A stretch of 64,000 bases of DNA. Origin: Hyphomonadaceae bacterium. Its GTDB lineage: Bacteria; Pseudomonadota; Alphaproteobacteria; Caulobacterales; Aquidulcibacteraceae. The DNA lies in assembly GCA_016791385.1 (NCBI GenBank), contig JAEUMR010000027.1:1-64000 (forward strand). Direction: 5' to 3'. This document shows, one piece after another, positions 1 through 64,000 of this stretch; the stretch's first letter is position 1, and every line of letters starts with the position of its first letter. The position numbers and the translations under genes are program-made. The notes beneath the pieces were generated by a model that had not been told where the DNA came from, ran no database searches, and saw nothing but the letters and a program-made list of their open reading frames with translations.

Positions 1-144
1 CGGTTCCGATGGGACCGCGGCAGGATCGGCCTGCTCGTCCGCCACGGTCGCTGTGGGGGCGGGGGCGCTCTCTTCGGTGGCGGTGGGTTGTCCGCAGGCG
101 GCCAACGCGCCCAGTGCAATCACGGCAACAATCTTACGCAGCAT
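1..144 (-). CDS. Small secreted lipoprotein, 3' end cut by window edge
   Basis: Reading leftward from an ATG at 144, the frame stays open to the window edge (48 codons seen). The protein begins MLRKIVAVIALGALAAC, a short basic start, a hydrophobic stretch and a lipobox (LAAC, Cys17), followed by a low-complexity stretch rich in Ala, Pro, Glu and Thr. This is the layout of a lipoprotein whose acylated Cys anchors a flexible linker in the envelope. A strong ribosome-binding site (AAGGAGG) sits about six bases before the ATG and supports the start. The rest of the protein lies outside the window, so no function can be given. Confidence 0.75.
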   Translation of the reverse strand, partial: MLRKIVAVIALGALAACGQPTATEESAPAPTATVADEQADPAAVPSEP

Positions 145-254
145 GGCGCGCCTCCTTGACCCGATTGCGCATAGCGCGCGGGCGATGATGTGTCCACGCG
201 TTCAGCCAAGCGCCGGATTTGAGGCGGATATTTGCGTCCGTGATGAGACGGGGG

Positions 255-292
255 AAAAGCAAAGGGCGCGGAACCTGTCCCGTCCCGCGCCC
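255..292 (-). terminator. Intrinsic terminator after nrdA
   Basis: On the minus strand, 40 bases past the nrdA stop, an 8-bp stem (GGGCGCGG/CCGCGCCC, arms 264-271 and 285-292) with a 13-base loop is followed by TTTGCTTTT. Position, GC stem and T-rich tail fit a rho-independent terminator separating nrdA from the lipoprotein gene. Confidence 0.75.
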
Positions 293-332
293 GATGAGGT
301 GCTACTTCCAACCCAAGTTCAAATTCAGCGCG

Positions 333-2204
333 CTACTGGCACGCGAGACATTCTTCGTAGTCGGTCTTTTCCGTCATCTGCATCGGCGCTTCGGCCTCGG
401 TTTTCGTTTCTTCACCGGCGAAGCCCGCGCGCTGCACGCTCTTGGAGCGGCAATAATAGAGGCTCTTCATGCCGCGCTCCCACGCCATCCAGTGCAGCAT
501 GTGCAGATCCCATTTATCGACATCGCCCGGCAGGAAGATGTTGAGCGATTGCGATTGGCAGATCAGCGGCGTGCGGTCGGCGGCGAGTTCGACGATCCAG
601 CGCTGATCGATTTCGAACGCGGTCTTGAACACCGCCTTCTCATCGTCGCTGAGGAAGTCGAGGTGCTGCACCGAGCCTTCGTTCTTCAGGATCGAAGACC
701 AGACGCTCTCGGTGTTCTTGCCCTTCTCTTCGAGCACTTGCTCGAGATAGGGGTTCTTCACCGCGAACGAACCGGACAGCGTCTTATGCGTGTAGATGTT
801 GGCCGGGATCGGCTCGACACCGGCGGAGGTGCCCCCGCAGATGATCGAGATCGAGGCCGTCGGCGCGATCGCCAGTTTGTGCGAGAAGCGCGCCATCACG
901 CCTTGTTCGGCCGCGTCCGGGCAGGCGCCGCGCTCTTGCGCCAGCTTCACTGAGGCAGCGTCGGCGCCGCGGCGGATGTGACGGAAGATGCGGTTGTTCC
1001 ACACCTTCGCCATCGCCGACTCGATCGGCACGCCTTGCTTTTGCAGGAAGGAGTGGAAGCCCATCAGCCCAAGGCCCACTGAACGCTCTCGCATGGCGGC
1101 GTAGATCGCCCGTTCCATTTCCGGCGGCGCACGCTCGATGAAGTCCTGCAGCACGTTGTCGAGGAAGCGGAACACGTCTTCGAGGAAGTCCGGCTCCTTT
1201 TCCCACTGATCGAACGTTTCGGCGTTGAGCGAGGAGAGACAGCACACGGCGGTGCGCTCGCGCCCGTTATGATCCATGCCGGTGTGCAGCATGATCTCCG
1301 AGCACAGGTTCGACTGGCGCACCTTCAGGCCGAGCTTCTTCTGGTGGCTCGGCATCGCCTTGTTCACGGTGTCGGAGAAGATGATGTAGGGCTCGCCGGT
1401 TTGCAGGCGCAGCTCGATGATCTTCTGCCACAGCTTGCGCGCGTTCACGTGCTTGAGCGGCTCTTGGTTCTTCGGCGAGCGCAGCGCGAACGGCAGATCA
1501 TCGCGCACCGCGATCATGAATTCGTCGGTGATGTTGATGCCGTGGTGGAGGTTGAGGCTTTTGCGGTTGAAATCGCCTGCCGCCTTCCGGATTTCGAGGA
1601 ATTCCTCAATCTCGGGGTGATGCACGTCGAGATAGACAGCCGCAGAGCCGCGGCGCAGCGAACCTTGGCTGATCGCCAGCGTCAGCGAGTCCATCACGCG
1701 GATGAACGGAATGATGCCGGAGGTTTGCCCGTTCTGGCCGACCTTTTCGCCAATGGAACGGACGCCGCCCCAATAGGTGCCGATGCCGCCGCCATTGGAG
1801 GCGAGCCACACGTTCTCGTTCCAGGTGTCCATGATGCCGTCGAGTGAATCGCCGACGGCGTTGAGGAAGCACGAGATCGGCAGACCGCGCTCGGCGCCGC
1901 CGTTCGACAGCACCGGCGTCGCCGGCATGAACCAGAGCTTGGAGATGTAGTCATAGATGCGCTGCGCGTGGCCGATGTCATCGGCGAACGCGGTGGCGAC
2001 GCGCGCGAACATGTCCTGATAGGACTCGCCGGGAAGCAGGTAGCGATCGGTCAGCGTTGTCTTGCCGAACTCCGTCAGCAACGCGTCGCGGCTCGGGTCC
2101 GTAACGACCTTGTCGACCACCTTCAGCGGACGCAGAGGTTTAGGCTTGCCGCGATGGACCTCGCCCATCCGGTGAACCCCCGCTTTTTCCGCGCGTGCCT
2201 GCAT
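333..2204 (-). CDS. nrdA: Ribonucleoside-diphosphate reductase, class I alpha (large) subunit
   Basis: Reduces ribonucleoside diphosphates to deoxynucleotides in the cytosol, the committed step of dNTP supply. The 623-residue protein carries the redox Cys at about 112 (SCF), the active-site NLCSE loop at 299-303 with the thiyl Cys301 and Glu303, the second redox Cys at 321/322, the tyrosine pair of the radical path (YYCRS, near the end) and a C-terminal CLAC swinging-arm pair at 619-622. There is no N-terminal ATP-cone of about 90 residues, so overall activity control by dATP at that site is probably absent. The small subunit nrdB is not in the window. Two NrdR-box-like sites lie 53-99 bases upstream, and a terminator follows. 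Confidence 0.95.
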   Translation of the reverse strand: MQARAEKAGVHRMGEVHRGKPKPLRPLKVVDKVVTDPSRDALLTEFGKTTLTDRYLLPGESYQDMFARVATAFADDIGHAQRIYDYISKLWFMPATPVLSNGGAERGLPISCFLNAVGDSLDGIMDTWNENVWLASNGGGIGTYWGGVRSIGEKVGQNGQTSGIIPFIRVMDSLTLAISQGSLRRGSAAVYLDVHHPEIEEFLEIRKAAGDFNRKSLNLHHGINITDEFMIAVRDDLPFALRSPKNQEPLKHVNARKLWQKIIELRLQTGEPYIIFSDTVNKAMPSHQKKLGLKVRQSNLCSEIMLHTGMDHNGRERTAVCCLSSLNAETFDQWEKEPDFLEDVFRFLDNVLQDFIERAPPEMERAIYAAMRERSVGLGLMGFHSFLQKQGVPIESAMAKVWNNRIFRHIRRGADAASVKLAQERGACPDAAEQGVMARFSHKLAIAPTASISIICGGTSAGVEPIPANIYTHKTLSGSFAVKNPYLEQVLEEKGKNTESVWSSILKNEGSVQHLDFLSDDEKAVFKTAFEIDQRWIVELAADRTPLICQSQSLNIFLPGDVDKWDLHMLHWMAWERGMKSLYYCRSKSVQRAGFAGEETKTEAEAPMQMTEKTDYEECLACQ

Positions 2205-2256
2205 TACATCCGCCCCTGTTTAGTCTCGTGTTAACTAGACTCGGTCCCGGCGCAGA

Positions 2257-2272
2257 CCACGATCCCTTGTGG
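2257..2272. promoter_or_regulatory. NrdR box 1 (proximal) upstream of nrdA
   Basis: The 16-mer ccacgatcccttgtgg matches the palindromic NrdR-box pattern acaCwAtATaTwGtgt at most conserved positions, with CAC and TTGTGG flanks forming the dyad. It lies 53 bases before the nrdA start and exactly 31 bases from the second box, the three-helical-turn spacing known for paired NrdR boxes. The central bases are divergent. Confidence 0.65.
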
Positions 2273-2287
2273 TCCCGTCGCCTTGAT

Positions 2288-2303
2288 CAGCTAGATATAG
2301 TGA
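2288..2303. promoter_or_regulatory. NrdR box 2 (distal) upstream of nrdA
   Basis: The 16-mer cagctagatatagtga matches the NrdR consensus well in its core (CTAgATATAGTG). Paired with the box at 2257-2272, it suggests repression of nrdA by the nucleotide-sensing regulator NrdR, which is not in the window. Confidence 0.7.
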
Positions 2304-2530
2304 TGCCACTGGTTAAGGGTGGGTCAATGGAGAACCCGTCTTCCGGCTCATTTTTCCGGGGGCAAGCTGTTGATAAGGGGCGGCGCCGAAGGCCCCGTTA
2401 ACCAAGAAAAACGCGGCCAATCCTGCCTCATTTCGCCCTATTCGGAAGGCGCCGTTTACGGTTGGCGGAGACGCCCGCCGGCGCCCTTGGGCCGATAATT
2501 TTCATCCGGAGCGGTGGGGCGGCGGCGAAT

Positions 2531-2553
2531 CTCGCCGGGCGGGGCCCGGCGAG
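2531..2553. repeat. Perfect GC hairpin in the nrdA-EamA intergenic region
   Basis: A 9-bp perfect inverted repeat (ctcgccggg / cccggcgag) with a 5-base loop lies 100 bases before the EamA gene. No T-tract follows on either strand, so it is not a standard terminator. In the remaining 2304-2654 stretch I see no gene, only GC-rich sequence that presumably carries the EamA promoter. Confidence 0.5.
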
Positions 2554-2654
2554 TCGGGTCTGCGGCGGCGACCGCGCCGTGACGGTTGCCCTCCGGCGCC
2601 AAAACGCGCATTGGCCTCGGCTCTATTGAGCGCTGAACGCGAGGCGGGACGGGC

Positions 2655-3545
2655 ATGAACGGCAGGGCTGCGCTGGCCGTCCTCTTGGGCGCCACCCTGA
2701 TCGGGCTCGCCCCGATCGGCATCCGCCTTTCGGACCTGCCCCCGGTGGCCACCAATATGTGGCGCTACATTTTCGCGCTGCCGATTTTGGGCCTGATGGC
2801 GTCGCGCGAGCGACCGACGAGCGGGCGTGACACGCGCCTTCTGCTGATCGCCGGCGTTTTCTTCGCGCTCGAACTCAGCCTCTGGGCCGCCTCGCTGACC
2901 AAGACCACCGTCGCCAATGCGACGCTGCTCACGAATATGACGCCGATCTTCGCGGCGCTGTTCGGCTGGGTCCTGTTGAAAGAACGCATCGCCAGCGGCG
3001 TGCTGCTTGGCGGCTTGATCGCCTTGAGCGGGGCGGTGCTGCTCGCGATCGGGCGCTCGCACCATGGCGAAGGGCCAGGCGGGGGTGAGCAGGGCTGGGT
3101 CGGCGACCTGATGGCGCTTGGCTCGGCGCTGGGCTACGCGGCCTACCTGCTGATGCTGCGTTCGATCGGCAAACGCGTCGGCGTCGGCGGGGTGATGTTC
3201 TGGGCCGGCGTCAGCGGTGTCGCGGTGACTTTTGCGCTGGCTTTGCTGTTGCAGGAACAGCTTTTGCCGCATTCGCTGCGCGGTTGGCTGATCGTCGCCG
3301 GGCTTGGTCTTGTCACCCAGGTGGGCGGACAGGGGCTGATCGCTTATGGCGTTGGCCGTTTGCCAATCCTTGTCTCAACCGTGTTGCTGTGGATGCAGCC
3401 GCTGGCGGCGGCGGTGCTGTCCTGGATCCTGTTTGGCGAGGAACTGGGACCGCTCGCGCTCGGCGGCGCGGCGCTGATCCTTGCGGGCCTCTTCGTCGTG
3501 CAGCGCACGCGAGGCGCGCCGGCGCCAGTGAAGACGAGCGCCTAA
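2655..3545 (+). CDS. EamA/RhaT-family (DMT) inner-membrane transporter
   Basis: A 296-residue protein with about ten hydrophobic segments and the two-fold internal EamA repeat: the first half runs to about residue 135 (…NMTPIFAALFGWVLLKERI…) and the second to the end (…WMQPLAAAVLSWILFGEEL…). The repeated 'Pxx(A)xxxxWxLxxE' element at the end of each half is typical of drug/metabolite transporters that export amino acids or other small molecules. The short basic and hydrophobic linker near residue 135-150 (GRSHHGEGPGGGEQG) separates the halves. It stands alone; the convergent lepB gene ends three bases away. Substrate cannot be told from sequence. Confidence 0.85.
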   Translation: MNGRAALAVLLGATLIGLAPIGIRLSDLPPVATNMWRYIFALPILGLMASRERPTSGRDTRLLLIAGVFFALELSLWAASLTKTTVANATLLTNMTPIFAALFGWVLLKERIASGVLLGGLIALSGAVLLAIGRSHHGEGPGGGEQGWVGDLMALGSALGYAAYLLMLRSIGKRVGVGGVMFWAGVSGVAVTFALALLLQEQLLPHSLRGWLIVAGLGLVTQVGGQGLIAYGVGRLPILVSTVLLWMQPLAAAVLSWILFGEELGPLALGGAALILAGLFVVQRTRGAPAPVKTSA

Positions 3546-3548
3546 CGC

Positions 3549-4307
3549 TTAGAGGTGCAGCGGGCGCAGCCAGCGCTCCATCGTGCAATTGATGGTGCCG
3601 TCGCGCGCGCAGGCGTCGACGCGTGTCGCATAGATGAGTTCAGCGCGGCCGATCAGGTTTTCGACCGGCACCGGGCCCATGCCTTGCCAGCGGCTGTCGA
3701 GCGAGTTGTCGCGGTTGTCGCCCATGAAGAACACATGGTCCGCGGGCACGACGTACGGGCCGAAATTGTCGAGATCGCCGTGGTCGGTGAGGTTGAGCAC
3801 CGCGTGCGTGACGCCGCCCGGCAGCGTTTCATCATAACGCTGCGCCCATTGGCGCGTGCTGGGATAGGCGCGGCGGACGATCAGTTGCGGTTCTGTCGTT
3901 TCGGCGGGTTCGCCATTGATGAAGAGGGCGCCGCCGCGCACCTCGATCGTGTCGCCCGGCAAACCGATAGCGCGCTTGATCAGCGTTTCGCCTGAGCGCG
4001 GATGAATGAACACGACAACATCGCCGCGGCGCGGCAGGTTCTCGAACAAGCGGTGTTCGCCAGCCGGCAGAGCCCGGCCGATGCCGAACGGCAGCGAGTA
4101 GCGGCTGTAGCCGTAGGCGTATTTCGAGACGGTGACGCGGTCGCCGACTTCGAGGTGCGGGACCATGCTTTCGGACGGGATTTCGAACTGCGCGAACGCA
4201 ACCGTGGTGAAGGCGACATAGGCCATGAACGCGCCAGCGAGCGTTTTCAGCCATTCCAGCGCCTCATAGCGCCAGGAATGGCTTTGGGGCTCGGCGGTTT
4301 CGTCCAT
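3549..4307 (-). CDS. lepB: Signal peptidase I
   Basis: Cleaves signal peptides from exported proteins at the outer face of the inner membrane. The 252-residue protein has one membrane anchor at about residues 20-40, then box B with the nucleophile (PSESM, Ser47), box D with the general base (KRAIGLPGD, Lys111) and box E (GDNRDNSLDSR) near residue 200, all in the correct S26 order. The length fits a proteobacterial LepB. It is not followed by the usual rnc-era genes, so it may be a second, stand-alone copy. The start ATG at 4307 is preceded by AGGAGATTTACCG, a fair ribosome-binding site. Confidence 0.95.
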   Translation of the reverse strand: MDETAEPQSHSWRYEALEWLKTLAGAFMAYVAFTTVAFAQFEIPSESMVPHLEVGDRVTVSKYAYGYSRYSLPFGIGRALPAGEHRLFENLPRRGDVVVFIHPRSGETLIKRAIGLPGDTIEVRGGALFINGEPAETTEPQLIVRRAYPSTRQWAQRYDETLPGGVTHAVLNLTDHGDLDNFGPYVVPADHVFFMGDNRDNSLDSRWQGMGPVPVENLIGRAELIYATRVDACARDGTINCTMERWLRPLHL

Positions 4308-4379
4308 CGGTAAATCTCCTTGGCGCGAAGCTGATGAGCGTTCTATCTGGCGTCAAGCAGGAAGCGGCAGGAGGGCTGG

Positions 4380-5030
4380 ATGCGGGCGATGACCGCGATC
4401 CTCAGTGGCTTGAAAGACGTCATCTTCGGGCGCCTGACGCTGCTGGCGCTGCTCAACCTTGCCGTGGCGGCCACGCTGACGGGCGCCGCGGCATGGGCGC
4501 TGATCCGCTACGTGGTGCCGATGATCCCGAACGGCGCCGGTTGGCTCGCCAATGTCTCGACGTTTGGCGAGTTCATGGCGAGCGTCGCGGTGGTGGTGTT
4601 GGCGATCGCGATTTCGCCAGCGGTGTCGATGCTGGTGGGCGGGTTTCTGTTCGACGTGGCGGCTGAACGCACCGAGAAGGCAATTGGCGCGCCGGTTGCG
4701 CGCAAGGTGCCGTTGCTGGAAGCGCTGGCGAACGCGGCGCGCATCGCCGCGCCCGCGCTGCTGCTCAATCTCATCGTCATCCCGCTCTATTTCGTGCCCG
4801 GCCTCAATGCGATTGTGTTCTATGGCCTCAATGGCTTCCTGATGGGGCGAGAATATTCGACGGTCGCGGCGGTGCGCCACATCCCGTACGCGGAGGCGGT
4901 GGCGCTGCGCAAGCGCAACGCGCTGGCCGTGTTCGCCATCGGCCTTGCTTGCTCGATCGTGCCGTTCTTCGCTCCGCTCGTCGGCGCCGGCGCGATGACG
5001 CGCTTTGTGCAGGCCGCGCGCTCCGCTTAA
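4380..5030 (+). CDS. EI24/CysZ-like integral membrane protein
   Basis: 216 residues with about four to five long hydrophobic segments (residues 18-45, 65-95, 125-155, 180-210) and a central amphipathic region. The overall pattern, including LLNLIVIPLYFVPGLNAIVFYGLNGFLMG-like sequence around residues 133-160 and the following 'GREY' turn, matches the EI24 domain family, whose E. coli member CysZ transports sulfate. The ATG at 4380 is backed by AGGAGGGCTGG. It overlaps the convergent GNAT gene by four bases (TTAA). No cysteine-pathway gene is nearby, so sulfate transport is not supported by context. Confidence 0.75.
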   Translation: MRAMTAILSGLKDVIFGRLTLLALLNLAVAATLTGAAAWALIRYVVPMIPNGAGWLANVSTFGEFMASVAVVVLAIAISPAVSMLVGGFLFDVAAERTEKAIGAPVARKVPLLEALANAARIAAPALLLNLIVIPLYFVPGLNAIVFYGLNGFLMGREYSTVAAVRHIPYAEAVALRKRNALAVFAIGLACSIVPFFAPLVGAGAMTRFVQAARSA

Positions 5031-5758
5031 GGTTTGCGCCAGAAGCAATAGGTGGAAAGGCGTGAGAAGCCTTCGCTTTCGTAAAGAGCGATGGCGGAAG
5101 CATTGTCCGCATCGACTTGCAGAAACGCCGTGCGCGCGCCCCACGCCGCGCACTGCGCCATCAGCGCGCGGAAGATGCGCCGCGCCAAGCCTTGACGGCG
5201 CGCTTCGGGCGCGGTGCGCATCAGGAAGATGCCGGCGAGGTCGCCGCTCGCTGCGGCCATACCGATCGCCATGGCGCGGCCATTCTGTTCGATCAGCGCG
5301 AACGCCGCCGGCTGCGGGGCGCGCATGGCGATGCTGTGGCGTTCGTCATATTCGGACTCGTCCTTGGCCGTTTCGTGCAAGACCGCATCGAAGGCGGCGG
5401 GCATCGTGGCGGAGATCAGCACCTCCGCCGGCGCCGCTGCGGGCGAGACGGGCGCTGTCATGATCAGCGTCGGCATCACCGGCGCATAACCCCGCGCCTG
5501 CAGCGCCGCTGGCAGTTCGGCCGGCGCGTAAGCGCCGTCGGTGAGCTTGAAACGCGGCGGCAGGCCGCGCGCTGCGTACCAGGCCTCGGCGTGATCGATG
5601 GCGCGATCCAGCGCAGCGCCGCGCCAATCGAGCGGCCACACCGCATTGACGCGCCCAGTTACGCCGCCCGCGGCGAGGTAAACCCAGCCGTCATGCTGTT
5701 CAGTGACCGCAGCCGGCCACGTGGTGATGGTGGCGAGATCAATGTCGCGCGGTGTCAA
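5027..5758 (-). CDS. GNAT-family N-acetyltransferase
   Basis: 243 residues. The C-terminal half (about 125-243) is a GNAT fold: an acetyl-CoA loop of the form RTAPEARRQGLARRI (about residues 183-197), followed by LQVDADNASAIALYESEGF, the usual beta5-alpha4 end. The N-terminal half is divergent and looks like a degenerate second GNAT domain, giving a tandem arrangement. It is the last gene of the leftward run ecm - PD-(D/E)XK-like - GNAT, with a four-base ATGA overlap (5755-5758), so it is probably translationally coupled. Acceptor substrate unknown; it may acetylate a small metabolite or protein N-terminus. Confidence 0.8.
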   Translation of the reverse strand: MTPRDIDLATITTWPAAVTEQHDGWVYLAAGGVTGRVNAVWPLDWRGAALDRAIDHAEAWYAARGLPPRFKLTDGAYAPAELPAALQARGYAPVMPTLIMTAPVSPAAAPAEVLISATMPAAFDAVLHETAKDESEYDERHSIAMRAPQPAAFALIEQNGRAMAIGMAAASGDLAGIFLMRTAPEARRQGLARRIFRALMAQCAAWGARTAFLQVDADNASAIALYESEGFSRLSTYCFWRKP

Positions 5759-6420
5759 TCGAACTCACTGACATCTGGATGAAGGTGAACGATCCATTTG
5801 GACAAAGCGTGCCTTGCCGGAAGTCCCATCACATGAAAGGCGACTTGATAGGCAGCCTCCCATTCGCGCGCGCGGTGTGGCCCGCCCATATCTTTGTCGC
5901 CGACAAAATTCACAAGGACGAGCCAAGCCGGCAACCCCGCGCTGCGTAAGAACCACAGATGCGCCAAGCGGTTTGCGAGTTGGAAGAACACCTCGCTCCA
6001 AGGTGCTCTTGGTGCAGCGCCGAGCGCCTCTGCTGTGGCACGCAAGGCGATATTGATCCGTTCTCGCGATGTTTCCCTCGCTTGCGTGGCTGGCGACAGC
6101 ATTTCTGCAATGTGCGCCTTCGCTTCAATGAGCAGGATGTCGTTGCGGTCCGAGACGGCCAGCGCATCCCATTGCGGGCCGCGCTGGGGCCAGAACTCGG
6201 CGAGGCTTGCAACGACGTCGCCCGCGCCCACAAGTGTTAGAAATGAAGCGTCACGATACTCAGCGAACTGGTCGGCGGCGAGCGGCGAGCGCCACTCCAC
6301 TGCGCGTGCGCCTGTGGCTTCAATAAGCGGCGCGTCAAGAACCTCTGGCCGCTCGTTCACCGCACGTTGAATCCACTTAAGGCTACCGCGTGTGCCGGCG
6401 GGTTGGACAATTCGGCTCAT
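5755..6420 (-). CDS. PD-(D/E)XK nuclease-fold hypothetical protein
   Basis: 221 residues, not recognised as a named family. A restriction-endonuclease-like core is visible: WDALA with Asp85, then a hydrophobic strand ending in IEAKAH (Glu99-x-Lys101), the D…ExK spacing of PD-(D/E)XK proteins. A second conserved-looking patch is FFQLANRLAHLWFL (about 145-158), followed by WLVLVNFVGDKDMGG. There is no helicase, methylase or DNA-binding domain. The gene overlaps ecm and the GNAT gene by ATGA on either side, so it is embedded in a metabolic operon rather than a defence island. Nuclease activity is inferred only from the motif; similar stand-alone proteins are common orphans. Confidence 0.6.
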   Translation of the reverse strand: MSRIVQPAGTRGSLKWIQRAVNERPEVLDAPLIEATGARAVEWRSPLAADQFAEYRDASFLTLVGAGDVVASLAEFWPQRGPQWDALAVSDRNDILLIEAKAHIAEMLSPATQARETSRERINIALRATAEALGAAPRAPWSEVFFQLANRLAHLWFLRSAGLPAWLVLVNFVGDKDMGGPHRAREWEAAYQVAFHVMGLPARHALSKWIVHLHPDVSEFD

Positions 6421-8384
6421 GTCCGCGCGGCGACGAGTTTCACGACGTCGGCCATGATGCCGGTGATTTTGAAGTCTTTCGGCGTGTAAACGCCGGCGAC
6501 GCCCATTTGCCGCAAAGCCAATGCGTCGGGCGGGGGAATGATGCCGCCGACGACGAGCGGTACGTTTTCCAGCCCCTCGGCGCGCATCAGGCGCACCACT
6601 TCCTGCACCAGATCGAGGTGCGAGCCGGAGAGGATTGACAGGCCGACAGCGTGCGCCTTCTTCTCCTTCGCGGCGGCGACAATCTCGGCCGGCGTCAAGC
6701 GAATGCCTTCATAGATGGCGTCCATGCCGACCGCGCGTGCGCGTGCTGCGATCTGCTCGGCGCCGTTGGAATGGCCGTCGAGGCCCGGCTTGCCGACCAG
6801 GAAGGTGAGCTGGCGGCCTAGCCTTTCGCTCAGCGCTTCGACGTCGCGCTTCACTGCATCGACGTCTTCGCCGCTGCTTTCGATCACGAGCGCAACGCCA
6901 GTGGGGCCGCGATATTCGCCATAGACCTTGCGCAGGGTTGCCGCCCACTCGCCGGTGGTGACGCCGGCTTTGGCTGCGGCCAGCGAAGCCGGCATGATGT
7001 TGGCGTCGGCGCGGGCGTCGGCTTCCAGCTGCGCCAGTGCGGTCTCGACGGCGCCCTTGTCGCGCGCGCTGCGCCACGCCTTCAGCCGTGCTATCTGCTC
7101 GGCTTCGACAGCGAGATCGACGGTCTGAATATTCTTCTCGCCGGCTTCGAGCGGCGAGGGTTCGGCTTCGATGTAGGCGTTGACGCCGATCACCTTCTGC
7201 GCGCCGCTTTCGATCTGCTCGACCCGGCGGCGGTTGGATTCCACCAGCGCCGCCTTCATGTGTTCCAGTGCAGCAGCTGCGCCGCCCAGGCGCTCGATGC
7301 ACTTCAGTTCCGCGCGCGCGCCCTCGATCAGTTGCGCCACCTTGGCGCCGATGACCTTCGAGCCGTCGAAGATGTCTTCGTATTCGAGCAGGTCGGTCTC
7401 ATAGGCGAGAATTTGCTGCATGCGCAGTGACCATTGCTGGTCCCAGGGCCGCGGCAGGCCGAGCGCCTCGTTCCAGGCCGGCAGCTGCACCGCGCGCGCA
7501 CGCGCGTCCTTGGACAGCGTGACGGCGAGCGTTTCGAGCAGAATGCGGTAGACGTTGTTTTCCGCCTGTTGCTCGGTAAGGCCGAGCGAATTGACCTGCA
7601 CGCCATAGCGGAAGCGGCGCGCCTTCTCGTCGTCGACGCCATAGCGCTCGCGGCCGATTTCGTCCCACAGCGTCACGAACGCGCGCATCTTGCTGAGCTC
7701 GGTGACGAAGCGCAGGCCCGCGTTGACGAAGAAGGAGATGCGGCTGAACACGAGCGCGAAGCGCTCGGGCGCCACTTCGCCGCGCGCTTTCACCTCATCA
7801 AGCACGGCGATTGCTGCGGCAAGCGCGAAGGCGAGTTCCTGTTCCGGCGTCGCGCCAGCTTCCTGCAGGTGATAGGAGCACACGTTCATCGGATTCCACT
7901 TCGGAATCGTGTCGAGGCTCCAGGCGATGGTGTCGGCGGTGAGCTTCAGGCTCGGCGCGGGCGGGAAGATGTAGGTGCCGCGCGAGAGATATTCCTTGAG
8001 GATGTCGTTCTGCGTCGTGCCGGTGAGCTTCTTCGGGTCGGCGCCTTGCTCCTGCGCGAGCGATACATAGAGCGCCAGCAGCCAGGCCGCCGGCGCATTG
8101 ATCGTCATCGAGGTGTTCATCTGTTCGAGCGGAATGCCGTCGAACAGCGCGCGCATGTCGCCGAGATGGCCAACGGGCACGCCGACCTTGCCGACCTCGC
8201 CGCGCGCCAGGATGTGGTCGCTGTCGTAGCCGGTCTGGGTTGGCAGATCGAACGCCACCGAAAGGCCGGTTTGCCCCTTGGCCAGATTGGCCCGGTAGAG
8301 CTTGTTCGACTCCGCAGGCGTCGAGTGGCCGGCATAGGTGCGGAAGATCCAGGCCGGATCGGGGGCGTGTTGGAATGCGTTCAT
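6417..8384 (-). CDS. ecm: Ethylmalonyl-CoA mutase, coenzyme B12-dependent
   Basis: Converts (2R)-ethylmalonyl-CoA to methylsuccinyl-CoA in the ethylmalonyl-CoA pathway for acetyl-CoA assimilation. The 655-residue protein starts with the substrate-binding mutase barrel (FRTYAGHSTPAESN, then DLPTQTGYDSD) and ends with a cobalamin-binding domain whose DGHSNG motif (about 536-541) supplies the lower-ligand histidine. The single-chain size (about 650) and GKPGLDGHSNGAEQIA distinguish Ecm/MeaA from the longer methylmalonyl-CoA mutase. I chose ATG 8384; a GTG at 8417 is in frame but would place the start within a conserved regulatory motif. Its pathway partner ccr lies 0.5 kb away in divergent orientation. 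Confidence 0.9.
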   Translation of the reverse strand: MNAFQHAPDPAWIFRTYAGHSTPAESNKLYRANLAKGQTGLSVAFDLPTQTGYDSDHILARGEVGKVGVPVGHLGDMRALFDGIPLEQMNTSMTINAPAAWLLALYVSLAQEQGADPKKLTGTTQNDILKEYLSRGTYIFPPAPSLKLTADTIAWSLDTIPKWNPMNVCSYHLQEAGATPEQELAFALAAAIAVLDEVKARGEVAPERFALVFSRISFFVNAGLRFVTELSKMRAFVTLWDEIGRERYGVDDEKARRFRYGVQVNSLGLTEQQAENNVYRILLETLAVTLSKDARARAVQLPAWNEALGLPRPWDQQWSLRMQQILAYETDLLEYEDIFDGSKVIGAKVAQLIEGARAELKCIERLGGAAAALEHMKAALVESNRRRVEQIESGAQKVIGVNAYIEAEPSPLEAGEKNIQTVDLAVEAEQIARLKAWRSARDKGAVETALAQLEADARADANIMPASLAAAKAGVTTGEWAATLRKVYGEYRGPTGVALVIESSGEDVDAVKRDVEALSERLGRQLTFLVGKPGLDGHSNGAEQIAARARAVGMDAIYEGIRLTPAEIVAAAKEKKAHAVGLSILSGSHLDLVQEVVRLMRAEGLENVPLVVGGIIPPPDALALRQMGVAGVYTPKDFKITGIMADVVKLVAART

Positions 8385-8408
8385 CGTCGCGCCACCGAAC
8401 AGCACTTC

Positions 8409-8421
8409 ATGCTGCACTGCA
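8409..8421 (-). promoter_or_regulatory. TGC-rich operator candidate before ecm (PhaR/AniA-like)
   Basis: Read toward ecm, this is TGCAGTGCAGCAT, 24 bases before the ecm ATG. The ccr gene has TGCATTGCAGCAT in the same orientation 19 bases before its ATG. On the other strand both contain CTGCN3GCA, one base short of the CTGCN3GCAG pattern reported for PhaR-type regulators of alphaproteobacteria. Confidence 0.5.
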
Positions 8422-8456
8422 AGAAGGAGCTGCCCGGAAGCGCGACGGGAAGGCGT

Positions 8457-8720
8457 CTAGCTCGCCCGGCGCACGAGCCCGAGCAGGAGAAGAAGGATCA
8501 CGGCGCCGATCGTCGCGTAGACGATAGAGGTGATGATCGGGTTGCCGAGGCTAAATCCGACGCCGAGCGTGGGCAGCAGCCAGCCGGCGAGGAATGCTCC
8601 GACGACGCCGACGGCCATGTTGCCCACAAGGCCGAGGCCGAAGCCCTTGACGATCACGCCAGCGAGCCAACCGGCGATCAGGCCAATGATGAGAAGGATC
8701 AAGAGCGACTGCAGGTCCAT
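8457..8720 (-). CDS. GlsB/YeaQ/YmgE-family stress-response membrane protein
   Basis: An 87-residue, very hydrophobic protein with three membrane segments and the glycine-rich pattern IIGLIAGWLAGVIVKGFGLG and NMAVGVVGAFLAGWLL that defines the GlsB/YeaQ/YmgE (transglycosylase-associated) family. Members are often stress-induced inner-membrane proteins of unknown biochemical role. The ATG at 8720 is preceded by TGGAGGGTTCGC, a good ribosome-binding site. It is read in the same direction as ecm, 72 bases upstream of it, and is divergent from ccr, so it may share an intergenic control region with ccr. Confidence 0.85.
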   Translation of the reverse strand: MDLQSLLILLIIGLIAGWLAGVIVKGFGLGLVGNMAVGVVGAFLAGWLLPTLGVGFSLGNPIITSIVYATIGAVILLLLLGLVRRAS

Positions 8721-8764
8721 GCGAACCCTCCATGCGCTGGGCGCAGCCCGGATCGAGCCGCGCT

Positions 8765-8779
8765 GTTATCGTAACGTTA
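8765..8779. promoter_or_regulatory. Overlapping short palindromes between GlsB and ccr
   Basis: The sequence gttatcgtaacgtta contains GTTA-TCG-TAAC (8765-8775) and TAACGTTA (8772-8779), two overlapping perfect palindromes in an otherwise GC-rich 206-bp divergent region. They sit 45 bases before the GlsB start. Operator function is a guess from symmetry and position alone. Confidence 0.3.
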
Positions 8780-8894
8780 GCAGAGATCTTCGCGGCATGC
8801 GCGATGCTGAACTGCGGCGTGTGCATCGCGGGTGGAGATGAGGCCTGGCTCACCCACGGTGACGCCATTGACGAGGACCAGATTGCTGGCATTG

Positions 8895-8907
8895 TGCATT
8901 GCAGCAT
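8895..8907 (+). promoter_or_regulatory. TGC-rich operator candidate before ccr (PhaR/AniA-like)
   Basis: TGCATTGCAGCAT, 19 bases before the ccr ATG, differs by one base from the site before ecm. Matching sequence, orientation and distance at two genes of one pathway suggest a shared regulator acting near the transcription start. Confidence 0.5.
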
Positions 8908-8926
8908 AAATCAAGGCGAGGGAGCC

Positions 8927-10198
8927 ATGGCTCAGGCCAACCTGAAGTCCGTGAAGGACATTTACGCGATTGGCGAGATTCCGCCGCTGTACCACGTGCC
9001 GAAAATGATGTGGGCCTGGGCCATCCGTAAAGAGCGGCATGGCCGGCCGCTGAAGGCGATGCAGCTGGAGCAGGTGCCGGTGCCGGAAGTCGGCGAGGAC
9101 GAGGCGCTGGTGCTCGTGATGGCTGCGGGCGTGAATTACAACGGTGTGTGGGCGGCGCTGGGCGAGCCGATGAGCGTGCTCGATGTGCACAAGCAGCCCT
9201 ATCACGTGGCGGGCTCGGACGCAGCGGGCATCGTCTGGGCAGTTGGTTCCAAAGTGAAGCGTTGGAAGCCGGGCGATGAAGTCGTCATCCACTGCAATCA
9301 AGACGATGGCGACGACGAAGAATGCAATGGCGGCGACCCGATGTTCTCGCCGAGCCAGCGCATTTGGGGCTACGAAACCACCGACGGTTCGTTCGCGCAG
9401 TTCTGCAAGGTGCAGGCGCGGCAGATGATGCCGCGGCCCCAGCACCTCACTTGGGAAGAGAGCGCGTGCTACACGCTCACGCTCGCGACTGCCTACCGGA
9501 TGCTGTTCGGCTGGCGTCCGAACGTGCTGCGGCCCGGCCAGAACGTGCTGGTGTGGGGCGCTTCAGGCGGCCTCGGCGTGTTCGCGACGCAGCTTTGCGC
9601 AGTATCGGGCGCACACGCGATCGGTGTCGTCTCCGACGAGAGCAAGAAGGACTACGTGCTGTCGATGGGCGCGAAAGCCGTCCTAAACCGCAAGGACTTC
9701 AATTGCTGGGGGCAATTGCCGAAGGTGAACGGCCCCGAATTCGGCGATTACATGAAAGAGAGCCGCAAGTTCGGCAAAGCGATCTGGGAAATCACCGGCG
9801 GCAAAGACGTCGACATCGTGTTCGAGCACCCCGGCGAGCAGACATTCCCGGTCTCGGTGCTGGTGTGTAAGCGCGGCGGCATGGTGGTGATCTGCGCCGG
9901 CACGACGGGCTATAATCTCACCATGGATGCGCGCTTCCTGTGGATGCGGCAGAAGCGGGTGCAGGGCTCGCACTTCGCGCACCTCTATCACGCGGCTCAG
10001 GCCAACCAGCTGGTGATCGATCGCCGCATCGACCCGGCCATGAGCGAAGTGTTCCCGTGGGACAAGATCCCGGACGCACACGAGAAAATGCTCGATAACA
10101 AGCACCCGCCCGGCAACATGGCGGTGCTCGTCAACGCGCAGCGCTCGGGCCTGCGCACATGGGAAGACGTGCTGGAGAATAGCGGCGCGCGCGGCTAA
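8927..10198 (+). CDS. ccr: Crotonyl-CoA carboxylase/reductase
   Basis: Reductively carboxylates crotonyl-CoA with NADPH and CO2 to (2S)-ethylmalonyl-CoA, the key step of the ethylmalonyl-CoA pathway. The 423-residue protein is an MDR-superfamily enzyme with the CCR-specific stretches KDIYAIGEIPPLYHVPKMMW at its start, an acidic loop CNQDDGDDEECNGGDP (about 122-137), the NADPH loop WGASGGLGVFATQL and the late AHEKMLDNKHPPGNMAVLV. Length matches the family. ATG 8927 has GAGGGAG just upstream; a longer frame upstream (from 8732) has no family resemblance. It is divergent from GlsB and ecm and shares an operator-like motif with ecm. Confidence 0.95.
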   Translation: MAQANLKSVKDIYAIGEIPPLYHVPKMMWAWAIRKERHGRPLKAMQLEQVPVPEVGEDEALVLVMAAGVNYNGVWAALGEPMSVLDVHKQPYHVAGSDAAGIVWAVGSKVKRWKPGDEVVIHCNQDDGDDEECNGGDPMFSPSQRIWGYETTDGSFAQFCKVQARQMMPRPQHLTWEESACYTLTLATAYRMLFGWRPNVLRPGQNVLVWGASGGLGVFATQLCAVSGAHAIGVVSDESKKDYVLSMGAKAVLNRKDFNCWGQLPKVNGPEFGDYMKESRKFGKAIWEITGGKDVDIVFEHPGEQTFPVSVLVCKRGGMVVICAGTTGYNLTMDARFLWMRQKRVQGSHFAHLYHAAQANQLVIDRRIDPAMSEVFPWDKIPDAHEKMLDNKHPPGNMAVLVNAQRSGLRTWEDVLENSGARG

Positions 10199-10260
10199 TT
10201 GCGCTGGCTCAAGGCCCGCAGCGAAACCTGGTTCAAGCATGGCGGCTGTTGGAGGCTGCC

Positions 10261-10710
10261 GTGCTCACACCCGCTCAACGCGACCAGATCGTTTCCATTC
10301 TCGACGCCGCCGATGATCTTACCGTCGCGACGGTGAGGGCGGATGGGTGGCCGCAAGCCACCACGGTCAGCTTCGTCAATGACGGCCTGAAGATTTACTT
10401 CGGCACGTGGTCGAAGTCGCAGAAGACGCAGAACATCACGCGCGATCCGCGCGTCTCGATGACGGTGAACGCGCCCTACAAAACCTGGGAGGCGATCCGC
10501 GGCGTTTCGCTGGCAGGGCATGCGCGCCGCGTTACGGACGCAGGCGAAATGCAGCGCATCTTCACGCTCATGGTCGAGAAGTTCCCGCAGATCGGGCAGT
10601 TCGTGAAGAGCGACGATGTGGAAATGGCGCTGTTCTGCGTCGATCCGGAGATCGTCTCCGTGCTCGATTACAGCCAGGGCTTCGGCCACACGGAACTGGC
10701 CACCGCCTGA
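10261..10710 (+). CDS. Pyridoxamine 5'-phosphate oxidase-family protein
   Basis: About 149 residues with the split-barrel FMN-binding fold: LTVATVRADGWPQATTVSF then IYFGTWSKSQKTQNITRDPRVSMTV, which is the typical 'phosphate-gripping' strand pattern of the PNPOx-like group. These small proteins usually bind flavin or F420 and reduce or sense small molecules; true pyridoxal synthesis is unlikely without the PdxH substrate residues. I chose GTG 10261, which has GGAGG five bases upstream; a TTG at 10249 is in frame but lacks a site. It stands 62 bases after ccr, and the convergent hydrolase ends two bases after its stop. Confidence 0.75.
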   Translation: MLTPAQRDQIVSILDAADDLTVATVRADGWPQATTVSFVNDGLKIYFGTWSKSQKTQNITRDPRVSMTVNAPYKTWEAIRGVSLAGHARRVTDAGEMQRIFTLMVEKFPQIGQFVKSDDVEMALFCVDPEIVSVLDYSQGFGHTELATA

Positions 10711-10712
10711 GT

Positions 10713-11558
10713 TCAGCGCGCCGCTATCGCCTTGTCGAACTCAGCCTTCCAGTCGGCGACCATGCCGCGATTGTCGTCGTCCCACGGATGGAAGCCGGGT
10801 CTGTACCAGGCGAAATAGGTCTTGGCGTTGCGGGAGAACAGGCCGGGCTTGCGCCAGACATAGCCTTTCACGGCCTTCACCGCGTCCTTGTAGGAATAGC
10901 CGTCGGCTTCCAACAGGCGCGCCGCGTAGTGGGTGATGTTCTTGGTGAAGAAGAAGGTGATCAGCGCCATCGCCAAGGTGCGGCGGAAATAGCGCCGCCA
11001 TGCCGGCCAGTGCCGCGTCGCATGCAGGAACACATCGTACGCGACCGCCTTGTGTTCGGTCTCTTCCACCGCATGCCAGCGCCACATGCGTTCGATATCC
11101 GGCGCCACGTGCTCGAATAGGTTGCGATGACGTGCATGCGCTTCGGCCATCATGGCCGTGAAGTGCTCAAGCGCGATGGTGGCGATCAGCATCCGCATCG
11201 GCCCGCGTGAGCGCGAAAAGGCGACGCGTTCGCGGATTTCGTGTTCGATCTCGTCGACCGGATAGCGGCTGCGGTCGATCAGCTGATTGAGCTGGTGATG
11301 CTCGCGCGAATGGATCGCTTCCTGCGCGATGAAGCCCTTCACATCCTCGGCCAGCTTGCCGGTGACCTCGCCGCGATAATGGCGCACCGCGTCGATGAAC
11401 ATGCGCTCGCCATCGGGGAAGGTGAGCGACATCGCATTGAAAACGGCGGTGCCCACCGGGTCGCCGCCCATCCAATGGCCCTCGCGAGCCTGCGAAACAT
11501 CGAAATGGATGTCGCGCGGGGGGACGCTCACATCGGCGGGGGTTGATTTCACGGACAT
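10713..11558 (-). CDS. Metal-dependent hydrolase-like protein (PF10118 type)
   Basis: 281 residues resembling the 'predicted metal-dependent hydrolase' family PF10118. The helical body carries repeated Glu/His pairs, FIAQEAIHSREHHQLN (about 98-113) and WHAVEETEHKAVAYDVF (about 182-198), spaced like a ferritin-like di-iron site, plus LEHFTAMMAEAHARHR between them. Members in Caulobacterales and sphingomonads often sit beside TetR regulators and are linked to lipid or steroid metabolism, though their reaction is unproven. I chose ATG 11558 (MSVKSTP) because a longer frame would run into the divergent regulator. A TetR gene starts 58 bases away, so regulation by it is likely. Confidence 0.75.
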   Translation of the reverse strand: MSVKSTPADVSVPPRDIHFDVSQAREGHWMGGDPVGTAVFNAMSLTFPDGERMFIDAVRHYRGEVTGKLAEDVKGFIAQEAIHSREHHQLNQLIDRSRYPVDEIEHEIRERVAFSRSRGPMRMLIATIALEHFTAMMAEAHARHRNLFEHVAPDIERMWRWHAVEETEHKAVAYDVFLHATRHWPAWRRYFRRTLAMALITFFFTKNITHYAARLLEADGYSYKDAVKAVKGYVWRKPGLFSRNAKTYFAWYRPGFHPWDDDNRGMVADWKAEFDKAIAAR

Positions 11559-11574
11559 GGGATCGACCTGCGCG

Positions 11575-11595
11575 AAAGGCTTGCCTTGAGGCTTT
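11575..11595. promoter_or_regulatory. Candidate TetR operator in divergent intergenic region
   Basis: An imperfect 21-bp dyad, AAAGnCT…AGnCTTT, fills the middle of the 58-bp gap between the hydrolase and TetR genes. Six of eight inner-outer pairs match on each side of the loop. Its position between divergent starts fits a TetR-type autoregulatory operator, but symmetry is moderate. Confidence 0.35.
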
Positions 11596-11616
11596 CGGTC
11601 GGCTCTATCGACAAAA

Positions 11617-12240
11617 ATGTCAACAGCAAAGAACAGCCGAACCCGGGTCCGCAGGCCATTGGAGGAGGCGCGCGAGCACATCCTCGCGGCGGCGGAGCGC
11701 CTGTTGATCGAAGAGGGTCCGCTTTCGCTCAAGCTGGTGGATGTGGCCGCCGCGTCGGGCGTGGTGAACGCCACCGTGCTGCATCATTTCGGGTCGATCG
11801 GAGGGCTCCATTCCGCGTTGATGGAGCGGATGATCGGGCAGCTCGTCGCCAAGGTGTTGGCGCTGGGCTCCTACGCGAACGATGCGCCGGTGCAAGCCTC
11901 GGCTGGGGTCGAGGCGCTGTTCGAAGTGTTCGAAACCCGCGGAGCGGCGCGGCTCGCGGCTTGGCTGCAGCTGACCGGTGAGTGGCGGCGCATGACCGTC
12001 GTCGGCGATGCCGTGCGCCGCGTGGTTGAGCAGCGCACCTCGCGTGGAGGCATGAGCACCGACGACGCCAACGATCTTGTGCTCGTCAGCGTCGTCATGG
12101 CTATGGGGGCGGGCCTATTCGGCCGCGCCTTCTCGGAGCAGGTCGGCAAACCACCCGACCACGCCCGCAAGCTCGTCGAGCAAATGCTGCGCGAGCACGT
12201 TACCGCGACGGTGAGGCCTAGCGACGTGAACGCCGCTTAG
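11617..12240 (+). CDS. TetR/AcrR-family transcriptional regulator
   Basis: 207 residues. The N-terminal helix-turn-helix covers about residues 14-60 (ILAAAERLLIEEGP … LVDVAAASGVVNATVLHHFGSIGGLHSAL), the standard TetR DNA-binding pattern in which the usual 'YYHF' is HHF. The rest is a helical ligand-binding and dimer domain (LQLTGEWRRM…). It is divergent from the PF10118 hydrolase, with a candidate operator between, which points to local and self repression. The stop overlaps the TonB-receptor stop by four bases (TTAG) on the other strand. Ligand unknown; an acyl or sterol-like compound would fit the neighbour. Confidence 0.9.
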   Translation: MSTAKNSRTRVRRPLEEAREHILAAAERLLIEEGPLSLKLVDVAAASGVVNATVLHHFGSIGGLHSALMERMIGQLVAKVLALGSYANDAPVQASAGVEALFEVFETRGAARLAAWLQLTGEWRRMTVVGDAVRRVVEQRTSRGGMSTDDANDLVLVSVVMAMGAGLFGRAFSEQVGKPPDHARKLVEQMLREHVTATVRPSDVNAA

Positions 12241-14561
12241 AACCGCCGCCCCACCCGCACGCCGCCGTTGAGCGGCCTGATGACGACATCGTACGGCTCG
12301 CCGGCGCAGGTGGTGATCGCGCACTCCGTATAGCGGCCGGTGACGCCGCGCTCATCGAAGATGTTGTCGATGAACGCTGAGAGTCGCCATCCGTCGCGCT
12401 CCACGCCGGCGGAAACGTCAGCGGTCCAGTAGGCGTCGAGCGTGCCGATGAGCGCGGCTTCGGTTTGCCGGATGTCGATGCTGCGTTCGCCGACATAGGA
12501 TGCGCCGCCCTGTACGAACGCCTCCCAGGCGCCGAGCGGGAACTCATAGCGCGCCGTGAAGTCAAGCTTGAGGTCCGGTGCGACGGGAAGCTGCGTTCCC
12601 GCCACGGTGTCGACGATCTCCGCGCTCGTCAGTTCACTGTCGAGCCAAGTCCCGGCGGCGGTAATGGAGAGCCCTTCTGCAGGCGCCCACACGAGGTCCG
12701 TTTCGATGCCGTTGATCTCAGCGTCGCCCGCGTTCTGAATTTCGGTCAGACCGTTGGCGCCGAGGAAGGCGAATTGGAAGTCCTTCCAGACTTCGTGGAA
12801 GATCGCGCCATTCCAGCGCAAGCGCCCGTCGGCCCAATCGGTTTTCCAGCCGACCTCGTAATTATCGAGATAGTCGGCAGCATACGGGGGCAGCGTGCCG
12901 CGCCGGTTGATGCCGCCTGGACGGAAGCCTTCCGAATAGGTGGCGTACACCATGCGGTCGTCGTCGATGCGGTATTCCAGATTGGCGCGGTAGAGCTGGC
13001 CGTCTTCGTCCGTTGATTTGTCGAGATTGGTGCAGGGCTCGCCGCCTACGCTGGGCGGGCCAATGCAGGTTTGCTCGCCCGGATAATCTGGGTCGAGCCC
13101 GTAGAAGGCGGCGAAGGTATCGTTGAAGCCGAAATAGCCGCGCAGTGAGTTTTCCGTATGGAAAACACGCGTGCCGACCGTGCCGGTTAGGCGGTCGGTA
13201 ATGTCGTAAGAAAGCTCGCCGAACACCGCGGTCTCTTCATCGGTGCGAAGCTGCTCGGTGAGCCAGATCGTATCTCGCCAGCCGGTCACCTCGTGCGCAT
13301 CATTGAAGCCTTCAATGACGTAACGCTGATGGATGTTGTGTTCCGAATGCTGGAAGAACGCGCCGGCGATGAAGCGCAGGCGGTTCTGGGCCGGCGAGGC
13401 AATGCGCGCCTCGTAAGTGCTGCGATCATAATGATCGCGGCCTTCGACCTGTTGAGCAGGATTGATCGGGTTGAAGGCGTTATCGGTGAAGTAGCTGCCC
13501 GAGCCGACCAGGGTGTCGTAGAAATAGCCGTAATCGGCGTAGTCCTGGTTGGAATCGACATCGCGGCTGAGTTGCGATGCGGCGAACACGATATCGAAAT
13601 TGCTGATGCTGCCTTCGATCGTCAGCGCGCCTTGAATCCACTCGTCGTGATTCCACTCCGGGAACCAGTGCATGACGGCGAGATCGCCCACGCTTGGCTG
13701 TTGCGCGAAGACGCCGTTCGTCTCTTGGCGCTGCGCCATGATCTGCGGCGTGACGGTCCAGTTTTCGTTGAGATCGATGCCGAGTGCAGCGCGCGCGCCG
13801 ACGGTGTCGACAGTGTTGTAATTGTCCTCGGCGACGTCGCTATTGTTGTCCAAGACGCCGGACGTCGGATAGAGGCGTGTGCCCGGGCGGTTGTCGATGT
13901 AGCCGTCCTGATGCTCCGCCCAGCCGACGATGCGCACGGCAGCGCGGTTCGAGATCGGAATGTTGACGTAGCCCTGACCCGACTCGCCGATGCCGCCGTC
14001 ATGGACGGCGTCGGCTTCGAGATCGAAGGCGGCGGTGAATTCGTCGGTGTCGGGCCGGTTGGTGATGATCCGCACCGTCCCCGCTTGCGAGCTTGCGCCG
14101 TAAAGCGTGCCTTGCGGGCCGGCCAGCACTTCAACGCGCGCGACGTCGTAGAGGTGCAGGTCGAGATTGCCGGTGATGGTTGTGATCGGCTGTTCGTCGA
14201 GGTAGGTGCCGACGCTCGGCATCGAGCCTGAGTGGTTGCCGTTCTCGCCGCTGGCCACGCCGCGCATGAACGGGCGATTGTAGCCGGGGCCATAGCTCGG
14301 CGAATAAGACAGCGTCGGCAGGTGCTGCGCGTAGCCTTCGAAATCGGTGATGTTCAGCTGATCGAGCCGTTCGCCGCCGATCGCTTGCACGCTGATCGGT
14401 ACGTCTTGCAGGTTTTCAGCCCGCTTCGTGGCGGTGACGATGACCTCCTCCACGCCAGTGTCCTGAGCGAGCGCCGCGGTTGCGGCGCCGCCGCCCGTGA
14501 GCGCGGTGGTCATGAACAGAAGGGCGTTCCAGCTGAATCGCCCGGCGTTGCTCTTTTTCAT
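12237..14561 (-). CDS. TonB-dependent outer-membrane receptor
   Basis: Energised outer-membrane uptake channel. The 774-residue protein has a signal peptide (KKSNAGRF…ALAQ, about 1-33), a TonB-box-like EEVIVTATKR (about 38-47), a plug domain (LQDVPISVQAI … LDLHLYDVARVEVLAGPQGTLYGAS, about 50-170) and a 22-strand-type beta-barrel ending in an aromatic Phe (VGRRF). The sub-type with 'VPISVQAI' and 'GPQGTLYG' is the large proteobacterial group that takes up plant or polysaccharide breakdown products or other large organics, not a classical siderophore set. ATG 14561 is chosen because the upstream frame lacks a signal peptide. It lies 17 bases after the TPR-sulfotransferase, likely one operon. 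Confidence 0.92.
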   Translation of the reverse strand: MKKSNAGRFSWNALLFMTTALTGGGAATAALAQDTGVEEVIVTATKRAENLQDVPISVQAIGGERLDQLNITDFEGYAQHLPTLSYSPSYGPGYNRPFMRGVASGENGNHSGSMPSVGTYLDEQPITTITGNLDLHLYDVARVEVLAGPQGTLYGASSQAGTVRIITNRPDTDEFTAAFDLEADAVHDGGIGESGQGYVNIPISNRAAVRIVGWAEHQDGYIDNRPGTRLYPTSGVLDNNSDVAEDNYNTVDTVGARAALGIDLNENWTVTPQIMAQRQETNGVFAQQPSVGDLAVMHWFPEWNHDEWIQGALTIEGSISNFDIVFAASQLSRDVDSNQDYADYGYFYDTLVGSGSYFTDNAFNPINPAQQVEGRDHYDRSTYEARIASPAQNRLRFIAGAFFQHSEHNIHQRYVIEGFNDAHEVTGWRDTIWLTEQLRTDEETAVFGELSYDITDRLTGTVGTRVFHTENSLRGYFGFNDTFAAFYGLDPDYPGEQTCIGPPSVGGEPCTNLDKSTDEDGQLYRANLEYRIDDDRMVYATYSEGFRPGGINRRGTLPPYAADYLDNYEVGWKTDWADGRLRWNGAIFHEVWKDFQFAFLGANGLTEIQNAGDAEINGIETDLVWAPAEGLSITAAGTWLDSELTSAEIVDTVAGTQLPVAPDLKLDFTARYEFPLGAWEAFVQGGASYVGERSIDIRQTEAALIGTLDAYWTADVSAGVERDGWRLSAFIDNIFDERGVTGRYTECAITTCAGEPYDVVIRPLNGGVRVGRRF

Positions 14562-14578
14562 TCGGCCCCCGATCAGCG

Positions 14579-16477
14579 TCAGGGCCCCGCGAGGTCGGGA
14601 CCGAGCGCCTCTTTGAGCGGGCCGAGCCATGGCTCGAAATTGCGCCATTGCTCGACCGCATCTCGATAGAGCGGCTGGCGCACCTGTTCTGAACTGGCGG
14701 TGCGTACAGCGCGCGTGTTCCTGTGAAATTCAAGGCAAGCCGGCTCGAATGGCAAGCCGCAAAAGGCCAATAGCGCGCGAATTTCTCGTTCTGGCGCGTC
14801 GATCATGTTTTCGTACCACACTCGATGCACCCGCCCGGCCAGTGCGGAATCGTAATGATCCATCAAACGCACGTAATCGCGGTAATAGCGGCCAAGCTCC
14901 CTAAGGTCATAGCTGAAGGATTGGCCGCGGGCGAAGTGCTGCTTGAACGAGGAGAAGCAAGCGGCCATCGGGTGACGCCGTGCGTCGATCAGCTTTGCGT
15001 TAGGTAAGATCAGCGCGATCAGGCCGAGGTGCTGGAAGTTGTTCGGCATCTTGTCGATGAAGAAGGGACGGCCGGTTTTCCGCTGCACGCGGGTGCGCGC
15101 GAGATACTCCTCGCCCAAGTCCTGCAGTGCTGCGGGGGGCAGGTCTGCGATGGCTTCGGGATAGAGATCGCTCCGGCTTCTGCCGCCGCCGATGCGCCGC
15201 GCGAGCATCAGAATGTCAGGCAATTCCATTGTGCCTTCGACAGCGGAATGACTCGACAGGATCTGCTCAAGCAAGGTGGAGCCGGAGCGTGGGAGGCCGA
15301 CGATGAAGATCGGGTCGGCTTCCTGCGCGCCTTGCCCCTTTCTCGCGGCGAACACATCCGGCGTGAAGAAGCGGATCAGGCGGTCGGTGAACTCAGTGTT
15401 CTCTGCCGCGTCGTAAGCGAGCGCGGAGCGCCTAAGTCTGGCGCCTTCGGCGTAGTGCTCGAACGATTGAGCATATTGGCCGGAATCTTCGAACGCCTTG
15501 CCGAGAGCGTAGTGCAAATGCAGGCGATCTTCGTCTGTCGCATCACGGCGCTGCAACGCCGCGCGCATCGCCGCGATAGCCGCTTCGTCGAAGCGATAGG
15601 TCTTGGTGTTGGCGAGGCTCCAATACGCTTCGCCGAACACCGGGTTCAGCGTGGTGCAGCGGCGATAGGCTTCGATGCTCTCCGCGGTTTGCCCAGCTGT
15701 CTTGCAGGCGTGCCCGAGGCTGAGCCAGCCGCGGACATTGTCCGGATGCTCTTGAAGGATGGCGCGATAGATCGCAATGGCGGCTTCGTATTCGCCGATC
15801 CGCGTCAGCGCCGCGGCTTTGAGGAAGCGATAACTGGGATTGTCGGGATCGTTCTGAAGCAGAAGATCAATCTGCGGCAGCGCTTCGGCTGACTTGCTCT
15901 GACGATGCAGGACGAGCGCGTAATTGTGACGTGCGGCGGTGAAGCCAGGGGCAAGCTCAAGGCAGCGGCGCAGCAGGATTTCCGCATCCTCAAAGCGTCC
16001 CAGGCGCGCGGCCACCTCGGCCAGCATGCGGATAGCTGCAGGATCGGTGGGGTTTTGCTTGAGATGGGTGCGCAGCGCTTGTTCAGCGACGGCGAGCTTT
16101 CCTTCGCATAGCGCGACGGCAGCGCTCATGAGGCGCGGATCGTTCACCCCGGTGCGGATGGATTGTGCGTAGGCGGCGTCAGCCGCCTCCGTTTCCTCAA
16201 GCAATGTCAGCTGGTCGCCAAGCGCGCGCCAAACCTTGCTGACGGATCCATCGAGTTCGGTGGCGCGGCGCAGGCTCGTGACGGCAGCCGCGTGGTCGCC
16301 CTGCGCCGCGTGCGCCATGCCAAGCGCGAAGTGCGCTTCGGCATGAGCGGGCGCGACTTTCAGGATTTCACCCGCTTGCTGCGCCGCCAATCCCGGGTCG
16401 CGGCGCAACAGGCGCCACGTATGCGCCATGGCGGTAACGATGGAGCCCAATTGGTCTTCTGGCGGGGGCGAACTCAT
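14579..16477 (-). CDS. TPR-repeat sulfotransferase
   Basis: 632 residues. The first about 390 residues are tandem tetratricopeptide repeats (for example AHAEAHFALGMAHAAQGDHAAAVTSL and RGWLSLGHACKTAGQTAESIEAYRRC). The C-terminal domain is a sulfotransferase: VGLPRSGSTLLEQIL (about 395-409) is the 5'-phosphosulfate loop that binds PAPS, and DARRHPMAACFSSFKQHFA (about 500-518) is the 3'-phosphate-binding region. Such TPR-sulfotransferases are frequent beside TonB receptors in Caulobacterales and sphingomonads; their substrates are not known. No signal peptide is seen, so it is probably cytosolic. It lies upstream of and is probably co-transcribed with the receptor gene. Confidence 0.85.
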   Translation of the reverse strand: MSSPPPEDQLGSIVTAMAHTWRLLRRDPGLAAQQAGEILKVAPAHAEAHFALGMAHAAQGDHAAAVTSLRRATELDGSVSKVWRALGDQLTLLEETEAADAAYAQSIRTGVNDPRLMSAAVALCEGKLAVAEQALRTHLKQNPTDPAAIRMLAEVAARLGRFEDAEILLRRCLELAPGFTAARHNYALVLHRQSKSAEALPQIDLLLQNDPDNPSYRFLKAAALTRIGEYEAAIAIYRAILQEHPDNVRGWLSLGHACKTAGQTAESIEAYRRCTTLNPVFGEAYWSLANTKTYRFDEAAIAAMRAALQRRDATDEDRLHLHYALGKAFEDSGQYAQSFEHYAEGARLRRSALAYDAAENTEFTDRLIRFFTPDVFAARKGQGAQEADPIFIVGLPRSGSTLLEQILSSHSAVEGTMELPDILMLARRIGGGRSRSDLYPEAIADLPPAALQDLGEEYLARTRVQRKTGRPFFIDKMPNNFQHLGLIALILPNAKLIDARRHPMAACFSSFKQHFARGQSFSYDLRELGRYYRDYVRLMDHYDSALAGRVHRVWYENMIDAPEREIRALLAFCGLPFEPACLEFHRNTRAVRTASSEQVRQPLYRDAVEQWRNFEPWLGPLKEALGPDLAGP

Positions 16478-16574
16478 GCGACCGATGAGGCCGGGGAGGC
16501 TGGCGACAAGTCAAGTGGGCCGGTCGTTTCCGTGCTCGACCGACTCGGCCCCCTCGGCTAAACCCGCGCCCCCA

Positions 16575-17900
16575 ATGCGAGCCTCCCGCCCATACGCCAT
16601 CGATCTGCTGCGCCTTGCCGGGCCGGTGGCGCTGGCGCGCCTTGGCATCATCGGCATGGGCCTCGCCGATGTCATCGTCGTTGGTCAGCTGGCGCCTGAT
16701 GAGCTGCCGCACCAGGCGCTTGGTTGGGCGCCGACGGCGGTGTTTCTGGTGGCGTCGATCGGTCTGCTGCAAGGCGTGCAGGTGCTGGCGGCGCGGGCGC
16801 TGGGCGAAAAGAATCCCGAAGGCGCGGGCGTTGCGCTGCGGCGTGGCCTTGTGCTGGCGCTCGGCGCAGGCCTCGCATCCATGCTGTTGATGTGGCTGCC
16901 CGGCGAGCGACTGTTCACCGCGTTCGGCATCGAGGAAGCTCTCGCCGCGCCCTCGAGCCGCGTGATGCAGGTGTTGGCGCTGTCGATCCCGCTGCACCTT
17001 TGCTACATCGCCGGCACCTACTTTCTCGAAGCCATCAAGAAGCCGGCGATCTCAACCGCGGTGATGTGGGCCGCGAACGCGGTCAATCTTGGTTTGAACC
17101 TGCTGTGGGTGCCCGAGCACGGCGCGATCGGTTCGGCGTGGGCGACTGTGGGCGCGCGCGTCTTTCTCGCCGGCGTCTTGCTGCTCTGGATTTACTTGCT
17201 GCGTGACGGACGCTTTTACGGCGTACGCAGGCTCGGCGCTCCGGGGCCGAGCTATGGCGGTCTGCTCGCCGTCGGCATCGCGGCGGCGGTGAGCCAGGCG
17301 GTGGAAGCGGGCGCGTTTTCCGCAATGACGGTGATCGCCGGGCGGCTGGGCGCTGACATCGTCGCTGCGTATCAAATCCTGCTGAACCTGATGGCGTTCG
17401 TGTTCATGCTGGCGCTGGGCCTTTCAGCGGCGACGGCGGTGTTGGTTTCCGAGGCCATCGGGCGAAATGCGCCGTACGACGCGGCGCGCGCGGGTTGGAC
17501 TGGGATGGGGCTCAACGTCATCGCCATGCTGATCGCGGCGGTGGCGATCCTGGTGTTCGCGCATCCGATCGGACGCGCTTACACCGCCGATCCCGCGCTC
17601 GCGGCGCTGATCGCTTCGTTGATGTGGGTGGCGGCGCTGGTGCTGACGCCGGATGGCACGCAGGTCGTGACCGCCTCAGCATTACGCGCGCGCGGCGACA
17701 ATTGGTTCCCGACCTTCAGCCACATCCTCGCTTATGCCGTTGTGATGCCGGTGCTCGGCTATTGGCTGGCTGAGCATCAGGGCATGGGCGTCGCCGGATT
17801 GCTGTTCGCGATCTTCTGGTCGAGCGTGGTGAGCGCGGGCGTGCTGGTGCTGCGTTGGTGGGCGTTGGCCAAGAAGCCTGCACCAGCATTCGCCGGCTAG
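16575..17900 (+). CDS. MATE-family efflux transporter
   Basis: 441 residues with twelve hydrophobic segments and the two-fold MATE arrangement: first repeat RLAGPVALARLGIIGMGLADVIVVGQL (about 8-34) and second repeat AVSQAVEAGAFSAMTVIAGRLGADIVAAYQI (about 235-265). MATE proteins export cationic drugs or metabolites in exchange for Na+ or H+. The ATG at 16575 is chosen because the longer frame upstream overlaps the divergent sulfotransferase gene and carries no family sequence. It is followed by a convergent gene with a four-base stop overlap (CTAG). Substrate and coupling ion cannot be decided. Confidence 0.88.
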   Translation: MRASRPYAIDLLRLAGPVALARLGIIGMGLADVIVVGQLAPDELPHQALGWAPTAVFLVASIGLLQGVQVLAARALGEKNPEGAGVALRRGLVLALGAGLASMLLMWLPGERLFTAFGIEEALAAPSSRVMQVLALSIPLHLCYIAGTYFLEAIKKPAISTAVMWAANAVNLGLNLLWVPEHGAIGSAWATVGARVFLAGVLLLWIYLLRDGRFYGVRRLGAPGPSYGGLLAVGIAAAVSQAVEAGAFSAMTVIAGRLGADIVAAYQILLNLMAFVFMLALGLSAATAVLVSEAIGRNAPYDAARAGWTGMGLNVIAMLIAAVAILVFAHPIGRAYTADPALAALIASLMWVAALVLTPDGTQVVTASALRARGDNWFPTFSHILAYAVVMPVLGYWLAEHQGMGVAGLLFAIFWSSVVSAGVLVLRWWALAKKPAPAFAG

Positions 17901-18787
17901 GCTGGCGCGCCGAGAATCCAGCCTTCTTCGCGTTCGACCGTTTCCCGGCGCGGATCGTTGCCTGCCGGACCGAACATCGCCGCGAGTTGGCCCTTCTCGT
18001 CGAGGGCGTTGAAGCGCTCGCACGCCACGCGCACCTGTGCCTGATCCTTGATCTCGCCCGCACCCGGTTTGGCGCCGAACAAGCTGGGATAGATTTCCGC
18101 GACCACTGCCTCGCACTCGCCGAGATCATCTGCGCTGAGCGGGCGCCAGCCGGTTTCGAACGGCCACAGCTTCACCGCGCGCGTATCACGCAGGCGCTTG
18201 ATCACCGGCAGGCCGGTCAAAGCCTGGCCGCCGACGGAACCCTGGTAATAGAGCTTCCAGATTGGCGAGGGGCCCTTGATCGCCTGCTCGCAGTGGCGAA
18301 ATTCCGGCAGGTCTTCGGGCGAGTGCTCGCGCGGCCGCTTGGTAGAGAGCGTGGCCTGCTTGTCCCGTTCCGGCGCGCCCCAGAACGGGAACGCCTCGCC
18401 GGTCATCAGCCGGTTCATCTTGGCGCCGACCTGGAAGCGATTGTTAGTGTTGTCCGGCTTGTCCTTCACTTCCTTGGCGACGAAATCGATCATCGCCCGC
18501 CAAGGCTCGCCGCCGAGCTTCAGCGCCGCCGCCGTGCCGCGCGGAAACGCCAGCGGGAAATCGAACCCCACGAGCACGCGCTCGCTCTTGCGTTTGAGAT
18601 CATCAAGGATCGCGCCCATCAGCTTTTCTGCCTCAGCGCGGGTGCTGGGATTGTGCGCTTCGAACGCCATCTGAAAGCGCACATTGCGCTTCAGCACGCC
18701 GATCCAAATGGAATCGGCGCCAGTCGTCGGCTTGGTCGCTGCGTTCCAGTCGACCATCACATAGGCTTGAAACAGACGCGCTTTCAT
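17897..18787 (-). CDS. Conserved hypothetical protein, possible RNase H-like fold
   Basis: 296 residues, not recognised with confidence. The start AYVMVDWNAATKPTTGADSIWIGVL (about 8-32) and VLVGFDFPLAFPRGTA (about 70-85) have the strand-Asp-strand look of a ribonuclease-H-like fold of the DUF429 kind, with Asp13 and Asp75 as candidate acidic residues. Homologous proteins in alphaproteobacteria are sometimes labelled cobalamin biosynthesis CbiG, which I think is unsupported by any cobalamin motif here. A second region (KLWPFETGW … EIYPSLFGAKPG) is also typical. It ends within the convergent MATE gene stop and is followed upstream by an oxidoreductase gene one base away. Confidence 0.45.
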   Translation of the reverse strand: MKARLFQAYVMVDWNAATKPTTGADSIWIGVLKRNVRFQMAFEAHNPSTRAEAEKLMGAILDDLKRKSERVLVGFDFPLAFPRGTAAALKLGGEPWRAMIDFVAKEVKDKPDNTNNRFQVGAKMNRLMTGEAFPFWGAPERDKQATLSTKRPREHSPEDLPEFRHCEQAIKGPSPIWKLYYQGSVGGQALTGLPVIKRLRDTRAVKLWPFETGWRPLSADDLGECEAVVAEIYPSLFGAKPGAGEIKDQAQVRVACERFNALDEKGQLAAMFGPAGNDPRRETVEREEGWILGAPA

Positions 18788-18788
18788 T

Positions 18789-19790
18789 TCAGCCGAGCTT
18801 CACCAGCATCTTGCCCGTGTTGGCGCCGGTGAACAGATTGAGAAACGCCTTCGGCGCGTTCTCGATCCCGTTCTCGACCGTCTCTTCCCACTTGATCTTA
18901 CCTTCGCCGACCCACTTGCCCATATCGGCGAAGAATTGCTCGCGCATGTCCATGAAGTCGCTGACGATGAAGCCCTGCATCTTGATGCGCTTGCCGACGA
19001 TGTAAGCCATGTTGCGCGGGCCGGGTGTCGGCTCGGTGGCGTTGTAGATCGAGATCATGCCGCATTCGATGAAGCGCGCGAACGGACGTGCGACCTCGAG
19101 CGCCACTTCCAGATGCTCGCCGCCGACATTGTCGAAATAGATGTCGATGCCCTTTGGCGCCGCCTCACGCACTTGCTTCAGCAGATCGCCCTTCTTGTAG
19201 TTCACCACAGCGTCGACGCCGACCGATTTGAGCCATTCCAGCTTCTGGTCCGAGCCAGCCGAGGCGACCACGGTGCAGCCGCGGATCTTGGCGATCTGAC
19301 AGACCGCCGAGCCGACCGCGCCGGCAGCGCCGGAGACAAACACGGTCTCGCCCGCCTTGGGTTCGCCAATGCGGTGGAAGCTCGAATAGGCGGTCATGCC
19401 CGGCATGCCGAGCACGCCAAGAAAGGCCTGAGGCGGCGCGCTGGTTTGCGGCAGCTTGTTGAGCGCCGCGCCGGGAGCGACGAACGCCTCGCGCCAGCCG
19501 TTCATGCTGTCGACCAGGTCGCCGGGCTGGAATTTCGGGTCGTTGGAGGCTTCCACCCGCCCGACCGCGCCGCCCTGCAGCGCCTCGCCCAGCGCAAACG
19601 GCGGCACATAGCTCGGCCGGTCGTACATGCGCCCGCGCATGTAAGGATCGACCGACATCCATAGATTGCGCACTAGCACCTCGCCGGGGCCGGGGTCGCG
19701 GAGCGTGGCGGTGGCGAGTTCGAAGTTTTCCGCCTGCGGCATGCCGTCCGGGCGGCTCTTGAGCCGGATTTCACGCGACGTGGTCGCCAT
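18789..19790 (-). CDS. NADPH-dependent MDR oxidoreductase (CurA/PTGR-like)
   Basis: 333 residues of the zinc-free medium-chain dehydrogenase/reductase group. It has the N-terminal substrate domain with MSVDPYMRGRM (about 45-55), the cofactor loop VFVSGAAGAVGSAVCQIAKIRG (about 150-171) and FDNVGGEHLEVAL (about 219-231) as in leukotriene B4 dehydrogenases and CurA-type 2-alkenal reductases. These reduce the double bond of alpha,beta-unsaturated carbonyls with NADPH. No zinc-binding Cys/His set is present. The gene stops one base before the 17897-18787 gene begins, so the two form a leftward pair. It is divergent from gltX. Confidence 0.85.
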   Translation of the reverse strand: MATTSREIRLKSRPDGMPQAENFELATATLRDPGPGEVLVRNLWMSVDPYMRGRMYDRPSYVPPFALGEALQGGAVGRVEASNDPKFQPGDLVDSMNGWREAFVAPGAALNKLPQTSAPPQAFLGVLGMPGMTAYSSFHRIGEPKAGETVFVSGAAGAVGSAVCQIAKIRGCTVVASAGSDQKLEWLKSVGVDAVVNYKKGDLLKQVREAAPKGIDIYFDNVGGEHLEVALEVARPFARFIECGMISIYNATEPTPGPRNMAYIVGKRIKMQGFIVSDFMDMREQFFADMGKWVGEGKIKWEETVENGIENAPKAFLNLFTGANTGKMLVKLG

Positions 19791-19917
19791 TTCGCTCTCC
19801 CTGTGCTGGCGCGCACCCTAGGCCTGCAATCGCGCATATCAAGCCGGACCGTTACGCTGGACATAAGGCGGGGCGCGGACGCATAACCCGGCGCTTTCCC
19901 GCACAGAGTCTGACCAG

Positions 19918-21255
19918 ATGTCCATCCGCCTCCGTTTCGCGCCGTCGCCCACCGGGCGCATCCATGTGGGCAATGTCCGCACGGCGCTGATGAACTGGCT
20001 GTTCGCGGTGCGCGAAGGGGGGCAGGTGCTGTTGCGCATCGACGACACCGATCTCGCCCGCTCGACCAAAGAGTACGAGCAAGGGATCGTCGACGATCTC
20101 GCTTGGCTTGGTCTCAAGTGGAACGAGCGGGCGAACCAATCGCATCGCTTCGATGTGTACGAGAAGGCGGCGGCCAAGCTGAAGGCCGACGGCCTGCTCT
20201 ATCCCTGCTACGAGACCGAGGACGAACTCGACCGCAAGCGCAAGATCACGCAATCGCGCGGACGCCCGCCAGTCTATGATCGCGCGGCCCTAAAGTTGAC
20301 GGCGGAAGAGCGGGCGAAACTCGAAGCGGAGGGCCGCAAGCCGCACTGGCGTTTCAAGCTTTCCGGCGGACGCAAGGATTGGGTCGATCTCGTACGCGGG
20401 CCGCAATCGATCGACACCGCCTCGCTGTCCGATCCGGTGCTGATCCGTGAGGACGGCGCGTTCCTCTACACGCTGCCGAGCGTTGTCGACGACATCGATT
20501 TCAAAATCACGCACATCGTTCGCGGCGAAGACCACGTGACCAATTCCGGCGTGCAGATCGAAATCTTCGAGGCGTTGGGCGGCGAGGTCCCTGCGTTCGG
20601 CCACTTCCCGTTGCTGGTCGGCGCCGATGGCGGCGCGCTGTCCAAGCGCATTGGTTCGCTCGGCGTCGGTGAACTGGCGGCGGAGGGCTATGAGCCGGTG
20701 GCGGTGCTCTCGCACTTGGCCAAGATCGGCACCTCCGATCCGGTCGAGCCGCGCCTGACCATCGAACAGCTCGCCGACGAGTTTGCCTTCGAGAAGATCG
20801 GCCGCGCTCCGGCGCGCTTCGATCCGGAAGAATTGAAGCGCGTGAACGCGGCGGTGCTGCACCAGCTCGACTATGCGGCGGTGAAGGATCGCCTGGCGAA
20901 GCTGGAGGCCGACAAAGGCGAAGGGTTCTGGAACGCCATCCGCGCCAACATTCAGTTGCTGCCGGAAGCGCGGCAATGGGCCCACATCGTTGACGGCCCG
21001 ATCGAGCCGTTCGTGCCGGATGCCGCGTTCGCCGATGCGGCGCTCGAAGTGCTGCCGAAGGGCGCCTATGACGGCGCCACCTGGGGCGCCTTCGTCAATG
21101 CCGTAAAGGAGAAGACCGGCGCGAAAGGCAAAGCCCTGTTCATGCCGCTGCGCCAAGCGCTGACGGGGCTCGATCATGGCCCTGAGATGGCCGCGCTCTT
21201 TCCGCTGATCGGTGAAGACCGCGCGCGCAAGCGTTTGCAGGGCCAAACGGCGTAG
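19918..21255 (+). CDS. gltX: Glutamate--tRNA ligase
   Basis: Charges tRNA-Glu (or tRNA-Gln for later amidation) with glutamate in the cytosol. The 445-residue class I synthetase opens with RFAPSPTGRIHVGNVRTAL, whose HVGN (16-19) is the HIGH-box, and has ALSKRIGSLGV (about 240-250) as the KMSKS-box, plus HIVRGEDHVTNSG for the glutamate/ATP site. The KMSKS lead residue is Ala, in place of the common Lys, as in the GluRS-2 type often found as a second copy in alphaproteobacteria. Length matches the family. The next gene begins 15 bases downstream, so CPBP protease may be co-transcribed. Confidence 0.95.
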   Translation: MSIRLRFAPSPTGRIHVGNVRTALMNWLFAVREGGQVLLRIDDTDLARSTKEYEQGIVDDLAWLGLKWNERANQSHRFDVYEKAAAKLKADGLLYPCYETEDELDRKRKITQSRGRPPVYDRAALKLTAEERAKLEAEGRKPHWRFKLSGGRKDWVDLVRGPQSIDTASLSDPVLIREDGAFLYTLPSVVDDIDFKITHIVRGEDHVTNSGVQIEIFEALGGEVPAFGHFPLLVGADGGALSKRIGSLGVGELAAEGYEPVAVLSHLAKIGTSDPVEPRLTIEQLADEFAFEKIGRAPARFDPEELKRVNAAVLHQLDYAAVKDRLAKLEADKGEGFWNAIRANIQLLPEARQWAHIVDGPIEPFVPDAAFADAALEVLPKGAYDGATWGAFVNAVKEKTGAKGKALFMPLRQALTGLDHGPEMAALFPLIGEDRARKRLQGQTA

Positions 21256-21269
21256 AGAGCGAAGCGAGC

Positions 21270-22115
21270 TTGGCGCTCAACCCCTTCATCAACGCGCAAG
21301 GGCGTTTGCGTTCGGGCTGGTGGCTCGCGTTCTTTTTGTTGGTTCTGCTCGCGTTGCTTGCGCCGCTGATCGTGCTGGCGAGCAATAGCGGGGCGGGCGT
21401 GCCGATCTGGCAGCAGGCGCTGGCCGTTTTGGCCGCGTCGATCATTTGCCAGCTTCTGCGCCGCCGCCCGCTGCAGGAGATGCTCGGGCCGTTCGGTGGC
21501 AGCTGGCTCGCGCAGGCCGCGACCGGCGGAGCAATCGGGTTTGCACTGATGGCGGCGCCGGCTGCGGCGCTTGCGGCGCTTGGTGCGGTCCGGTTCGAGC
21601 TTGCCCCGCTCGATGCTGCGGCGCTGGCGAGCGCATTCTGGCTGTTCGTCGGCGTCGCCGTCACCGAGGAGCTGATGTTCCGCGGTTTTGCGTTTCAACG
21701 CCTAATCGACGGCTTGGGCCTGTGGCCCGCACAAGTGATCGGGGCCAGCTTCTTCGTTCTGACGCACTCGGACGCGCTGAAGGAGATAGGCGCGCTCGGA
21801 CTGCTGGCGGGCCTGAATATCTTCATTGCCGCCTTGATGTTCGGCTTCGCGTTCCTGCGCACGCGCAGCCTAGCGATGCCCATCGGCATCCATCTGATAG
21901 CGAACTTCACGCAAGGCGCGCTGCTTGGATTTGGCGTCAGCGGAGGCGACATGCAGGGGTGGTTGCGGCCAGCCTTGGTTGGACCCGACTGGCTGACGGG
22001 CGGCGCGTTCGGTCTGGAAGCGAGTGTTCCAGGTCTGATTTGCGTAAGCGCTGTGACTGTTCTGCTGGCGCGCTATGCCGGCACGAACCGCAAGGCTGCG
22101 CCGTTGTTGCAGTAA
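21270..22115 (+). CDS. CPBP-family intramembrane metalloprotease
   Basis: 281 residues with about eight hydrophobic segments. The conserved CPBP (Abi/Rce1-like) motifs are EELMFRGF (about 132-139), the paired glutamates and Arg of the site, and FVLTHSD (about 163-169) and GIHLIANF (about 207-214), giving the metal-binding histidines. Such proteins are membrane proteases or protease-like factors with mostly unknown substrates. A TTG at 21270 begins the frame 15 bases after gltX; no better start is close. Its end overlaps the convergent MsrB gene by 43 bases, an unusually long overlap for this genome. Confidence 0.82.
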   Translation: MALNPFINAQGRLRSGWWLAFFLLVLLALLAPLIVLASNSGAGVPIWQQALAVLAASIICQLLRRRPLQEMLGPFGGSWLAQAATGGAIGFALMAAPAAALAALGAVRFELAPLDAAALASAFWLFVGVAVTEELMFRGFAFQRLIDGLGLWPAQVIGASFFVLTHSDALKEIGALGLLAGLNIFIAALMFGFAFLRTRSLAMPIGIHLIANFTQGALLGFGVSGGDMQGWLRPALVGPDWLTGGAFGLEASVPGLICVSAVTVLLARYAGTNRKAAPLLQ

Positions 22116-22588
22116 CGCAGGTTGGTCGGGCGCGGGCCGTCGCCGAACACGTGCCCCTGGTGCCCCAGGCATTGCGCGCAATGATATTCGGTGCGCGGTT
22201 GCAGTAGCAGTAAGTCGGCTTTCGTGCCGACATTCTCGCGCATGATGCGGAAGAAGCTTGGCCACCCGGTGCCCGAATTGAATTTCCACTCCGATTGAAA
22301 CAACGCCAGTCCGCAACCGGCGCAGACGAAGGTTCCCTGCCGGTGCTCATTGTTGAACGGGCTCGTGCCCGCGCGCTCGGTGGCTTCCTGGCGCAGGACA
22401 CGGAACGAGAGCGGCTCCAGCCGCTCTCGCCATTGCGCTTCGGTCAGACGCCGCCATGGCGAATTGGCGTAGCGGGCTTCGTTGGCGGCGCTGTTGATGC
22501 CAAGGTTCTCCTGGCCCTCGGCGGTGCACGCGATCAGGGGGGAGAGAGCGGCGGAGAAGATGAGGGCGCGTCGGGAAAGCTCGGTCAT
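22073..22588 (-). CDS. msrB: Methionine-R-sulfoxide reductase, putative lipoprotein form
   Basis: Reduces methionine-(R)-sulfoxide in oxidised proteins. The 171-residue protein has the structural zinc cysteines CxxC twice (C89/C92 and C137/C140), GTGWPSFF (about 106-113) and the active-site RYCNNGAALRF with nucleophile Cys160. The first 21 residues (SRRALIFSAALSPLIAC) form a signal with a lipobox-like LIAC; SRRALIF also resembles a twin-arginine signal. I infer an envelope-bound, periplasmic MsrB rather than the cytosolic form. A TTG at 22597 is in frame; ATG 22588 is preferred. Common MsrB ends with RYCINSAALRF; here NNG replaces INS, a mild change. Confidence 0.85.
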   Translation of the reverse strand: MTELSRRALIFSAALSPLIACTAEGQENLGINSAANEARYANSPWRRLTEAQWRERLEPLSFRVLRQEATERAGTSPFNNEHRQGTFVCAGCGLALFQSEWKFNSGTGWPSFFRIMRENVGTKADLLLLQPRTEYHCAQCLGHQGHVFGDGPRPTNLRYCNNGAALRFVPA

Positions 22589-22621
22589 GTCAGCCAATAC
22601 GAGCTGACCCCCGCGCCGGTT

Positions 22622-23212
22622 TCAAGCGGGCGCCGCGATGCGGGCCTGGATCGCATCGAAACAGGCATCGATGGACCGCGCGTAGGCGAGCACATCGCCA
22701 AAGCTCGGCGGGGTCAGGTTGGCCTCCATCGTGTGCTGGATCAGGGAGAAGAAGGGGGCCCAGAAATCGTCTTCCGAGAGGAACACCACAGGCTTGGCGT
22801 GCAAGTTGAGCCGCGCCCAAGAGAGTGTTTCGACCGCTTCTTCGAGCGTGCCGATGCCGCCGGGAAGCACGACGAAGGCGTCGCTTTCCTGGAACATGAT
22901 CATTTTGCGCTCGTGCATCGTATCAACCATGCGATGGGGCACGGCATCGAACACGATTTCACGGCGCTCGAGAAAGCGCGGCATGACGCCGAGCACGTCG
23001 CCGCCGCCAGCGTGCGCCGCTTTCGCGCAGCGCCCCATCAACCCGATGGCGCCGCCTCCATAAACCAAGCGCAGGCCGCGTTGTGCGAGCGCCGCTCCGA
23101 AACGGGTCGCAAGGTCGAGATACTCGGGCTTCGTGCTCTCAGACGAACCGCAATAGACGCAAACAGAGCGAAGCGGTCTGCGGGTAGGGCTGGAATCGGC
23201 CATCGGGCTCAT
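22622..23212 (-). CDS. LOG-family protein (cytokinin riboside 5'-monophosphate phosphoribohydrolase-like)
   Basis: 196 residues of the TIGR00730/LOG family. It has VCVYCGSSESTKPEYLDLA near the start (about 17-35), LVYGGGAIGLMG (about 49-60) and the family signature PGGIGTLEEAVE (about 117-128), with the conserved Arg/Glu of the phosphoribohydrolase site. In bacteria these proteins hydrolyse nucleotide monophosphates such as AMP, or act on cytokinin riboside phosphates; the natural role is usually unclear. It is 33 bases upstream of msrB on the same strand, so both may share a transcript. An alternative ATG lies three codons in. Confidence 0.85.
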   Translation of the reverse strand: MSPMADSSPTRRPLRSVCVYCGSSESTKPEYLDLATRFGAALAQRGLRLVYGGGAIGLMGRCAKAAHAGGGDVLGVMPRFLERREIVFDAVPHRMVDTMHERKMIMFQESDAFVVLPGGIGTLEEAVETLSWARLNLHAKPVVFLSEDDFWAPFFSLIQHTMEANLTPPSFGDVLAYARSIDACFDAIQARIAAPA

Positions 23213-23284
23213 CTCATCTAGCCATTACGGCGCATTGCAGGCGAAAACCAGCGCGCCTAAGTGCGCTGCTACAAGGATTGTTCC

Positions 23285-25120
23285 ATGGCGCGCGGCGAAC
23301 ATAAGCAGGTAGGGCAGCCCGAACCCGGCGCGGACGTTTCGCCGCCGCTGTTGAAGACCGTTTCGCGGCTGATGAGCCTGATCGGCGGGCTCAGTGGCCC
23401 AGGCTACCGCGTCCGCTTGTGGGCCGCGCTGGGCCTGACTCTGACCGGCAAGGTGTTGGCGGTGTTCTCGCCGCTGGTGCTGGCCGAAGGCATCAACAGG
23501 TTAAGTGGCGGCGACGCGGCAGGCGCGCTGCCGGCCTTTCTCGGCCTCGCGGGCTTCTGGGCGGGGTTGCGTTTTGCCTCAACAGCGGGCCCACAGCTGC
23601 GCGACGCCATTTTCCAGCCGATCAGCGAAGAGGCGCAGCGCCGTGCGGGCACGCGGGTGTTCAGCCACGTGCACCAACTTTCGGTGCGGTTTCATCATTC
23701 CAAGCGCACGGGCGCTGTCTATCGCACGATCGAACGGGGCGTTCGCGCCATCGACTTCCTGCTGCGCTTCCTCGCCTTCAACATCGCGCCCACCTTGATC
23801 GAACTCGTGCTCGCGGCAGGCGTGCTTGGATTCAAATATGGCTGGGGCTTTTCGGCGATCGCGGCGCTGACGGTGGTTGTCTATGCGTGGCTCACCTTCG
23901 GCATCACCGAGTGGCGGCTGCGGCACCGGCGCGAGATGAACGAGGCCGATACTGAAGCGGCGGGCCGGGCGGTGGATTCGCTGCTGAACTTCGAGACGGT
24001 GAAGAGCTTCGCCGCCGAAGCGCGTGAAAGCGAACGTTACGACCGCGCCCTGGCGTCCTACGCTTTCGCCGCCGTCCGCTCGAACACATCGCTTGTGATG
24101 CTGAACGTGGCTCAAAACCTCGTTATGAACGTGGGGCTGGTGGCTATGGTGCTGGCTGCCGGCGCCGTCGTTGCTCGCGGGCAGATGGGCCCCGGTGATA
24201 TCACCGCCGTCATCCTGATCATGACCAATATCTACGCGCCGTTGAATATCCTCGGCTTCGCCTATCGCGAGATCAAACAGACGTCGATCGATATGGAGAA
24301 GATGTTCACGCTGTTGGATGAAGAACCCGACGTCGCCGACGCGCCCAACGCGCCTGCGCTGAGGCCTGGACGCGGTGAAGTTGCCTTCGAGCACGTATTC
24401 TTCGCGCATGAAGGCCGCGATCGAGGCCTCAACGGCATCTCGTTTACGGCGCCGGCCGGCAAGACGACGGCCATCGTCGGGCCCTCAGGCGCCGGCAAGT
24501 CGACAGTGCTGAAGTTGCTTTTCCGCTTCTATGATCCGTCCGCGGGCCGCGTGCTGATCGATGGGCAAGATCTGCGCAGCGTGACGCAATCGAGCCTTCG
24601 CACGGCGCTGGGCCTGGTGCCGCAGGACGTCGTGCTGTTCAACGATACGATCCGCTACAACATCGCCTACGGCAAACCCGATGCGACGCAGGCTGAACTG
24701 GAAGAGGCGGCGCGGCGGGCGCAATTGCTCCACTTCATTGAGGGCCTGCCGCAAGGGTGGGACACCCGCGTCGGCGAACGCGGGCTGAAGCTCAGCGGCG
24801 GGGAAAAGCAACGTGTCGGTATTGCCCGGGTGGTGCTGAAGGATCCGCGCATCTTGATCCTGGACGAAGCGACATCGTCGCTCGACTCCGCCACCGAAGC
24901 GGAGGTGCAGGCGGCGCTGGCGGAGGCCGCGAAGGGGCGCACAACCATCGTTGTCGCCCACCGCCTGTCGACGATCTCGGATGCAGATCAGATTGTCGTG
25001 CTGGACCAGGGCGAGATCGTGGAACACGGCTCGCACGCATCGTTGATCGCCAGGGGCGGTCTCTACGCGGACCTGTGGAAGCGGCAAGCTGAGGAACCGG
25101 AAATCGCCGCTGCGGAGTAA
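23285..25120 (+). CDS. Atm1/HMT1-type ABC exporter (fused permease and ATPase)
   Basis: 611-residue half-transporter that works as a homodimer in the inner membrane. Six transmembrane helices fill about residues 20-330, with the Atm1/ABCB7 signature YRTIERGVRAIDFLLRFLAFNI (about 140-161). The ATPase has Walker A GPSGAGKST (about 399-407), the signature LSGGEKQRV (about 503-511), Walker B ILILDEATSS (about 523-532) and the H-loop AHRLST. Atm1-like bacterial exporters move glutathione-linked metals or persulfides, aiding iron-sulfur and heavy-metal balance. ATG 23285 has AAGGA seven bases upstream and is preferred over a GTG at 23261. Confidence 0.9.
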   Translation: MARGEHKQVGQPEPGADVSPPLLKTVSRLMSLIGGLSGPGYRVRLWAALGLTLTGKVLAVFSPLVLAEGINRLSGGDAAGALPAFLGLAGFWAGLRFASTAGPQLRDAIFQPISEEAQRRAGTRVFSHVHQLSVRFHHSKRTGAVYRTIERGVRAIDFLLRFLAFNIAPTLIELVLAAGVLGFKYGWGFSAIAALTVVVYAWLTFGITEWRLRHRREMNEADTEAAGRAVDSLLNFETVKSFAAEARESERYDRALASYAFAAVRSNTSLVMLNVAQNLVMNVGLVAMVLAAGAVVARGQMGPGDITAVILIMTNIYAPLNILGFAYREIKQTSIDMEKMFTLLDEEPDVADAPNAPALRPGRGEVAFEHVFFAHEGRDRGLNGISFTAPAGKTTAIVGPSGAGKSTVLKLLFRFYDPSAGRVLIDGQDLRSVTQSSLRTALGLVPQDVVLFNDTIRYNIAYGKPDATQAELEEAARRAQLLHFIEGLPQGWDTRVGERGLKLSGGEKQRVGIARVVLKDPRILILDEATSSLDSATEAEVQAALAEAAKGRTTIVVAHRLSTISDADQIVVLDQGEIVEHGSHASLIARGGLYADLWKRQAEEPEIAAAE

Positions 25121-25219
25121 TGTGACGCTGTTGTAACCGAAGGTTTAGCGGGTCAGGCGTTTTCCCTTGCTTGGTGGGCGCCCGGCGGCGCCTCTCTTGC
25201 GTGTTCGCAAGCGCAATGA

Positions 25220-26239
25220 GTGGCCCCAGTGTCTATTAAGGATGTAGCGAAAGCGTCGCTACGCCCGGTCGTACGCACAGCGTGGCCGGCCGTGGAGCTG
25301 CTTGCCCGCGCGCAAGCGCCGTCAGTGCGCACGCACATCGCCTGGTCCTCGCATTGGACGGGCGCATTCGACGCAGCGCTGGAGCGCCTGCCGCCGTTGA
25401 AGGGCGTGCCACATTCGCTCTATCGCGAACTGCTGCAGCCGACCGGCGTGCCAAAGATGCACGCTTTGGCGACAGAGGACGGCGAGCCGACTGCGGTTCT
25501 CTCTCTGCGCCGCCGCAACCTGTTCTGGGAGCCTGTCGCCTATCAGTGCATCCCGATGGCGATTGCGCCTGCACTGGACGATGAGGCGCTGGGGCGGGCA
25601 ATCGAAGCGCTCGGCGTCGAGGTGCGAGTGTCGGCGGGATTGGGCGCCGAGACAGAGACGCTGCATCCGCAGCGCTCCTGGAAATACGACTTCTACAAAG
25701 TCGACCTGAAGGGCGATTACGAAGCACACTGGCGCGAAAAGAAGCGCCAATACACGATCCGCCGCGCGCGTAAGACGTTGGCCGAAGTTACGACGCGGAT
25801 TGACGGCGAAGGCGACCTTGAATGGATCGTCGGCAATTGGCGCGAGCAATGGAAGGGCCATCCCGACAACGAGGTTGTTGCAGCGCCGGACCGGTTGCGC
25901 TTCTGGGGCGCATTGACACGCGCGCCGTCGAACGCGCTTGGCCTGCACACGCTGCAAGTGCTGAGGGATGGCCAGCGCGTGGCGGGCTTGGTGTTCACGA
26001 GCAGCGGCGACACCGCCATGATCCAGTGCGGCGGCCGCGATCCGGCCTTCGATGACGCCTACGCGCGCGCAGCCGCGCTGATCGCCGCGATCGAGTGGGC
26101 GAAGGCGCATGGCTTTGCCTATCTCGACATTGCCGGGGGCGACGAAAAGCGGCTCTGGGCGCCGATCGGCGGGCAGCGCTATGGCGCGATCTTCCGCCCG
26201 CCGCTGATGGAGCGGCTCTATTGGGTTCAGGAACCCTAG
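25220..26239 (+). CDS. BioF2-like/GNAT acyltransferase
   Basis: 339 residues with the 'BioF2-like acetyltransferase' domain (Acetyltransf_6), seen in CelD/BcsL- and FemAB-like proteins. The late part is most typical: VLRDGQRVAGLVFTSSGDTAMIQCGGRDPAFDDAYARAAALIAAIEWAKAHGFAYLDIAGG (about 240-302). An upstream WKYDFYKVDLKGDYEAHWREKKRQYTIRRARK region (about 153-184) precedes the fold. Such proteins acylate polysaccharide or peptide-linked substrates, often in envelope-polymer clusters. The start codon is uncertain (GTG at 25220; another GTG at 25229). It precedes the TIR protein by 143 bases in the same direction; a shared transcript is possible but unproven. Confidence 0.65.
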   Translation: MAPVSIKDVAKASLRPVVRTAWPAVELLARAQAPSVRTHIAWSSHWTGAFDAALERLPPLKGVPHSLYRELLQPTGVPKMHALATEDGEPTAVLSLRRRNLFWEPVAYQCIPMAIAPALDDEALGRAIEALGVEVRVSAGLGAETETLHPQRSWKYDFYKVDLKGDYEAHWREKKRQYTIRRARKTLAEVTTRIDGEGDLEWIVGNWREQWKGHPDNEVVAAPDRLRFWGALTRAPSNALGLHTLQVLRDGQRVAGLVFTSSGDTAMIQCGGRDPAFDDAYARAAALIAAIEWAKAHGFAYLDIAGGDEKRLWAPIGGQRYGAIFRPPLMERLYWVQEP

Positions 26240-26382
26240 GCCGCCTCAAACAAAAGTCCGCAAACCCAGACGCTTGCCGCATCGTGACCGGCGTCATCTT
26301 CCCGCCGCGCCAGCGAGCCCTTATGGAAGGGGCAGGGACATTCGCGGCGCGGGAGAACCCCGGGCCCAGGCAGGGGCGGTCA

Positions 26383-27999
26383 ATGGCCGACGTTTTTGTT
26401 TCGTACGCCAGTGAAGATCGCGCACGTGTGCGCCCGCTCGCTGAGGCGCTGCAATCGCGCGGCTTTAATCTCTGGTGGGACCGCTCGCTCGCGGCGGGAC
26501 AGGATTACGCGGCCACCATCGAGCGCGAATTGAAGAGCGCCAAGGCGGTCATCGTCGTGTGGACCCAGAGTTCGGCGCTCTCGACCTTCGTGCGTGACGA
26601 AGCGGGCCGCGCTCGCGACGACGGCCGGTTGGTGCCGGTGCTGTTGGACCCGGTGGAAATCCCGCTCGGCTTCGGCGCCTTCCAGGCGGAGGATTTCACA
26701 CGCTGGAACGGCGGCGCCAACGCAGCGCAGATGCAGATCCTCGATGAAGCGCTGCGCGCGAAGATCGAGGGACGCGACGCCGACGGCTCAGCCATCGCGC
26801 GCAAGCGCCGCAAGCTGATGACGCGCGTGCGCCTCGTCTCCATCCTGACGGTGATCGCGCTCGTTGTCGGCATTGCTGTCGGCGGGCGCTATCTGCTCAA
26901 CCCGCCGCAGCAGCATCAGGTCACCGAAGCGGATTTGCGCGCAGAATTGCTGCGCTTGCTGGCCGAAGGCCGGCTGACGCCGGAGCAAGCCATTCAGCTC
27001 GCTCAAATTCTTGAGTCGGGTTCTCTGGGAACGCAGCAAGCGTCGCTGGAAGCGCCGTCGAGCGCAGCGCCAGGCGCTTCTGCTGACGTGGCGGCGTCGC
27101 GTTCCGCAGGCGCGGAGACGGCGAGCATCTCCGAGGCCGAGTTCGATACCACCGCGCGAGACACCTATCGCCGTGCATTCCTCGCGCTGGCGCAACACCC
27201 AGCCGCGGAAGTGCGGCTGGCGGTGGCGCAGATGGCGGTGCCCGCTTCGCGCGACGGGGCGATGCAGACGATGTGGGCCTATGCGCAGGCGCATCCGGAA
27301 GATCCGCTGCGCGACGACATCTATCTGCTGTGCGGCTCGGTTGGCGAAGCGAACGACAATCCCCTCGGTCAACGCGCGCTCGAACAAGCGACGAGCCTTG
27401 CGCCCCGCGATCCAGCTGTGTGGCGCATGCTGTCGCGCTCCTATCAGCGCACCGACCGCAGCGGCGAGGCGCAGGCAGCCGCGTTGGTTTCGCAAGGCGT
27501 CGAAGCGCAGAACCAAGGGCAGGCCGCCGAAGCGGAGCAGGCGCTGCAACAGGCGTTGCCGAACTTGTCTGCACCCGAATTGCGGGCGCCGGTCGTCTCT
27601 GAACTAGGATCGATCGCTGAGGAGCGTGGCGACTACACCTCCGCCAGCGCGCGGTTCGCGCAGGCGTATCAGTTGCGCGAGCAAACTGCCGAGCAGACGC
27701 CGAATTCGGCGGCGGCGCAGGTGATAGCCGCGGATGCGCAGCAGCTCGTCCGCGCGCTGGATCGTAGCGGCCGCACGCGCGAGGCGTGCGAGCGGTTGCG
27801 CCAAGCGCAAGAGCAGCACGACGTGGCCGCGCCAGATCAGGAGACTCTGGATCGGTGTCAGACCGTACTGCGCACGCCGCTGCGCAACCGTGTTGAGCTT
27901 GCGCCGGCGCTACGTGAGCAGCGAGCGGTTGAACCGGCGCCCGTGCAGGAAACGGCGCCGGCGCAGCGGGCGGTGGTGCGGCCTGCGCCGACCCCCTAA
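26383..27999 (+). CDS. TIR-domain protein with one membrane helix and a helical repeat C-terminus
   Basis: 538 residues in three parts. Residues 1-130 form a TIR fold of the TIR_2 kind, starting VFVSYASEDRARV with WWDRSLAAG (31-39) and STFVRDEA (67-74), where Glu73 sits at the usual NADase catalytic position. A membrane helix follows at about 149-168. The C-terminal 370 residues are Ala/Gln-rich helices with tetratricopeptide-like stretches, probably periplasmic. TIR domains hydrolyse NAD+ or relay signals, and many bacterial ones are immune effectors, but this single gene lies among housekeeping genes with no partner. A membrane sensor with cytosolic NAD-active head is a reasonable guess. 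Confidence 0.75.
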   Translation: MADVFVSYASEDRARVRPLAEALQSRGFNLWWDRSLAAGQDYAATIERELKSAKAVIVVWTQSSALSTFVRDEAGRARDDGRLVPVLLDPVEIPLGFGAFQAEDFTRWNGGANAAQMQILDEALRAKIEGRDADGSAIARKRRKLMTRVRLVSILTVIALVVGIAVGGRYLLNPPQQHQVTEADLRAELLRLLAEGRLTPEQAIQLAQILESGSLGTQQASLEAPSSAAPGASADVAASRSAGAETASISEAEFDTTARDTYRRAFLALAQHPAAEVRLAVAQMAVPASRDGAMQTMWAYAQAHPEDPLRDDIYLLCGSVGEANDNPLGQRALEQATSLAPRDPAVWRMLSRSYQRTDRSGEAQAAALVSQGVEAQNQGQAAEAEQALQQALPNLSAPELRAPVVSELGSIAEERGDYTSASARFAQAYQLREQTAEQTPNSAAAQVIAADAQQLVRALDRSGRTREACERLRQAQEQHDVAAPDQETLDRCQTVLRTPLRNRVELAPALREQRAVEPAPVQETAPAQRAVVRPAPTP

Positions 28000-28023
28000 C
28001 GAGCAGCTGCAACAGCGCTCGTA

Positions 28024-28584
28024 CTAGGTGCGCCGCAAGAACAGCACCTTGGCTGCGCCATAGGTACGCTCGTCGAACGTGCTGTAGCCGGGCAGCGTTG
28101 GCGTCTCGTCCGCTGCGCACTCAAGGACGATGAGCGCGTCAGGGGCGATCCAGCCGCCTTCGCCGAGCCGCGCGAGCGCGCGTTCGCCAAGGCCACGGTG
28201 GTAGGGCGGGTCGAGGAACACGAGATCGAAGGGATCGCCGAGGCCGGCCGGCTTGACGCCTAGATCGGTCGCGTCGCGGCGGTGGATGCGTGTCGCGCCG
28301 AAGAGGCCGAGCGCCTCGATATTGTCGCGGATGGCGCCGCGCGCGCCGGCGTCGGTCTCGACGAACAGCGCAAACGCTGCGCCGCGGGACATGGCCTCAA
28401 GGCCGAGCGCCCCCGATCCGGCGAACAGGTCCAGCACCCGCCGGCCCTCCAGGCCGGGCGACCAATCGGCGTGCGCCAGAACGTTGAAGACCGCCTCGCG
28501 CGCGCGGTCGGCGGTGGGGCGCGTATCCCGGCCGGGTGGCGCGGCGATCGCCCGCCCTTTGAACTGCCCGCCAACGATGCGCAT
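28024..28584 (-). CDS. rsmD: 16S rRNA (guanine(966)-N2)-methyltransferase
   Basis: Methylates G966 of 16S rRNA in the assembling 30S subunit using SAM. The 186-residue protein opens with MRIVGGQFKGRAIAAPPGRDTRPTADRAREAVFNVL, the RsmD-specific start, and has the SAM loop VLDLFAGSGALGLEAMSRGA (about 50-69) and the DPPY catalytic motif (about 125-128). Length matches the family. It is convergent with the TIR gene (24-base gap) and divergent from TerC. In many alphaproteobacteria it sits near the RluB pseudouridine synthase, as it does here, one gene away. Confidence 0.93.
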   Translation of the reverse strand: MRIVGGQFKGRAIAAPPGRDTRPTADRAREAVFNVLAHADWSPGLEGRRVLDLFAGSGALGLEAMSRGAAFALFVETDAGARGAIRDNIEALGLFGATRIHRRDATDLGVKPAGLGDPFDLVFLDPPYHRGLGERALARLGEGGWIAPDALIVLECAADETPTLPGYSTFDERTYGAAKVLFLRRT

Positions 28585-28669
28585 GCGGCGTCAATAAAGC
28601 CTGCGGCCTCAACGGCAAGGGCGAACCGGTGCGCGGCCTTGATCGAGCAGCGCTTGACGGCGGGCCGGG

Positions 28670-28719
28670 GGATCGTGACAAACCGCCCGGCGCCGGTGCA
28701 GGCGGGCAGGAGACGATCC
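28670..28719 (+). promoter_or_regulatory. Stem-loop enclosing the terC ribosome-binding site
   Basis: An outer stem GGATCGT (28670-28676) / ACGATCC (28713-28719) encloses an inner stem CCGCC (28683-28687) / GGCGG (28701-28705). The AGGAG ribosome-binding site (28708-28712) lies in the internal loop between the arms, four bases before the terC GTG. It does not match the known yybP-ykoY manganese riboswitch core. A folding role in translation control is inferred from base pairing only. Confidence 0.45.
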
Positions 28720-28722
28720 GTA

Positions 28723-29388
28723 GTGGACTTGGTGATCGCCGACATCGTAGCGCTGCTTCAAGTTGTTCTGATCGACCTCGCCCTGGCGGGCGACAATGCG
28801 GTCGCGGTGGGCTTGGCGGCGGCGGCTTTGCCGCTGGCGCAGCAGCGCCGGGCCATCTTCTGGGGCATCGTGCTGGCGCTGGTGCTGCGCATCTTGTTTG
28901 CCGGCGTCACTATTCAATTGCTGCAGATCAAGGGGCTGCTGTTTCTAGGCGGCGCGCTCTTGTTCTGGGTCGCTTGGCGCATGTGGGACGATCTGCGCAA
29001 GCACCAGCCAGTGATGGTCGGTGAGCCGGAAGCGGGCGAACACGTCGCCGAAGCGATGGTGTCCGGCGGCAAGAAGCCGAAGACATTCATGAGCGCGCTG
29101 CTGACGATCATCATCGCCGACGTTTCGATGTCGCTCGACAATGTCCTCGCCGTGGCCGCCGTCTCCAAGCACAATGTCTACATCATGGCGTTTGGTTTGG
29201 TGTTATCGGTGATGCTGATGGGCGTGGCCGCTTCAATCATCGCGCGCGTGATCAACCGCTTCCAGTGGATCGCGATGATCGGCATCGTCATCATTATCTT
29301 CGCCGGCACGCGCATGATCTGGGAAGACGCGCACAATTTCTTCCCCGCCTATGTGCCGGCGATTCCGCAATTTCTTGGCGGACACTAA
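28723..29388 (+). CDS. TerC-family (YjbE-type) membrane protein, putative metal exporter
   Basis: 221-residue inner-membrane protein with about seven helices. It has the two family motifs: LIDLALAGDNAVAVGLAAAALP (about 14-35) and IADVSMSLDNVLAVAAVSKHN (about 128-148), each with a membrane-buried Asp that likely binds metal. TerC/YjbE proteins export manganese in several bacteria. GTG 28723 follows an AGGAG ten bases upstream, and the longer upstream frame antisense to rsmD has no family sequence. The leader can form a stem around the start signal. It overlaps the convergent rluB stop by four bases (CTAA). Confidence 0.88.
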   Translation: MDLVIADIVALLQVVLIDLALAGDNAVAVGLAAAALPLAQQRRAIFWGIVLALVLRILFAGVTIQLLQIKGLLFLGGALLFWVAWRMWDDLRKHQPVMVGEPEAGEHVAEAMVSGGKKPKTFMSALLTIIIADVSMSLDNVLAVAAVSKHNVYIMAFGLVLSVMLMGVAASIIARVINRFQWIAMIGIVIIIFAGTRMIWEDAHNFFPAYVPAIPQFLGGH

Positions 29389-30137
29389 GTCAGCGCATCT
29401 TTCCCGAGCTGCTCGCGCAGCACCTTGCGCGGCACTTCCTCGACCGCGCCGGGCGCCAGCGTGCCAAGCTGGAACGGGCCGTAGGCGATACGGATCAGGC
29501 GGTTCACCTTGAGCCCGAGCGCATCGAGCACGCGCCGCACCTCACGGTTCTTCCCTTCGGTGAGCGACAGGGTGATCCAGGAATTGGCCGCCGCGCGCTC
29601 GAGCGTGGCCTCAATCGGGCCGTAGCGAACGCCGTCGACGGTGATGCCGTTCTTCAGCTTGTCGAGTTCTTCCTGTTCGACCCGCCCGTAAGCCCGCGCG
29701 CGGTAGCGGCGCAGCCAGCCATTGGCGGGCAGTTCGAGCTTGCGCGCCAGTGCGCCGTCATTGGTGAGCAGCAACAGGCCCTCGGAGGTGAGGTCGAGGC
29801 GCCCGACCGAGATCACGCGCGGCATGTCCGGCGGCAGCCGTTCGAACACCGTGGGCCGCCCGGCGGGGTCACGGTGGGTCGTCACTAGGCCAGAGGGCTT
29901 GTGGTAGCGCCACATGCGCGTCGGCTCAGCTGCGCCCACGAGCTGACCGTCGACCATCACCTTGTCATCGGCGCTGACCTTCACGGCCGGCGTATCGAGC
30001 GTCTTGCCGTTGAGTTTGACCCGCCCCTCGGCGATCAGCCGCTCTGCGTCGCGACGCGAGCAAACCCCGGCGCGCGCCAAGAACTTGGCGATGCGCTCGC
30101 CTTCGGCGTTAGAAAGGGGGGAAGAGGACGTCGCCAT
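29385..30137 (-). CDS. rluB: 23S rRNA pseudouridine synthase, RluB type
   Basis: 250 residues. An S4 RNA-binding domain at about 12-60 (ERIAKFLARAGVCSRRDAERLIAEGRVKLNG) is followed by the RsuA-family catalytic domain with VGRLDLTSEGLLLLTNDG (about 107-124), where Asp111 is the catalytic Asp, and the typical LTEGKNREVRRVLDALGL (about 187-204). It modifies a uridine in the decoding area of 23S rRNA. Its ATG at 30137 shares the CATG with the divergent gene start at 30136. It ends within the terC stop. The adjacent divergent tadA-side arrangement is common in alphaproteobacteria. Confidence 0.92.
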   Translation of the reverse strand: MATSSSPLSNAEGERIAKFLARAGVCSRRDAERLIAEGRVKLNGKTLDTPAVKVSADDKVMVDGQLVGAAEPTRMWRYHKPSGLVTTHRDPAGRPTVFERLPPDMPRVISVGRLDLTSEGLLLLTNDGALARKLELPANGWLRRYRARAYGRVEQEELDKLKNGITVDGVRYGPIEATLERAAANSWITLSLTEGKNREVRRVLDALGLKVNRLIRIAYGPFQLGTLAPGAVEEVPRKVLREQLGKDALT

Positions 30138-30456
30138 GTTCGCCGTGATGTATCGTTGGCAGGTCGTACCAGGGCTTGAAGCGCAATTCGAGGAGGGTTG
30201 GCGGCGGGGGACAGCCCGGATCGCCGCCGAGTTCGGCGGTTTGGGGTCCCGGCTGCACAAGGCCGGCGCGGGCGTCTATGTCGCCTACGCCCAATGGCCC
30301 GATGAGGAGACTTGGCGGAAGGCGATGGAAACGCGCATGCACCATAGCGATGACGAGGCGCGGCGCATGTACCGCGAGGCGATCGTGCCCGGCACGTTCG
30401 AGACGCTCGCGGCAGGGCCGGTGGTGGCGGACCTCTTGGAGCTGCGCCGCGCATGA
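30136..30456 (+). CDS. Antibiotic biosynthesis monooxygenase-like (ABM fold) protein
   Basis: A 106-residue single-domain protein of the dimeric alpha/beta-barrel type: FAVMYRWQVVPGLEAQFEEGWRR at the start is the first strand and helix, with YVAYAQWPDEETW as a later strand. Such proteins often act as small cofactorless oxygenases or modify quinones, but many are uncharacterised. The ATG at 30136 has GAGG eight bases upstream. It overlaps the divergent rluB start in the shared CATG and overlaps tadA by four bases (ATGA), so it leads a small transcript with tadA. Confidence 0.7.
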   Translation: MFAVMYRWQVVPGLEAQFEEGWRRGTARIAAEFGGLGSRLHKAGAGVYVAYAQWPDEETWRKAMETRMHHSDDEARRMYREAIVPGTFETLAAGPVVADLLELRRA

Positions 30457-30905
30457 ACGATGAAGCGCTCATGGCGCGCGCGCTGGCGCTGGCGGAAGCG
30501 GCTGCGGCCGCAGGTGAGGCGCCGATCGGCTGCGTGATCGCTGACGAGGACGGCGTCATCGTCGCCGAAGGCGCCAACACGCCGATCTCCGCCCATGACC
30601 CAACGGCACATGCCGAAATCGTCGCGCTGCGGGCAGCGGCGGCGAAGCTCGGCAATTATCGTCTCAAGCCGGGGCTCACGATGTTCGTTACGCTGGAGCC
30701 GTGCGCGATGTGCGCCGGGGCTATCAGCCACGCGCGGGTGGCGCGGCTGGTGTACGGCGCGAGCGATCCCAAGGGTGGCGCAGTCGAGCATGGGCCGCGC
30801 TTCTTCGAACAGCCGACCTGTCATTGGCGGCCAAGCGTGACCGGCGGAATCTCCGCTGAGCCTGCGGCAAAGCTGCTGCGAGATTTTTTCAAGGCGCGAC
30901 GGTAG
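30453..30905 (+). CDS. tadA: tRNA-specific adenosine deaminase
   Basis: Deaminates A34 of tRNA-Arg(ACG) to inosine. The 150-residue zinc enzyme has HAEIVAL (about 53-59), where the His binds zinc and Glu is the proton shuttle, and PCAMCAGAISHARVARLVYG (about 83-102) with the two zinc cysteines. Length is usual for TadA. The ATG overlaps the preceding ABM gene by ATGA and the MaoC gene follows after nine bases, so these are likely co-transcribed. Its closeness to rluB on the other strand is a common alphaproteobacterial arrangement. Confidence 0.95.
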   Translation: MNDEALMARALALAEAAAAAGEAPIGCVIADEDGVIVAEGANTPISAHDPTAHAEIVALRAAAAKLGNYRLKPGLTMFVTLEPCAMCAGAISHARVARLVYGASDPKGGAVEHGPRFFEQPTCHWRPSVTGGISAEPAAKLLRDFFKARR

Positions 30906-30914
30906 AGGTGGTGC

Positions 30915-31352
30915 ATGAGCCTTGAAGCGCGCACCCTCTATTTCGAAGACCTTTCGCTCGGCCTGAGCGAGACCTATCGCAAACAGATCACCTCTACGGA
31001 CATCGTCGCGTTCGCCGAGATCAGCGGTGACCGCAACCCGATCCATCTCTCCGAAGAGTTCGCTGCGACGACGCCGTTCGGCGTGCGCATCGCGCACGGC
31101 ATACTCACGGCAAGTTTTATTTCTGCCGTCATTGGCATGCGGCTGCCGGGGCCGGGTTCTGTCTATATTGCGCAGAATTTGCGTTTTCTTGCTCCCGTGC
31201 GCATCGGTGATGAGGTTGTAACCACGGTAGAAGTGGTTGAGCTGACTGAGAAAGGCCGCCGCGCGAAGCTCAAGTGCGAATGCCGCGTTGGCGATACGCG
31301 CGTGCTTGAGGGCGAGGCCGAAGTGAAAGTCCCGGCGCGCCCGGCGGGCTGA
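30915..31352 (+). CDS. MaoC-like (R)-specific enoyl-CoA hydratase
   Basis: 145 residues of the MaoC hot-dog fold. The hydratase signature ISGDRNPIHLSEEFAATTPFGVRIAHGIL (about 36-64) has the catalytic Asp and His pair (D38, H43) of R-hydratase 2. Such enzymes hydrate trans-2-enoyl-CoA to (R)-3-hydroxyacyl-CoA, feeding polyhydroxybutyrate or beta-oxidation. The AGAGGTGG before ATG 30915 serves as ribosome-binding site. It lies nine bases after tadA. A PhaJ role would fit the ethylmalonyl-CoA pathway carbon flow, but no pha genes are in the window. Confidence 0.85.
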   Translation: MSLEARTLYFEDLSLGLSETYRKQITSTDIVAFAEISGDRNPIHLSEEFAATTPFGVRIAHGILTASFISAVIGMRLPGPGSVYIAQNLRFLAPVRIGDEVVTTVEVVELTEKGRRAKLKCECRVGDTRVLEGEAEVKVPARPAG

Positions 31353-31406
31353 AACTCTGGGTTGGCGTTAGCCAATCGTTACGCTCTCTGCCGTATCAAT
31401 GGCGTC

Positions 31407-32540
31407 GTGAGCAATCTCGACGGCCGCCGTGATCTTTCTCTAATCCGCGCCAGCGGTTCGACGGCGCGCGTGCTCAATCTGGCCCTCGTATTCGAACGCT
31501 TCGGCGAGACCGAGGAGTACAACAAGCGGCCGTTGTTCAAGAACAAGCAACTCAATCGCTGTTTGCTGCTCAAGCACGTGCTGCGCCCGCATGAGCGCGA
31601 GTTGTTCGAGCGCCCGAAGCGTACGGCCACCAAAATCATTCTGCCGTACTCGACCGCGGAGCTTGGGCTCGGCGGGGTTTCCGTTTTGGTGGGGGAGCGG
31701 CGCTACGAGAAGATGCTGGGCGACGCCTCGGGCCGTGAGCGCGATCCATCGGCGTTCGAGGCCGACCTCGAGACGATCCGTCTGCTCTCGTCCTTGCCGT
31801 CATTCGACCCCTTCCTGATGCGTGAACGCTTGCGACACGCCGGGGTCGATCCGGCGCGCTGCTATTTTGATCTGGCCGAGGCTGACATCGGGCGCATGCG
31901 CGCATTCGTGAGCAAGGAGATCAGCCAGCTCATCGATCTCGCGTTCGCCACGGGCGGGCGGGGTGCGAGCGACCTTTCTTCAAGGTTGGCTGAAAAGCTA
32001 ATGACGGACGAGACCGCGAAGGCGCTCGATCCATTGCGGGAAACGCTGCGTCTATCCGGGCAGGACTACATCGAGGGCGTCTTCGCCTGGAAGGGCTTCC
32101 TCTATTACAAGTGGCTGATGGCGGAGTTCAAACCGCAACTCGCCGAATTCAAGCCAGGCTTCGCGGGGTGCCGGATCATCGGCGCGACCGCCGAAGAACG
32201 TCGCGAGCTGGCAGAGACGCGCAAGCGCATCCTCACGATGATGGACCGCGCGGTTGATCGCGTCGAAGAGCAATTGGTGGCTTACGGGGCGGCCTTCGCT
32301 GGTTTGGCGGATGGTCAAGCCGGCGCATTCCGCACCTTCCTGCTCGAAGCGCCGTCGCTATTCATACCGATCGGCGAAGCGGTGGGCTTGTTGCGGCACA
32401 TCTATTCATTCTGGCGTTTCCGTTTCCCCGAAGGCGGCTCGCCCATGGTCGAGATCGACGAAGCGATGGAGTTGTTCCACGATTTCGAGATGAGTCTCAC
32501 CGGCATCGAACTCAGCCGCCAGAACGTGCGGGCTGCTTAG
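31407..32540 (+). CDS. Hypothetical protein, unrecognised
   Basis: About 377 residues, not recognised. It is soluble, mostly helical and charged, with no signal peptide, membrane segment or known motif; a central stretch has FAWKGFLYYKWLMAEFKPQLAEFKPGF (about 220-246), which looks amphipathic, and the end is FWRFRFPEGGSPMVEIDEAMELFHDFEMSLTGIEL. The start is uncertain: GTG 31407 is chosen, but TTG 31362 is also in frame and neither has a good ribosome-binding site. It shares four bases of stop codon with the convergent ribF (TTAG). Codon use is like its neighbours, so recent transfer is not suggested. Confidence 0.5.
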   Translation: MSNLDGRRDLSLIRASGSTARVLNLALVFERFGETEEYNKRPLFKNKQLNRCLLLKHVLRPHERELFERPKRTATKIILPYSTAELGLGGVSVLVGERRYEKMLGDASGRERDPSAFEADLETIRLLSSLPSFDPFLMRERLRHAGVDPARCYFDLAEADIGRMRAFVSKEISQLIDLAFATGGRGASDLSSRLAEKLMTDETAKALDPLRETLRLSGQDYIEGVFAWKGFLYYKWLMAEFKPQLAEFKPGFAGCRIIGATAEERRELAETRKRILTMMDRAVDRVEEQLVAYGAAFAGLADGQAGAFRTFLLEAPSLFIPIGEAVGLLRHIYSFWRFRFPEGGSPMVEIDEAMELFHDFEMSLTGIELSRQNVRAA

Positions 32541-33466
32541 CGCCCGACCAAGGCGCGCCTTGCGTTGATCACATCCTGCCGCATTTGTTGTTTCAGCTCT
32601 TCAACGTCGCTGAAATGCGCCTCATCGCGCAGGAAGGCGATCAGTTCGACCTCGATCTTGCGGCCGTAGAGATCGCCGCTGAAGTCGAGCAAATGTGTTT
32701 CAAGCAATGGTTCGGGGAGGGCGCCGACAGTTGGGTTGACGCCAACGCTGGCAACGCCCGGCATCCACGGCCCATCGCCGATATCGACGCGCACGGCATA
32801 AATGCCAAGGCGCGGGCGGACATATTCGCCCAACGCCACGTTGGCGGTGGGGAAGCCGAAATCGCGCCCGCGGGCAAAGCCGCGCAGCACTTCGCCTTCG
32901 ATGGCCCAGGGGCGGCCGAGCAGATGCGTTGCTTCGTCCATGCTCCCGCGTGCAAGCGCGTCGCGCACGGCGCTGGATGAGACCTTGTTTGCGCCGCCTA
33001 CCGGCGCGACCGCTTCGACCGTAAATCCGAGTTCGGCGCCGTAGGCGGCGAGGCGTTCTGCATCGCCCATGCGCCCTTTGCCAAAGCGGAAGTCGGCGCC
33101 GATGCTGACGTGGCGGATGCCAAGCACGTCCTTAAGGACGCGTTCGGCGAATTCACGATCGGTCGATTGAGCAAGCGCTTGGTCGAAGCCGAGTTCGTAC
33201 ACTTCCTCCACGCCAAGCGCCGCGAGCGCACGCGCTCGTTGCGTGCGCGTCTGCAGGCGGAACGGGGCAAGGTCTGGTTTGAAGAAGCGGCGCGGGTGCG
33301 GTTCGAACACGGCGACGCCAAGCGGTGCGCCGAGCGTTTCAGCGGCGGCTTTCGCGGAGGCGATGACGGCCTGGTGGCCGAGATGGACGCCGTCGAAATT
33401 ACCCAGCGCGATGGCGGCGCCGCGCGCATCGACCGGAACCGTCTTGCTGGGAGCGCGCTCACGCAT
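32537..33466 (-). CDS. ribF: Bifunctional riboflavin kinase/FAD synthetase
   Basis: Makes FMN and FAD from riboflavin in the cytosol. The 309-residue protein has the FAD synthetase nucleotidyltransferase domain first (ALGNFDGVHLGHQAVI, about 19-34, and VSIGADFRFGKGRMGD, about 112-127) and the kinase domain after about 180 (GFARGRDFGFPTANVAL and PLLETHLLDFSGDLYGRKIEVELI). Length is normal. ATG 33466 is chosen; a TTG at 33496 is also in frame. It is divergent from the CheY-like gene with a 255-bp gap carrying a candidate CtrA box. Confidence 0.93.
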   Translation of the reverse strand: MRERAPSKTVPVDARGAAIALGNFDGVHLGHQAVIASAKAAAETLGAPLGVAVFEPHPRRFFKPDLAPFRLQTRTQRARALAALGVEEVYELGFDQALAQSTDREFAERVLKDVLGIRHVSIGADFRFGKGRMGDAERLAAYGAELGFTVEAVAPVGGANKVSSSAVRDALARGSMDEATHLLGRPWAIEGEVLRGFARGRDFGFPTANVALGEYVRPRLGIYAVRVDIGDGPWMPGVASVGVNPTVGALPEPLLETHLLDFSGDLYGRKIEVELIAFLRDEAHFSDVEELKQQMRQDVINARRALVGR

Positions 33467-33562
33467 TCGTTCACAAACTCTTGCGCGCGTAACCAAGCGC
33501 AGTCACGTGCGTTGCCAATCCGTGAGTTGGCCGAGCGCGATATGGCTTCCGTTCACTCATCA

Positions 33563-33577
33563 TTAAACGCTGTTTTA
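33563..33577. promoter_or_regulatory. Candidate CtrA box between ribF and the CheY-like gene
   Basis: TTAA-N7-TTTA matches the CtrA full-site pattern TTAA-N7-TTAA at seven of eight positions, in an AT-rich pocket 145 bases before the CheY-like start. CtrA is the master cell-cycle regulator of Caulobacter-type bacteria. Single matches like this arise by chance, so confidence is modest. Confidence 0.35.
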
Positions 33578-33721
33578 CCGAATATTTTCGGCTCCTTGTT
33601 ATGCGTATCGCCACAACGGCGCAACAACAGCCGGAACACGTCTTGCCGCCGGGCCGTCGCACCCCGGTCTGGCGGCAGGCGTTCCCAGAGCAGCGCTGCG
33701 GGTATGTGGAGAGGAATGCGT

Positions 33722-34105
33722 ATGGCTGTGTCGATGACGATGCCGATCCTGATTGTGGATGACTACAACACCATGATCCGGATCCTGCGCAATCTGCTCC
33801 GGCAGCTTGGCTTCACAAACATTGACGAGGCCTCCGACGGCACCACCGCGCTCGCCAAGATGCGGGCCAAAGAGTATGCGCTGGTCATTTCCGACACCAA
33901 TATGTCGCCGATGAGCGGTGTAGAACTTGCGCAGCGCGTGCGCGCCGACGAGCGTACCAAGAAGACCCCCTTCATCATGATTGCCGGCGACGCTTCGGAA
34001 GGCGCCGAGGCTGAGCGCCGCGCCGGCGCGTCCAGCTACCTGGTGAAGCCGTTCACGGCGCAATCGCTGAAGTCGAAGCTGACGCCCGTCATCGGCGCGT
34101 TCTGA
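33722..34105 (+). CDS. Single-domain CheY-like response regulator
   Basis: 127-residue receiver domain with no output domain. Acidic pocket Asp13/Asp14 (ILIVDDYNTM), phospho-acceptor Asp58 (VISDTNMSPM) and Lys109 (SYLVKPF) are present, and the sequence ILRNLLRQLGFTNIDEASDGTTAL is close to true CheY. The residue that is Thr87 in E. coli CheY, normally Thr or Ser, is Ala88 (MIAGDA), so the usual switch hydroxyl is missing. ATG 33722 follows GAGGA by six bases. It may act on a flagellar motor or cell-cycle kinase; no chemotaxis gene is adjacent. It is directly followed, without overlap, by the convergent SDR gene. Confidence 0.85.
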   Translation: MAVSMTMPILIVDDYNTMIRILRNLLRQLGFTNIDEASDGTTALAKMRAKEYALVISDTNMSPMSGVELAQRVRADERTKKTPFIMIAGDASEGAEAERRAGASSYLVKPFTAQSLKSKLTPVIGAF

Positions 34106-34876
34106 TCACGCCGCCATCACGCCGCCATCGATAACGATGGTTTGGCCGGTGATGAAACCTCCCGCTTTGGAAGCGAGCAGCACCGCCATGCCGGCGATTT
34201 CGTCGGGCTGGCCGATGCGCTTGAGCGAGGAGCGTTCGGTCGAAGCCTTGAGGATGGCTGGGTTCTCCCAGAGCGCGCGTGCGAAATCTGTCTGCACCAA
34301 GCCGGGCGCGATTGTGTTGACGCGAACATTGTCCGGCCCGAACTCGCAGGCGAGATTGCGCGCCAGCTGCATGTCGGCGGCTTTCGAGATGTCGTAGGCG
34401 CCGATCACGGGTGAGCCTTTGAGGCCGCCGATGGACGAGATGATAATGATCGCGCCGTCCTTGCGCGCGCGCATCTCCGGCGCGCACATCTGGATCAGCC
34501 AATGGTTCGAGATGACGTTGTTTTGCAGGATCTTCAGAAACTGGTCGTCGCTGATGCCCCCCATCGGGCCGAAATAGGGATTAGAGGCGGCGTTGCAGAC
34601 GAGGATGTCGATCTTGCCGAGGGCCCGGCGGGTCTCATCCGCCAGGTGTTGCAGTGCGTCCTTGGAGGCGATGTTGGCGGGGACGGCGATCGCTGCGTTT
34701 CGCCCGAGGGCGATGTTGATCTCAGCCGCCGCCGCCTCGCATGCATCCGCCTTGCGGGAAGAGATCACGACATCGGCGCCGTGCTCGGCGAGGCGGTGGG
34801 CAATGGCTTTGCCAATACCGCGCGAGGAGCCGGTGATGATGGCGACCTTCCCGGTCAGGCCGAACAAATTGGCCAT
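34106..34876 (-). CDS. Short-chain dehydrogenase/reductase (SDR)
   Basis: 256 residues of the classical SDR type. The cofactor loop VAIITGSSRGIGKAI (about 11-25), NAASNPYFG (about 95-103) and catalytic IIISSIGG … YDISK (about 137-164, Ser-Tyr-Lys) are visible, and the end ITGQTIVIDGG is standard. It oxidises or reduces a hydroxyl/keto substrate with NAD(P)H; a 3-oxoacyl or glucose-dehydrogenase-like role is typical for this sub-group, but substrate cannot be read from sequence. It runs leftward from a gene-free region before the TPR lipoprotein and ends at the stop of the CheY-like gene. Confidence 0.88.
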   Translation of the reverse strand: MANLFGLTGKVAIITGSSRGIGKAIAHRLAEHGADVVISSRKADACEAAAAEINIALGRNAAIAVPANIASKDALQHLADETRRALGKIDILVCNAASNPYFGPMGGISDDQFLKILQNNVISNHWLIQMCAPEMRARKDGAIIIISSIGGLKGSPVIGAYDISKAADMQLARNLACEFGPDNVRVNTIAPGLVQTDFARALWENPAILKASTERSSLKRIGQPDEIAGMAVLLASKAGGFITGQTIVIDGGVMAA

Positions 34877-34954
34877 GCGCGCCCTCCCTGTTATGTGAGG
34901 GCGATCCTAGGCGCGGCAACGCGGACTGGTCTAGGCTGGCGCAGGAGGGGAGCG

Positions 34955-35887
34955 ATGCGGCGAACGCTTGTGATCGGCTTGGCGCTGGCGGCTTTGCTGG
35001 CTGGGTGTCAGCGCGAGCAGGACCCGCAGGCGGAAAACCGCAGCACCTGCCTCAACGCGAATGCGGCGGCGCAGCCGCGCGTCGACGCCTGCACCGCGCT
35101 GATCGACGCCGGCGTACTCACTCAGGCCGAACGCGCGGATGTGCTGGCGGCCCGCGGCGTTGCCCATCGCAGCGCGGGTCAAGTCACCGCGGGCCTGCGC
35201 GATTTCGAGGCGGCGTTGCGCGTCAACGAACGCCAAGCGGACGCGCTGGAAGGCCGGGCGGCGATCCTTATCGCCAGCGGCCAGCTGGACGCGGCTGAGC
35301 CGATGATCGAGCGGCTGATCGCCAGCGGTGAGCGGCTCGATCAGGCTCACCTGATGGAGGGCGATATCGCGCTTGGCCGCGGCGATGCAGTGTCCGCCGC
35401 TGCCGCCTACGATCAGGCGATCGCCAGCAACGGCGATTTGGCGCTTGCCTATGCCCGGCGAGCGCGGGCCAAGGATCGCCTCGGCGACCATGACGGGGCC
35501 CGCGCGGACTATGACGCCGCCATCAGCAAGGATGGCGCGCTTGCAGAAGCGCGTGCCGGCCGCTGCTGGCTCAATCTTGTGCAGAAAGCCAATCTTGAAC
35601 AGGCGCGCAACGACGCTGAAGCGGCAGTGGCGGCTGAGCCGCGCCTCGTGGAGGCGCAGCTGTGCCGGGGCGTGCTGCAATTGCAGGGCGGCGAGTGGGC
35701 AAACGCGCGCGCCGCGTTTGAGGTGGTGCTGTCGGTGGAGCCCGGCAATCCAGTGGCTCTGTTCGGCCACGGCGTTGCGCGGCGGCGCAGCGGCGACGGC
35801 GCCGGCGTCGAAGACATGAATCAGGCGCGCGACTTCGATCGCCATATTGGCGAGACGTTCGACGAACTGGGCGTCGAGACTTACTAG
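34955..35887 (+). CDS. TPR-repeat lipoprotein
   Basis: 310 residues with a lipoprotein signal MRRTLVIGLALAALLAGC (lipobox LAGC, Cys18) and then repeated 34-residue helical hairpins of TPR type (for example HRSAGQVTAGLRDFEAALRVNERQADALEGRAAI and LAYARRARAKDRLGDHDGARADYDAAI). It is probably an inner-leaflet or outer-membrane anchored scaffold in the periplasm. ATG 34955 has GGAGGGG just before it. It is divergent from the SDR and shares four stop-codon bases with the convergent HAD gene (CTAG). No partner is indicated. Confidence 0.85.
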   Translation: MRRTLVIGLALAALLAGCQREQDPQAENRSTCLNANAAAQPRVDACTALIDAGVLTQAERADVLAARGVAHRSAGQVTAGLRDFEAALRVNERQADALEGRAAILIASGQLDAAEPMIERLIASGERLDQAHLMEGDIALGRGDAVSAAAAYDQAIASNGDLALAYARRARAKDRLGDHDGARADYDAAISKDGALAEARAGRCWLNLVQKANLEQARNDAEAAVAAEPRLVEAQLCRGVLQLQGGEWANARAAFEVVLSVEPGNPVALFGHGVARRRSGDGAGVEDMNQARDFDRHIGETFDELGVETY

Positions 35888-36738
35888 GCGAGCGCCGCCA
35901 TCACATAGCTGGCGCGCACGCTTTCGCTCTCCAGCGCAGCTTCGACCTTTGCCGGATCGAGTGCGCCATCTGTCCACAACGCTTCGCCGTGCATGCCTGA
36001 AGCTATGAAGAGGCTGTCGAGACCTTGGTCATTGGCGCCGGCGATATCGGTTGGCACGCCATCGCCGATGCAGAGCACGCGGCGCCGGTCGATCTGGCGC
36101 TTGGTAAGCGTCTCGAGTTCGCGGAAGGCGAGGTCGTAGATCGGCGCATAAGGCTTGCCCGCCATGACGACACGCCCGCCGATCGCCTCGTAGTCGCGCG
36201 CGATGGCGCCGGCGCACCAGATCAGGCGATCACCGACGCGGACGACGATGTCCGGGTTGGCGCAAATCATCTCCAGATCTCGCGCCCGCGCCTGGCGAAG
36301 CAGGTCAGTGTAGTCGGCGGGGGTTTCATCGTAGCTGTTGAGGCCGGATATGCCGATGAAGCGGGCCCCATCAAGCGGGGCCTGTTGCAGCCCCAGGCCC
36401 TCCCACAGCGTGCGGTCGAAATCTTGCGGTCCGATCCGATACATCGGTCCTGGCGCACGCGCTGCGAGTTCTGCCCGCGTTGCATCGCCAGAGGTGACGA
36501 TGGCGTCCCAAGCCTCGCGCGGCACGCCAACAGCGTCGAGTTGGGCGGGGATAGGCTCGCGCGGCTTAGGCACATTGGTGAGCAGGATGACAATCTTGCC
36601 CGCCGCGCGCATGCGCTGCAGCGCCGCGATCGCCGCTGGGTAGGCGCGCTTGCCGTTATGGACAACGCCCCAGACGTCGCAGAAAAGGGCGTCGTACTCG
36701 TCCGCCACTTCTTCAACTGAGATGAGCGCGCGGGTCAC
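35884..36738 (-). CDS. HAD-IIA family hydrolase (TIGR01459-like)
   Basis: 284 residues of the haloacid-dehalogenase superfamily. The first motif FCDVWGVVHNGKRAYPAAIAAL (about 19-40) carries the nucleophile Asp20 (DxWGVxxNG, as in NagD-type phosphatases), motif II is LLTNVPKP with Thr, and VVMAGKPYAPIYDLA plus CIGDGVPTDIAGANDQG (about 190-245) supply Lys and the acidic end. Members dephosphorylate small phosphorylated metabolites. The start overlaps udk by ATGA, and tipF lies upstream, so it is the last gene of a tipF-udk-HAD operon. Confidence 0.85.
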   Translation of the reverse strand: MTRALISVEEVADEYDALFCDVWGVVHNGKRAYPAAIAALQRMRAAGKIVILLTNVPKPREPIPAQLDAVGVPREAWDAIVTSGDATRAELAARAPGPMYRIGPQDFDRTLWEGLGLQQAPLDGARFIGISGLNSYDETPADYTDLLRQARARDLEMICANPDIVVRVGDRLIWCAGAIARDYEAIGGRVVMAGKPYAPIYDLAFRELETLTKRQIDRRRVLCIGDGVPTDIAGANDQGLDSLFIASGMHGEALWTDGALDPAKVEAALESESVRASYVMAALA

Positions 36739-37343
36739 GACAGCGCCTCCAGGATGCGCTCAGCGTTGCGCTCGGCGTCAGCATAGGTCGCGCCGAAGGG
36801 CGAAGCGATGATGATGTCGGCGAACGCCCGTTGCGGCTCAACGTAGGCCTCGTGCATCGGCCGCACATTGCTGAAGAATTGCGACAGGATGCTGTGCGGC
36901 GTCCGCCCGCGCATCTCGATGTCACGCACCATGCGGCGGCCCAGACGTAAGGCTTCGTCGGCCTCAACGAAGACCTTGAGGTCGAAAAGTGGGCGCAGAT
37001 CGGGGGCCGCGAGCAGGTGGATGCCTTCGACAATCAGGGCCTCCGCGTGCGCGATGCGTTCAACCTGCGGCTGGCGGCGATGCGTCACCAGATCATAGAC
37101 CGGCTTGTCGAAGGCGGCGCCGCTGCGGGCCAGCGTCAAGTGCTCGCACAGCAGAGCGTGTTCTTTGGCGGCGGGCGCGTCGAAATTGTGCGTGTCGGCG
37201 TCGAAGGCGGGAATGGCGGAGGCGCAGCGATAATAATCATCTTCGCAGATGGTGACTGCGCCTGCGCCGATTTTGCGCGCCAGCGCCTGGGCGAGCGTTG
37301 TCTTACCGGCGCCCGACCCGCCGGTGATAGCGATGATCTTCAT
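36735..37343 (-). CDS. udk: Uridine kinase-like nucleoside kinase
   Basis: 202 residues with a P-loop GGSGAGKTT (about 8-16), then VYDLVTHRRQPQ (about 81-92) and EALIVEGIHLLAAPDLRPLFDLKVFVEAD, as in uridine/cytidine kinases and related phosphoribulokinase-type enzymes. It should phosphorylate uridine to UMP, salvaging pyrimidines. It is 32 bases downstream of tipF and overlaps the HAD gene by ATGA, so it is in the same leftward transcript. Substrate preference within the family is inferred. Confidence 0.8.
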   Translation of the reverse strand: MKIIAITGGSGAGKTTLAQALARKIGAGAVTICEDDYYRCASAIPAFDADTHNFDAPAAKEHALLCEHLTLARSGAAFDKPVYDLVTHRRQPQVERIAHAEALIVEGIHLLAAPDLRPLFDLKVFVEADEALRLGRRMVRDIEMRGRTPHSILSQFFSNVRPMHEAYVEPQRAFADIIIASPFGATYADAERNAERILEALS

Positions 37344-37375
37344 ACGGTAATTGTGCGCGATGGGCTTGGGCGGGT

Positions 37376-38665
37376 CTAGGCGATGCGTCCCGACTGGCGC
37401 AGCAGAAAGTCTTTCGGAGGCGCAGTTTCCTCCATCAGGCTGTCTTTGATCGCCCGCGGCGCGCCGAACAGGTGTCCTTGACCGAACGGCACTTCGAGAT
37501 CGAGCACTTCGAGCACAGCCTCTTCGCTCTCGATGCGTTCGGCGATCAGGTCGACGCCATAGCGTTGGAAGACAGCGCCGATGTCGGCGGCGGCAATCTC
37601 GCGGGTAATGGCCGAGCGCGGACGGACGCCTTGGCGCACCACCTGGTCCATCATCGTCGAGGCGGCGACTTTCAGATAGCGCACGCCAGAGCGCTCAAGG
37701 TCTGGCAGGTCGATCTCGACCGAGGTGACCTTATCGATAGAGAAGCGGAAGCCGAGATCCACCAGCTTGGCCATGGCGCGCGCTTCGATCGAGGTGCGGG
37801 CCTCGTACGCGGCTTGCGGAATTTCGAAGATGACGCTGCCGGCGAGGTCGCGGTTCTCGCGCATGAAATCGAGAAACTGCGGAAAGAAGCTCTCGTCGGC
37901 GAGGGCGAGTGGGCTGATGTTGCAGAAGATGCCGATGCGGCGGTCCTGCTTCAGCAGCTTGCGCACGATCTGGACGCAGCGAAACAGCAGCACATTGTCG
38001 ATCGACGACATCAACCCAGCCTGCTCCGCCGCCGGGATAAATTCTTGGGGCAGGATCAAGCGACCGGTGGCGTCCTTGAGGCGGGTGAAGGCCTCATAGA
38101 AGGCCGTCTTGCGCTGCGGCAGCTGGACGATTGGCTGCAGATGCAGTTCGACGCGGTTGTCCAGCAGCGCTTCGCGCACGAGGTCCATGGGCCCGCGCGC
38201 AGAATGAAGCTGGGTGACATTGGGGGCGGCCTGGATCGTCTGCAGACGCGCATCCATGGCCGCGCCCAACTTGTCGACGATCTGATCGATCAGCTTGAGC
38301 TCGATCTGGCCAGCGCTCGCGGGCGGCGCCTCCAATTGCGGTTGCGGCGGCGGCGCGTAGGCGGCGGTGACTTCGATCTGATCCAGGCGCGTCTGCACGG
38401 CGTCGATATCGGCGCTGATCTCGCGGTGGGCGGTGCGCAAGCGATCCATGTCTTTATGGATGCGCTTTTCCACGCTGGCCGCGCGGCCTGCGGCGCTCGT
38501 TGCGGCGATACCGCCATGCGTCACAGCGCAAGCGCAAAACAGCCCGATGCCGCCCAGGAACGAGCCGCCAATGTCTTGGCCGCCGATCTGGTTCAGCGCG
38601 ATGCCCACCGTCGCCGAAATCGTGGCGTAGGCGGCATAGAGCAGCACATGGGTGATGATAGGCAT
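37376..38665 (-). CDS. tipF: TipF-like degenerate EAL c-di-GMP effector
   Basis: 429 residues. Two membrane segments at the N-terminus (about 5-30 and 33-58) are followed by a coiled-coil stretch (about 65-100) and an EAL domain from about 165. The EAL signature reads YEAF (not EAL), and the DDFGTG loop is replaced by DKVTSVEID, so phosphodiesterase activity is unlikely. This layout and sequence resemble Caulobacter TipF, a c-di-GMP-binding protein that positions the flagellum at the new pole. A candidate CtrA box lies 48 bases upstream. It heads the operon with udk and the HAD gene. Confidence 0.8.
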   Translation of the reverse strand: MPIITHVLLYAAYATISATVGIALNQIGGQDIGGSFLGGIGLFCACAVTHGGIAATSAAGRAASVEKRIHKDMDRLRTAHREISADIDAVQTRLDQIEVTAAYAPPPQPQLEAPPASAGQIELKLIDQIVDKLGAAMDARLQTIQAAPNVTQLHSARGPMDLVREALLDNRVELHLQPIVQLPQRKTAFYEAFTRLKDATGRLILPQEFIPAAEQAGLMSSIDNVLLFRCVQIVRKLLKQDRRIGIFCNISPLALADESFFPQFLDFMRENRDLAGSVIFEIPQAAYEARTSIEARAMAKLVDLGFRFSIDKVTSVEIDLPDLERSGVRYLKVAASTMMDQVVRQGVRPRSAITREIAAADIGAVFQRYGVDLIAERIESEEAVLEVLDLEVPFGQGHLFGAPRAIKDSLMEETAPPKDFLLRQSGRIA

Positions 38666-38712
38666 TATTTGCCGTCCCGAATCTCTCGCATGACATGGGG
38701 CCGGTGCGCCGG

Positions 38713-38727
38713 TTTATGGAAGCTTAA
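38713..38727. promoter_or_regulatory. Candidate CtrA box before tipF
   Basis: TTTA-N7-TTAA (TTAA-N7-TAAA on the minus strand) matches the TTAA-N7-TTAA CtrA pattern at seven of eight positions, 48 bases before the tipF start. Flagellar and polarity genes are typical CtrA targets, which adds weight. Confidence 0.4.
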
Positions 38728-38763
38728 TTCGATGCGATCTCGTTGCGGTGAGCCAACGAACGT

Positions 38764-39513
38764 TCATCGCGCCGCGGCGAACAATTGCGCGGCCTGGATC
38801 AAGTAGATGAGCCCAAGCGCGGTGACGATCCAGCGCGTGTACTTCAGAAAATTTACATCGCTCAGACGATCGAGCACGCGTCCGCCGAGGACCGCGCCGA
38901 GCATCGCCAGCGGTGCGGCGGCGAGGAAGAACCACCACGGCGGCAAGCCGGTCTGCTCTGCGGCGGCAAGCAGCGGCAGGCCGTAGAACGCCACCTTGAT
39001 GGTGTGACTGAAGGCCTGTGTCGCGGCTTTGGTCGCGACGATCTGGTGGCGGGTAAGCTCGGTGCGCACGAAGAAGACGTCGAGCAAGGGGCCGGAAACG
39101 CCGGCAAGGACGTTGAGCCCGGTGACGCTGAGCCCGCACAGGGCCGCGTGCAGGGGCTTTGCCGCGTCGAGGTGGAAGCTTCGCTTCGGCAGCCAGGCGA
39201 GGCCGGGGACGAGCCCCAGCATCAGGTAAACCCAAGCCTTGGTCGGTGCGTAGGTCACCAGCGCCAAGCCCAGAGCGGCGACCGCTGAGCCTGCGCCATA
39301 GAGGCCGATGATCGGCCATTGTATGAAACGCCTGTGCAGCACGGCGCGCCAGCCGTTGGAGACGAACTGCACCGCACCATGGCTGACCATCGCCGCCGAG
39401 ACCGGCATGGCGAGCGTCAGCGCCCCCATGAGCATGAGGCCGCCGGCCATGCCGAACACGCCGGAAATGGTGGAGGTGACGAGGACAACCAGAAGCAGGA
39501 GGATTTGCGTCAT
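38764..39513 (-). CDS. TauE/SafE-family sulfite/organosulfonate exporter
   Basis: 249-residue membrane protein with about eight helices and the TauE/SafE glycine pattern, including SGVFGMAGGLMLMGAL (about 17-32) and LAGVSGPLLDVFFV (about 136-149). Family members move sulfoacetate, sulfite or similar anions out of the cell. The ATG at 39513 is preceded by GGAGGGCGCGC. It lies 98 bases upstream of tipF, same strand; operon membership is unclear because of the gap and its candidate promoter. Substrate is unknown. Confidence 0.82.
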   Translation of the reverse strand: MTQILLLLVVLVTSTISGVFGMAGGLMLMGALTLAMPVSAAMVSHGAVQFVSNGWRAVLHRRFIQWPIIGLYGAGSAVAALGLALVTYAPTKAWVYLMLGLVPGLAWLPKRSFHLDAAKPLHAALCGLSVTGLNVLAGVSGPLLDVFFVRTELTRHQIVATKAATQAFSHTIKVAFYGLPLLAAAEQTGLPPWWFFLAAAPLAMLGAVLGGRVLDRLSDVNFLKYTRWIVTALGLIYLIQAAQLFAAAR

Positions 39514-39648
39514 GCGCGCCCTCCGATGCGTGGTGATGTAATGCGTGCGAGCTGTGACACGCGCGCCTCCCTGAATAGGTGGAGAGAGCGGCGCGGCGGG
39601 GAGCGCCCCGACAGCCGCGAAAGCGGCGCTCGCGTCGACTCCAATCTA

Positions 39649-39672
39649 GGCGCGGCCGCGCCGATTGCAATC
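39649..39672. repeat. Two adjacent perfect palindromes near a gene end
   Basis: GGCGCGGCCGCGCC (39649-39662) directly abuts GATTGCAATC (39663-39672), both perfect palindromes, the second overlapping the stop of the leftward GNAT gene. A short stem could form here, but no T-tract follows. Origin unclear. Confidence 0.35.
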
Positions 39673-40264
39673 AGGCCATTGCCGCCAAGCGCGCCTCGAT
39701 GCGCGCGCGCAAGCCGGGCCATTCGTCGGGAATGACCGAGAAATAGGCGTTGTCGCGCATGGAGCCGTCGGGCCGGCGCATCTGGCGCCGGAAGACGCCC
39801 TCGAAGGTCACTCCGAGCTTTGAGAGCGCGGCGCGCGATTGGGCGTTAAGCGCGTCGGTCTTGAACTCGACACGTTCGGCGCCGCAGGCGAAGGCGTGAC
39901 CGATCAGCAGCAGCTTCGCCGCTGGGTTGATCGCTGTTCCTTGTGCTTCACGGCAATACCAGGTGCCGCCGATCTCGACGCCGGCATGCTCCGGGCGGAT
40001 CGTCAGGTAGCAGCTCTGGCCGACGATACGGCCATCCGGCGCATGGACAGCGAAGGGAATCAAGCGCCCCTCGGCTTGCTCGCCACGAAGCCAGTCAAAC
40101 CAAGCGCCGTAGCCCCGCGCGGCGACCGGGAACGGCATGTGGCGGAAGATCGATAAGTCCGCTGCGGCCGCCTGCGTCAGCCCCGCTCGGCGCCGTTCCT
40201 CGAACGGCTCCAGGCGCACGTAGCCGTTGGATAATGTCGCAGCGGCAAGTTCCATTGACCGCAT
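39671..40264 (-). CDS. GNAT-family N-acetyltransferase (RimJ/RimL type)
   Basis: 197 residues of the RimJ/RimL-like group that acetylates alpha-amino groups or aminoglycoside-like molecules. The body has VEIGGTWYCREAQGTAINPAAKLLLIGHAFACGAERVEFKTDALNAQSRAALSKLGVTFEGVFR (about 104-167), which is the acetyl-CoA fold and beta4-beta5 turn. The first ATG (40264) and one three codons in (40255) are equally possible. It is divergent from the acyl-CoA dehydrogenase and is followed by palindromic sequence. Substrate unknown. Confidence 0.78.
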   Translation of the reverse strand: MRSMELAAATLSNGYVRLEPFEERRRAGLTQAAAADLSIFRHMPFPVAARGYGAWFDWLRGEQAEGRLIPFAVHAPDGRIVGQSCYLTIRPEHAGVEIGGTWYCREAQGTAINPAAKLLLIGHAFACGAERVEFKTDALNAQSRAALSKLGVTFEGVFRRQMRRPDGSMRDNAYFSVIPDEWPGLRARIEARLAAMA

Positions 40265-40327
40265 TGCTCCTCTCGCCCTGGAGCCTTAGCGTGCCTCAAA
40301 CAGGCGCGCCAGTAAGCGGAGATCACG

Positions 40328-41614
40328 ATGCATTTCGAACATACAGCCGAGGCGAAAGAGTGGATCGGCCGCGTCCAGAAATTTATGGACGATTACGTCT
40401 ACCCCGCCGTGCCGGTTTACGAAGCGCAGCAGCATGAAGGCGGACGCTGGAAAGTGCTGCCGATCTTGGAAGAGCTGAAGGCGAAAGCGAAAGCGCAGGG
40501 CCTCTGGAACATGTTCATGCCGTCGTCGAGCGGGCACGCGCATGTCGACGACACCTTCAAGTTCGAGGGGCCGGGTCTCAGCAATCTCACCTACGCTTCG
40601 CTGGCCGAAATCATGGGCCGGGTGGGCTTCGCCTCCGAGGTGTTCAACTGCTCGGCGCCGGACACAGGCAACATGGAAGTGCTCGAGCGCTACGGCACGC
40701 GCGCGCACAAAGATGAGTGGCTGAAGCCGTTGATGAACGGCGAGATCCGCTCGGCCTTCTTGATGACCGAGCCGGGCGTTGCCTCATCAGACGCAACCAA
40801 CATCCGCTGCGAGATCAAGCGCGAGGGCGATGAATACGTCATCAATGGACGCAAGTGGTGGTCGTCGGGCGCGGGCGATCCGCGCTGCAAGATCGCGATC
40901 CTGATGGGCAAGACCAACCCGGACAATCCCAAGCACAGTCAGCAGAGCCAGATTCTGGTGCCGCTTGATGCGAAGGGTGTGAACATCCTACGCCCGCTCA
41001 ACGTGTTCGGCTATGACGACGCGCCGCACGGCCACATGGAAATCGAGCTGAAGGATGTGCGCATTCCGGTCGAGAACCTTGTCCTCGGCGAGGGGCGTGG
41101 TTTCGAGATCGCGCAGGGCCGGCTTGGACCGGGCCGCATCCACCATTGCATGCGCACGATCGGGGCGGCGGAAGCTGCGCTGGAAGCGCTGTGCCGGCGC
41201 GTCACCAGCCGCGTGGCGTTCGGCAAGACGCTGGCCGAACACTCGGTGTGGGAACAGCGCATCGCCGAAGCGCGCATCGACATCGAGATGACGCGCCTGC
41301 TGTGCCTCAAGGCCGCGTACATGATGGATACGGTCGGCAACAAGATCGCCAAGAACGAGATCGCCATGATCAAGGTGGCGGCGCCGCGCATGGCGCTGAA
41401 GATCATCGATGATGCGATCCAGGCGCATGGCGGTGCGGGCGTTTGCCAAGACTTCGGCCTTGCCAAATCGTACGCCGGCATCCGTACGCTGCGCTTGGCG
41501 GACGGGCCGGATGAAGTGCACTGCCGCGCCATCGCCCTCAATGAACTTGGGCGCTACGGCTGGACCGGCAAGCGCGCCAAGACGGAAGGCGAGAGCCTGC
41601 CCGGCATGCGTTGA
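40328..41614 (+). CDS. Acyl-CoA dehydrogenase (ACAD10/11-like)
   Basis: 428 residues of the acyl-CoA dehydrogenase fold with FAD. Typical motifs: [16 protein letters not shown] (about 139-154), the substrate/FAD loop with [12 protein letters not shown] (about 178-189), [17 protein letters not shown] (about 271-287) and [34 protein letters not shown] (about 363-396), close to the C-terminal part of human ACAD10/11. Those proteins are fusions of such a domain with a kinase of APH type; an APH-type kinase of the same kind lies at 46194-47273. The good GGAG before ATG 40328 supports the start. DUF4345 gene overlaps its stop. Confidence 0.88.
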
Positions 41615-42033
41615 TGCTGCTGATTGCGGCTTGGATTGTGAACGCGCTGGGGCTGGGCTTCGGCGCGTTCCTGGGCCTTCGCGGTCTGATTGATCCGAAA
41701 TGGGCGCAGCGGCTTGTGCGCCTGACGCCAGACCAGCAGGGCGGCGGCTTCGCCGAATTTCGCGCCACCTATGGCGGCGTTTTTCTCGGTCTGCATGGCG
41801 TCGCGCTGTTAATGACGCTGCTCTATTCGCTGGGCGGAGAGTACGTGGTCGGCGTTGCCGCCACGGGGGCCGCGGCCGTGCTGAGCGCCGGCTGGGCGGG
41901 CGCCGCGTTTGGTCGTGTGCTGTCGATGTTGCTCGACGGCGCCGACACCAAATTCAACCGGCTGAGCGTTGGCGTTGAAGTGGCGCTTGCACTGGCGATC
42001 GCCGCGCCTTGGTTTGCTTGGCTGTTGGACTAA
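41614..42033 (+). CDS. DUF4345-like small membrane protein
   Basis: 139 residues, four hydrophobic helices, resembling DUF4345 proteins: GLGFGAFLGLRGLIDPKWAQRLVRLTPDQQGGGFAEFRATYGGVFLGLHGVALL is the helix-loop-helix start. The ATG overlaps the acyl-CoA dehydrogenase stop by one base (TGATG), so it is translationally coupled to it. The function is unknown. A convergent DUF486 gene starts its stop 12 bases later. Confidence 0.65.
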   Translation: MLLIAAWIVNALGLGFGAFLGLRGLIDPKWAQRLVRLTPDQQGGGFAEFRATYGGVFLGLHGVALLMTLLYSLGGEYVVGVAATGAAAVLSAGWAGAAFGRVLSMLLDGADTKFNRLSVGVEVALALAIAAPWFAWLLD

Positions 42034-42045
42034 TACGCCTACTCT

Positions 42046-42402
42046 TTATTTGCCGAGAAACACCACCGCTGCGCCAAGCGCGATGAGCGCGAATCCAAGC
42101 AGGTGGTTCCAGCCCAACGACTCCCGCAGAAAAAGTGTTGAGAAGCCGACGAACACGGTGAGGGTGATCACTTCCTGCATCGTCTTCAGCTGTGCGGTGG
42201 AATAAGTGGCCGCACCGATGCGGTTGGCGGGCACGGCCAGGCAATACTCGACGAAGGCGATGCCCCACGACGCCACAATGGCAATGAGCAAGGGCGCCGA
42301 GCGAAATTTGAGGTGCCCGTACCAAGCGAAGGTCATGAAGATGTTCGATCCGAGTAACAACAGGATCGGTGCAACCTGGGGCGATGTCAGAAAGGACGGC
42401 AT
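42046..42402 (-). CDS. DMT-family (DUF486) membrane protein
   Basis: 118 residues, four helices, with FMTFAWYGHLKFRSAPLLIAIVASWGIAFVEYCLAVPANRIG (about 22-63) and LKTMQEVITLTVFVGFSTLFLRESL, the pattern of the DUF486 small four-helix group related to drug/metabolite transporters. The ATG 42402 is backed by GAAGGAGCCCGC. It is the last gene in a leftward run starting at purD, though gaps separate it from others. Transport role is assumed from family. Confidence 0.78.
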   Translation of the reverse strand: MPSFLTSPQVAPILLLLGSNIFMTFAWYGHLKFRSAPLLIAIVASWGIAFVEYCLAVPANRIGAATYSTAQLKTMQEVITLTVFVGFSTLFLRESLGWNHLLGFALIALGAAVVFLGK

Positions 42403-42432
42403 GCGGGCTCCTTCGAGTCGCCCGCACCTTAG

Positions 42433-42954
42433 TCAGAAATCGTTGATGCTCATATCGGCGCGCCATGGCCAGGCGTCGGGCCGGAGGCCGCAAGTCGCGG
42501 GAGTGAAATTCTCTTTCGTGACGGCGACCGTGTTGGTTGGCGTCTCTTCGATCCGCACTTCGCTCACGCTGAAGGGCAGACCATCTGCCTCAAGGAAGGC
42601 GGTGAGTTTGAGCCAGAAGCAAGCAGCGAGCGCTTCGGTAGTGGGATCGCCTTGAAACGTCATGACTTGCTTTAGACGCGCAGGCTCATGTGCTTGGAAA
42701 TAGCCGATGAGCGGATCGTCTTCGCCGAGGTGCAGCGTGTGATCGACGTGTTCGTCGATCCATTGATGCCAACGGCGCTTCACCTGCTCGAACGGGGCTG
42801 CTGAGTTGGCGCCGCCAAAGCGGAATTGCTCCAGCGGATCAAGCCGGACGGTGACGAACTCGTTGTGCCCGTGGGGGATCGCACATTTGCGGCTGTCGGT
42901 CTTCAACAGCCTGTGCGCCATCGCATAGCGACGGGTGAATTCTAGCGCAGCCAT
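42433..42954 (-). CDS. queD: 6-carboxytetrahydropterin synthase-like
   Basis: 173 residues of the PTPS/QueD fold. The zinc histidines are H14 (AMAHRL) and H28/H30 in HGHN, and the catalytic Cys24 sits four residues before the HGH (CAIPHGH), as in QueD, which makes 6-carboxytetrahydropterin for queuosine. Late EETPTNT (about 142-148) carries the substrate-binding Glu. ATG 42954 begins MAALEF; longer upstream frames show no family sequence. No other queuosine gene (queC, queE) is adjacent, so this role rests on the motif. The insert QFRFGGANSAAPFEQVKRRW is longer than in small QueD proteins. Confidence 0.8.
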   Translation of the reverse strand: MAALEFTRRYAMAHRLLKTDSRKCAIPHGHNEFVTVRLDPLEQFRFGGANSAAPFEQVKRRWHQWIDEHVDHTLHLGEDDPLIGYFQAHEPARLKQVMTFQGDPTTEALAACFWLKLTAFLEADGLPFSVSEVRIEETPTNTVAVTKENFTPATCGLRPDAWPWRADMSINDF

Positions 42955-43030
42955 ATCTCTTCTTCCGGGCATTCCCGCAGAACAGACGGGCGCCAGGGCG
43001 CTGCTTAGGCGCTTGCGCAGCCGATCGCAA

Positions 43031-43258
43031 TCAGCGGTGGTTGTCGTTCCAAACCGGCTTGCCGAGATTGACCTGCTCGGGGGAGGTGAGCCCGCCCACG
43101 GCCGCGCCGATAATGGCGCCGGGGATGACGCCGACACCGCCAGCGATCAAGCCAGCGCCGCCGCCAATGGCCGCGCCCGAGGCGAGCCGGTCGCCCGTTT
43201 GCGTGCCGCAGGCAGCCAGCGCGAGCGAGGCGGCGACAAGCAAGATGCCCTTGTTCAT
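43031..43258 (-). CDS. Small glycine-zipper lipoprotein
   Basis: 75 residues. A signal with lipobox LAAC (Cys17, MNKGILLVAASLALAAC) is followed by a glycine-zipper (SGAAIGGGAGLIAGGVGVIPGAIIGAAVGGL, about 27-57), typical of small outer-membrane or envelope lipoproteins such as YMGG-like proteins. It has a GGAGGG ribosome-binding site before ATG 43258. Its role is unknown, perhaps envelope stress. It stands alone with 157 bases upstream that hold no gene I can see. Confidence 0.8.
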   Translation of the reverse strand: MNKGILLVAASLALAACGTQTGDRLASGAAIGGGAGLIAGGVGVIPGAIIGAAVGGLTSPEQVNLGKPVWNDNHR

Positions 43259-43415
43259 GATGCCCTCCATTGGGGGGATTGGGAAAATGCGCCGGGAACA
43301 AGCGGCGCCCATGTGGAAGAATTGTGGCTCTTCCCCTGCGAATTGAAGCGGGCCGGCGCGCCGGTGGTTTTGTCGCGCACTTGAACGCCTGGGTCGAGAG
43401 CGTGGTTCCCCGGGA

Positions 43416-44345
43416 TCAGAACCAGCGCCGCCATTTCGCCACGCCGAAGAGGGCGGCGGGGGCTAGCAGCATCAGCGCAAACCCAACCCAGGGCCCCCAA
43501 GGCTCATGGAACCAATCCATCGCCTCGAAGTTCATGCCGAAGATCGAGGCCACGAGGGTGGGCGGCACAAACGCCATGGTTGCAAGCGACAGCGCTTTCA
43601 GGACGTTGGTCTGCTGGGCGTTGATCAGACCCAGCATCGCGTCCTGCAGATACGAAAGGCGCGGCTGCAGCGTCTCCGAGATGCGCTCAAGTTCGCTCAC
43701 ATCGCGCGTCAGCGCGGCGATGCGGACGCTGTCGAGGCCGTACCTGCCCTTGGTGGCGCGCGCATAAACGAGAAGTCGCTGCAGGCTCGCCAGGGAGTCA
43801 TGCACCAGCGCCGAGAGAGCGCCGACGCGGCCGAGATCGCGAAGCGCCGTGCGCAGGTCGATGCTGTCGGCTTCATTGAAGACGCGGCCGGAGATGGTGT
43901 TCGCTTCGCGCGTGCCGTCAGCGAGGACGTCCGACAGTCGCTCGGCCGCGCCTTCGATCAGCGCCAGCATGACGTCGGCGCCGGTTTGCGCGGAAGCGAC
44001 GCGCGCCGAGGATCGGCCTTGACCAATCTCGAACGCGCGCGGCCGGATCTGGCGCACGGTGACGAGCTTGCCCTGGGTGAGAATGAAGGTGACGGGGCCT
44101 GAGACAAATCGGCCTTCGTCTCTGCGGCCCAACAGGGTGGCGGTGAGGTGGAGGGACTCGCCTTCCTCATAGAAGCGTGCCGAGTCCTCGAATGCTGCGC
44201 GCTCAGCAGGGGTCGGCACATCGATGCCGAGCGAATGCTCGACCTCGGCCTCCTCGGCCTCGCTGGGCGATTCCAGGTCGTACCAAAGCGCGCTTGCGTC
44301 ACCGCACGGCGCTTCGGCGCCGCCGCGGGCGATTACACGAAGCAT
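43416..44345 (-). CDS. CorA-family divalent-metal (Mg2+) transporter
   Basis: 309 residues. Long cytoplasmic helices with LISETLQPRLSYLQDAMLGLINAQQTNVLKALSLAT (about 229-263) lead to the first membrane helix, ending in GMNFEAMDWFHEPWG (about 279-293), which is the GMN filter loop of CorA channels; a second helix follows. These form pentameric channels for Mg2+ or Zn2+/Co2+. It has no N-terminal ZntB-specific features that would point to zinc export, so Mg2+ import is the default. It is in the leftward block between the amidohydrolase and the glycine-zipper lipoprotein, with no tight overlap. Confidence 0.9.
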   Translation of the reverse strand: MLRVIARGGAEAPCGDASALWYDLESPSEAEEAEVEHSLGIDVPTPAERAAFEDSARFYEEGESLHLTATLLGRRDEGRFVSGPVTFILTQGKLVTVRQIRPRAFEIGQGRSSARVASAQTGADVMLALIEGAAERLSDVLADGTREANTISGRVFNEADSIDLRTALRDLGRVGALSALVHDSLASLQRLLVYARATKGRYGLDSVRIAALTRDVSELERISETLQPRLSYLQDAMLGLINAQQTNVLKALSLATMAFVPPTLVASIFGMNFEAMDWFHEPWGPWVGFALMLLAPAALFGVAKWRRWF

Positions 44346-44390
44346 GGCGCCAGATAGGACTGCGCCGCGCCTTTGGGCAAGCGCCGCCTG

Positions 44391-45704
44391 CTATTCGTTC
44401 TTCTGCGCGACCCCGCGCGCCATGACGAATCGCACGTTCATGAGCGTGGCGACGTCGGCCAGCGGGTCGCCGTCCACAGCGATGATGTCGGCGGAATAGC
44501 CCGTGGCGATGCGGCCAGCGACGGCGCCAAGCTGCAGGTGGTCGGCAGCGTTCACGGTCGCCATCTGGATTGTCTGCAGCGGGGTGTAACCGGCGTCGAC
44601 CAGCAATTGGAACTCACGCGCATTCATGCCGTGCGGGGAGACCCCGGTGTCGGTGCCGAAGGCGATGCGCACGCCAGCAGCACGCGCCATGCGCACCATG
44701 CGCACGAGATCGGGGCCGACGCGGCGCGCCTTGTCAGCTTGCGCCGGCGTGAGCACGCCGCCTCGTTCGGCCAGTTGGCCAACCCACCAGCCCGCCATCA
44801 TGGTCGGAACGAGGTAGCGATCGCCCTGACGCAGCAGGCGGATCGACTCGCGGTCGAGATAAGTGCCGTGTTCGATGGAATCGACGCCTGCCCGCAGCGC
44901 CGCGTTGATGCCGTCCGTGCCGTGCGCGTGCGCCGTCACCCGGCGACCCATCATATGCGCCGCGCGTACGATGGCGGTGAGTTCCTCATCGGTGAGCTGC
45001 TGGGAAACGCCGGCTGCGGTGTTCGAGAGCACGCCGCCGCTCGATGTGATCTTGATGATGTCCGCGCCGGCTTGGATCTGGCGGCGGGTCGCGCGCATGC
45101 AGGCGTCCGGACCCGAGCAGGCCGATACGCTGCGCAGAACGTTGATGATGTCGGGCGCAAAGCCATTGGCGTCGCCATGTCCGCCGTCAGGCGTGACGGC
45201 GGAGCCAGCGGCGATGATGCGCGGACCCGGCACGCGGCTCTCAGCGATGGCGCGGCGAAGGGCGAAGATGGCGTCATTGCTGGCGCCGAGGTCCGCCACT
45301 GTTGTGAAGCCCGCCATCAGCGTCTTGCGCGCATTCTCGGCGCCGCGAAGCGCCTGGTCCGACACAGTGAGCTGCACCTCATCGAGCAATTGGTTCGGGC
45401 CAAGCTCGCTGGTGAGGTGGACGTGGCTGTCGATGAGGCCCGGAAGGACGAAACGATTGCGCTCGTCGATCACTCGGGCGCCGGCTGGCGTCACATAGCC
45501 GGGGGCGATTTCGAGCACGCGTCCGTCCGCGCCAACCAGAATGGATTGCTCGTTGAGCACCCGCCCGGTCGCCGGGTCGGCGAGCAGGCGGCCGGCGTGG
45601 ATGACGGTCGCGGCCTGACCATTCGCCTCTTGGGCGAAACTCGATCCGGCCAGCAACGCCATCGAGGCGAGTGCACCGATCCAGGTGAGTGCGCGATGCA
45701 GCAT
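44391..45704 (-). CDS. Secreted amidohydrolase (imidazolonepropionase/prolidase-like)
   Basis: 437 residues. A signal peptide (about 1-24, AGSSFAQ) precedes an amidohydrolase metal site: PGLIDSHVHLTSE (about 88-100) has the HxH pair, then ADIIKITSSGG (about 213-223) supplies a Lys, VTAHAHGTDGINAALRAGVDSIEHG (about 254-278) has two His, and IAFGTDTGVSP (about 346-356) the final Asp. This layout is that of the Xaa-Pro or imidazolonepropionase-like family, many exported, that cleave peptides or cyclic amides in the periplasm. The substrate is undecided. It is read leftward with gaps of 45-64 bases to its neighbours. Confidence 0.82.
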   Translation of the reverse strand: MLHRALTWIGALASMALLAGSSFAQEANGQAATVIHAGRLLADPATGRVLNEQSILVGADGRVLEIAPGYVTPAGARVIDERNRFVLPGLIDSHVHLTSELGPNQLLDEVQLTVSDQALRGAENARKTLMAGFTTVADLGASNDAIFALRRAIAESRVPGPRIIAAGSAVTPDGGHGDANGFAPDIINVLRSVSACSGPDACMRATRRQIQAGADIIKITSSGGVLSNTAAGVSQQLTDEELTAIVRAAHMMGRRVTAHAHGTDGINAALRAGVDSIEHGTYLDRESIRLLRQGDRYLVPTMMAGWWVGQLAERGGVLTPAQADKARRVGPDLVRMVRMARAAGVRIAFGTDTGVSPHGMNAREFQLLVDAGYTPLQTIQMATVNAADHLQLGAVAGRIATGYSADIIAVDGDPLADVATLMNVRFVMARGVAQKNE

Positions 45705-45768
45705 AGTATCCCCCTTGCGGGCTCATTGATCCGCTGCCCGCAGCGGCCCGTCAACGTCGTTGCGGCGA

Positions 45769-46197
45769 TTACCAGTACATGACGAACTGCGCGATGATGA
45801 AGGCGGCGATCACGGCGAACGCAATCGCGACGGCAAGCGCAGGGCCGCGATCGGAAAGCTGCATCACGGGCTTGTGGTCGGGTACGCGCGCGCCCGCGGC
45901 CAGGAGCGCCTGATACTGAGTTTCCTGGCCCATGAAGATGCGGTCAGCGCCAATCCAGCCAATGGAGGCAAAGGCAGGAATGGAAAGCGCGAACAGGCGC
46001 AGGTCAGAGAGCAGTTGTCTGCCGGTCTCGTAAGCGTGCACGCCCGGTGTGTGCGCCCCTTGTCCCTGCAGCAAAAGCGCGAAGACGAAACCGCCCAGTG
46101 CACCAATGGCGAGCCCACGCAGGCCAATTGCAAACCGGCCGGGGCGGCGCCGGTGCGACCACGCATAAAGGAAGAGATCGCGCTGCCGTTCGTTCAC
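45769..46197 (-). CDS. Small membrane protein, unknown
   Basis: 142 residues with about three hydrophobic helices (LRGLAIGALGGFVFALLL, FALSIPAFASIGWI, VAIAFAVIAAFIIAQFVMYW), beginning MNERQRDLFLYAWSHRRRP, a basic amphipathic start. No known family. The GTG start overlaps the upstream kinase stop by GTGA, so it is translationally coupled to the APH-type kinase. That link hints at a membrane-side role for the kinase, but no function is evident. It lies between the kinase and the secreted amidohydrolase. Confidence 0.5.
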   Translation of the reverse strand: MNERQRDLFLYAWSHRRRPGRFAIGLRGLAIGALGGFVFALLLQGQGAHTPGVHAYETGRQLLSDLRLFALSIPAFASIGWIGADRIFMGQETQYQALLAAGARVPDHKPVMQLSDRGPALAVAIAFAVIAAFIIAQFVMYW

Positions 46198-47273
46198 TTA
46201 AGGCCCGCGCGCTGTGCATACATGAAGGCCGCGTTCGCGAGCGGGCGAATACGCGCGATCATCTGCGTGGCGTGCGCGCTCGCTGCGGTGCCGTCGCGCA
46301 CGCGGCCGGCGATGCCTTGCAGAATGCAGGCGAGGCGGAAGGCGTTGTACGCAAAATACCAATCAAGCGCCGGGATGCCGTCGCGGCTGGTCTGTTCACA
46401 ATAGAGCGCGACCGTTTCAGCCAGCGTTGGGATTCCCAGGGCTTCGCAATCAAGTCCGCCAAGTCCGGCGCGGCCATCGTGCGGCATGACCCAGTTCATC
46501 AGGTAGTAGGTGAAGTCGCCGAGCGGATCGCCGAGCGTAGAGAGTTCCCAATCGAGCACCGCGATCACGCGCGGCTCCGTCTGGTGCACGATCAGATTAT
46601 CGAGCCGGTAGTCGCCATGCACGATCGACGTGCGCTCGCCGGGGGGAATGGTCACCGGCAGCCATTTGATCAGCCGGTTCATCTCATCGATGGTCTCGGT
46701 CTCGGACAGTTTGTACTGCTTCGACCAGCGGTCGATCTGGCGGGCAAAGTAATTGCCCGGCTTGCCGAAATCGCTGAGACCGACTTTCTCGTGATCGGTG
46801 TTGTGAAGCTTCGCGAGCGTGGCGATCTTGTTCTCGTAGAGGCGCCGGCGATCGGCCTTTTCCAGTTCGGGCAATGCGCCGTTCCACAGCACGCGGCCTT
46901 CCACCATCTCCATCACGTAGAACATCGCGCCAAGCACGCTGTCGTCGGTGCAGAGCGCGTAGGGGCGTGCGACTGGAAAGCCGGTTGGGTAAAGCGCCGA
47001 GATGACGCGAAACTCGCGGTCGACCGCATGCGCCGAGGGCAGCAATTTGCCGCCGGGCTTCTTGCGCAGCACGTACTTTCGGTTCGGCGTAACGACCTGA
47101 TAGGTCGGGTTAGACTGACCGCCCTTGAACTGATTGATGCTCAGCGGCCCCTGATAGCCTTCGACATTGGCCTTCATCCAGGCATCGAGCGCCGCTTCGT
47201 CCAGGCGATGGCGTTCTTCGACCGGCTTGACGCCTTTGAAATCGGCGTGGGGGTCTTCTGTGTTCTGCGTCAT
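46194..47273 (-). CDS. APH-type phosphotransferase (ACAD10/11 kinase-domain-like)
   Basis: 359 residues of the aminoglycoside-phosphotransferase/choline-kinase fold. Motifs: the glycine-rich QFKGGQSNPTYQV (about 48-60) with YVLRKKPGGKLL (about 66-77), the catalytic loop SIVHGDYRLDNLIVH (about 200-214) and the metal-binding IAVLDWELSTLGDPLGDFTYYLMNW (about 220-244). Human ACAD10/11 carry this kinase domain fused to an acyl-CoA dehydrogenase; they phosphorylate 4-hydroxyacyl groups. Here both domains exist as separate genes 4.6 kb apart. ATG 47273 is chosen because the longer frame upstream approaches purD. It is followed by a coupled membrane gene. Confidence 0.82.
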   Translation of the reverse strand: MTQNTEDPHADFKGVKPVEERHRLDEAALDAWMKANVEGYQGPLSINQFKGGQSNPTYQVVTPNRKYVLRKKPGGKLLPSAHAVDREFRVISALYPTGFPVARPYALCTDDSVLGAMFYVMEMVEGRVLWNGALPELEKADRRRLYENKIATLAKLHNTDHEKVGLSDFGKPGNYFARQIDRWSKQYKLSETETIDEMNRLIKWLPVTIPPGERTSIVHGDYRLDNLIVHQTEPRVIAVLDWELSTLGDPLGDFTYYLMNWVMPHDGRAGLGGLDCEALGIPTLAETVALYCEQTSRDGIPALDWYFAYNAFRLACILQGIAGRVRDGTAASAHATQMIARIRPLANAAFMYAQRAGLK

Positions 47274-47314
47274 GGGCCCGACCTTAGAGACGAGGCCGCG
47301 CGCAGGGCAAGGTG

Positions 47315-48592
47315 CTACAGCGAGAGCGCGCGCCAACCGATGTCGCTACGGCAGAAGCCGCCGGGCCAGTCGACCCGCCGCACGGCGTCGTAGGCCGAGC
47401 CGATCGCATCCTTCAGCGTCTCGCCAACCGCCGTCACGTTGAGCACGCGTCCGCCCGCGGCGCGCAGCGTGCCGTCTTCGTCCAGGCGCGTGCCGGCATG
47501 GAAGACCTCGACATCGGGCACTAAGCTGGCGTCGGCGAGGCCGCGGATAACCGAACCGGTCAGCGGCTCGTCGGGGTAGCCTTGCGCGGCGTAGACGACT
47601 GTGACCGCCGGGCGGGGATCCCATTCGAGCGGCGCCGCGGCGGCGAGTTCGCCTTTGGCGGCGGCGAGCAGAACGGGCGCCAAGTCGCTCTTGAGACGCC
47701 GCATCAGCGTCTGGCATTCTGGATCGCCGAAGCGGACGTTGAACTCGATCAGCTTTGGGCCCTCGGGCGTGATCATCAGGCCCGCGAACAGCACGCCGAC
47801 AAAAGGGCGGCCTTCGGCCTTCATCCCGCGCAGCGTCGGCAGGATGATGCGCTCCATGGTCTGATCGCGCACCGCGTCGGTGAATACTGGCGCTGGGGAA
47901 TAGGCGCCCATGCCGCCCGTGTTGGGCCCCTTGTCGCCATCATAGGCGCGCTTGTGATCTTGTGCGGCGACCAGCGGGATCGCGGTTTCGCCATCGCACA
48001 ACGCAAAGAAGCTTGCTTCTTCGCCGGGCAGGAAGTCCTCGATGACGATGCGCTGTCCGGCGGTGCCGAACTTGCGCAGGAAGAGAATTTCATCGATCGC
48101 CGCATCGGCGTCGCGGCGTGTTTCGGCGATGACGACGCCTTTGCCGCCTGCAAGTCCATCGGCCTTGATCACGAACGGCGGTTCGCGATCGCCGAGATAG
48201 GCTTTGGCGCGAATGGCGTCGTCGAAGACCTTGTACTCCGCCGTCGGCACGCCGTGCCGGAAGCAGAATTCCTTCATGAAGGCTTTCGAGGCTTCGAGTT
48301 CCGCAGCCGCCTTGCTCGGGCCGAAACACGGCACCCCGACTTGCGACAGCGCATCGGCCAAGCCCGCAGCAGCGGCGGCTTCCGGGCCGATGACGACGAG
48401 CCCGACCTGCTCACGCATCGCGAACGCGGCGAGTTCGCGTGTATCCTCAGCCTTGATAGGGACGGTCCGCCCAAGCTCCGCCAGCCCCGGGTTTCCCGGC
48501 GCAGAGATAACTTCGGAAACGAGCGGGCTTTGCTTGAGTTTCCAGCCGAGCGCGTGCTCGCGTCCGCCTGACCCAACGACAAGAATCTTCAT
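47315..48592 (-). CDS. purD: Phosphoribosylamine--glycine ligase
   Basis: Second step of purine synthesis: joins glycine to phosphoribosylamine with ATP. The 425-residue ATP-grasp protein begins KILVVGSGGREHALGWKL (about 2-19), the family fingerprint, has KADGLAGGKGVVIAET (about 145-160) and FNVRFGDPECQTL (about 284-296), typical of PurD. Length is normal. It is 41 bases before the kinase gene and divergent from DUF1330. No other pur gene is in the window, matching the scattered purine genes of many alphaproteobacteria. Confidence 0.96.
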   Translation of the reverse strand: MKILVVGSGGREHALGWKLKQSPLVSEVISAPGNPGLAELGRTVPIKAEDTRELAAFAMREQVGLVVIGPEAAAAAGLADALSQVGVPCFGPSKAAAELEASKAFMKEFCFRHGVPTAEYKVFDDAIRAKAYLGDREPPFVIKADGLAGGKGVVIAETRRDADAAIDEILFLRKFGTAGQRIVIEDFLPGEEASFFALCDGETAIPLVAAQDHKRAYDGDKGPNTGGMGAYSPAPVFTDAVRDQTMERIILPTLRGMKAEGRPFVGVLFAGLMITPEGPKLIEFNVRFGDPECQTLMRRLKSDLAPVLLAAAKGELAAAAPLEWDPRPAVTVVYAAQGYPDEPLTGSVIRGLADASLVPDVEVFHAGTRLDEDGTLRAAGGRVLNVTAVGETLKDAIGSAYDAVRRVDWPGGFCRSDIGWRALSL

Positions 48593-48652
48593 AGCTGCTT
48601 GGCTTGGGGCGGGACGCCTTTAGGGTCAAGATGAACCCGACGGAGATGCATC

Positions 48653-49078
48653 ATGAGCGACCTGATCAACCCCACCAAGGAGCAATTCGCCGCGTTCCGG
48701 GCGCTTCCGGATGAGGGGCCGATCCACATGCTCAACCTGATCCGGCTGCGTGGCCGCGCGGCATACGAGGATGGCCGCGCCGCCACTGGGGCGGAGGCCT
48801 ATCAAGCCTATGCACGCGAGAGCGGGCCAGTGTTCGAGCGCGTCGGCGGGCGCCAGCACTGGATCGGCCGTTTCGATTGCATCGTGATCGGGCCGGAGGA
48901 GGAGCGCTGGGATATCGCCTTCATCGCCGAGTACCCAAACCCGGGCGCGTTCGTCGAGATGCTGCGCGATCCCGTCTACCGCGAAGCCGTTAAACACCGC
49001 ACGGCTGCGGTGGAAGAGAGCAGGCTTATCCGGCTGAAACCGCAGCAGAGCGGACAGGGGTTTGGAAGCGTTCTCTAG
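48653..49078 (+). CDS. DUF1330-family protein
   Basis: 141 residues with PDEGPIHMLNLIRLRGRAAYEDGRAATGAEAYQAYARES (about 19-57) and EERWDIAFIAEYPNPGAFVEMLRDPVYREAVKHRTAAVEESRLIRL (about 84-129), the DUF1330 form of a dimeric alpha/beta barrel. The family has no established reaction; members bind or turn over small organic acids. The GGAG six bases before ATG 48653 supports the start. It is divergent from purD and ends 18 bases before the convergent globin gene. Confidence 0.75.
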   Translation: MSDLINPTKEQFAAFRALPDEGPIHMLNLIRLRGRAAYEDGRAATGAEAYQAYARESGPVFERVGGRQHWIGRFDCIVIGPEEERWDIAFIAEYPNPGAFVEMLRDPVYREAVKHRTAAVEESRLIRLKPQQSGQGFGSVL

Positions 49079-49096
49079 TCCTCCCGCGTCAGGACC

Positions 49097-49555
49097 TCAG
49101 GCGCCAACGAAACGATCAAGATCGGCCAGCATGTTTCGCCACGCTGCTGCCGTTTCAGCGCTCCAGTCAGCGCCGCAGGCGTCTCGGACTGTCTCGGAGA
49201 TGATGGCGAAGAAGCGTGAGAAGGACGTCCGCGGGACATTGTAGGCGTCGTGGTTGCTGGCTTCGGCGCTGATCATGTGATGCGCGTAAGCGCGCTCGCC
49301 GATGAAGTCGAATAGCGTGTCGAAGGCCCGCGCCAGCATCTCGCCCCGCACAGCGCCGTTGGTGTCCATCACGAACAGCGGCTCAAATTCGGGGCGCTCG
49401 CGAAAGAGGCGCGCATAGATCGCCTCCGTGAGATCACCCCCGCGCTCGGCGGCTAACTCAAGGCTGGCGTTGATCAGGGCGGCGTCTGTAGCAGGCGTCT
49501 TCGCGGACACGGCGGCCTCAGGATATCCACAGGTGGGGCTCGCAATATGCTCCAC
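49097..49555 (-). CDS. Single-domain globin-like protein
   Basis: 152 residues from GTG 49555 (or 137 from GTG 49510). The body is a globin-like helical protein: ELAAERGGDLTEAIYARLFRERPEFEPLFVMD (about 33-64) matches the A-B-C helices, and NHDAYNVPRTSFSRFFAIISETVRDACGADWSAETAAAWRNMLADL (about 101-145) contains the candidate haem-proximal His102 and the typical 'AW' of the H-helix. It may bind O2 or NO. It is divergent from xseA (49 bases) and convergent with DUF1330. Haem binding is inferred only from the fold-like pattern. Confidence 0.65.
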   Translation of the reverse strand: MEHIASPTCGYPEAAVSAKTPATDAALINASLELAAERGGDLTEAIYARLFRERPEFEPLFVMDTNGAVRGEMLARAFDTLFDFIGERAYAHHMISAEASNHDAYNVPRTSFSRFFAIISETVRDACGADWSAETAAAWRNMLADLDRFVGA

Positions 49556-49604
49556 GTTTGCGGCGGGGCCAACGCGCCGCGCCGAGTCGGCCTATATTGA
49601 GCCG

Positions 49605-51026
49605 ATGACGGACGTCGCGCCCGCCCCAGCCAACTCCAATTTACCCGAGCTCACGGTTTCCGAGCTCGCGCAGGCGGTGAAGCGCACGGTCGAGCGCGAT
49701 TTCGACCGTGTGCGGGTGCGCGGCGAGCTCGGCCGGGTGATGATCGCCAAGTCCGGCCACCTGTACGTCGATCTAAAAGACGCGGACGCCTCGATTTCCA
49801 CCGTGATGTGGCGCTCAAATGTGCAGGCGCTGACCTTCAAGCCGGAGGAGGGACTGGAGGTGGTGGCCGAGGGGCGGCTGTCGACGTTCCCGGGGCGGTC
49901 GCAATACCAGCTCGTCGCCGAGCGGATGGCGCCGGCGGGCGTCGGCGCGCTGTTGGCGCAGCTGGAAAAGCTGAAGGCGCGGCTGGCGGCGGAGGGCCTG
50001 TTCGCGCCGGCGCGTAAGAAGGCCATTCCCTACTTGCCGCGCACCATTGGCGTCGTGACCTCGCCCACTGGCGCTGTCATTCGCGACATTCTGCATCGCC
50101 TCGCCGAACGCTTCCCGCGTCGTGTCATCCTCTGGCCGGTGCTGGTGCAGGGCCCCGAGGCGGCCGGCCAAGTCGCGCGCGCGATCAAAGGCTTCAACGC
50201 GCTTGAAGGCGAGATGCGGCCGGACGTTCTGATCGTGGCGCGCGGTGGTGGCTCAATCGAGGATCTTTGGGCCTTCAACGAAGAGGTCGTCGTACGCGCC
50301 GCCGCGGAGAGCGCGATCCCGCTGATCAGCGCCGTGGGCCATGAGACCGACACGACGCTGATCGATTTTGCCTCCGACTTGCGCGCGCCGACGCCGACAG
50401 GAGCGGCCGAAAAAGCGGTGCCCGTGCGCGCCGAATTGATTGAACGGATTACGACGATCGAGGGGCGCTTGCGCAACGGATTGGTGCGCGGCGTGGAGCG
50501 CAGGCGCACGGAAGTGCGAGCGGCGGCGGGGCGGCTGCCGCGGCTCGAAACGCTCTTCCAGATTCCCCAGCAACGCTATGACCGGGCTGCGGAGCGGTTG
50601 AATGCGGCATTGGTTGCGAACGCGCGCGCTGCACAATCCAAGTTGGACCGCATCGCGGCGCGGTTGCGGCCACAGGCGCTGGGGCAGGACATCGTCCGCC
50701 GACGCGAGAAGCTGTTGCAATGCGCGGCGCGGCTCGATCCGGCGGTGAAGCGCGGCCTTGACGCACGGCGTCAGGAATTGCAGAGCGCCGCGCGCATGCT
50801 GGAATCGCTTTCGCACAAGAGCGTGCTGGCGCGCGGTTTCGCCATGGTGCACCGCGAGGACGGCACGCTGGTGCGCTCGGCCAAGGAACTCTCCGCTGGC
50901 GACGAAATCGACCTTACCTTCGCAGACGATACGCAGAAGGCGGTTATCGATCCCAAGCGCGCGCCGGAGGGAGCAAAACCCAAAGCAAAGGCCAAGCCCG
51001 GCGGCGACCAGGGCAGCTTGTTCTAG
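49605..51026 (+). CDS. xseA: Exodeoxyribonuclease VII large subunit
   Basis: Part of the single-strand DNA exonuclease VII. The 473-residue protein begins with an OB-like domain (LPELTVSELAQAVKRTVERDFDRVRVRGELG, about 13-43), then the catalytic domain (LPRTIGVVTSPTGAVIRDILHRLAERFP and IVARGGGSIEDLWAFNEE and SAVGHETDTTLIDFASDLRAPTPTGAAE), and a coiled-coil C-terminal part (about 290-430). ATG 49605 is taken because the longer frame upstream lacks this domain start. The small subunit xseB is not visible. Its end overlaps AsmA's stop by four bases (CTAG). Confidence 0.95.
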   Translation: MTDVAPAPANSNLPELTVSELAQAVKRTVERDFDRVRVRGELGRVMIAKSGHLYVDLKDADASISTVMWRSNVQALTFKPEEGLEVVAEGRLSTFPGRSQYQLVAERMAPAGVGALLAQLEKLKARLAAEGLFAPARKKAIPYLPRTIGVVTSPTGAVIRDILHRLAERFPRRVILWPVLVQGPEAAGQVARAIKGFNALEGEMRPDVLIVARGGGSIEDLWAFNEEVVVRAAAESAIPLISAVGHETDTTLIDFASDLRAPTPTGAAEKAVPVRAELIERITTIEGRLRNGLVRGVERRRTEVRAAAGRLPRLETLFQIPQQRYDRAAERLNAALVANARAAQSKLDRIAARLRPQALGQDIVRRREKLLQCAARLDPAVKRGLDARRQELQSAARMLESLSHKSVLARGFAMVHREDGTLVRSAKELSAGDEIDLTFADDTQKAVIDPKRAPEGAKPKAKAKPGGDQGSLF

Positions 51027-52948
51027 TTTGCGCGGGCCTGCGCCTGCACTTGCCGCACCCGCGGCAGGATTTCGCGCTGTGCGCGGTCGCTAATATCGGC
51101 GGTGTAGCTGATCTGCGTCCAGGGTCCGCGCATAGCGAAGGGCACGACGATGCCGCCACGCGGGGAGCGCGGCGCCAAGCGCAGGTCGAGCCGCCGTTGC
51201 GGTGTGTCGATCACGCCGATGCCGGGGATGCGCAGATCGGGCGTGTTGAAGGAGAGATTGTCGGACGCCAGCACGCCGTCGGCGATGGCGAAAGTCGCCG
51301 AGAACCCCTGGAACGGCGTGCTCGCTTCCGGCGCGATCAGCTCGCCGCGTAGGGCGTTGCGGATGGTGCGGGCGACGCCGCCGAGATCGACGCCATGCAG
51401 CGTGCCGGAGACGACCTCGATGTGCGCAGCCCCATCCAATGCGCCTAGCAGCTCGCTTTGCGTTGCGCCCCGCGTGCGCAAATTGAGGCTGACCTCGGCG
51501 TGCCCCTCGATGTTCGAGAAATTGATTGCGTCGGTGAGGAAGCTGCGTGCGTCGACACGGTCGAACACGAATTCCTGCACCATCCGCGTCGCCGGTTCGC
51601 GCGCGTCGATCTCAAAGCGGCCGTGCCCCGAACCGCCATAGAGCGTGATGTTTTGCAGCGTTGCGGCGAGAAAGCCGTCATTGAGCACGAGATTGAGGCG
51701 CGAAGCGTCAACGCGCATGTGCTGCACCAGCACGGCGTGCGTCACCAGTTCGAGGTCGGCGTTGATGGAGCGGAGGCCGGAGAAGTCGACTGGCGCTTGC
51801 CCCGTTGCGCTCTGCACGTCGAGCGCCCGCGGCGCGGCTTCGACAGCGGCGATCTGCGCCGTGGGCGCGCTCGCATCGGCGAGAGCGGTCGGGGCTTGGC
51901 CCTCGGGTGTGGCTTGGCCGGTGAGATAGGGATTGAGGTCGAAATCGAACAGCTCAAGCCGGCCGCTGATGTAGGGCTTGCCGCCGCGCTGGGTGACGGC
52001 GAAATCGCCGCGGCCGCCGATGCGGTCGAGCGTGAAGGCAGCGTTGGTGAAATTGTAGAGCCCGCGGCCGACGGCGAGACGGCCAGAGACGCGGAATGCC
52101 TGCAGGTTGGCCTCGCCTGCGATCGGCGCGCCTGTCCATGCTGCGAGCTGGCGCAAGCTCGGCCCTGTTGCTTCTACAAGACCAGCGACCTCGCCAGAGG
52201 CGGCAATAGTCTGACCTTGGAAGCTGGCGTTGAGGAGTTCGCTCTCCATCTGCAGCGTCAGCTGCGTGATCTGCCCGCGCATCGCCGCGCCGGGCTGGGC
52301 GATACTGAGCGCGAGCGTGATCGGCTTGTCGGCGTAGCGCACGGAGCCTTCCACGTTCATCGGCCGGTCAAGACCGTCGAGCGCCGTGCGAAGTTCGACA
52401 TCGCCGACGATCCAGCCTGCGCCGCGCCGCGCGTCGAAATAGCTCACCTCGCCATCGCTGATGCGGATGCTTTTGAGCGTGGTGCGCGCGGCGTTGACCG
52501 CGGGAGGGCGCGGCGTGGCGGGGGCGGGGGACGGCGTCGTGCTCGGACGCGCGGTCAGCACCCAGTTCGGGCGCCCCTGCGCGTCGATCTCAAGGGCGAT
52601 GTGCGGCGCCTGGAGCACCAGATTGCGCACCACGACCTGACGGTCGAGCAGGGGGCGCAACTCGACGCCGACATCGAGTTCGCCGGCGCTGACGAAGGCG
52701 GGAGCGCGGCCGCCTTCGACGTTGGCGATGGTGATGTCTTCGGCGCGAAGGCCTAGGACGGGCCAGAAGCTGACGCCTGTGGGGCCGGCGATCACGACGT
52801 CACGGCCGGTGGCGTTCTCGATCGCCCGTTCCACCTCCGCGCGCACGTCGATCCGGGAGACGAGGTAGGCGAGCGCCCCTGCGGCTAACAGGATCAGAGC
52901 GACAAGGGCCCCGAGGATGATGATGAGCCAGCGCCAAACGCCCTTCAT
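51023..52948 (-). CDS. AsmA-family envelope protein
   Basis: 641 residues. One N-terminal membrane helix (about 6-32, LIIILGALVALILLAAGALAYLV) is followed by a long periplasmic beta-rich domain with the AsmA start (VERAIENATGRDVVIAGPTGVSFWPVLGLRAEDITIAN, about 40-78) and the C-terminal FEIDAREPATRMVQEFVFDRVDARSFLTDA … AsmA end (about 445-640, GALDGAAHIEVVSGTLHGVDLGG). AsmA-like proteins are inner-membrane-anchored lipid-bridge candidates that affect outer-membrane assembly. It is divergent from the CobW gene with a 71-bp gap and ends in the xseA stop. Confidence 0.88.
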   Translation of the reverse strand: MKGVWRWLIIILGALVALILLAAGALAYLVSRIDVRAEVERAIENATGRDVVIAGPTGVSFWPVLGLRAEDITIANVEGGRAPAFVSAGELDVGVELRPLLDRQVVVRNLVLQAPHIALEIDAQGRPNWVLTARPSTTPSPAPATPRPPAVNAARTTLKSIRISDGEVSYFDARRGAGWIVGDVELRTALDGLDRPMNVEGSVRYADKPITLALSIAQPGAAMRGQITQLTLQMESELLNASFQGQTIAASGEVAGLVEATGPSLRQLAAWTGAPIAGEANLQAFRVSGRLAVGRGLYNFTNAAFTLDRIGGRGDFAVTQRGGKPYISGRLELFDFDLNPYLTGQATPEGQAPTALADASAPTAQIAAVEAAPRALDVQSATGQAPVDFSGLRSINADLELVTHAVLVQHMRVDASRLNLVLNDGFLAATLQNITLYGGSGHGRFEIDAREPATRMVQEFVFDRVDARSFLTDAINFSNIEGHAEVSLNLRTRGATQSELLGALDGAAHIEVVSGTLHGVDLGGVARTIRNALRGELIAPEASTPFQGFSATFAIADGVLASDNLSFNTPDLRIPGIGVIDTPQRRLDLRLAPRSPRGGIVVPFAMRGPWTQISYTADISDRAQREILPRVRQVQAQARAN

Positions 52949-53019
52949 GCGGCCTCTCCCAGTCTCGCTGGGACAGCCTAGCCGCTGGCGCCGTCCGCCG
53001 GAATAGCTATCTAGAGGCC

Positions 53020-54066
53020 ATGACCCAACCCGTTCCCGTCACCGTGCTCACAGGCTTCCTGGGCGCGGGCAAGACCACGTTGCTCAACCGCATCCTGACT
53101 GAGCAGCACGGCAAGAAATACGCCGTCATCGTCAACGAGTTCGGCGAGATCGGCATCGACAACGACCTGATCGTCGATGCCGATGAAGAAGTGTTCGAGA
53201 TGAACAATGGCTGCGTCTGCTGCACCGTGCGCGGCGACCTCATCCGCATCATCGAAGGGCTGATGAAGCGCAAGGGGCGCTTCGATGCGATCCTGGTCGA
53301 GACGACCGGGCTGGCGAAGCCGGCGCCGGTTGCCCAGACCTTCTTCGTCGATGCTGATGTCCGCGCGAAAACCAAGCTTGACGCGATCGTCACGGTCGTT
53401 GACGCCAAGCATGTGCTGCATCAGCTGGAGAATTCTGAGGAAGCGGCGGAGCAGATCGCGTTCGCGGACGTAATCCTGCTGAACAAGACCGATCTGGTTT
53501 CCAAGGAAGAGCTGGCTGCAATCGAGCGCCAGCTGCGGGCCGTCAACGCGACCGCGCGGCTTCACCGCATGAGCCGCGGCGATATCGCGCTCGATGCGAT
53601 CCTCAATCTGCACGCGTTCGACCTGGACCGCATCACCGAGATCGATCCGCACTTCCTACCCGATCACGCGTGCGACGATGCCTGCGCGCACCATCATGAG
53701 CATGAGCACGGCCACGATCATGAACATGGCCACGATCACCATCATCGTGAGCATGACCATGTCGCCGCCGCCGGCATCAGCAGCATTTCGCTTTCGACGG
53801 ACAAGCTGATCGATCCGCAAAAATTGCTACCGTGGTTGAATGACCTGACACAGCAGCGCGGTCCCGATATTCTGCGGTTAAAGGGCATCTTCGCATTCCC
53901 CGACGAGCCGAAACGCTTCGTGGTGCAGGGCGTGCATATGATCATCGAGGGCGATACCCAGCGCGACTGGCGCCCGGACGAAAAGCGCTCGTCGCGCCTC
54001 GTTTTTATCGGCCGCAACCTCGACCGCGCCGAACTGGAGCGGGCCTTCGTCGCGTGCGCGGCGTGA
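53020..54066 (+). CDS. CobW/COG0523 metal-handling GTPase
   Basis: 348 residues of the COG0523 G3E GTPases. Walker A GFLGAGKTTLLNRIL (about 11-25), the metal-binding CxCC motif NGCVCCTVRGDL (about 65-76), ETTGLAKPAPV (about 92-102) and NKTD (about 157-160) are all present. A very His-rich stretch (about 221-251, HHHEHEHGHDHEHGHDHHH) suits zinc or nickel binding. The family delivers zinc or cobalt to target enzymes. The WD40 gene follows with GTGA overlap, so it is coupled. It is divergent from AsmA. I see no clear Zur-box upstream. Confidence 0.9.
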   Translation: MTQPVPVTVLTGFLGAGKTTLLNRILTEQHGKKYAVIVNEFGEIGIDNDLIVDADEEVFEMNNGCVCCTVRGDLIRIIEGLMKRKGRFDAILVETTGLAKPAPVAQTFFVDADVRAKTKLDAIVTVVDAKHVLHQLENSEEAAEQIAFADVILLNKTDLVSKEELAAIERQLRAVNATARLHRMSRGDIALDAILNLHAFDLDRITEIDPHFLPDHACDDACAHHHEHEHGHDHEHGHDHHHREHDHVAAAGISSISLSTDKLIDPQKLLPWLNDLTQQRGPDILRLKGIFAFPDEPKRFVVQGVHMIIEGDTQRDWRPDEKRSSRLVFIGRNLDRAELERAFVACAA

Positions 54067-55058
54067 CCGCGCAAGTTTATCAGACCGGCCGCCGGCTTGC
54101 GCTCGGCGCCAGCGCCTCGTCCGTGCATTGGCTCGGCGATGAGGCGCTCTTTGCGCTCGGCGACGCCGCCGTGGTCGCGGCGCGGCGGGAGGGTGAAGCG
54201 CGGCGGATCGAGGCGCATGACGGCGCGATCTTGAGCGCTGCGCTGCATCCGGACGGCAGGCGGCTCGTGACCGGCGGTGACGATGGACGCGTCAAGGCAA
54301 TTGCTCCAGATGGCGGCGTTGAAACAATGGCCGAACTGCGCAGGTGGGTGGATCACCTCGTGGCCAGCCCGGTGTCCGGCGTGATCGTTGCGGGCGTTGG
54401 CAAGCAAGCCATTGTGCTGCGCGATGGCAAGGAGAGTCATCGCTTCGATTATCCGTCGAGCGTCGGCGGCCTTGCGTTGGATGCGAAGGGGCGGCGGCTC
54501 GCGGCAAGCCACTATAACGGCGTCACTTTGCGTTACGTGCTGACGGCGGACGACAAGGGAGTCGCCCTCAATTGGGCAGGCTCACACCTTGCCACCACCA
54601 TTTCGCCCGACGGCGCCTACGTCGTCACCGGCATGCAGGAAAATGCGCTGCACGGCTGGCGCCTGCCGGAGAAGACCGATCTTCGGATGGATGGCTATCC
54701 GGCCAAGACCAAGAGCTTTTCGTGGGACAAGCGCGGCCGCTGGATGGCGACATCGGGCGCTAACAGCGCGATCGTCTGGCCGTTCGTCGGCAAGCTTGGC
54801 CCGCAAGGCAAACCGCCATTGCAGCTGGGTGAACGCGAAGCGTTGGTGACTGCGGTTGCGTTCCATCCTGCAGAGGAAACGCTGGCGATCGGCTACAGTG
54901 ATGGCGCCGCGATCGCCGTGCGCCTTTCAGATCAGATGGGTGTGGAGCTCGATGAGCCAGGCGAGGGTGCGGTGTCAGCGCTCGCTTGGAGCGCCGATGG
55001 CAAGCGTCTCGCTTTGGGCGACGAGGCCGGGCGCGGGGCGATCATCGACCTCGGCTAG
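54063..55058 (+). CDS. WD40-repeat protein
   Basis: 331 residues of repeated about 40-residue beta-blades, for example HDGAILSAALHPDGRRLVTGGDDGRVKAI (about 50-78) and NWAGSHLATTISPDGAYVVTGMQENALHGW, ending FHPAEETLAIGYSDGAAIAV and SALAWSADGKRLALGDEAGRGAIIDL. This makes a beta-propeller, usually a protein-binding scaffold. GTG 54063 overlaps the CobW stop by four bases (GTGA), a strong sign of coupling; pairs of CobW and WD40 genes are known in alphaproteobacteria. It shares stop bases (CTAG) with the convergent DUF3137 gene. Confidence 0.82.
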   Translation: MTAQVYQTGRRLALGASASSVHWLGDEALFALGDAAVVAARREGEARRIEAHDGAILSAALHPDGRRLVTGGDDGRVKAIAPDGGVETMAELRRWVDHLVASPVSGVIVAGVGKQAIVLRDGKESHRFDYPSSVGGLALDAKGRRLAASHYNGVTLRYVLTADDKGVALNWAGSHLATTISPDGAYVVTGMQENALHGWRLPEKTDLRMDGYPAKTKSFSWDKRGRWMATSGANSAIVWPFVGKLGPQGKPPLQLGEREALVTAVAFHPAEETLAIGYSDGAAIAVRLSDQMGVELDEPGEGAVSALAWSADGKRLALGDEAGRGAIIDLG

Positions 55059-56038
55059 GCTGGCGGCCGCGCCGCCTGCGCGGTCAGCACTTGGTCCATC
55101 ATTTTCACTACGCCCGCGATCTCGTCGACGATGCGCCGTGCGCGGGCTGGATCGACCAGCGGCTTGAAAAGATCGCCCGGCTCGAAAAGATTGCCGCCCT
55201 CGACCGCGACGAGCACGTCGCCGCCCTGGAAGGCGCAGCGAATGCGCTTGCCGCGCAGGGCTGTCTCGAGCGCGATCAGGCGCTCCATCATCACCGGGTG
55301 GAGCAGGTAGCGCGCCTCGACTTGGTCCGTGCTGTAGACTTCGAAGGCCTTCTCAAACTGCGATGCGACCAGCCCTACGCGCTCAAGTTTGCGGTCGTCG
55401 ATTTCGCCGCCGCCGAAGCCGTTGAAAATGCCGGCATCGCGCCGCACGATGGTGACGCCAAGGAATTCACGCGGGAATTGCATGCGGATGATCTGGCCGC
55501 GGAAGACGGTGGTGTAGCGCGTGCGGCCCTTGCTGTCGGTGGTGCGCTGCTCAAGGTGCGCTTCATAGAGATCGTAGCGCGCGCCCTTGTGTGTGCCGGA
55601 GAACATGTCTTCGAAGTTCGAGCGCTGATAGCTCGGCAGAAGACGCAGCTGCTTCACGCGTGAGAGCGCGGGCGGATCGAAGCCGCCGAGCTTGAAACTG
55701 GCCGCCATCGCGTCGGCGATGGCGGAGCAATATTGTTGCTTCAGCCGTTTTCCGAGTTGCGCGAGCGGTTGATAGGCGATCGCCAGAGCAATGACGCCGG
55801 TAACGAGGGCGGCCATCAGGCCCGGCATGAATGCGTGCGCCCAGATCCCGACTGCAAACGCGGCGGCAAGCGCAACGCCGCCGCCGATCAGCGCGCGGCG
55901 CTTGAATGATTCAACCGCGGCCAGCCGATCATCCTCATTGGAAGAAAAGCAGGGCTCGATCCGCTCTTTGTAGAGACGCTGAAACGTCGCTTCATCGAGG
56001 TGTGCGAGGTCGAGCGCGGCTGCTCCGCTTTCGCTCAT
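55055..56038 (-). CDS. DUF3137-family membrane protein
   Basis: 327 residues resembling DUF3137 proteins. It has two neighbouring membrane helices (about 50-90, ALIGGGVALAAAFAVGIWAHAFMPGLMAALVTGVIALAIAYQPLAQLG) and a soluble C-terminal part with TVFRGQIIRMQFPREFLGVTIVRRDAGIFNG (about 176-206) and VEARYLLHPVMMERLIALETALRGKRIRCAFQGGDVLVAVEGGNLFEPGD, the typical family end. The role is unknown. Its ATG overlaps the epimerase stop by ATGA, so it is in the valS-epimerase transcript. Convergent with WD40 (four-base overlap). Confidence 0.75.
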   Translation of the reverse strand: MSESGAAALDLAHLDEATFQRLYKERIEPCFSSNEDDRLAAVESFKRRALIGGGVALAAAFAVGIWAHAFMPGLMAALVTGVIALAIAYQPLAQLGKRLKQQYCSAIADAMAASFKLGGFDPPALSRVKQLRLLPSYQRSNFEDMFSGTHKGARYDLYEAHLEQRTTDSKGRTRYTTVFRGQIIRMQFPREFLGVTIVRRDAGIFNGFGGGEIDDRKLERVGLVASQFEKAFEVYSTDQVEARYLLHPVMMERLIALETALRGKRIRCAFQGGDVLVAVEGGNLFEPGDLFKPLVDPARARRIVDEIAGVVKMMDQVLTAQAARPPA

Positions 56039-56996
56039 GCCGCCGCCAGCTCGCGCAGGCCTTGCTCAACGGAGATGACGGGTTGGTAGCCCATTTCCGC
56101 CCGCGCCTTGTCGTCTTTCAAGACGCTGTCGCGCGACATGATCATGGCGCCGAAGCGCGTCACTGGCGGCTCGCCCTTCAGGTTGAACGTGCGCCAGGCG
56201 AATTCTGAGACGCTTGCGAGCGAGTCAGCCAGCCAAGACGGGATGTTCTTGTCGGGCAGGGCGATGCCTTGGGTTGCGGCGATGGCGGAGATGATCTCGC
56301 GCATCGATCGGACGCCGTCATCGAGCACGAAATAAGCTTGGCCGCCGCGCCCCTTAGTCAGCGCCAACTCGATCGCGTGAACGAGATTGGCGATGTGGGT
56401 GGTGGAAGTTTGGGCGCGGCCGCCATTGATCCACATCCACTGACCAGTCTTGGCCATGTGACGGATCGCCGGCAACAGCGTTGTGTCGCCCGGCCCCCAG
56501 ATGAAGCGCGGACGCAGAATGATGGTTTGGAAATCGCCCGTGTTGGCCGCTTCCACCAATTCCTCGGCGCGCGCCTTGGTCCAGGAATAGGGGTAGGGCG
56601 AGTTTGGCGCGCGCGGGTAGGTTTCGTCCACGCCGCGCAGATGCTGGCCGCGCCAGAGCACGCTCTCGGTGCTGATATGGATGAAGCGCTTGGCCCCAGC
56701 CTCACGCGCGGCCTTGAGCACGTGCGCCGTGCCGTCGATGTTGAAGCGCTTCCACGCTTCAACGGGGCCCCATTGTTCAACGAACGCGGCGCAGTGGAGC
56801 ACGGCGTCAGCGTCGCCAATGTGCGCGGCTGCCACGTCTTCCAGGTCGCAGCGGACGGGCGTGGCGCCGAGCGCGCGGATAGCCGCATCGGATTTCTCCG
56901 ACCGTGACATCGCCCGGACGTCATGCCCATCGGCGACAAGCTTCTTCGCCGCAGCGCCGCCGACAAATCCAGAAGCGCCGGTGACAAAGATGCGCA

Positions 56997-56997
<1 letters not shown>
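56035..56997 (-). CDS. NAD-dependent epimerase/dehydratase (3-beta-HSD-like SDR)
   Basis: 320 residues of the extended SDR group. IFVTGASGFVGGAAAKKLVADGHDVRAMSR (about 3-32) is the NAD(P) loop, and YPYSWTKARAEEL (about 137-149) is the YxxxK site. It resembles 3-beta-hydroxysteroid dehydrogenase/nucleoside-sugar epimerases; the substrate could be a steroid-like or sugar-nucleotide compound. The start overlaps the valS stop by one base (TAATG), and DUF3137 follows with ATGA overlap, so it is in the valS transcript. Confidence 0.85.
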
Positions 56998-59726
<2,729 letters not shown>

Positions 59727-59783
59727 TTGCCAGCCTATAGCAGGCGGGACCGCCACCGGGCGAGATGGCATCTCGCAGCTGCA

Positions 59784-59815
59784 AACGAAAACGCCCCGGC
59801 CTTGGCCGGGGCGTT
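59784..59815 (-). terminator. Intrinsic terminator after popZ
   Basis: A perfect 12-bp inverted repeat (AACGCCCCGGCC / GGCCGGGGCGTT, 59790-59801 and 59804-59815, two-base loop) is followed on the minus strand by TTTTCGTTT. It lies 24 bases after the popZ stop and 58 before valS, and should separate the two transcripts. Confidence 0.85.
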
Positions 59816-59838
59816 CGCAATCCGTGCTGTCTGGCGAG

Positions 59839-60330
59839 CTACCGCGCCAAACGCGCAATCCGCTCCAGTTCGGCCTCAACCCGGGCTTCGACGATCGAGG
59901 GCAAGTTCTGGTCGAGCCATTCCTTGAGCATCGGCTTCAGCAACTCGCGCACGACGCCTTCGACAGTCTGGCCGGGCGTATCGGCGATACGCAACGTGCC
60001 CGCGAGGCGAGCCATTGCACCTGCGGCGGCGGTCGCGCTCGGCGTGGACAAGATTGTGTCCACCGTGGGCTCAATGGCGGGCGCAACCGCGCGCGCGGGC
60101 GTTGGCGCTGGAGCAACAGGAGCGGGCGGCGCTTCCTGCGCAACGACCTGTTCCACAGCCTCAAAGACGAGGTCGTCATCAATGGCCGGGGGCGGTGCAA
60201 CCGATTGTTCGGTCTGCGTCAGATCGAGCACCGGCTCGTTCGGGGCTTGCTCTTCCTCCGAGATGATCCTGCGGATCGACGCCAAAATCTCTTCCATGGA
60301 AGGTTCGGCTTGCGGGTCTTGCAGCGCCAT
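59839..60330 (-). CDS. popZ: PopZ polar organising protein
   Basis: 163 residues. The N-terminal helix (AEPSMEEILASIRRIISEE, about 8-26) is the partner-binding region of PopZ; an acidic, Pro-rich spacer (about 28-95) follows, and the C-terminal oligomerising helices (VEGVVRELLKPMLKEWLDQNLPSIVEARVEAELERIARLA, about 122-161) end the protein. In Caulobacter PopZ condenses at the poles, anchoring the ParB-parS centromere and recruiting cell-cycle kinases. ATG 60330 with GAGG eight bases upstream is preferred to the TTG at 60351. The gene is next to valS, as in Caulobacter. Upstream has four GANTC sites in 77 bp. Confidence 0.9.
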   Translation of the reverse strand: MALQDPQAEPSMEEILASIRRIISEEEQAPNEPVLDLTQTEQSVAPPPAIDDDLVFEAVEQVVAQEAPPAPVAPAPTPARAVAPAIEPTVDTILSTPSATAAAGAMARLAGTLRIADTPGQTVEGVVRELLKPMLKEWLDQNLPSIVEARVEAELERIARLAR

Positions 60331-60355
60331 CTTCAGCCTCGCGAATTCCAAAATT

Positions 60356-60432
60356 GAGTCGTTCGACTCGAAGCGTATTGCGCGCGCTGATTCCCGTCCA
60401 TCGGACCAGGGCTCACGCAGCGGCTTTGAATC
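60356..60432. promoter_or_regulatory. Cluster of four GANTC (CcrM) sites before popZ
   Basis: GAGTC (60356-60360), GACTC (60365-60369), GATTC (60389-60393) and GAATC (60428-60432) all fall within 77 bases directly before the popZ start. In a genome this GC-rich GANTC should occur about once per 300 bases. Clusters like this mark promoters controlled by CcrM methylation and GcrA in Caulobacterales. Confidence 0.6.
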
Positions 60433-60465
60433 TCTTGCCGCACATGCTGGCGGCCGAGGAATAAA

Positions 60466-60502
60466 GGAACGTTAATGGAGATTGCGAACGGCTAATCGTT
60501 CC
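60466..60502 (-). terminator. Possible weak terminator after pcm
   Basis: On the minus strand GGAACG (60497-60502) and CGTTCC (60466-60471) could pair over a 25-base loop, followed by TTTATT. The stem is short and the loop long, so termination is only possible. Confidence 0.3.
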
Positions 60503-60519
60503 GTTTCACCAACGCCGCC

Positions 60520-61170
60520 TCAGAAGGCAAACGCGCGCGGTTTGGCAAGGCCGGGCGCCAGCGGCGGAAACGCATCAAAGGCGAGGCGGTATCCAATCGC
60601 ACTGTCGCTGCGTGCATAGATTCGCGCCGAACCCACGGCGCCGTCGCGTACAATCACGCCCAGCCGCCCGCCTGGAGCCAGCTGATTGAGCCATGCCTCC
60701 GGGACAAACTCCGCTGCGCCGTTGAGCATGATCACATCGTACGGCGCTTCATCCTTCCAGCCGTCGGCAGCGGAGGTCGAAACCGTCTTCACATTGGTGA
60801 GGCCGCAGGATTCGAGCGCGGCGCGGGCCGCGAACGAAAGGTCTGGGTCGGGATCGAGCGTGATCACTTCCTTGCAGCATGCGGCCAGTACGGCTGCGCC
60901 ATAGCCCGTCGCGCCCGCGATCTCGAGAGCCCGCTCGTGCGGCTGCGGATCGAGCGCCTGGATCAGTTTAGCTAAATCGCGCGGGCGCATCAGCGTGCGT
61001 CCCGGAGCCACATCAGGCTCAAGATCGGCGTAGGCGAGCGGTCGTTTGTTGGCTGGCGCGAAGCGCTCGCGCGGCAGCGAGCGCATGGCGCGTTGGATGC
61101 GGGTATCGGTCACGTCCGCGGTGCGAACCTGACTTTCCACCATGATGTCGCGCGTGTGGGCCAGATCCAT
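60520..61170 (-). CDS. pcm: Protein-L-isoaspartate O-methyltransferase-like
   Basis: 216 residues. The start MDLAHTRDIMVESQVRTADVTDTRIQRAMRSLPRERFAP (about 1-39) and TLMRPRDLAKLIQALDPQPHERALEIAGATGYGAAVLA (about 59-96) match the alphaproteobacterial PCMT-like proteins, where the SAM loop EIAGATGYG replaces the common EIGTGSGYQ. It may repair isoaspartyl residues, but the divergent SAM loop leaves this open. In Caulobacter-type genomes a tolC gene commonly sits between this gene and popZ; here nothing lies between except 189 bases with the popZ control region. Confidence 0.78.
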   Translation of the reverse strand: MDLAHTRDIMVESQVRTADVTDTRIQRAMRSLPRERFAPANKRPLAYADLEPDVAPGRTLMRPRDLAKLIQALDPQPHERALEIAGATGYGAAVLAACCKEVITLDPDPDLSFAARAALESCGLTNVKTVSTSAADGWKDEAPYDVIMLNGAAEFVPEAWLNQLAPGGRLGVIVRDGAVGSARIYARSDSAIGYRLAFDAFPPLAPGLAKPRAFAF

Positions 61171-61302
61171 CTGCCGCCGTCTCCTTGGGGCGCGGGGTTA
61201 AGCTGCTGCCCGCCCCGTTGCAAGCAGTCGGCTTGCCGCGGAACCGCCGCGCTCCTTGACCGCGCCCATCGCACGCGCCTAGGAAACGCGTCCCTCAGCG
61301 GC

Positions 61303-61376
61303 GGCCTCGTGGCGGAGTGGTGACGCAGCGGACTGCAAATCCGTGCACCCCGGTTCGATTCCGGGCGAGGCCTCCA
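61303..61376 (+). tRNA. tRNA-Cys (GCA anticodon)
   Basis: Full cloverleaf: acceptor GGCCTCG/CGAGGCC, D-arm GCGGAGTGGTGACGC, anticodon arm GGACTGCAAATCC with GCA, T-arm CCCGGTTCGATTCCGGG, discriminator T73 and encoded CCA. U73 with GCA anticodon is the cysteine identity set. Confidence 0.97.
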
Positions 61377-61594
61377 TATTCCTTCGCAGAATTTGTCAGG
61401 CGCTGACGGCGCGGCCCGCGCCAGCACGAACGCGGGCGTGACATCAGCGCCGCCGGCGAGTGCCAATTGCGGGCAATTTCAAGGATTTGGCAAAGTCGGT
61501 GAAGATCCGTTTGCCTATTAACTCGGCCTTAACCGGTTAGTGCGATCTTACACCTTGTCTTCCCTTGGAGACACCCCACCATACCCAACGCCTT

Positions 61595-61627
61595 CGAGGG
61601 CCCCGCAAGGGGCCCTCGTTTTCCTTT
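61595..61627 (+). terminator. Strong intrinsic terminator downstream of tRNA-Cys
   Basis: A perfect 10-bp stem (CGAGGGCCCC / GGGGCCCTCG) with a GCAA tetraloop and a run TTTTCCTTT. It lies 218 bases after tRNA-Cys. Either it ends a long tRNA transcript or it ends a separate small RNA from the stretch 61377-61594, which holds no credible gene. Confidence 0.9.
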
Positions 61628-61712
61628 GGGGATGGCGCCGATCAGGTCTTTCCCCCTGGCGTCGAACTTGATAGAGACCCCGCCGCGCAGCGTTTTGCGG
61701 CGCTAGAATGTT

Positions 61713-61786
61713 CCTCGGTAGCTCAGTGGTAGAGCAACCGGCTGTTAACCGGTTGGTCGTAGGTTCGAATCCTACCCGGGGAGCCA
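61713..61786 (+). tRNA. tRNA-Asn (GTT anticodon)
   Basis: Full cloverleaf: acceptor TCCTCGG/CCGGGGA (one T-G pair), D-arm GCTCAGTGGTAGAGC, anticodon arm CCGGCTGTTAACCGG with GTT, T-arm GTAGGTTCGAATCCTAC, discriminator G73 and encoded CCA. G73 with GTT fits asparagine. Confidence 0.97.
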
Positions 61787-61818
61787 TTCTCCTTTCTTCA
61801 TCTGGTTGGAATTTCTTC

Positions 61819-61851
61819 GCCCGCTGGCCGTCGCCCGCGGGCTTTGTTTTT
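61819..61851 (+). terminator. Terminator after tRNA-Asn
   Basis: GCCCGC (61819-61824) and GCGGGC (61837-61842) form a 6-bp stem with a 12-base loop, followed by TTTGTTTTT. Position 33 bases after tRNA-Asn and before the convergent glycosyltransferase stop supports it. Confidence 0.75.
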
Positions 61852-61856
61852 GGCGA

Positions 61857-62645
61857 TCAGCCGGCGCGGGCGCGGATCGTTGGCGGCGCGATCAGGTTCA
61901 GCGCCTTGAAGAAGAAGACGCCGGCTAGGCGCATGAGGCCCCAATGCTGGCGGATGATGCCGAACGGGCTCAGCACGTGGACCATATCGCGGAACATGGT
62001 CCATTCCTGTTTGGCGCCGGCGCGTTTCGAGCCGACCTTCTCACCTTTTGGCGTGTGAAAGACTTCCCGCCAATCAACGACAGACACGCGCAGCTTTTGC
62101 GCGATGATCAGCTCGTTGATGAACACTTCGCCGCCCCAGCGCGGCAAGCATGACATTTCATCGAGAGCGGAAGTGAACAGACTGCGCGGCAGCACGCGTT
62201 CGCCTGAGATAAAATCAATTCCGAGCGTGCGGTAAAGCGGCAGCGTATCGCCGCGCATGGAGATGCTGGTGTCCGCGGCGCCTGAAAGCACGGGCTTTGC
62301 CAAGCGATCTATCGCGTGCTTGCTCAATCCGACGAGGTCGGCGTCGAGCAGCATCAAGTATTCGCTCTTGGCCATGGCGATGCCGCAGGTGAGCGCCTGG
62401 GTCTTGCCCCCGTTCGGGTTGATGGTGACGACCGTGACGCCCGCAAACGCGCGCGCGCGCGCTTCGGTTTGGTCGGTCGAGCCATCATTGATGACGATGA
62501 TTTCGCTGATCAGCGGGTGGCCGACCACGGCGCGCAGGACGCGGCTAATGCGATCGGCTTCGTTGTAAGCGCATATAATGCAAGAAATAGAATTCGCAGG
62601 CGGCTGTTGCTGCGCGGCTTCTTCTGTGCTCGCGTTCCCCACCAT
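61857..62645 (-). CDS. Family 2 glycosyltransferase
   Basis: 262 residues of the GT-A fold. The start ISCIICAYNEADRISRVLRAVVGHPLISEIIVINDGSTDQT (about 19-59) and the DxD motif LMLLDADLVG (about 96-105) are typical of GT2 enzymes using UDP- or GDP-sugars. The C-terminal part (IRQHWGLMRLAGVFFFKALNLIAPP, about 231-255) has a hydrophobic helix, so it may sit at the membrane. It likely adds a sugar to an envelope lipid or polymer, but donor and acceptor are unknown. It is divergent from the PYROXD2-like gene. Confidence 0.85.
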   Translation of the reverse strand: MVGNASTEEAAQQQPPANSISCIICAYNEADRISRVLRAVVGHPLISEIIVINDGSTDQTEARARAFAGVTVVTINPNGGKTQALTCGIAMAKSEYLMLLDADLVGLSKHAIDRLAKPVLSGAADTSISMRGDTLPLYRTLGIDFISGERVLPRSLFTSALDEMSCLPRWGGEVFINELIIAQKLRVSVVDWREVFHTPKGEKVGSKRAGAKQEWTMFRDMVHVLSPFGIIRQHWGLMRLAGVFFFKALNLIAPPTIRARAG

Positions 62646-62782
62646 GCTGCTCCAAGGCTTGTCCCCGAGGTGGCGCGGACATTAGCGGTCCATTAAGCTT
62701 CCTCCAAGTGCCGGTTTAGGGGCCCTACGTCGCGGCAACAGCGCCCGAATTCAGCCCTAATTGGCAAATTGCGGGGGTTCGG

Positions 62783-64000
62783 TTGGAATACGACGTCATA
62801 ATCATCGGCGCAGGCCATAATGGCCTTGTTTGCGCTGCATACCTCGCCAAGGCCGGGCTCAAGGTGCTGGTATTGGAGCGGCGGGGCGTGGTCGGCGGAG
62901 CGGCCGTCACCGAGGAATTCCATCCCGGCTTCCGCAATTCGGTGGCGTCCTACACGGTCTCGTTGCTGAACCCCAAGGTCATCGCCGATCTCGACCTGCC
63001 GCGTCACGGCCTTCGCGTCGTTGAGCGGCGGGTGTCGAATTTCCTGCCCTTGCCGGACGGCCAATACTTTATGTCCGCCCCGGGACTCACGCAGTCGGAG
63101 GTGGCGCGCTTTTCCAGCCGCGACGCCATGCGCCTGCCGGAATATGAGCGGCGCCTTGAAGTCATTGCTGACGTGGTGCGCGCGCTGCTGCTTGAGCAGC
63201 CGCCCAACCTGGTCGAACACGGCCTTACGCGCGGCATCGAAGAGGCGCTGCGCGCCGCTCAACTCGGCGGGCGCCTCAACAAGCTCGACATCACCGGCAA
63301 GCGCGACTTGCTGGACCTCTTCACGAAGTCCGCGGGTGAATGGCTCGACGGCTGGTTCGACAGCGACCCGGTCAAGGCGCTGTTCGGCTTCGACTCGATC
63401 GTCGGCAACTTCGCCAGCCCTTACACGCCGGGCTCGGCGTACGTGTTGCTGCATCATGTCTTCGGCGAGGTGAACGGCAAGAAGGGCCTGTGGGGCCACG
63501 CGATCGGCGGCATGGGCGCAATCACGCAGGCGATGGCGGCGTGCTGCCGCGAGCGTGGTGTTGAAATTCGCACTGGCGTCGCCGTGAAGGAATTGCTTGT
63601 CGAGCAGGCGGCTCACATCGCGGGCGGCGTCAAGGTCCGGGAAACCGCTCACGCCCACGGCGTGATCACCGATGCTGGTGAGACCCTCCGCGCCAAAGCA
63701 GTGATCTCCAATCTCAATCCGAAGCTTCTGTTTGAACGCATCGTTTCGCCAGACCAGCTGCCGGCCGATTTCCGCGAACGCATCCAGCGCTACAAGGTGG
63801 GCTCAGGCACATTCCGCATGAATGTCGCGCTTTCGGAATTGCCACGCTTCAACTCGAAGCCAGAAGCGGGCGATCACATGACGGCTGGCATCATCATCGC
63901 GCCCTCGCTTGCCTACATGGATCAGGCCTACGACGACGCGCGCGCCCATGGTTGGTCGAGGGAACCGATTGTGGAGATGCTAATCCCCTCGACGCTCGAT
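62783..64000 (+). CDS. Phytoene dehydrogenase-related FAD oxidoreductase (PYROXD2-like), 3' end cut
   Basis: The frame from TTG 62783 is open for all 406 codons to the window edge. It begins YDVIIIGAGHNGLVCAAYLAKAGLKVLVLERRG (about 3-35), the FAD Rossmann loop with a long 'HNGL' insert, then VVGGAAVTEEFHPGF (about 37-51), as in PYROXD2 and related phytoene-desaturase-type flavoproteins. Later PYTPGSAYVLLHHVFGEVNGKKGLWGHAIGGMGAITQAMAACC (about 213-255) is also typical. The substrate is unknown. TTG with GGGGG five bases upstream is the best start. The last part lies outside the window, so it is partial. Confidence 0.82.
   Translation, partial: MEYDVIIIGAGHNGLVCAAYLAKAGLKVLVLERRGVVGGAAVTEEFHPGFRNSVASYTVSLLNPKVIADLDLPRHGLRVVERRVSNFLPLPDGQYFMSAPGLTQSEVARFSSRDAMRLPEYERRLEVIADVVRALLLEQPPNLVEHGLTRGIEEALRAAQLGGRLNKLDITGKRDLLDLFTKSAGEWLDGWFDSDPVKALFGFDSIVGNFASPYTPGSAYVLLHHVFGEVNGKKGLWGHAIGGMGAITQAMAACCRERGVEIRTGVAVKELLVEQAAHIAGGVKVRETAHAHGVITDAGETLRAKAVISNLNPKLLFERIVSPDQLPADFRERIQRYKVGSGTFRMNVALSELPRFNSKPEAGDHMTAGIIIAPSLAYMDQAYDDARAHGWSREPIVEMLIPSTLD

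Follow-up and report, generated by a model that had tools for sequence, protein, structure and literature searches.

A conserved PhaR-type box upstream of ccr and ecm as a putative link between polymer storage and acetyl-CoA assimilation in a Hyphomonadaceae bacterium

Does one regulator join the assimilation of acetyl-CoA to polymer storage? The question is raised by a contig stretch of 64,000 nucleotides (the window) from a Hyphomonadaceae MAG of 2.65 Mb (87 contigs, 83% complete), in which two genes of the ethylmalonyl-CoA pathway are each preceded by nearly the same 13 bases. The gene at 8927..10198 (+) is ccr, encoding a crotonyl-CoA carboxylase/reductase of 423 aa, whose product reaches 639 bits with the TIGR01751 equivalog (cut-off 379) and matches PDB 4gi2 with E=1e-227. 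The adjoining gene at 6417..8384 (-), encoding 655 aa, is probably ecm, an ethylmalonyl-CoA mutase of the MeaA type; its product lies above the cut-off of TIGR00641 (acyl-CoA mutase family) and below that of the full methylmalonyl-CoA mutase model. A second mutase, 35-37% identical, occurs in 22 of 30 genomes of the genus, with none from the MAG itself among the matches listed. Between ecm and ccr lies an 87-aa ORF (8457-8720) with no NCBIfam match; the ORF predicted at this place in relative G040 is a different one. The motif reads TGCAGTGCAGCAT at 8409-8421 (-), 24 bases upstream of the ecm ATG (8384), and TGCATTGCAGCAT at 8895-8907 (+), 19 bases upstream of the ccr ATG (8927). The first-pass annotation had described the two copies as equally oriented relative to their genes, as differing by a single mismatch and as carrying CTGCN3GCA on the opposite strand, and each of these points is confirmed, positions and distances included, with 12 of 13 positions identical. 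An alternative GTG start of ecm at 8417 would put the motif within the ecm ORF, and since the box begins 28-63 bases upstream of the aligned ATG in the relatives having a box near ecm, the ATG start is favoured.

Taken alone, the window is modest evidence: TGCANTGCAGCAT has two exact matches and one match with one mismatch (488-500), for an expected number of 0.56, and 3 of 100 shuffles also reach three matches. At the scale of whole genomes, the motif had been open to the objection of random placement, and the comparison with reversed patterns shows enrichment instead, both in the MAG and in its relatives. Eight matches to TGCTGCANTGCA at seven places were counted in the MAG and none to the reversed pattern, and the sums over the 30 genus genomes are 198 and 50, respectively. 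A less strict search, for a palindrome of 15 bases with one mismatch allowed, found 96 places in the MAG vs 20 for the control, and 91 vs 31 and 112 vs 54 in two relatives; TGCRNYGCANCA, counted on both strands, gives 86 vs 19 for its control.

To identify the motif, it was compared with the palindrome WNWD2NYGCRNYGCRNH2WNW described for PhaR/AniA of S. meliloti in PMC12542648, where a table pairs sites with binding results. A symmetric matrix was built from 17 S. meliloti sites of promoters marked Efficient (PMC12542648, Table 3), exoH contributing one of its four sites and the MAG contributing no sequence. This matrix ranks the ccr site first in the window (21-bp predicted box at 8889..8909, +, core TGCATTGCA, score 23.4) and the ecm site second (8407..8427, -, core TGCAGTGCA, score 17.4), the third-best position reaching 12.4, so that the likeness to the PhaR/AniA pattern noticed at first holds when the whole window is scored. 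The training sites range from 17.8 to 29.2; the ccr site falls within this range and the ecm site slightly below it. At both sites the palindromic core YGCRNYGCR occurs as TGCANTGCA. The S. meliloti sites of mmgR and SMa1961 resemble the ccr box in having ATTGTGCA and GCAGCA in common with it, and TGCANTGCAGCAT itself recurs in two S. meliloti promoters that are bound efficiently, that of SMc03815 and, at one of its four sites, that of exoH. Judged by sequence, it is very probable that the ecm/ccr motif is a PhaR box and that both genes belong to a PhaR regulon.

The upstream regions of relatives argue in the same direction. Matches to ccr and ecm, some of them partial, were found in all 30 genus genomes, and within 250 bases upstream a score of at least 12 is reached before ccr in 29 of 30 (1.6% of dinucleotide shuffles) and before ecm in 22 of 30 (1.7% of shuffles), so that relatives retain the motif nearly always at ccr and in most cases at ecm. 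The ecm box lies inside 100 bases in 21 of the 30 genomes; the score stays below 12 in the other eight without a box in the longer region, and in three genus genomes the best ecm match is the adjoining ccr box. When the sequences are aligned on the box, the columns inside it reach up to 2.0 bits and most flanking columns stay below 0.6. These counts are not independent, because the genus genomes are related.

The wider list of genes proposed to carry the motif was only partly borne out. For phaP the expectation holds fully: the main phasin gene has a box in 28 of 28 assessable genus regions (29 loci supplied, one cut by a contig edge), with a lowest score of 19.9. It fails for phaC, with no box in 27 assessable genus regions of 29 supplied, for the mcl-like gene, with none in 8 assessable regions of 29 supplied, and for the mch-like gene (0 of 29 regions); phaR and phaA agree weakly, a score of at least 12 being found upstream of phaR in 2 of 8 and of phaA in 2 of 7 among eight family genomes, four of them from the genus. 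The mch gene was identified via PF19315 and mcl via a CitE-like match below cut-off; the upstream region of mch says little by itself because mch follows mcl in the MAG, and the phaC start is an estimate because the N-terminus of PhaC varies. Direct control of the whole ethylmalonyl-CoA pathway is therefore unsupported, the regions upstream of phaC and of the mcl-like and mch-like genes being without box. As for pantothenate synthesis, panB has a box of at least 12 in 13 of 30 genus genomes and none in the MAG, a patchy link.

The placement of the ccr box relative to the promoter bears on how it could act. A -35 element, TTGACG, is predicted at 8868..8873 (+) from the placement of TTGAC in genus genomes, and a -10 element, CATTGT, at 8890..8895 (+), within the left arm of the PhaR box, with a 16-bp spacer. 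Of 29 genus genomes, 23, the MAG included, have TTGAC 21-24 bases before the start of the ccr box, four more have it within the box, and two have none; control windows have it in 8 of 580 cases. Among the 23 genomes with upstream TTGAC, 21 have CATTGT as -10 in the left arm, although the -10 is less certain than the -35, because letters of this kind could also stem from a PhaR site's arm by itself. The ccr box thus lies over the predicted -10 (23 genomes) or -35 (4 genomes) in 27 of 29. An operator over the -10 or -35 element occupies a position typical of repressors, and as the box covers a core promoter element in both arrangements, repression by occlusion is suggested, which we infer to be the simplest mechanism at ccr. 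For ecm, no promoter could be called, and inspection of the hbd promoters by eye led to no call of a common -35.

Outside the genus, the best 80 of at least 596 named ccr loci were collected, one of which was too short. Of the remaining 79, two of them genus genomes, 60 have a box of at least 12 within 300 bases of ccr (58 of 77 outside the genus), and control windows from ccr and downstream, mostly coding DNA, have one in 15 of 961 cases. When the threshold was adjusted to the control windows, 62 of 79 ccr loci were recovered with the real matrix, vs a mean of 3.7 and a maximum of 13 with 300 column-permuted matrices. In the same named loci an ecm box was found in 42 of 64, 23 being separate and 19 identical to the box of ccr. 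In Methylobacterium, Methylorubrum and Methylocystaceae the box is mostly missing: it is present in 4 of 11 ccr regions of Methylobacterium/Methylorubrum and in none of 5 of Methylocystaceae, leaving 12 of 16 assessable regions without it. Six plasmid records were scored among 50 having a ccr relative. The ccr of a Ruegeria sp. TM1040 plasmid scores 17.7 and 15.4 and that of a Tritonibacter plasmid 15.0; no box was found at the plasmid copies of Rhizobium (8.0) and Bradyrhizobium (3.3). The box of Paracoccus denitrificans ccr is weak (10.7), and P. versutus ccr scores 7.5.

The company that the box keeps was followed in the MAG itself by scoring the pattern-found loci and their flanks. Nineteen places reach at least 13; in the stretches examined, ten of these were assigned to promoters and nine lie inside coding regions, the latter probably being chance matches. 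Besides ccr and ecm, genes with a promoter box are hbd (24.5), phaZ (18.7), thiolase (16.1) and CoA-transferase subunit A (13.2), and further boxes belong to ispDF/ntrB, to typA (21.5, 173 bases distant), to galU (18.1) and to a RegB-type kinase. Automatic calling chose longer alternative ORFs for ccr, ecm and galU, which would contain the boxes; the later starts adopted rest on relatives for ccr and ecm and on inspection by eye for galU. NCBIfam models were used to verify the gene names; scores under the curated cut-offs were obtained for ntrB and for typA and the kinase, the last two of which are truncated at the end of their locus. The box between ispDF and ntrB (locus L002, 1495-1515; G000:C37, about 81229-81249; score 23.1) has the same 13 bases as that of ccr, is also present in relative G035 (L283) and makes a link of storage to nitrogen sensing possible. 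The box preceding the ActS/PrrB/RegB-type redox kinase gene (L007, 2447-2467) scores 14.7.

In the relatives, a sample of 75 loci around exact sites was inspected, taken apart from sites in the ecm loci already collected, and in 23 of the 75 the exact site is flagged within an ORF. The genes recurring downstream are hbd and the phasin gene (at least nine each), panB and a DoxX-like gene (at least four each), pdhA, dksA and a PotD-like gene (at least three each) and an AmtB-like gene (at least two), the -like names being given by eye. The dksA boxes, found in three relatives (L106, L294, L302), hint at growth control as a further process tied to PhaR. In eight of the at least nine phasin loci (L097, L102, L108, L268, L270, L287, L293, L305) the box is common to a divergent gene, by eye a D-Ala-D-Ala carboxypeptidase. 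Phasin promoters at L313, L320, L327, L329, L331 and L338 have, by eye, a second TGC-rich half-site near TTGAC beside the main box, an arrangement resembling the paired sites of S. meliloti phaP1 and phaP2 described in PMC12542648.

A PhaR regulon requires its regulator, and in the MAG (83% complete) neither PhaR (PF07879) nor a PF09361 phasin was found; phaC is present. Within the family PF07879 was found in 37 of 41 genomes, and of the 10 genus relatives searched all 10 have it; in nine of these, phaR and ccr share a contig at a distance of about 21-50 kb. TIGR01848 is above cut-off for the PhaR of one family member. In relative G040, the gene matching window positions 333-2204 is next on the ecm side and phaR stands about 16 kb further out. 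As the window begins at the first base of its contig, phaR would, by this synteny, fall past the contig end.

Taken together, the matrix ranks, the phasin box in 28 of 28 regions and the phaZ box of the MAG support, at the level of sequence, the proposal that one regulator links acetyl-CoA assimilation to polymer storage, and a shared PhaR-type regulator is the best-supported reading. We consider it likely, with a probability of about 0.84, that the boxes are PhaR (AniA) operators at ccr and ecm, repressed without PHB and opened with granules. What computation shows here is the existence and conservation of the boxes, the set of genes sharing them, their overlap with the promoter at ccr and the presence of PhaR in relatives. 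PhaR binding, repression and PHB as the signal are inferred for this organism from the PhaR of other species. When PHB is absent, free PhaR would occupy the ccr box, over the predicted -10, and the ecm box, close upstream of the start codon, and would block transcription of both genes. When granules form, PhaR would shift to PHB and release the ccr and ecm promoters simultaneously with those of phaP, phaZ, hbd, thiolase and CoA-transferase, so that the granule would gate the entry of C4-CoA into the upper ethylmalonyl-CoA pathway, while no box was found at the lower pathway (mcl- and mch-like genes) or at phaC. A carbon-assimilation route would probably thus be opened in step with storage granules.

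Other explanations of the boxes were weighed against the same data. PhaR could activate ccr and ecm, or fine-tune them beside a main activator of the CcrR or ScfR type. In favour of this are CcrR itself, described as an activator of an ethylmalonyl-CoA pathway gene in Methylobacterium, the occurrence of the S. meliloti motif at seven PhaR-activated genes (PMC12542648), and the rise of Ccr on acetate in P. denitrificans, where a role of two ScfR regulators in the upper pathway was ruled out (PMC10370305). Against this stands the position of the ccr box, which lies on the predicted -10 or -35 element in 27 of the 29 genus genomes, and we regard activation or fine-tuning as unlikely. It is less probable still that a regulator other than PhaR, with a similar TGC-rich palindrome, binds the boxes: in its favour, phaR was not found in the MAG, and the core TGCANTGCA is short, but the gene set is PhaR's own (the phasin gene at every assessable region, and phaZ) and PhaR is encoded in all ten genus relatives searched, in nine on the very contig of ccr. 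That the 13-bp likeness is due to chance, for which the shuffles of the window alone leave some room, is contradicted by conservation, genome-wide enrichment and the matrix tests alike; it was rejected on the shuffles, reversed-pattern counts, control windows and permuted matrices, and its probability is negligible.

The reading of the boxes as PhaR operators has much in common with the PhaR/AniA regulon of S. meliloti, which shares the core YGCRNYGCR with AT-rich arms and whose targets include phasins, phaZ and panC-panB, pdh being affected (PMC12542648); these match genes boxed here or in relatives. It differs in that ccr, ecm and hbd are boxed here, and the main text of PMC12542648 contains neither ethylmalonyl nor crotonyl-CoA nor ccr as a word. 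The same source reports two motifs below threshold at S. meliloti phaR. According to a review, PhaR represses the phasin gene in P. denitrificans, Rhodobacter sphaeroides and Cupriavidus necator, and in C. necator its binding to PHB granules lifts this repression. The targets described there for the circuit of these three species are phaP and phaR, whereas here assimilation genes are included too and most of the eight family loci have no strong phaR box. PhaR has also been tied to acetyl-CoA partitioning in Methylobacterium (PMC6520949, citing Korotkova 2002), although a direct PhaR target within the ethylmalonyl-CoA pathway is given neither in the sections of PMC6520949 consulted nor in the main text of the Methylorubrum phaR-mutant transcriptome paper, in which ccr and crotonyl-CoA are absent. 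No statement that PhaR acts on ccr or ecm was found in the literature surveyed.

CcrR of Methylobacterium extorquens is reportedly, by the title of the paper on it, a TetR-family activator of the ethylmalonyl-CoA pathway, and the common ground with the present case is transcriptional control of this pathway. Even in the well-studied P. denitrificans the control of ccr looks open: besides excluding both ScfR regulators from the upper pathway, PMC10370305 calls the signal that lowers the pathway yet unknown. PhaR itself is a known regulator; the target pair, the breadth and the promoter placement look new. On a broader scale, and with slightly better than even odds in our estimation, PhaR at ccr and ecm would be an old, class-wide wiring of the Alphaproteobacteria, lost in many methylotrophs, where other regulators would have replaced it. 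At the same near-even odds, the PHB granule would be the sensor across the class, the box having moved between -10 and -35 of a single conserved promoter with occlusion being kept.

Since 3-hydroxybutyryl-CoA and crotonyl-CoA form the branch point of storage and assimilation, a conserved PhaR box at the ccr and ecm promoters is a concrete, testable link between the two, which may also be useful for strains producing PHB or products of the ethylmalonyl-CoA pathway. If the upper ethylmalonyl-CoA pathway is opened by the PHB granule acting as sensor, storage would gate acetyl-CoA assimilation.
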